From Candidatus Mcinerneyibacteriota bacterium (GTDB taxonomy: Bacteria; AUK180; JAQVHJ01), in assembly GCA_030630935.1 (NCBI GenBank), contig DAOVMD010000010.1:1-18857 (forward strand): DNA of 18,857 nt. The letters are read 5' to 3'. Within the stretch, counting starts at the first letter, position 1; each line of letters begins with the position of its first letter. This document shows, in pieces, positions 1 to 18,857 of the stretch. Under the pieces are notes generated by a model. That model was not told where the DNA came from. It did not search any database and was given only the letters and a program-made list of their open reading frames with translations. Position numbers and translations under genes: made by a program.

Positions 1-886
1 AACCACGCGCTTCGCTTGGGTTCAGGATAAACTCCGGACGCAGAGAAAAACATAGCATCGCTTCGCTCTGCAATTAAGAATGAATAATGAACAATGAACA
101 ATGAAGAATGTTTTGCATTATAGATTACAATACTTTTGTTTAGAGCTATTGCTGGGGATGAAACCCCAATGCTCTTGCCTAATTATAATACTTATCCAAA
201 GTACTAACTTTCACCCAAGTCCAGTTTGGACTGGCGCTTATTTGGGTTTACAAATATCTATCTTCAAGGGGAGCTTGCTCCCTTATTAATTGAAGTTTGA
301 TTTGCATTATATATAACAATACTTTTTTTAGAGACAATTATGAATTCTATGAAAACAATTCGTAGCCTGGGGGTTTACCCCAAAGAAAATGATAGAAAAA
401 CACACGGCATTTATGCCGAGTTCTGAAAACAATAATTTTTTAATTTATTCATTCGAAGACCAAAGTATTATCTCCCAAATAAAGTAGGGGTTAAGGGCAT
501 TAACCCTGATCGAATGAACTTAATCCTCCCGCATGAAATAATTATGGAGTGCATCACATGCTTTGCTCGTGATGCTATAACTCTGAAGTAAACATAATAC
601 TGCAACAAAATGCAACCCCCGTCCCTCCAAAGTTTCCTCTCGAATCGCAGCGAAGCGAAACTATATATGTTCGGTTAACAGAGTTGCTTTAGTTCGTCTT
701 TATGCTGAGTATGAAAATAGAATAATATTTAAAAAAGAAATTGCTAAGTGCTTAAATATGATAAAAGTTAAGTGTAATATAGAAGTGCCTGTAAGATCAA
801 AAGAATTTAATTTTTCTGTTTTTCTGATTTCTATAAAACAACTGTTCTCGGTTCTCTGTTCTCTGCTCTCGGTGAGGTTAACGGAG
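1..886. repeat. Gene-free region made of repeat modules and hairpins
   Basis: No convincing gene is present; open frames here read through repeat modules and have no family features or ribosome binding sites. Visible parts: a segment at 1-45 that recurs near 16671-16702; an ATGAACAATG module at 58-151; a partial second module near 299-335; and a run of short perfect hairpins. The hairpins include TGGGG/CCCCA at 153-168, AGTCCA/TGGACT at 218-232, GGGAGC/GCTCCC at 269-282, CGGCAT/ATGCCG at 405-418 and GCATCAC/GTGATGC at 551-575. The right end (795-892) is the 3'-flanking element of the phosphate butyryltransferase gene, described separately. Confidence 0.7.
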
Positions 887-892
887 TTAACC
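795..892 (-). repeat. 3'-flanking composite repeat element, copy 1 (after ptb)
   Basis: Read in the direction of ptb, the element has three parts. First is a hairpin GGTTAAC-TCC-GTTAACC (892-876) whose first arm holds the ptb stop codon. Then comes a purine-rich GAGAGCAGAGAACAGAG tract (about 872-848). Last is a 53-bp segment (847-795) that matches 16703-16755 with 4 mismatches. The same order of parts, in the same orientation relative to the gene, occurs after the DUF59 gene. A role in transcript 3'-end formation or stability is inference; no clear U-tract follows the hairpin. Confidence 0.75.
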
Positions 893-1861
893 GAACATGA
901 CATCCTCGTAGTAACTCATCATAGTTCCGACAAGAATTGAATTTAATTTTACTCTGTCATCATCACCTCTTGAAGGTAAGATAACAGGTTTTTTGGCTCC
1001 AGCTAAGATTCCTGCTTGGTTTCCACCACCGAATAATTCCATTAATTTATAAAATACATTTGCATCTTCGATTCTATGCATAATACATACGTCCGCATGC
1101 CCTGCAACTTCAGAAGTCAACTTCTTTATTTTTGCTTTCTCTTCAGATAAAGCAACATCTGCTGCCAACGGTCCATCAACAACTGCATTTATCCCCAGCT
1201 GTCCTCTTTCGGACATCTTTGAGATTATTGCGGCATCAAGAGTGGATGGCATTTTTGTATTAACAGTTTCAACAGCACAGACCATTGCAACTTTTGGTGT
1301 ATTGATTCCAAGTGCCTCTGCAATATATACAGCATTCTTTAAAATATCAATTTTTTGTTGAAGGGTTGGTTCAATAATCATTGCAGCGTCTGACATTAAA
1401 AATAATCTTTTAAATCCAGTTGGCTGAAATATCGCAACATGTGATAATAAACCTTTCTTCCGTCGTAAACCATGCTCTTCATTCAGTATTGCTTTGAGGT
1501 AAGTACCTGTGTGAACCAGGCCCTTCATTAAAAAATCACCATTCCCTTCTGATATGAATTTTACTGATTCCATTGTTGCTTTATGAGAATCCGGGTAATC
1601 AAAAATCGTACACGAAGTTAATTTAAAATTTTCTTCCTTTAAAATTTTAGTGATAATCTTTTTATCACCAAAGAAATTTATTTCAATTAACCCTAATTTG
1701 TATGCATCGATTGATGCTTTTATAACATTTTTTTCATTTGCTGCTGCAACTACAAGGTTCTTTTTTCCTGCTAACTTGGAAAGTTCTAAAATATCTTTTT
1801 GGATTTCTTCAAATGTAAAAAATGGTGAAAGCTCATCCCATTTCTTTTTTAACTTATCCAT
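887..1861 (-). CDS. ptb: Phosphate butyryltransferase (phosphate acyltransferase family)
   Basis: Predicted to swap CoA for phosphate on butyryl-CoA or a branched-chain acyl-CoA, giving the acyl phosphate that the kinase encoded just upstream uses to make ATP; cytosolic. The 324 residues are close to the usual Ptb length of about 300. Family hallmarks are GLLSHVAIF, the MSDAAMIIEPTLQQK stretch, and DGPLAADVALSEEKA near residue 240. A clear Shine-Dalgarno GAGGAG lies a few bases before the ATG, 20 bases after the butyrate kinase stop. The stop codon is inside a GGTTAAC hairpin that begins a dispersed repeat. Pairing with Buk favours butyryl or branched-chain substrates over acetyl; the exact substrate cannot be read from the sequence. 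Confidence 0.93.
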   Translation of the reverse strand: MDKLKKKWDELSPFFTFEEIQKDILELSKLAGKKNLVVAAANEKNVIKASIDAYKLGLIEINFFGDKKIITKILKEENFKLTSCTIFDYPDSHKATMESVKFISEGNGDFLMKGLVHTGTYLKAILNEEHGLRRKKGLLSHVAIFQPTGFKRLFLMSDAAMIIEPTLQQKIDILKNAVYIAEALGINTPKVAMVCAVETVNTKMPSTLDAAIISKMSERGQLGINAVVDGPLAADVALSEEKAKIKKLTSEVAGHADVCIMHRIEDANVFYKLMELFGGGNQAGILAGAKKPVILPSRGDDDRVKLNSILVGTMMSYYEDVMFG

Positions 1862-1881
1862 TCTATTCTCCTCTTTAACTA

Positions 1882-2988
1882 TTAAATGGGTTTTGGGAAG
1901 AATTGATCTGTATATTCTTTAGCGGTCTCTTCCTTATTCAGGACTCTTAGGGCACCCATTGCAAGGGCTTCCATTTCAAATTGACCCGGGAAGATAAACA
2001 GTTCACCCAGAAATCCGACCCTTTCTTTTAAGCATTTTATTAATAATTTGGACCTTGCCCAACCACCGGTAATTATAATTCCTTCAATTTCACCTTTTAA
2101 AACAGTCGCTTTTGCTCCGATGTGCTTTGCAATCTGAAATATCCAGGCATTGAATATTGTAATTGCTTTTTCATCCCCATCATTAACCATGTTTTCAATT
2201 TTAATTCCATCATTTGTTCCAAGATATGCAATTAAGCCGGAGTTCTTTGTAAGCTGTTTCTTTAACTCATCTTTCGTAAATTCACCTGAGTAACAGATGT
2301 CTATCAGCTCTTCAAGCGGTAGTGTTCCGGCCCTTTCCGGTGAGAACGGGCCTTCTCCTAATAATGCATTATTTACATCAATCAAATGTCCCTTTTCAAG
2401 AGCAACAACTGATATCCCTCCACCAATATGTACGGCAACAAAATTTATTTCTTCTAATTTCTTATTTAATTTATCGCAGGCCTTTCTTGCAGCTGCTTTA
2501 ATGTTCAAAACATGAGCTCTGCACCTTCTTCGTATCTTGGGGTAACCTGAAATATAAGCTTCTTTACAAAACTCATCAACGGAAACTGAATCAACAATAA
2601 ATGATGGAAGGTCACCATATTCTTTTGCAATTTCATCTGCAAGTAACGCACCTAAATTACTCGCATGCTCCCCCCATTTTAAGTTCCTTAAATCTTCAAG
2701 CATAGAAGCATTGATTTTGAATGTCCCACCCTCAAGCGGGTGAAGTAAACCGCCTCTTCCTACCACTGCAGAAAGATTGTTTTCTAATGTGAAGCCTTGT
2801 TTTTTAAGTTCTCCAAGAATGATTTCCTTCCTGAATTTATCTTGATCAGTAACTTTTGCGAATGCCTTTAAATCATCCGCCTTATGCCGAATATCATCCT
2901 CTACTACAAATGCATTTTTCTTGATTGAGAATAAACCGTATTTTGTTGAAGTGGAACCTGGATTAATTACTAAAATATAATCAGACAT
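1882..2988 (-). CDS. buk: Butyrate kinase (ASKHA acyl kinase)
   Basis: Transfers phosphate from butyryl phosphate (or a branched-chain acyl phosphate) to ADP, or the reverse; cytosolic, working with the adjacent Ptb. The N-terminal acetate/butyrate kinase signature ILVINPGSTSTKYGLF is at residues 5-20. GRGG is at 77-80, and the nucleotide-site HIGGG at 187-191 is followed by the NNALLGEGPFSPERAG stretch. Its 368 residues fit the butyrate kinase branch (about 355-370), shorter than acetate kinase (about 400). Its ATG follows the stop codon of the DUF4388 gene directly (TAAATG), so translation is probably coupled. Whether the pair produces butyrate or degrades branched acids is open. Confidence 0.95.
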   Translation of the reverse strand: MSDYILVINPGSTSTKYGLFSIKKNAFVVEDDIRHKADDLKAFAKVTDQDKFRKEIILGELKKQGFTLENNLSAVVGRGGLLHPLEGGTFKINASMLEDLRNLKWGEHASNLGALLADEIAKEYGDLPSFIVDSVSVDEFCKEAYISGYPKIRRRCRAHVLNIKAAARKACDKLNKKLEEINFVAVHIGGGISVVALEKGHLIDVNNALLGEGPFSPERAGTLPLEELIDICYSGEFTKDELKKQLTKNSGLIAYLGTNDGIKIENMVNDGDEKAITIFNAWIFQIAKHIGAKATVLKGEIEGIIITGGWARSKLLIKCLKERVGFLGELFIFPGQFEMEALAMGALRVLNKEETAKEYTDQFFPKPI

Positions 2989-3354
2989 TTACTCCTCCTT
3001 ATTGTTCTCTTTTAACCATTTTGAAATACCTAAATTTTTTAATCTGAAATAAACATCAACCCTTCGTAAACTTTCATTTATTAAATTAATTAACTCTTGA
3101 TTGATTGTTTTTTCCGGAACAACTAATCTGGAATGGAATTCGAATTTCTCGTATTGCCAGTGAATGACTGTCTTTAACGCTGGTAACCCCTCTTTATTTC
3201 CTAAACGTGCTCCGATGATTTGACCTTCTTCAATATAAATAGTTCCGGTCTCATCCTTCCTCTCTACTATCAGGAAACCAGTTTCCTTGGTTAGATTTAG
3301 TAGTATCAGAATATTACTTAAATTAATATCAAGAAGTGTTCCTTCAATCTTCAT
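2989..3354 (-). CDS. DUF4388 (PatA N-terminal-like) domain protein
   Basis: A 121-residue cytosolic protein. The opening MKIEGTLLDINLSNILILL, followed by TGFLIVERKDETGTIYIEEGQIIGA, is the pattern of DUF4388, the domain found at the N terminus of PatA-like response regulators and in stand-alone bacterial proteins. In that family a short beta unit (EGQI-A) follows a helix that decides 'group' membership; the molecular function is not established. No receiver or output domain is attached. The ATG overlaps the glyQ stop (ATGA) and its own stop abuts the buk start, so it is translated as part of the glyQ-buk-ptb transcript. A signalling or scaffold role is inference. Confidence 0.75.
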   Translation of the reverse strand: MKIEGTLLDINLSNILILLNLTKETGFLIVERKDETGTIYIEEGQIIGARLGNKEGLPALKTVIHWQYEKFEFHSRLVVPEKTINQELINLINESLRRVDVYFRLKNLGISKWLKENNKEE

Positions 3355-4217
3355 TTGATCAGCTCACCTTTTTTCTCTAAATAACTCTTTGCACAGCTAT
3401 TTGAATAGAATCTAATCTTCTTAATCAAGTTGGCTCGCTCAAAAACAGCAATTGCCTTTCTTGCATCTAAAATATTGAAAATATGAGATAATTTTAAGGT
3501 GAATTCGTATGCAGGAAATAAAAGATCTAAATCGAGGAGCCTTTTAATCTCTGATTCATATGAATTTAATAGGTTAAATAAAAATTCTGCTGATGCAGCG
3601 TGAAAGTTATATTCCGAGAATTCCACTTCTTCTTGAAGATGGATTTCTTTATATTTAACTCCTTCTACCCATGTTATCTCGTGAATGGAATCAACATCTT
3701 GAATATACATCGCTAATCTTTCAAGTCCATAGGTAATCTCAACAGGGATTATTTTCAATGATATTCCGCCAACCTGTTGAAAATATGTGAATTGAGAAAT
3801 CTCTTGACCATCAAGCCAAACTTCCCAGCCTAATCCCCAGGCTCCCAGTGTGGGAGATTTCCAGTCATCCTCAATATACCGGATATCATGATCCTTCATT
3901 GATAAACCTAAAACTTCAAGACTCTTAAGATAAAGTTTTTGAATTTTCTCCGGGGCAGGTTTGATTACTACCTGAAATTGATAATATCTCTGCCACCTGT
4001 TAGGATTCTCTCCAAATCGACCATCCTTAGGACGACGGCAAGGCTGGACATAAGCTCCGGAAAAACTCTGTGAACCTAAAGAATTAAAAAATGTTGTAGG
4101 ATGAAAAGTTCCAGCTCCAACTTCAATATCAATTGGCTGATGTATTATACATCCAAAATCTCCCCAATATCGCTGAAGTTTAAAGATGATTTCTTGAAAT
4201 GTTAAAGTTTTTTTCAT
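3351..4217 (-). CDS. glyQ: Glycine--tRNA ligase alpha subunit
   Basis: Catalytic alpha subunit of the heterotetrameric (alpha2beta2) bacterial glycyl-tRNA synthetase, which charges tRNA-Gly in the cytosol. Its 288 residues match the usual 290-300. Signature blocks are YWGDFGCIIHQPIDIEVGAG near residue 17, GAYVQPCRRPKDGRFGENPN near residue 54, and YYQFQVVIKPAPEKIQ, all closely like E. coli GlyQ. The gene opens the operon, with a consensus promoter giving a leader of about 24 bases; an AGGA motif lies 13 bases before the ATG. The usual partner gene glyS does not follow; DUF4388 and buk take its place, so the beta subunit must be encoded elsewhere. Confidence 0.97.
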   Translation of the reverse strand: MKKTLTFQEIIFKLQRYWGDFGCIIHQPIDIEVGAGTFHPTTFFNSLGSQSFSGAYVQPCRRPKDGRFGENPNRWQRYYQFQVVIKPAPEKIQKLYLKSLEVLGLSMKDHDIRYIEDDWKSPTLGAWGLGWEVWLDGQEISQFTYFQQVGGISLKIIPVEITYGLERLAMYIQDVDSIHEITWVEGVKYKEIHLQEEVEFSEYNFHAASAEFLFNLLNSYESEIKRLLDLDLLFPAYEFTLKLSHIFNILDARKAIAVFERANLIKKIRFYSNSCAKSYLEKKGELIK

Positions 4218-4247
4218 ATAAATAATGTATTCCTAAATTTGTGAAAA

Positions 4248-4276
4248 AGTATAACAAAAATTATAACATAAGTCAA
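4248..4276 (-). promoter_or_regulatory. Sigma70-type promoter of the glyQ operon
   Basis: On the minus strand, TTGACT (4276-4271), a 17-base spacer, then TATACT (4253-4248), with TG placed as an extended -10. The predicted start is near 4241, which gives a leader of about 24 bases. Confidence 0.8.
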
Positions 4277-4337
4277 GACATTTTTTTATTGGGATGTTAC
4301 AATAATAAAATATTAATGTTAATTACTATCAATATTC

Positions 4338-4354
4338 GGTTAACTTTGTTAACC
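4338..4354. repeat. Orphan GGTTAAC-TTT-GTTAACC hairpin
   Basis: A 7-bp perfect stem with a 3-base loop, followed on the plus strand by CTCACTGAGAGCAGA. It is the same hairpin and start of tract found 3' of ptb, here truncated and not next to any gene end. The rest of 4277-4454 shows no gene. Confidence 0.6.
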
Positions 4355-4454
4355 TCACTGAGAGCAGAAAACACTTTACATTATCGCAGATAAGAATTCC
4401 TTGGCAATGAGAAGCATAATTATGTATAATAGGATATAGAAAAAACCTTTTTTT

Positions 4455-4482
4455 ACAGAGACTTTTACGAGACTTGTAAGGG
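4455..4482 (+). repeat. Left inverted repeat flanking the GxxExxY gene
   Basis: This 28-bp sequence matches the reverse complement of 5007-5034 with 2 mismatches. It begins a phased direct repeat with GACTT recurring every 11 bases (from about 4460, 4471 and 4482). It lies about 90 bp upstream of the GxxExxY start codon. Confidence 0.8.
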
Positions 4483-4573
4483 ACTTTTATAAATTGAGAA
4501 AATTGGAATTAATATAAGGTCTTACTTAGGGATATACTTTTTAAAGGTTTTAATTAGATAAAAGGAGGAGGTC

Positions 4574-4987
4574 ATGAAATGGGATGATTCTGAATATAGG
4601 GATTTAAACGAAAAGATAATCCGTTGCTTTTATAATGTACATGATACTTTAGGACCAGGGCTATCAGAAAAAGCTTATCATAGGGTATTATTAATTGAAC
4701 TCAAGAAACATTTCAAAAAAGTTGATAGTGAAAAAGAGTTTCCGATATATTATGATAAGGTTGAAATTGCCCGGTTCATTCCTGATATTATAGTTGAAGA
4801 AAAGATTAATATTGAAGTTAAAGCGGTAAGTGAGTTAAATGAAAATCATCAAGCTCAACTAATAACTCAGCTGCGAGTTTCTGAAGTTTTAATTGGATTT
4901 CTTATCAACTTTGCAAATAAGAAGCTAAAGTTTAAGAGGTTTGATAATTTCTTTGAAATCGAAAAAAGAAATCTTATAATTAAATAA
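4574..4987 (+). CDS. GxxExxY family protein (PD-(D/E)XK nuclease-like fold)
   Basis: A 137-residue protein of the GxxExxY family. The defining motif is G29-L-S-E32-K-A-Y35. The segment IPDIIVEE (P70-D71) followed by IEVKA (E81-K83) gives the PD...ExK arrangement of the PD-(D/E)XK nuclease superfamily. The family is widespread in environmental bacteria and its function is not established; nuclease activity is inferred from the fold. The start is well marked by AAAGGAGGAGGT just before the ATG; I see no strong promoter. The gene stands alone, opposite in direction to both neighbouring operons, and is enclosed by 28-bp inverted repeats about 580 bp end to end. That suggests it entered or moves as a small cassette. 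Confidence 0.88.
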   Translation: MKWDDSEYRDLNEKIIRCFYNVHDTLGPGLSEKAYHRVLLIELKKHFKKVDSEKEFPIYYDKVEIARFIPDIIVEEKINIEVKAVSELNENHQAQLITQLRVSEVLIGFLINFANKKLKFKRFDNFFEIEKRNLIIK

Positions 4988-5006
4988 AGAGAATTTTTGT
5001 TTTATT

Positions 5007-5034
5007 CCTTTACAAGTCTCGTAAAAGTCCCTGT
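5007..5034 (-). repeat. Right inverted repeat flanking the GxxExxY gene
   Basis: Inverted copy of 4455-4482 with 26 of 28 positions identical, beginning 20 bases after the GxxExxY stop codon. A pyrimidine/T-rich stretch follows (5041-5055). No target-site duplication was obvious by eye. Confidence 0.8.
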
Positions 5035-5071
5035 TAAAATTCTTTCTTTTTTTTTAAGATAAGGAAGATTG

Positions 5072-5353
5072 TTAAAATTGTTCCTGAATAAATTTTAATC
5101 TTTCTTTTGCGCAATCAACTAATTGTGAATGGGGAAAACCCTTAATAAAGTTGTTAAATTCTTTTTTTGATTTATTATATTTTTTTAATTGAAATAAGAT
5201 ATCAGCAATTTTAAATTGTACAATCTCTTTCAGGTGAATAGAAGATTCTTTAGAGATTAAAATTTGTTTTAATGATTGAATTGCTAAAGGTAATTTATCT
5301 AAAAAAACTAATGAATAAATTTTTTCAAGTTTAAGTTTTTCTGAATTATTCAA
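5072..5353 (-). CDS. Small TPR-like helical protein
   Basis: A 93-residue protein rich in paired amphipathic helices. The pattern ADILFQLKKYNKSKKEFNNF followed by FPHSQLVDCAKERL resembles a tetratricopeptide unit as seen in YbgF/BamD-type proteins. No signal peptide or membrane segment is visible. It is the last gene of the ribH operon, 11 bases after the previous stop. The start is a TTG with no good Shine-Dalgarno and is the only reasonable choice before an in-frame stop, so the start is uncertain. Function unknown; protein-protein contact is the usual role of such repeats. Confidence 0.6.
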   Translation of the reverse strand: MNNSEKLKLEKIYSLVFLDKLPLAIQSLKQILISKESSIHLKEIVQFKIADILFQLKKYNKSKKEFNNFIKGFPHSQLVDCAKERLKFIQEQF

Positions 5354-5364
5354 GGTAAGTTTTA

Positions 5365-5727
5365 TTAATTATTTTTTTCCGGTTCTTTTTTCTGTTTTTC
5401 AATCTCTTGAAAAGTATCACTTGTCACAATATTCTTTACAGGGTCATACTTAAATCCATTCCCGAAAGAATCCTTTGGTTCAGACCCGATATATCCCTTT
5501 TCAACTAGTTCCCTGATATTCTTAGGTTTACGCATATTATCCATTTCGAAAGTAATAATTGCTGTTTCTATCAATTTGATCTTCATATTAATATCATGTC
5601 TTTGTGCAGTACTCAGTGTTTGAATGTTCACTTCAACATACTGTTCAGCAGGTTGGCAACTTAAACAGAAAACAAGAGAGCTTAAGATTATTAATAATAT
5701 TAAATTCTTCAATTTAATAACTCTCAT
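5365..5727 (-). CDS. Probable lipoprotein with a pseudopilin-like (T2SS GspG-type) core
   Basis: I chose the internal ATG at 5727 (120 residues) because it gives a positively charged start and a hydrophobic segment (residues 8-23) followed by CLSC. That looks like a lipoprotein signal with C24 as the likely modified cysteine, although the lipobox is not ideal. Residues 46-100 (a helix with TAIITFEMDN, then ELVEKGYIGSEPKDSFGNGFKYDP) match the soluble core of major type II pseudopilins, where Lv-kgYl...P-D-wGn-Y-Yd is typical. The prepilin cleavage site and methylated N-terminal Phe/Glu of true pseudopilins are absent. The start lies 1 base after the FHA gene stop. Inferred: an envelope-anchored protein borrowing the pseudopilin fold. 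Confidence 0.6.
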   Translation of the reverse strand: MRVIKLKNLILLIILSSLVFCLSCQPAEQYVEVNIQTLSTAQRHDINMKIKLIETAIITFEMDNMRKPKNIRELVEKGYIGSEPKDSFGNGFKYDPVKNIVTSDTFQEIEKQKKEPEKNN

Positions 5728-5728
5728 T

Positions 5729-6382
5729 TTAAGATTCCAGGTCACCGCTAAATACAAATTTCATTTCCCCAAATTGGACTAAATCCCCGAATGAAATAAT
5801 TTTTATATCAACTTTCTCACCATTGACATATGTTCCATTTGAACTATCAAGATCTGTTAAGATATAATGATTATCCTTAAACTCAAGCTGGGCATGTTTT
5901 CTTGAAACAGTCGTATCAACAACAACAATATCTACTCCCTCACTACGTCCTACAGTAACAGAGGTCTTTTCAATGGGATATCTTTTTCCTTCTGAGCCGG
6001 GATTGCGGGAGAGGAAATATGGGCGGCCAAGCTTTGTAATATCTTCTTTCTCAAACGCAGTAATTATACTAGTTTCTGTCTCATCTTCATAGCCAATGCC
6101 CTCATCATAAACAATAACATAATTAGCAACTTCAACCTCATCATTATGAGTTAATAAATGTTTCATAATTTTAATACCCTGAATATAGCTTCCGTTATCT
6201 GTATCAAGATCAATAAATATAAATCCTTCATCGGACTTCTTTATTTTAGCATGAAAAGGTGCGACTAAAATATGATCCAGAATAACATCATTTGTGGAAT
6301 CTGCACCTAATGTTAACTCGTCCTTATCCAGATTAACTATCTTTAAGACATTTGACCCTTCTTTAATTATTAGTTTCTCCAT
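5729..6382 (-). CDS. Double FHA-domain protein
   Basis: A 217-residue cytosolic protein with two forkhead-associated domains. The second (about 137-212) is canonical: VGRSEG with R146, VSRKHA with S160/H163, and DLDSSNGTYVNG with N182, the residues that hold a phosphothreonine peptide. The first (about 12-92) keeps the fold pattern but reads LGADST, VAPFHA and DTDNGSYIQG, so the binding Arg and Ser are replaced and it is probably not a phosphopeptide reader. A good Shine-Dalgarno (GGGAGAAG) precedes the ATG, 39 bases after the phosphoesterase stop. FHA proteins usually work with Ser/Thr kinases; none is in this window. Confidence 0.9.
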   Translation of the reverse strand: MEKLIIKEGSNVLKIVNLDKDELTLGADSTNDVILDHILVAPFHAKIKKSDEGFIFIDLDTDNGSYIQGIKIMKHLLTHNDEVEVANYVIVYDEGIGYEDETETSIITAFEKEDITKLGRPYFLSRNPGSEGKRYPIEKTSVTVGRSEGVDIVVVDTTVSRKHAQLEFKDNHYILTDLDSSNGTYVNGEKVDIKIISFGDLVQFGEMKFVFSGDLES

Positions 6383-6421
6383 TGCTTCTCCCTAAAAGAA
6401 TATTGTTTTACTTTTTAATTA

Positions 6422-7162
6422 CTATCTACCAAATAACAATCTATCAGCTAAGACATCAGAAAGATTTGCATCTCTAATTTTCTGAGCTGCTGCTTCAACA
6501 TTATAAGCGGTTCTTTTGTATGTTATTTCCTGTTTATCCATATCAAATATAACATACGAAGAATCTCGAATCCCGTCACGGGGTTGCCCTACACTACCGA
6601 CATTAATAAAATATTTATAATTTTCATCAAGTGTGATGTCCTTTGGTGATAACATTACAACTTTATCTGCTAAATCTTTTGTAAAAATAATTGGTTGATG
6701 TGAATGCCCGATAAAGCAAGCTTGCTCTTCGGAAATTTTAAAGAATGCTGTCTTTGCATCATCAGTATTAAGGATATAATTCCAATTCTCTGGGAATAAA
6801 GGTGATGAATGAACTAACATAATTTTTTCAGCATCATCTATATATTTTACATAGTCAAGGTGCTTTAAATAATTTATACTTTCATCTGTTAACGCATTCT
6901 GAGTCCAAATTGCAGCTGCACGGGCATAGATATTAAAGTATTCAAGACTAATCATTCCCAAACCTGCAGCATCATGATTTCCGATTATTACTTTTGAACA
7001 ATTCTCTTTAATTAAATCAACACATTCATTTGGATTAGCGCCATATCCAACAATATCTCCTAAACAAAAGATATCATCGACATTCTCATTTTTTAAAGCT
7101 TCCAAAACAGTAGTTAAGGCTTCCAGGTTTCCATGTATATCAGAAATTATTCCAAATCTCAT
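6422..7162 (-). CDS. Calcineurin-like metallophosphoesterase
   Basis: A 246-residue cytosolic phosphoesterase of the calcineurin-like superfamily. All dinuclear-metal motifs are present: D8-x-H10, GDIVGYG with D36, GNHD (N62/H63), VHSSP (H118) and GHSHQP (H153/H155). The GDIVGYG form is typical of the subgroup near YfcE/diadenosine tetraphosphatase-like enzymes; its substrate is unknown. The ATG overlaps the nusB stop by one base (TAATG), so translation is coupled in the ribH operon. Confidence 0.9.
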   Translation of the reverse strand: MRFGIISDIHGNLEALTTVLEALKNENVDDIFCLGDIVGYGANPNECVDLIKENCSKVIIGNHDAAGLGMISLEYFNIYARAAAIWTQNALTDESINYLKHLDYVKYIDDAEKIMLVHSSPLFPENWNYILNTDDAKTAFFKISEEQACFIGHSHQPIIFTKDLADKVVMLSPKDITLDENYKYFINVGSVGQPRDGIRDSSYVIFDMDKQEITYKRTAYNVEAAAQKIRDANLSDVLADRLLFGR

Positions 7163-7623
7163 TACTTGAGAACTCCTTTTTTCATAACAGTTATTTTATC
7201 CAGGATTCCATTAACAAATTTATTTGAATCTGTATTTCCAAACTTTTTTGCAACTTCAATTGCTTCGTTAATCGAAACCTTTCTTGGAATATCACTTCTA
7301 CGAGTTAGCTCATAAATCGCAAACCTGAGAATATTCCTATCAACAAAAGCCATTCTTTTAATGATCCAGTTCTTGGCATGTGACTCAATGAGCTCATCAA
7401 TCTCTTTTATATTATTAAAAGTGCCCATCACTAAATCACTGGCATATTCAATAACAGTCTTCTTCTCAACTTCAGTGAAGTGCTTCCAAAAAATTTCAAG
7501 AGCGTCTTCAGGGGTATATTTAATTACATCAATCATATAAAGAACTTGCATAGCATATTCCCGTGCAAGCCTACGACCCTGAATGAAACTTAGTTTGTTA
7601 TTTTTCTTTTTAAATCTTTCCAT
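7162..7623 (-). CDS. nusB: Transcription antitermination factor NusB
   Basis: Binds boxA RNA with NusE (S10) in antitermination complexes on rRNA operons. I chose the ATG at 7623 (MERFKKK, 153 residues) rather than a longer frame because it gives a normal NusB length (about 140-155) and the upstream extension merely overlaps ribH. Family blocks: [13 protein letters not shown] near residue 17, the central helix ending in [11 protein letters not shown], and the C-terminal [13 protein letters not shown] followed by [10 protein letters not shown]. The start lies inside the 3' end of ribH (14-base overlap). The ribH-nusB pairing is a common bacterial arrangement. Confidence 0.94.
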
Positions 7624-8083
7624 AAAGATCAGACATTTCAAGAACAGACAAGGCAGCATTAAATCCGCGATTCCCAGCCTTTGTCCCCGCTCTCTCCATA
7701 GCTTGTTCAATCGTATCAGTTGTTAAAACTCCATAAATTACCGGGATAGTAGATTCGATACTCATGCTTGCAATACCTTTCGATACTTCTGCCGCAACAT
7801 AATCAAAATGAGGAGTATCACCCCGGATTACTGCACCTAATGCTATGATTCCATTATACGATTTGTTCTTTTTCTTTGATTTGAGAATCTTCTGAATCGC
7901 AGAGGGTATCTCAAATGAACCTGGAACCCAATAAATATCAATATCATTTCCGTTGACACTATGTCGTTGAAAACAATCAATCGCGCCTTCTAGTAACTTT
8001 CTGGTAATGAGCTCATTAAATCTGCTGATAACAATACAGAATTTCTTACCTTTACCTACAAATTTACCGCTAATCTCTACCAT
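7610..8083 (-). CDS. ribH: 6,7-dimethyl-8-ribityllumazine synthase
   Basis: Condenses 5-amino-6-ribitylamino-uracil with 3,4-dihydroxy-2-butanone 4-phosphate in the penultimate step of riboflavin synthesis. Its 157 residues are the normal size. Motifs: SRFNE (20-24), VPGSFEIP (53-60), [14 protein letters not shown] with catalytic H92, and [11 protein letters not shown] followed by [14 protein letters not shown] Shine-Dalgarno sits 7 bases before the ATG. It is the first gene of a six-gene operon. The short leader (about 24 bases) leaves no room for an FMN riboswitch, and the other rib genes are not in the window. Confidence 0.97.
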
Positions 8084-8113
8084 TTTATCGCTCCATTGGT
8101 TTTACAATATTTT

Positions 8114-8142
8114 ATTATAACATTTTTCAATATTAATGTCAA
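8114..8142 (-). promoter_or_regulatory. Sigma70-type promoter of the ribH operon
   Basis: Minus strand TTGACA (8142-8137), a 17-base spacer, TATAAT (8119-8114), both hexamers perfect, with an extended -10 (TGT before TATAAT). The predicted start is near 8107. Confidence 0.88.
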
Positions 8143-8274
8143 CATTTTTATTCATATTACATTTTTAACAATTTCTGAATTTATTCTCTGCTCAAATAAT
8201 AAAATTCTTTGAGTTTAATATCCTTCGGAGATACGGGATTAATAATTTCTGCAATCAATCGAATCCTTTAGCAC

Positions 8275-8364
8275 CAATAGCTCTAAACAAGTGCATTGTA
8301 CTCTTTAAAGCAAACAATTATTCATTTTTCATTGTTCATTCTTACTTGCTGAGCAAAGCGAAGC
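8275..8364 (-). repeat. ATGAACAATG repeat module
   Basis: Minus-strand copy of the dispersed module: a CTTCGCTTTGCTC head, AAGAATGAACAATG, a TGCATT core, then CTTGTTTAGAGCTATTG. It starts directly after the stop codon of the GH57 gene. Other copies are at 58-151, 13171-13270 and, in part, 11361-11397. The remainder of 8143-8274 holds nothing I recognise. Confidence 0.6.
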
Positions 8365-8366
8365 TA

Positions 8367-10871
8367 CTATTTCACAACGACAAGTTTCCCGGTTTTCTTA
8401 ATTCCGGAATTTGACTCGATGACATAGATATATACTCCTGATGCAACTTTTTTATTATCATCAGTCTTACCTTTCCAGAGTAAATATCCACCATCAGCAA
8501 AAATTTTATATTCAGAGATATAAGATGAATCTTCATTACTTTTAAAAATTATACCTTTATTTAATGTTGCGATCTCCCTACCCCGGGCATTAAATATCCT
8601 GCAAGATTTTACGCCATCAGGAAGTTTATCTAAGATTACCCCGCCTTCCCAGGACCCGGTTTCGGGATTACCGTCAGTTGGTTTAAACGGATTGGGGTAA
8701 CTCCTTACCGATTCAAGGTCACCATATAATAAGTTGTTAAGAGATTTACCTGAGAAGAATTTTATCTCACCATCTTGAGGAATTACTACTGAAATTCTTT
8801 CTGCAACACTATCGAGTCTTCCATTATACTCGCCGGAATATCCGCTTTGTTCGGAGTTCCAGCTATAAATACCCATTGCTTTAGATTTATTATTTTTATA
8901 TCCGATAAAGTCATTCCCGACTTTATCACGGTCTTCAATTTTTGAAAGGTCATACCATGAGACGAGCATAGTTTTTAAATCAGGAGAAATCCCGCCATAG
9001 ACTCTCAGGTTATTGGGATTTCCTGAGTATTTTGCTGTAAGGAAATCATCCCCTGTATTTATACTTATCCTTTTACTCCAGCCGTCAGGATTCGAGAATT
9101 CAATCTCTGCATAGTTCCCGGGTCCTGCATTAATGACAGTTACAGAGTAATCTCTGTTATCATTATCATCGCAGAAAATTCCCGGATGTCCACCAGTATC
9201 TCCATCGCCTTCACCACCCCAATTGGACATTGAATTTCCAACTATCACCTCACCGTACTTATTAAAAACCCACATTGCTCTTCCGCCTTTTCTCTCAAAT
9301 ATTGCACAGACTTGATCATTGAAAATTGCCCATTCGAAATAACCACCCCCGTCAAAATCATCAATTTCTATCCCTGAATAATTTGGAAGGTTATCAAGCC
9401 ATTTTGCTCCATACGCAAAGCACCCGGCATACCTAGTATGGTTAGACAGGTTCTTCTGCCAATACGCAATCTCATCTCCTGTCCCGAGATGCCATGCAGT
9501 TTCATAAAGCATTCCCATTAAAGTAATCCAGCCAACCTGGTTAATGGAATTACCGAAATCCCCGGGATATTTTGGGGATGAATTTAAAGCTTTTATTATT
9601 CCTGCAGTTTTTGATCCGGGTTGAAGGTAATCATAATCTGCATTGGAAATGTCAATCTTACTATTCTCTCTTAATTTTGTAACTCCGAATTTCCAAAGGT
9701 CTTCAAAATCACCAATCACACTATTATTATTAAAATCAGTAACCGGGTCTTCAGTACCCTGGCATTCCCAGGACTCTGTCGTTACAAAAGATTCTTTACC
9801 CCAACCTTGAATAGAATCGTCATACCAGTAATCATAATTACCACCGGTCCAAGATTGGAGATATGAATATGCAGTATATGGTATATCAATTGTTGGTGCG
9901 GTCTTATTAACACCCCACCACTCAACCGCTTCAGAAACATGGATTGCCATAACCCAACCCTGATTTGAAATCCAATTAATATTACTGTCGTAAGCAGCGG
10001 TATTATCCCACCAGTCTGCAACACCAGCGGCTTTCTCCCAATCATCACCGTAAATACTTACCAGATCCTGGTTGGAATGGGAATTTAGCCATTGTAGATG
10101 ATCATAGAACCAACCCCCGGGATTCTGGACTCCGGAAGTATTAAGCATATTCTCATTTGCAACATAATCAATGAAGGCGACAAAAACCTGCTCACCATTA
10201 CCATTCCACATCTGATGAATCTGCTGATATAATGTCCCGGGCATATACCAATCGTGAGCTGTGTTCCCGTCAAGAACAACAGTTGGTGCACGCCAGCCAT
10301 TAATTGATTCATACCCATAAGTACATGCAAAATCATGGAGCAGCCAATTCTTCCACGTCCTTTCAGGAACCCAACAAACTTTTGAACGGTTAGTGTTATT
10401 CCCATTCGCAGTCCCAACAGGATTAATAAGGTTGGTCATTATTTCCTTGAAATATTGTAATGCGAAAATATTCATATCCTCATCAGCATACGGCATTATA
10501 TGTTCCGCATAAGCTCCACCGACAATCTCAATCTGATAGGAGTTAGCCATACCATGAATATTATATTGGTCATTACCCTGAAGCATATAATCATCATCTT
10601 CGCCCCAAGCATACGATTGGGCTAACGTACCTGAAATATGTAAGTCAACTGCAACATTATTATAAACATGAGAATCTATCGTTGCCCAAAATCCAGGACG
10701 GGCATCATGACGACCTGCAAGGTCACCAGAACTCATGTCTCCACCCTGACGGTTACCGTGCCAGGTAATATTCTGATTACCGTGATGGACAAAAGCAACT
10801 TTAGCAGTAGAAAAAACAAGGGCGGGTAATAATAAGATTAATGATAAAATAATAACCTTGAAGTTTTTCAT
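8367..10871 (-). CDS. Secreted GH57-type glycoside hydrolase with FlgD-like C-terminal domain
   Basis: An 834-residue exported protein with a signal peptide at about 1-22. All four GH57 family blocks can be traced: an HH-GNQ motif at 29-33 (like HxHQP); LHISGTL at 77-83; EIVGGAYAEHIMP at 115-127; CWVPERTW at 166-173, placing E170 where the GH57 nucleophile lies; and YGDDWEKAAG at 274-283, where the acid Asp lies (D276 or D277). Known GH57 enzymes act on alpha-glucans; the substrate here is not predictable. The last ~117 residues (from about 718) form a FlgD-like/T9SS-type domain starting SYPNPFKP and ending in a KLVVVK strand, typical of surface or secreted proteins. It is transcribed alone, from a promoter shared almost word for word with the 11510-13105 gene. 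Confidence 0.82.
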   Translation of the reverse strand: MKNFKVIILSLILLLPALVFSTAKVAFVHHGNQNITWHGNRQGGDMSSGDLAGRHDARPGFWATIDSHVYNNVAVDLHISGTLAQSYAWGEDDDYMLQGNDQYNIHGMANSYQIEIVGGAYAEHIMPYADEDMNIFALQYFKEIMTNLINPVGTANGNNTNRSKVCWVPERTWKNWLLHDFACTYGYESINGWRAPTVVLDGNTAHDWYMPGTLYQQIHQMWNGNGEQVFVAFIDYVANENMLNTSGVQNPGGWFYDHLQWLNSHSNQDLVSIYGDDWEKAAGVADWWDNTAAYDSNINWISNQGWVMAIHVSEAVEWWGVNKTAPTIDIPYTAYSYLQSWTGGNYDYWYDDSIQGWGKESFVTTESWECQGTEDPVTDFNNNSVIGDFEDLWKFGVTKLRENSKIDISNADYDYLQPGSKTAGIIKALNSSPKYPGDFGNSINQVGWITLMGMLYETAWHLGTGDEIAYWQKNLSNHTRYAGCFAYGAKWLDNLPNYSGIEIDDFDGGGYFEWAIFNDQVCAIFERKGGRAMWVFNKYGEVIVGNSMSNWGGEGDGDTGGHPGIFCDDNDNRDYSVTVINAGPGNYAEIEFSNPDGWSKRISINTGDDFLTAKYSGNPNNLRVYGGISPDLKTMLVSWYDLSKIEDRDKVGNDFIGYKNNKSKAMGIYSWNSEQSGYSGEYNGRLDSVAERISVVIPQDGEIKFFSGKSLNNLLYGDLESVRSYPNPFKPTDGNPETGSWEGGVILDKLPDGVKSCRIFNARGREIATLNKGIIFKSNEDSSYISEYKIFADGGYLLWKGKTDDNKKVASGVYIYVIESNSGIKKTGKLVVVK

Positions 10872-10893
10872 TGGAAATCTATTTCTCCTTTAA

Positions 10894-10955
10894 TAGTTAA
10901 AGTATAACAAATTTTTAGATAATTGTAAAGTGAAAAAATAAACTTTCGCTTCGCT
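10894..10955 (-). promoter_or_regulatory. Promoter block of the GH57 gene (duplicated cassette, copy 1)
   Basis: Minus strand TTTACA (10929-10924), 17-base spacer, TATACT (10906-10901), extended -10; predicted start near 10894 and a 23-base leader with AAGGAG at 10890-10885. The 62-bp block matches 13119-13180 with 3 mismatches and no gaps. Confidence 0.8.
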
Positions 10956-11509
10956 TCGCTCTGCAAGTAAAGAGTTGAATGCATGCTTCGCATGCGTTCA
11001 AGTGTTCAAATGTTCAAATGCTATTGTAGAGATGTACAAATGCACATCTCGGTGAAATTATTTAAAAACAAAACCACAGATATTTCATTGCTTTGGTTTA
11101 GAGCAATAGTTTTTAACAGAGATTTGAAGCGGAGATTCAGGAAACATGATAATATGGGATAAAGAAAAGAATAGATAAATTCCTGTTCAATCTTAAGTAA
11201 GTAAATTATTTCTTTAGCCATTGTTCTATTCTTTTTAACAATCCCATTTATCATGTTATCTCTGTTAAAAATACATTCTTTTCGGGCTAGGAGTTTACCC
11301 CGAATTTACTTCGGGGCGCTTGCGTGGCTAAAAAATAGGCGTTTTATATTAAGTATCTGCAGCTCTAAACAAGTATATTGCAATCTATAATATAGCGGTG
11401 TGTTCAGTGTGTTCAGTGGTTAAAAAAGCATTCTATAATAATTTTAAGCATAAACAAAGGGTCTCAAAGACCCCATAAGTAAAGGGAGTTTACCCCCTTC
11501 TTTGAATAA
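10956..11509. repeat. Gene-free repeat region
   Basis: No supported gene. Contents: a GCATGC-TTC-GCATGC hairpin at 10981-10995 followed by a TTCAAATG/TTCAAGTG array (the inverse of the TTGAAC array elsewhere); a GAGATGT/ACATCTC hairpin at 11029-11050; a long imperfect inverted repeat at 11113-11271; a CCCCGAA/TTCGGGG hairpin at 11298-11316; and a partial ATGAACAATG-family module on the minus strand at 11361-11397. A 77-codon minus-strand frame at 11021-11254 runs across one inverted-repeat arm and has no family signature, so I do not call it a gene. Confidence 0.65.
11455..11474 (-). terminator. Possible terminator of the barrel-TlpA-TonB gene
   Basis: On the minus strand, about 35 bases after the stop codon, GGGTC-TTTGA-GACCC is followed by TTTGTTTA. 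The 5-bp stem is short and the U-tract interrupted, so it is weak. A second, GU-containing stem GGGGG-TAAA-CTCCC lies between it and the gene. Confidence 0.4.
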
Positions 11510-13105
11510 TTAAATTCTAAAGGTATATGGACTGAATACATATTTTCCCTCTACAGGTTTACCATCCTTTAATGCCGGATTAAATTTCGCTTTTTGGACA
11601 GCTTTTATAACTGCATTATCGAGGATATTTCCTGCAGATTCAATAATTTTGTAATTTATGACATTCCCATTTATATCAACTGTAACCTCAATCACAACTT
11701 TTCCTTCAAGTCCCATCTGACGTGCTTTAGGAGGATACTCAGGGGTAATCTTTGAAGTTAATTTTGGTCCTCGAGTCTCTCCCTTCGGTTCTGGTATCGG
11801 CTCTGGTTTAGGAAGCGGCTGCGGTTCGGGTTCTGGCTCTGGTTCTGGTTCAAGCTTAGGTTTGGGCTTTGGTGTTGGTTCCGGTTTAGGTAGCGGCAGC
11901 GGTTCGGGTTCTGGTTCTGATTCAAGCTTAGGTTTGGGCTTTGGTGTTGGTTCCGGTTTAGGTAGCGGCAGCGGTTCTGGTTTGGGTTTGGACTCTTTTA
12001 ATAGTTTATCTATTTCCTTTTCGAGGTTGTTTAAACCGAAAGGAGAATAGCCTACAATATGGCTGGCAACTTTGCCTTCTTTATCAATAACTACTAATGC
12101 AGGAATAGCATTAATGCCATAAGCTGAATTTACTTTGTTCCCGGTATCTAATAGAGTAGGAAAATCATTTACTCCTAATTTCTTAATAAATTTATCATAA
12201 TCTTCCTTTTTCAAGTTCTCGGAATTAATAGTAAGGAAAATGAAATCATCACGGTTTTTGTACTTTTCCAGAATCGGAATCAATTCCTTCATTTCTTTTA
12301 CACAGGGTGCGCACCAGGTAGCCCAAAAATCCATTACTACAACCTTCCCCTTCAAATCAGATAATTTCCAAACCTTACCGTTAATATCAGTTAATTCAAA
12401 ATCCGGGGCGGGTTTACCTAAAAGTTCGACAGACTTTTCATCATTTGAATCGAGGGGAATAATGTCCTCTGTCATTTTAAAAAATAATGAAAATGTAAGG
12501 ATTTTAGATTTTGGTTTCAGGTCAGATGAAATATTATCTCGACCAACGTAAAATGACCTCATTAAATAATAAGGTTGGGAAACCTGTAAACTGTAGTTCC
12601 CAATATTAATTATTAATGAAGGAGAAAAACTGGTTAGGTTTCCATCTGTCTTATAAGAAGATGTATCTGTTAAGTTACTGCTTGAGAATAATTCCAATTT
12701 AGTTTTACCGCCAAGAATATCAAGACCAATAAAGATTTTTAATTTCTTGAATTGAAATAAACGATAATAGATTCCTACATATAAATGGGGAAATTGCCTT
12801 TTTAATTTTATCCCTGAATTTAAACCATCTACTTCTTCACTTATGAACATTGATTCTTCAATTAGAAAAAGGGGCAGTCCAAAGCGTAAGTAGAACTTTT
12901 TAATCTCAAAACTTAATGAGAAGAAGGAAAAAACATTCGCAGATTGCATATTATATGTGTAGTCATCAAGGGTTTTTAACCTTAAATCAAAGTCACCTTC
13001 TATAATTATATTGTAATCATAAGAAATGTTGACACCAGATGCTTGTAAACCAAGCATAATGAATAAAATTAAAAATAAACCTGTGAATAAGTTTTTCGTT
13101 TTCAT
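11510..13105 (-). CDS. Fusion protein: predicted beta-barrel, TlpA/ResA thioredoxin domain, PE-rich linker, TonB C-terminal domain
   Basis: 531 residues. A signal peptide spans about 1-23. Residues 24-212 are a series of alternating, aromatic-ended beta strands that look like a small outer-membrane barrel (inference). Residues 228-370 are a TlpA/ResA-type thioredoxin domain: [11 protein letters not shown], the active site WATWCAPC with C265 and C268, and cis-proline P335. Residues 373-440 are a Pro/Glu/Lys linker containing a 24-residue tandem repeat. Residues 441-531 are a TonB C-terminal domain (PEYPPKAR, then [14 protein letters not shown]) about 73 percent identical to the one at the end of the 15252-16301 protein. 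TonB domains normally belong to inner-membrane proteins, so a barrel plus oxidoreductase is odd. It may have oxidoreductase activity with envelope-spanning contact; none is proven. Transcribed singly from a duplicated promoter. Confidence 0.8.
11851..11978 (-). repeat. 72-bp tandem repeat in the TonB linker
   Basis: Two in-frame units with a 72-bp period (11851-11922 and from 11923). The first 55 bases are identical between units, giving a repeated 24-residue Pro/Lys/Glu segment. The near-identity of the DNA suggests recent expansion or slippage. Confidence 0.75.
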
Positions 13106-13118
13106 AGAACTCCATATT

Positions 13119-13180
13119 TAATTAAAGTATAACAAATTTTTAGATAATTGTAAAGGGGAAAAATAAACTTTCGCTTCGCT
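13119..13180 (-). promoter_or_regulatory. Promoter block of the barrel-TlpA-TonB gene (duplicated cassette, copy 2)
   Basis: Minus strand TTTACA (13154-13149), 17-base spacer, TATACT (13131-13126), extended -10. The predicted start near 13119 gives a leader of about 14 bases with GGAG. The block is about 95 percent identical to 10894-10955 upstream of the GH57 gene, and both copies end at a TTCGCTTCGCT repeat head. Confidence 0.8.
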
Positions 13181-13530
13181 ACACAATGAAAAAGGAAGAA
13201 TGAACAATGAAGAATGAAGAATGAACAATGCTTTGCATTATTAATTAAAATGCTTTTGTTCAAAGCAATATTTCTTAGTGTAAAATTTTTAATTACCCTC
13301 AAATATCAAATAAAACAAATACTTTACTATTTAATGTTAAAGCAACAGAGTTGCTTTAGAATGGCGTACTTAAACGCATGCAAAGCATGCCTTGATAAAC
13401 ATTTGAACAATTAAACAATAGACGTGCCATGGCACGTCTCTACAATAACACTTGAACGCATGTAAAGCATGCCTTGATAAACACTCGAACTATTGAACAT
13501 TTGAACACTTGAACTATTAAATTCTTTATC
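13171..13530. repeat. Gene-free repeat region between divergent genes
   Basis: Contents in order: an ATGAACAATG module (13171-13270); a TAAAGCAAC-AGA-GTTGCTTTA hairpin (13338-13358); a GCATGC-AAA-GCATGC hairpin (13376-13390); a perfect 18-bp palindrome GACGTGCCATGGCACGTC (13421-13438) flanked by CTCTAC; a second GCATGT-AAA-GCATGC hairpin (13458-13472); and a TTGAAC array (about 13486-13519). No gene is supported. Confidence 0.7.
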
Positions 13531-13559
13531 TTGACTTTTAAATGTCTCTGTTGTATAAT
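13531..13559 (+). promoter_or_regulatory. Sigma70-type promoter giving a leaderless mRNA
   Basis: TTGACT (13531-13536), 17-base spacer, TATAAT (13554-13559). The predicted transcription start is 13566, the A of the ATG of the next gene. No Shine-Dalgarno precedes that ATG. Confidence 0.8.
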
Positions 13560-13565
13560 CTAATT

Positions 13566-14630
13566 ATGAAGAAATTTCAAGTTTTTATAACTCTTTTTTA
13601 TTTGCCGGTATTGATTTTGAGTTTTATACCTGCTCAAACTTACTGTGATCCTTTAGATATCGAGTGGTCGGAACCAGAGATTATTTCTTTGCAAGATAAA
13701 AATGATATCTTTCTAAAATCGGACTTGAGCATATTATTAGATGGTAATAAAATTGCAATAACCTGGATTAAGGGAAAAGTTGGAAACTCGAGTTTATATT
13801 TATTTTTAAAAGATGATTCAGGAAAAAGTATTATTCAAGTAACTAAGGGTCATGAAGACAGGGACCCAAGAATCTTTAAATTTAAAGATAAATATCACAT
13901 TATTTTCTCAAGAAGAATTATCGAGACTAATAACGAGATTAAATCTTATATGACCCCTTCAATCTTAATGATAACCGATTCTACTAATTTACAAGATTGG
14001 AGTATCCCCAGAATCATTAGAATAAATTTGAAGAATCAGGATAATCATGAACCATTTATTTTTATAGATGGGGAAAATCTACGAATTCTCTGGACTACGG
14101 GAAATTTTGAATTTGAAATATTTTACTCTGAAACAACTGATTTAAAAACCTTCTCTGCACCAAAAAGATTATTTAACCTGAAAGGGCCTATTCATTATCC
14201 TTATCTTTTAAAGACTAAAAATTCAAAATGTCTATTATTCTTTCAATTAAAACACAGCTTATATTTTAGTCAATCACTATATTTTACTGCCTGGAAAAAA
14301 CCCAAGTATATGATGAAACATTCTTCACGGGAGTATCGTCCTGCAATTATTCAACTCCCGGATGAACGAATCCTGGTCTTTTTCAACTCAGCTGCTTTTA
14401 TTTGGTACACAGAAAATCTTGAGAAATATAATTATGATAACTGGTTCAAGCCTATTCAATTAAATCTGAAAAAATCCAATGAGAAATTTAAAGACTATAT
14501 GATTCAGGAAATACACCCGGTTATTGCACAGGATAAAGCCGGAAACCTGCATCTGACCTGGTCAAGTAAAAGAAATGGGCTATGGAATATCTATTATTCA
14601 GCAGGTAAAGTTGAGAAAAACACAAAATGA
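13566..14630 (+). CDS. Secreted propeller-like protein of unknown function
   Basis: 354 residues from the ATG at 13566. An in-frame ATG at 13542 lies inside the promoter and cannot be the start of the main transcript. The N terminus (MKKFQ, then a hydrophobic stretch to about residue 22, then AQTYC) is a signal peptide. The mature part repeats a pattern of beta strands with short motifs such as DPRIFKFKDKYHIIFSR, HEPFIFIDGENLRILWTT, YRPAIIQLPDERILVFF and HPVIAQDKAGNLHLTWSS. These resemble the blades of sialidase/BNR-type or GH43-like propellers. No catalytic triad could be assigned, so enzyme activity is not claimed. Transcribed alone by a near-consensus promoter. Confidence 0.7.
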   Translation: MKKFQVFITLFYLPVLILSFIPAQTYCDPLDIEWSEPEIISLQDKNDIFLKSDLSILLDGNKIAITWIKGKVGNSSLYLFLKDDSGKSIIQVTKGHEDRDPRIFKFKDKYHIIFSRRIIETNNEIKSYMTPSILMITDSTNLQDWSIPRIIRINLKNQDNHEPFIFIDGENLRILWTTGNFEFEIFYSETTDLKTFSAPKRLFNLKGPIHYPYLLKTKNSKCLLFFQLKHSLYFSQSLYFTAWKKPKYMMKHSSREYRPAIIQLPDERILVFFNSAAFIWYTENLEKYNYDNWFKPIQLNLKKSNEKFKDYMIQEIHPVIAQDKAGNLHLTWSSKRNGLWNIYYSAGKVEKNTK

Positions 14631-14666
14631 AAATAAAATTTAATATTAGTTATAGACAGATTTTTC

Positions 14667-14695
14667 TTGACAAAAATTTCAATTTTTGATATAAT
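14667..14695 (+). promoter_or_regulatory. Sigma70-type promoter of the PilZ gene
   Basis: TTGACA (14667-14672), 17-base spacer, TATAAT (14690-14695): both hexamers perfect, with extended -10 (TGA). The predicted start is near 14702, so the leader is only about 11 bases and begins essentially with the Shine-Dalgarno GAGGT. Confidence 0.9.
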
Positions 14696-14712
14696 GCTAT
14701 TGAGGTATAACT

Positions 14713-15048
14713 ATGGGCGAATTAAAAGATAGAAAATTTAAAAGAATTGAGTCATTGAATCTGGTATCATTCACTCATTTTGACAAGAATATGACTCCGG
14801 ATTCTGAAGGTGCCGCAAGAACTTTAGATATTAGTGAGAACGGGATACTTCTTGAATTTTACCAGGAATTTGAAAATGGAACTTTCTTTGAGATGGAGAT
14901 AGCTATTCACGATGTAATTATAAATGCTAAGGGAAAAGTTATGCGATGTCAAAAACAAGAGAAAGAAGAAAAATTCGATATTGGGATTCAGTTCATTGAA
15001 ATATCTAATGAAGATAGAAAGGCTATTGCCGATTTCTTGAAAGGTTAA
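14713..15048 (+). CDS. PilZ-domain (cyclic di-GMP binding) protein
   Basis: 111 residues, a single PilZ domain. Both c-di-GMP motifs are intact: RxxxR as R7-K-F-K-R11 and DxSxxG as D39-I-S-E-N-G44. The beta-barrel end IGIQFIEISNEDRKAI is typical of PilZ domains. No second domain, membrane segment or signal peptide. Such single-domain proteins act as c-di-GMP-responsive adaptors for motility, pili or secretion; the partner is not visible here. GAGGT lies 6 bases before the ATG. Transcribed alone. No diguanylate cyclase is in the window. Confidence 0.88.
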   Translation: MGELKDRKFKRIESLNLVSFTHFDKNMTPDSEGAARTLDISENGILLEFYQEFENGTFFEMEIAIHDVIINAKGKVMRCQKQEKEEKFDIGIQFIEISNEDRKAIADFLKG

Positions 15049-15197
15049 TTAATCAAACTTCATTAATACTTCATCACTATCACTCAATATTTTGAAATAA
15101 TACATATTATTCTTTAATTTTTCTTATTCTATACTAAACATCTCTGCACGGGGAAATCTGAACAAGTCTCATTAATTCAGTAAGTTATGAAAATGAA

Positions 15198-15226
15198 TTG
15201 ACTTTTTTTTACTTTTATGATATAAT
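15198..15226 (+). promoter_or_regulatory. Sigma70-type promoter of the TonB-DUF59 pair
   Basis: TTGACT (15198-15203), 17-base spacer, TATAAT (15221-15226), extended -10 (TGA). Predicted start near 15233, leader about 19 bases. The gap 15049-15197 has no other recognised feature. Confidence 0.85.
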
Positions 15227-15251
15227 TTAGTATTAGGTATTGGAGGTTTTG

Positions 15252-16301
15252 ATGAAAATTTCAGGTTCTCAGAAGAACATTTTACTTATAGAAACTATCT
15301 TATTGGTTTTAGGTATAATCTTAATGCTCATTCCGATTAAACGTGATAATTCCGAAGAATATTCAAAAGAACTAACAGTAAAATTAAACTCAGCCAAATC
15401 AAAAATTGAAACGATTAAAGTTGAATCTGAATTAAGAATTATCAATTATATCTGCAAGTCATTACAAAAAAAAGTTGATAACTTAAAAATTGATCTTGAA
15501 AAATACTCTGATGACATTGAGAAGCTAAAAGAAATCGAAATAGAAATTACGAAATTAGATTCTGAAATTTCTTTTAAGAATAAAGACATCACTCGAGCAC
15601 AGGAGATTGAACAAAAGCTTCATAACATAGATAATAAAATTTCCACTTCAAAAGATATTTATAAAAAATATCTGAAGAAGAATAGAAAGTTAAGAAAACA
15701 ATTTGCTGCTATTGAGGAAAAAAATAAAAATTTATCTATCAAAGTAAAAGATACTACAGACATATCAAAACTCGAATCCTATGTAGAGGAGCTCAATAGG
15801 TTAAATGTTGAGTTTGATATTTTAAATGAAAAGCTTTCTAAAAGCAGTAAGATCCCAAAACCAGTTCCAAAGCCAACTCCAAAACCCGAGCCAAAGCCAG
15901 AACCGAAACCCGAACCCGAACCTGAACCTGAACCCGAGCCAGAGCCTGAACCTGAACCGCTGCCATTCCCAAAACCTGAACCCAAACCTGAGCCAAAGCC
16001 TGAACCGAAACCCGAGCCCAAAGGAGAAACTCGAAGACCAAAATTAACTTCAAAAACTATCCCGGAGTATCCCCGTAGAGCACGCGAGAGGGGCATTGAA
16101 GGAACAGTTATAGTTGAAGTTACAGTTGATATAAATGGAAATGTCATAGATTATAATATCATTGAATCTGCAGGAGATATACTCGATAAAGCAGTTATAA
16201 GAGTTGTTCAAAAAGCAAAATTTAATCCGGCATTAAAGGATGGTAAACCTGTAGAAAGTAAATATAAATTCAGGCCATTTAAATTTAAACTCCCTGATTA
16301 A
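15252..16301 (+). CDS. TonB-family protein with coiled coil and PE-rich linker
   Basis: 349 residues from the ATG at 15252, chosen over an in-frame TTG at 15240 because GGAGGT (15242-15247) is correctly spaced for the ATG and would lie inside a TTG-started frame. Residues 9-29 form one inner-membrane anchor. Residues 33-195 are charged, heptad-like coiled coil (rich in E/K/I/L). Residues 201-257 are a Pro-Lys/Pro-Glu linker of the periplasm-spanning type. Residues 258-349 are a TonB C-terminal domain ([32 protein letters not shown]). Known TonB proteins pass proton-motive force from ExbB/ExbD to outer-membrane receptors; no exbBD is present, and the long coiled coil is unusual. It may instead play a structural TolA-like role. 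Confidence 0.85.
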   Translation: MKISGSQKNILLIETILLVLGIILMLIPIKRDNSEEYSKELTVKLNSAKSKIETIKVESELRIINYICKSLQKKVDNLKIDLEKYSDDIEKLKEIEIEITKLDSEISFKNKDITRAQEIEQKLHNIDNKISTSKDIYKKYLKKNRKLRKQFAAIEEKNKNLSIKVKDTTDISKLESYVEELNRLNVEFDILNEKLSKSSKIPKPVPKPTPKPEPKPEPKPEPEPEPEPEPEPEPEPLPFPKPEPKPEPKPEPKPEPKGETRRPKLTSKTIPEYPRRARERGIEGTVIVEVTVDINGNVIDYNIIESAGDILDKAVIRVVQKAKFNPALKDGKPVESKYKFRPFKFKLPD

Positions 16302-16317
16302 TCATAAGGAGAATCAA

Positions 16318-16620
16318 ATGCCTTCAAAAGAAGAAGTTATAGAAAAAATTAAAACTGTGTTTGATCCGCATATCGGTGTTGATATCTACAGTCTTGGATT
16401 AATTTATGATATTAAAGTAGAAAATCCAAATGTCCTTATCAATATGACCTTAACCAACCCCGGTTGCCCAATGGCAAAATCTATTATGGGTGATGTAAAA
16501 CAAAATGTTGAAAAACTTGAAGGGGTAGATAAGGTTGAGATAAATTTAGTATTTGATCCTCCCTGGGCACCAACTATGATGTCTGATGATTTGAAAAAAA
16601 TGTGGAATATACCAGGCTAA
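16318..16620 (+). CDS. DUF59/MIP18 family Fe-S assembly-type protein
   Basis: A 100-residue cytosolic protein of the MIP18/PaaD-like family (SufT/metal-sulfur cluster assembly). Pattern: DPHIGVDIYSLGLIYDI (16-32), then MTLTNPGCPMA with the conserved C50, and FDPPWAPTMMSDD (79-91). Family members help assemble or transfer Fe-S clusters, or act in aromatic-ring hydroxylation complexes; no suf or paa neighbours are seen, so Fe-S maturation is the safer reading. AAGGAG precedes the ATG, 16 bases after the TonB stop, so the two are probably cotranscribed. The stop codon is inside the arm of a hairpin that starts a dispersed repeat. Confidence 0.9.
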   Translation: MPSKEEVIEKIKTVFDPHIGVDIYSLGLIYDIKVENPNVLINMTLTNPGCPMAKSIMGDVKQNVEKLEGVDKVEINLVFDPPWAPTMMSDDLKKMWNIPG

Positions 16621-16755
16621 AGCAACTCTGTTGCTTTAGCAGAGAACAGAGAACAGAGAATAGACCCAGAACCACGCACTTCGTTAGGGTATCTGGGCTC
16701 CGGAACAGTTGTTTCTTAGAAATCAGAAAAACAGAAAAATAAAATTCGTTTGATC
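16617..16755 (+). repeat. 3'-flanking composite repeat element, copy 2 (after the DUF59 gene)
   Basis: The order is the same as after ptb. A hairpin CTAAAGCAAC-TCT-GTTGCTTTAG (16617-16639) holds the stop codon TAA (16618-16620). A CAGAGAACAGAGAACAGAG tract follows, then the 53-bp segment 16703-16755 (49 of 53 identical to the reverse complement of 795-847). Between tract and segment an extra piece at about 16662-16702 contains CCCAGA/TCTGGG inverted ends and an AACCACGC..CTTCG motif also seen at the start of the window. Confidence 0.75.
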
Positions 16756-17278
16756 TCATAAAATCATTTGTATAAAATAATATCCTTCATCAATTTTAAT
16801 CACTTAATTATTTCTTCTTAAAATATTTTTTCATACTCGGTATAAAACCGGATTAAAGCAACTCTGTTGCTTTAGCAGAAAGTAGAGAATTGCTTCGCTT
16901 CGCTACGCATTTAAAATTTATGATTGATAGTTGATAGTTTATAAACCGATTTATCTAACGTTTTTTTATCTTCGCTTTTGATGTTTTTATATTCTTTTTT
17001 TATTGTTATCATAAAAATCGCGCTGACAACATCTGAACTATTAAACTATCCAAACATTCGCACATTTAAACACATGCAAAGCATGCCTTGAACGAACTAT
17101 CGTCACTGGTTGAACATTTAAACACATGCAAAGCATGCCCTGATAAACACTTGAACTATTGAACTATCAAAGCATCTTTAGCATTTAAACTTTTTTTGAA
17201 CACTTGAACCATTGAACTATCAAAGCATTTTTAACACTTAAACATTTTTGTAACCATTTGAACTATTGAACACTTGAA
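16756..17278. repeat. Gene-free region with hairpins and a TTGAAC array
   Basis: No gene seen. A second TAAAGCAAC-TCT-GTTGCTTTA hairpin is at 16854-16874, and a TTGCTTCGCTTCGCT repeat head is near 16889. Two ACATGC-AAA-GCATGC hairpins (17072-17086, 17124-17138) lead into a degenerate TTGAAC-N3-4 array that runs to the stop codon of the GWxTD gene. The stretch 16910-17040 holds nothing I recognise. Confidence 0.7.
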
Positions 17279-17935
17279 CTATTTAAAATACCCTTCTTTT
17301 TTCAGTTTCTTTACTTCTTCTGCAGATCTTAATCTATATGGTTTTTTCCGTACATCCGGCACGGGAGTTCCACCGCCTGGGACAGCCCCGGAGACCGACA
17401 TATTTTTAACTTGAGTAAATGCTCCAAGTCCCATCTCATCGATGAATAAAAATTCAAGTTTCTTCGGGTAGGCATAATACCATGTTTCTGAGAAATACTC
17501 TCTTTCAAGACCTCTTGTTTCTTCAAGTGAAGGTCTATACCTCCCTCTAGTAATATCATCCGGAGGTCCAAACATAATATAAATTCGACCTCGAGCTGTC
17601 ATATGTCCTGGTGTTTTTAATTCTTTATATTTTTTATCTGCATACCTAAACCTTCGTTTAAGTTCTATATAAAAATCATTTCTTTTTGTTTCAATTTCGG
17701 GATCATACATCTTCCAAAAATTTTCAGCATATTCAGGTCTATGTTCAGGTTCAGCTTTCAGATAACCTACATATTCTCTTCTATATGCAAAAATTTTCAT
17801 CATTGCAAACTCGTCTTTCTCATATTTATCCAGTTTCCTTTCCAATCGATAATTGGTACAGCCCTGAAAAAGAATTGTTCCAAGGAATATAAAGATTAAG
17901 AAGATGATTAAATTAAACTTTTTGTAATTTCTCAT
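17279..17935 (-). CDS. GWxTD domain lipoprotein
   Basis: 218 residues. An N-terminal hydrophobic segment (8-22) ends in LFQGC, making C26 a plausible lipidation site. The rest follows the GWxTD domain: FWKMYDPEIETKRNDFYIELKRRFRYAD (about 73-100), then GHMTARGRIYIMFGPPDDI (110-128) where the name motif GWxTD reads GHMTA, then a basic PSLEETRGLEREYFSETWYY region. GWxTD proteins occur in Acidobacteria and several candidate phyla, are envelope-associated, and have no settled function. GGAGAGG precedes the ATG, 16 bases after the stop of the upstream gene, so they form one operon. The stop TAG lies in the terminal repeat array. Confidence 0.82.
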   Translation of the reverse strand: MRNYKKFNLIIFLIFIFLGTILFQGCTNYRLERKLDKYEKDEFAMMKIFAYRREYVGYLKAEPEHRPEYAENFWKMYDPEIETKRNDFYIELKRRFRYADKKYKELKTPGHMTARGRIYIMFGPPDDITRGRYRPSLEETRGLEREYFSETWYYAYPKKLEFLFIDEMGLGAFTQVKNMSVSGAVPGGGTPVPDVRKKPYRLRSAEEVKKLKKEGYFK

Positions 17936-17951
17936 TTTCCTCTCCTATGAG

Positions 17952-18857
17952 TTAATATATTACAGCAATTTTAAATAATTTTTTACCATCATTTTTTGTT
18001 TCGATTATAATTAGATATATTCCAGTTGCCACTCTTTTTGCTTTTGAATTCTTACCATTCCAGGTAATTACTCCACCCTTTGTACAGCCTCCGGTATTAT
18101 ATGGATCCGGAGCAGTTATCGGGTTAGAGAAATATTTTAGATTTATATCATCGAATTCTGCAACTAAATCCCCAGTAATATTAAAGATTTTACAACTTTT
18201 AACATCCGGTGGTACCTGTTCAATCATTATTCCACCAAAAATGGTTCCGGTATTTTTATCATTATCATTGGGTCTATATGGGTTCGGATAAATTCTAACC
18301 TCACTAAAATCTGATGATTTAACTTTTTCTTTCAAGGCAAAAATTCCAAACATTGAAAAATGATCAGTATAAATTGTAATAGTATTTTGAACCGGATCAA
18401 TTTCTCCGCCTATAACTTCCCACTTATTCTCATTTTCATTCCAATACCAGATTTTTAATTCAAGTTCATTGATTCCGGGATCTCCTGTTCCGTCCACATA
18501 CCCATTATCATCAATATCATTATAATGAATTGTCATTTTTACAGGATTCTCAAAAGTTATCCCTTCGTTATCAGCATAGAACTCTCTAATTTCACCTGTC
18601 TCGATCATCCGGCCTGTTGTATCAGAAGCAGGTGGTGGTGAGGTCGGGGCGATTACACTTAATTCCACACTACCGGAGACATCATCACTTCCAATCGAGA
18701 CTTCGGTATATCCAAAATCCTTTAAAGTTTGACCAGTTGAATCAGTTTGAGAAACTGAAGTTATCGGTAAAATATTTAACCTGAAACTGCCATCGGAAAC
18801 TTTTGCGATATATGTCAACCTATCCCCGCCATAAGGAGCCCACATTGAAAATGCTTC
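17952..18857 (-). CDS. Partial secreted protein with FlgD-like C-terminal domain
   Basis: The gene enters from beyond the right edge, and its frame is open to base 18857; the first Met seen (18845) is internal. About 302 residues of the C-terminal part are visible. The first few (APYGGDRLTYIAKV) resemble a TolB/WD40-type blade, then comes a beta-rich segment with GYVDGTGDPGINELELKIWYW like an Ig or dockerin-like domain. The last ~110 residues form a FlgD-like/T9SS-type domain (RIYPNPYRPND, SCKIFNITGDLVAEF, VATGIYLIIIET) related to that of the GH57 protein. Function unknown; probably surface-exposed or secreted. It precedes the GWxTD gene in an operon. Confidence 0.75.
   Translation of the reverse strand, partial: EAFSMWAPYGGDRLTYIAKVSDGSFRLNILPITSVSQTDSTGQTLKDFGYTEVSIGSDDVSGSVELSVIAPTSPPPASDTTGRMIETGEIREFYADNEGITFENPVKMTIHYNDIDDNGYVDGTGDPGINELELKIWYWNENENKWEVIGGEIDPVQNTITIYTDHFSMFGIFALKEKVKSSDFSEVRIYPNPYRPNDNDKNTGTIFGGIMIEQVPPDVKSCKIFNITGDLVAEFDDINLKYFSNPITAPDPYNTGGCTKGGVITWNGKNSKAKRVATGIYLIIIETKNDGKKLFKIAVIY

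Follow-up and report, generated by a model that had tools for sequence, protein, structure and literature searches.

A TlpA-type thiol-disulfide oxidoreductase domain joined to a putative outer-membrane beta-barrel and a TonB C-terminal domain in one gene of a Candidatus Mcinerneyibacteriota bacterium

The window analysed here is a whole contig of 18,857 nucleotides (C42) from the draft genome of a Candidatus Mcinerneyibacteriota bacterium, which totals 3.16 Mb in 471 contigs and is 80% complete. An open reading frame on its reverse strand begins with ATG, contains no internal stop and encodes a fusion protein of 531 amino acids that ends in a TonB C-terminal domain (TonB_C). The features of this gene, and of the inverted neighbour with which it shares its 3' part, are as follows.

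13126 to 13154, reverse strand: promoter-like site TTTACA-17-TATACT, with TG preceding the second hexamer (consensus match only)
11510 to 13105, reverse strand: fusion gene (signal peptide, putative barrel, TlpA, PEK linker and TonB_C; 531 aa; Pfam)
13040 to 13105, reverse strand: signal peptide (residues 1-22) lacking a lipobox Cys (sequence; helix 3-22 in the AlphaFold2 model)
12467 to 13036, reverse strand: putative 8-strand outer-membrane beta-barrel, residues 24-213 (alternation z=3.0; 8-strand template z=3.7; no fold by AlphaFold2)
11990 to 12433, reverse strand: TlpA/ResA thioredoxin-like domain, residues 225-372 (Pfam; ResA in PDB, 2.9e-25; AlphaFold2 pLDDT about 77-97)
12302 to 12316, reverse strand: active site WCAPC, residues 264-268 (sequence and alignment)
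11768 to 11989, reverse strand: linker rich in Pro, Glu and Lys (residues 373-446), its DNA holding an exact direct repeat of 57 bp (sequence)
11516 to 11743, reverse strand: TonB_C domain, residues 455-530 (Pfam PF03544, 4.5e-22; tonB_Cterm TIGR01352, 3.2e-18)
11458 to 11474, reverse strand: terminator-like hairpin 3' of the stop codon (consensus match only)
15249 to 16301, forward strand: neighbour gene encoding a membrane helix, a coiled coil, a PEK linker and TonB_C (350 aa), from which the tail was probably copied (Pfam, sequence comparison)
15855 to 16287, forward strand: linker and TonB_C cassette, which forms an inverted repeat with 11518-11950 (433 nt, 76%; sequence comparison)

The domain list proposed in an earlier sequence-only reading (a signal peptide, about 190 beta-rich residues, a TlpA domain with WCAPC, a Pro/Glu/Lys linker and TonB_C) was borne out by the sequence and by Pfam. 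The signal sequence closes with a plausible cleavage site, LQA-SG, and a lipobox is absent, C265 and C268 being the sole cysteines of the protein. The fusion gene looks monocistronic, since the promoter-like site lies just upstream and the terminator-like hairpin just downstream, both being consensus matches only. A search of the window with Rfam gave no match. Two other reverse-strand genes of the window, at 8367-10871 and 17952-18857, encode large exported proteins whose sorting-like C-termini are alike (YPNPF...GVYIYVIE and GIYLIIIE) and match CHU_C weakly.

In the TlpA domain, Pfam placed AhpC-TSA at residues 230-347 (1.3e-23) and Redoxin at 230-362 (2.8e-23), NCBIfam gave a ResA-like match, and the best PDB matches of the protein were ResA-type proteins. 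Both the CxxC motif and the cis-proline are present, the latter (P335) being nearly invariant in the TlpA alignment. The whole domain, the WCxPC motif, the cis-Pro loop and export are thus common to the fusion protein and the ResA/TlpA family (PF00578/PF08534; PDB 4nmu, 1st9), whose members, unlike the fusion protein, are normally free-standing, lipoproteins or helix-anchored and carry neither a barrel nor TonB_C. A CcdA/DsbD-type protein encoded in the source genome is a candidate supplier of electrons. Cytochrome c maturation was considered as the task of the domain and is not favoured, as the 80% complete genome contained no PF01578 protein.

Residues 24-212 had been taken for a beta-barrel in the sequence-only reading. 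By eye, residues 24-213 fall into eight strands; the turns linking strands 2-3, 4-5 and 6-7 are short, whereas strands 1-2, 3-4, 5-6 and 7-8 are joined by longer loops, a pattern that resembles OmpA or OmpX. The dyad-alternation score of the region was z=3.0 against shuffles. Soluble controls taken from the window scored between -2.1 and 1.4, and the genome's own TonB-dependent receptors between -0.2 and 4.1. An 8-strand dynamic-programming template gave 57.9 (z=3.7, exceeding 60 of 60 shuffles), while the same template gave at most 44.3 (z<=0.85) on ten soluble segments and 39-56 on sixteen receptor segments of the source genome. The alternation scales and the template were made by hand once the sequence had been seen, so these scores are support and not proof.

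Structure prediction and homology searches were less favourable to a barrel. No meaningful match to residues 24-212 was found in Pfam, NCBIfam or the PDB. AlphaFold2 gave no fold for residues 23-228 alone (pLDDT 30) and, when the full-length protein was modelled with 29 other aligned sequences, left residues 24-221 unfolded (pLDDT mostly 26-45). The hairpins that the full-length model does show in this region number two (63-68/71-76 and 163-168/171-176), and both coincide with short turns predicted by eye, of which there are three, an agreement that speaks for the barrel; the isolated model contained the same two hairpins plus stray strands, all at low confidence. The modelling thus returned neither the confident barrel nor the soluble domain between which it had been expected to decide. 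A search for homologues of the region within the class (7 genomes) found none, and a search of 386 genomes gave weak hits only, the best per-genome E-value being 6e-4, or about 0.24 when corrected for 386 genomes. This best hit, which is not significant, falls in the barrel of a TonB-dependent receptor, and others do not; with such an E-value, and with hits not all in barrels, they were dropped as homologues. Covariation could not be used for this region because no homologue was found.

The lack of a predicted fold and of a family match, together with the hydrophobicity of the N-terminal helix, would suit a soluble or loosely beta-rich domain in a protein that either is periplasmic or keeps its signal helix uncleaved as an inner-membrane anchor, with TonB_C presented in the orientation usual for TonB. 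However, the template and alternation scores match those of outer-membrane barrels and exceed every soluble control, and a plausible cleavage site closes the signal sequence, so that we regard a soluble N-terminal domain as unlikely. An 8-strand outer-membrane barrel is supported for this region by scores at the level of receptor barrels, but not proven.

The tail of the protein is a recognizable TonB_C domain, most of which was modelled by AlphaFold2 at a pLDDT of about 78-88 and whose best PDB match is Vibrio TonB2. The 74-residue linker that precedes it contains 31 Pro, 15 Glu and 12 Lys and, at an estimated 0.3 nm or so per residue, could stretch about 20 nm, long enough to cross the periplasm. 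A C-terminal TonB_C and a Pro-rich linker are common to the fusion protein and to TonB energy transducers, in which the N-terminal transmembrane helix bears an SHLS-type His for the ExbB motor (PMC12204202). The three canonical TonBs of the source genome have a His inside the membrane helix, whereas residues 1-22 of the fusion protein contain no His and thus lack the ExbB-binding helix motif, and an enzyme and a putative barrel stand in its place. Neither the fusion protein nor the product of the neighbour gene has this His, and therefore neither qualifies as a motor-driven transducer; judged by its sequence, the fusion protein is not a TonB energy transducer.

Comparison of the fusion gene with the neighbour gene showed that their TonB_C DNA is 84% identical (77% at third positions), while that of the neighbour and of its ortholog in G001, the sole other genome of the family compared (72% complete), is 71.5% identical (46% at third positions). 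By the Nei-Gojobori method, the local copies differ by a dS of 0.32 and a dN of 0.13; for the neighbour against its ortholog, dS is 2.95, close to saturation, and dN is 0.17. A tree of TonB_C domains stayed unresolved, none of its branches being supported, and the dS comparison was used in its place; it indicates that local copying or conversion of the cassette took place long after the lineages of the two genomes had parted. The direction, from neighbour to fusion gene, was inferred from the G001 ortholog, which has the same linker and TonB_C on a coiled-coil protein of the same kind. In G001, this ortholog and the flanking GWxTD and 342-aa genes are conserved on one contig; the barrel-TlpA gene is not among these flanks and, the genome being 72% complete, may lie elsewhere. 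The fusion looks young. The 433-nt inverted repeat could also permit inversion of the intervening 3.9 kb.

The dN/dS ratio was 0.41 between the local copies (87 codons) and 0.06 between the neighbour and its G001 ortholog, for which dS is saturated; the former value points to relaxed or changed constraint over these 87 codons. Such a ratio, the recency of the copy (dS 0.32) and an architecture seen once are what might be expected if the tail were a neutral by-product of local copying onto a barrel-TlpA gene, as yet without a selected role. We consider this fairly improbable, because the reading frame is intact, the ratio between the copies is below 1 (though the neighbour contributes half of it) and AlphaFold2 still folds the TonB_C domain.

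A local mis-join had been raised in the sequence-only reading. An artefact of assembly or binning of this sort could have arisen through the repeated linker and TonB_C sequence, and the presence of the inverted repeat on the same contig of a fragmented and incomplete draft could lend itself to one. However, no exact match between the copies exceeds 38 bp, and the one of that length falls within TonB_C. Both the barrel/TlpA junction, which is far from any repeat, and the TlpA/linker junction are outside this match, and a repeat-driven chimera therefore explains the order of the domains poorly. The frame is intact and the promoter- and terminator-like sites are present, and we hold such an artefact to be very improbable.

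Recurrence of the architecture in related genomes, which had been proposed as a check, was not observed: in none of the other genomes searched was either the N-terminal region or the complete order of domains found. No open reading frame combining TlpA and TonB_C was among the matches listed for 60 relatives, and the fusion gene alone had both among TlpA hits from genome contigs and among 131 loci. The apparent uniqueness of the fusion is due partly to the small number of relatives available for comparison. It is a real and so far one-off recombination of known parts, and not a category of its own.

Each of its elements has a precedent. TlpA is joined to a barrel in two exported proteins of two unrelated families and two genomes (L135:1948-3899 and L136:1-1878, reverse strand), in which a signal peptide and TlpA are followed by DUF6029 (PF19494), which, on reading its sequence, we take to be an outer-membrane barrel. 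These proteins share with the fusion protein, if its putative barrel is accepted, the presence of TlpA and an outer-membrane-type barrel in one exported chain and differ in that TlpA comes first, their barrel has a greater size and belongs to a different family (PF19494 had no match in the fusion protein) and TonB_C is lacking. TonB_C occurs on an outer-membrane receptor in MxcH, whose NCBIfam model (NF038079, TonB-dependent receptor) begins with a TonB_C-like stretch, the only part matched by the fusion protein. Here a periplasmic TonB_C on an outer-membrane barrel protein, putative in the case of the fusion protein, is the common trait, whereas MxcH has a large receptor barrel with a plug, carries TonB_C ahead of the barrel and lacks TlpA; no Plug domain was matched in the fusion protein by Pfam or NCBIfam. 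OmpA has the general plan that is proposed for the fusion protein, with a small barrel at the N-terminus and a periplasmic part after it, the likeness being one of layout and not of demonstrated sequence similarity, but ends in a peptidoglycan-binding domain (PF00691, with no Pfam match in the fusion protein) where the fusion protein has TlpA and TonB_C.

The source genome encodes an outer membrane and a Ton system, with about nine TonB-dependent receptors, four ExbD proteins and the three canonical TonBs, as well as four OmpA-type peptidoglycan-binding domains. TonB_C was also found in this genome on a lipoprotein (L007:445-1158) and on an exported propeller-like repeat protein (L008:307-1743). 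Several proteins with a membrane helix and a coiled coil (L010, L012 and L013) end in a divergent TonB_C and have no motor-binding His, and two such TonB_C proteins are encoded in tandem on C124. In a MalG-type ABC permease, TonB_C is inserted in the first periplasmic loop (L009:1243-2412, G000:C450; L171:1468-2640, G001). This permease is kept in G001 with 73% identity overall and a TonB_C match of 5e-9, and in a sister family the same loop carries a different insert (L172-L174). A search of a paper library found none on TlpA-TonB or MalG-TonB fusions.

The reading that we put forward, and think just about probable, is that of an OmpA-like thiol reductase anchored in the outer membrane and provided with a TonB_C docking tail. 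The N-terminal barrel would anchor the protein in the outer membrane and station the TlpA/ResA-type dithiol reductase on the side that faces the periplasm, the barrel, the location, the direction of the redox reaction and the docking all being parts of the proposal. This layout, with the barrel in the outer membrane and TlpA and TonB_C in the periplasm, is the best reading of the arrangement that had been described as the reverse of normal topology, but it is less unusual than was claimed, because of the MxcH precedent and of the many unrelated envelope proteins of the source genome that carry TonB_C. The redox-linked envelope bridge suggested in the sequence-only reading would be a supposition beyond this layout. 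The Pro-rich linker would carry TonB_C as a docking module within reach across the periplasm, and the tail would probably dock on a peptide or domain of a partner through beta-strand addition, the mode of binding of the TonB and TolA C-terminal domains (PMC12204202).

The linker and TonB_C are a recent copy, probably derived from or converted by the inverted neighbour, which encodes an inner-membrane-anchored coiled-coil protein. Given this recent common origin, it is plausible that the fusion protein and the neighbour protein either have the same binding partner or bind each other. That both proteins pair through TonB_C, forming a passive bridge from inner to outer membrane that holds the thiol reductase at the outer membrane, is a distinctly unlikely extension of this proposal. 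The main doubts concern the barrel itself and the selected role of so young a tail.

From this arrangement it seems that the outer membrane can serve as the station of a periplasmic thiol reductase. It also presents TonB_C as a mobile docking part, used beyond energy transduction and caught soon after its copying between adjacent genes. Because most discussion of TonB_C concerns its part in TonB and TolA, of which it is the force-transmitting tip, the genome-wide pattern, in which a lipoprotein, a repeat protein and an ABC permease also carry the domain, may be of greater interest than the one gene described here.
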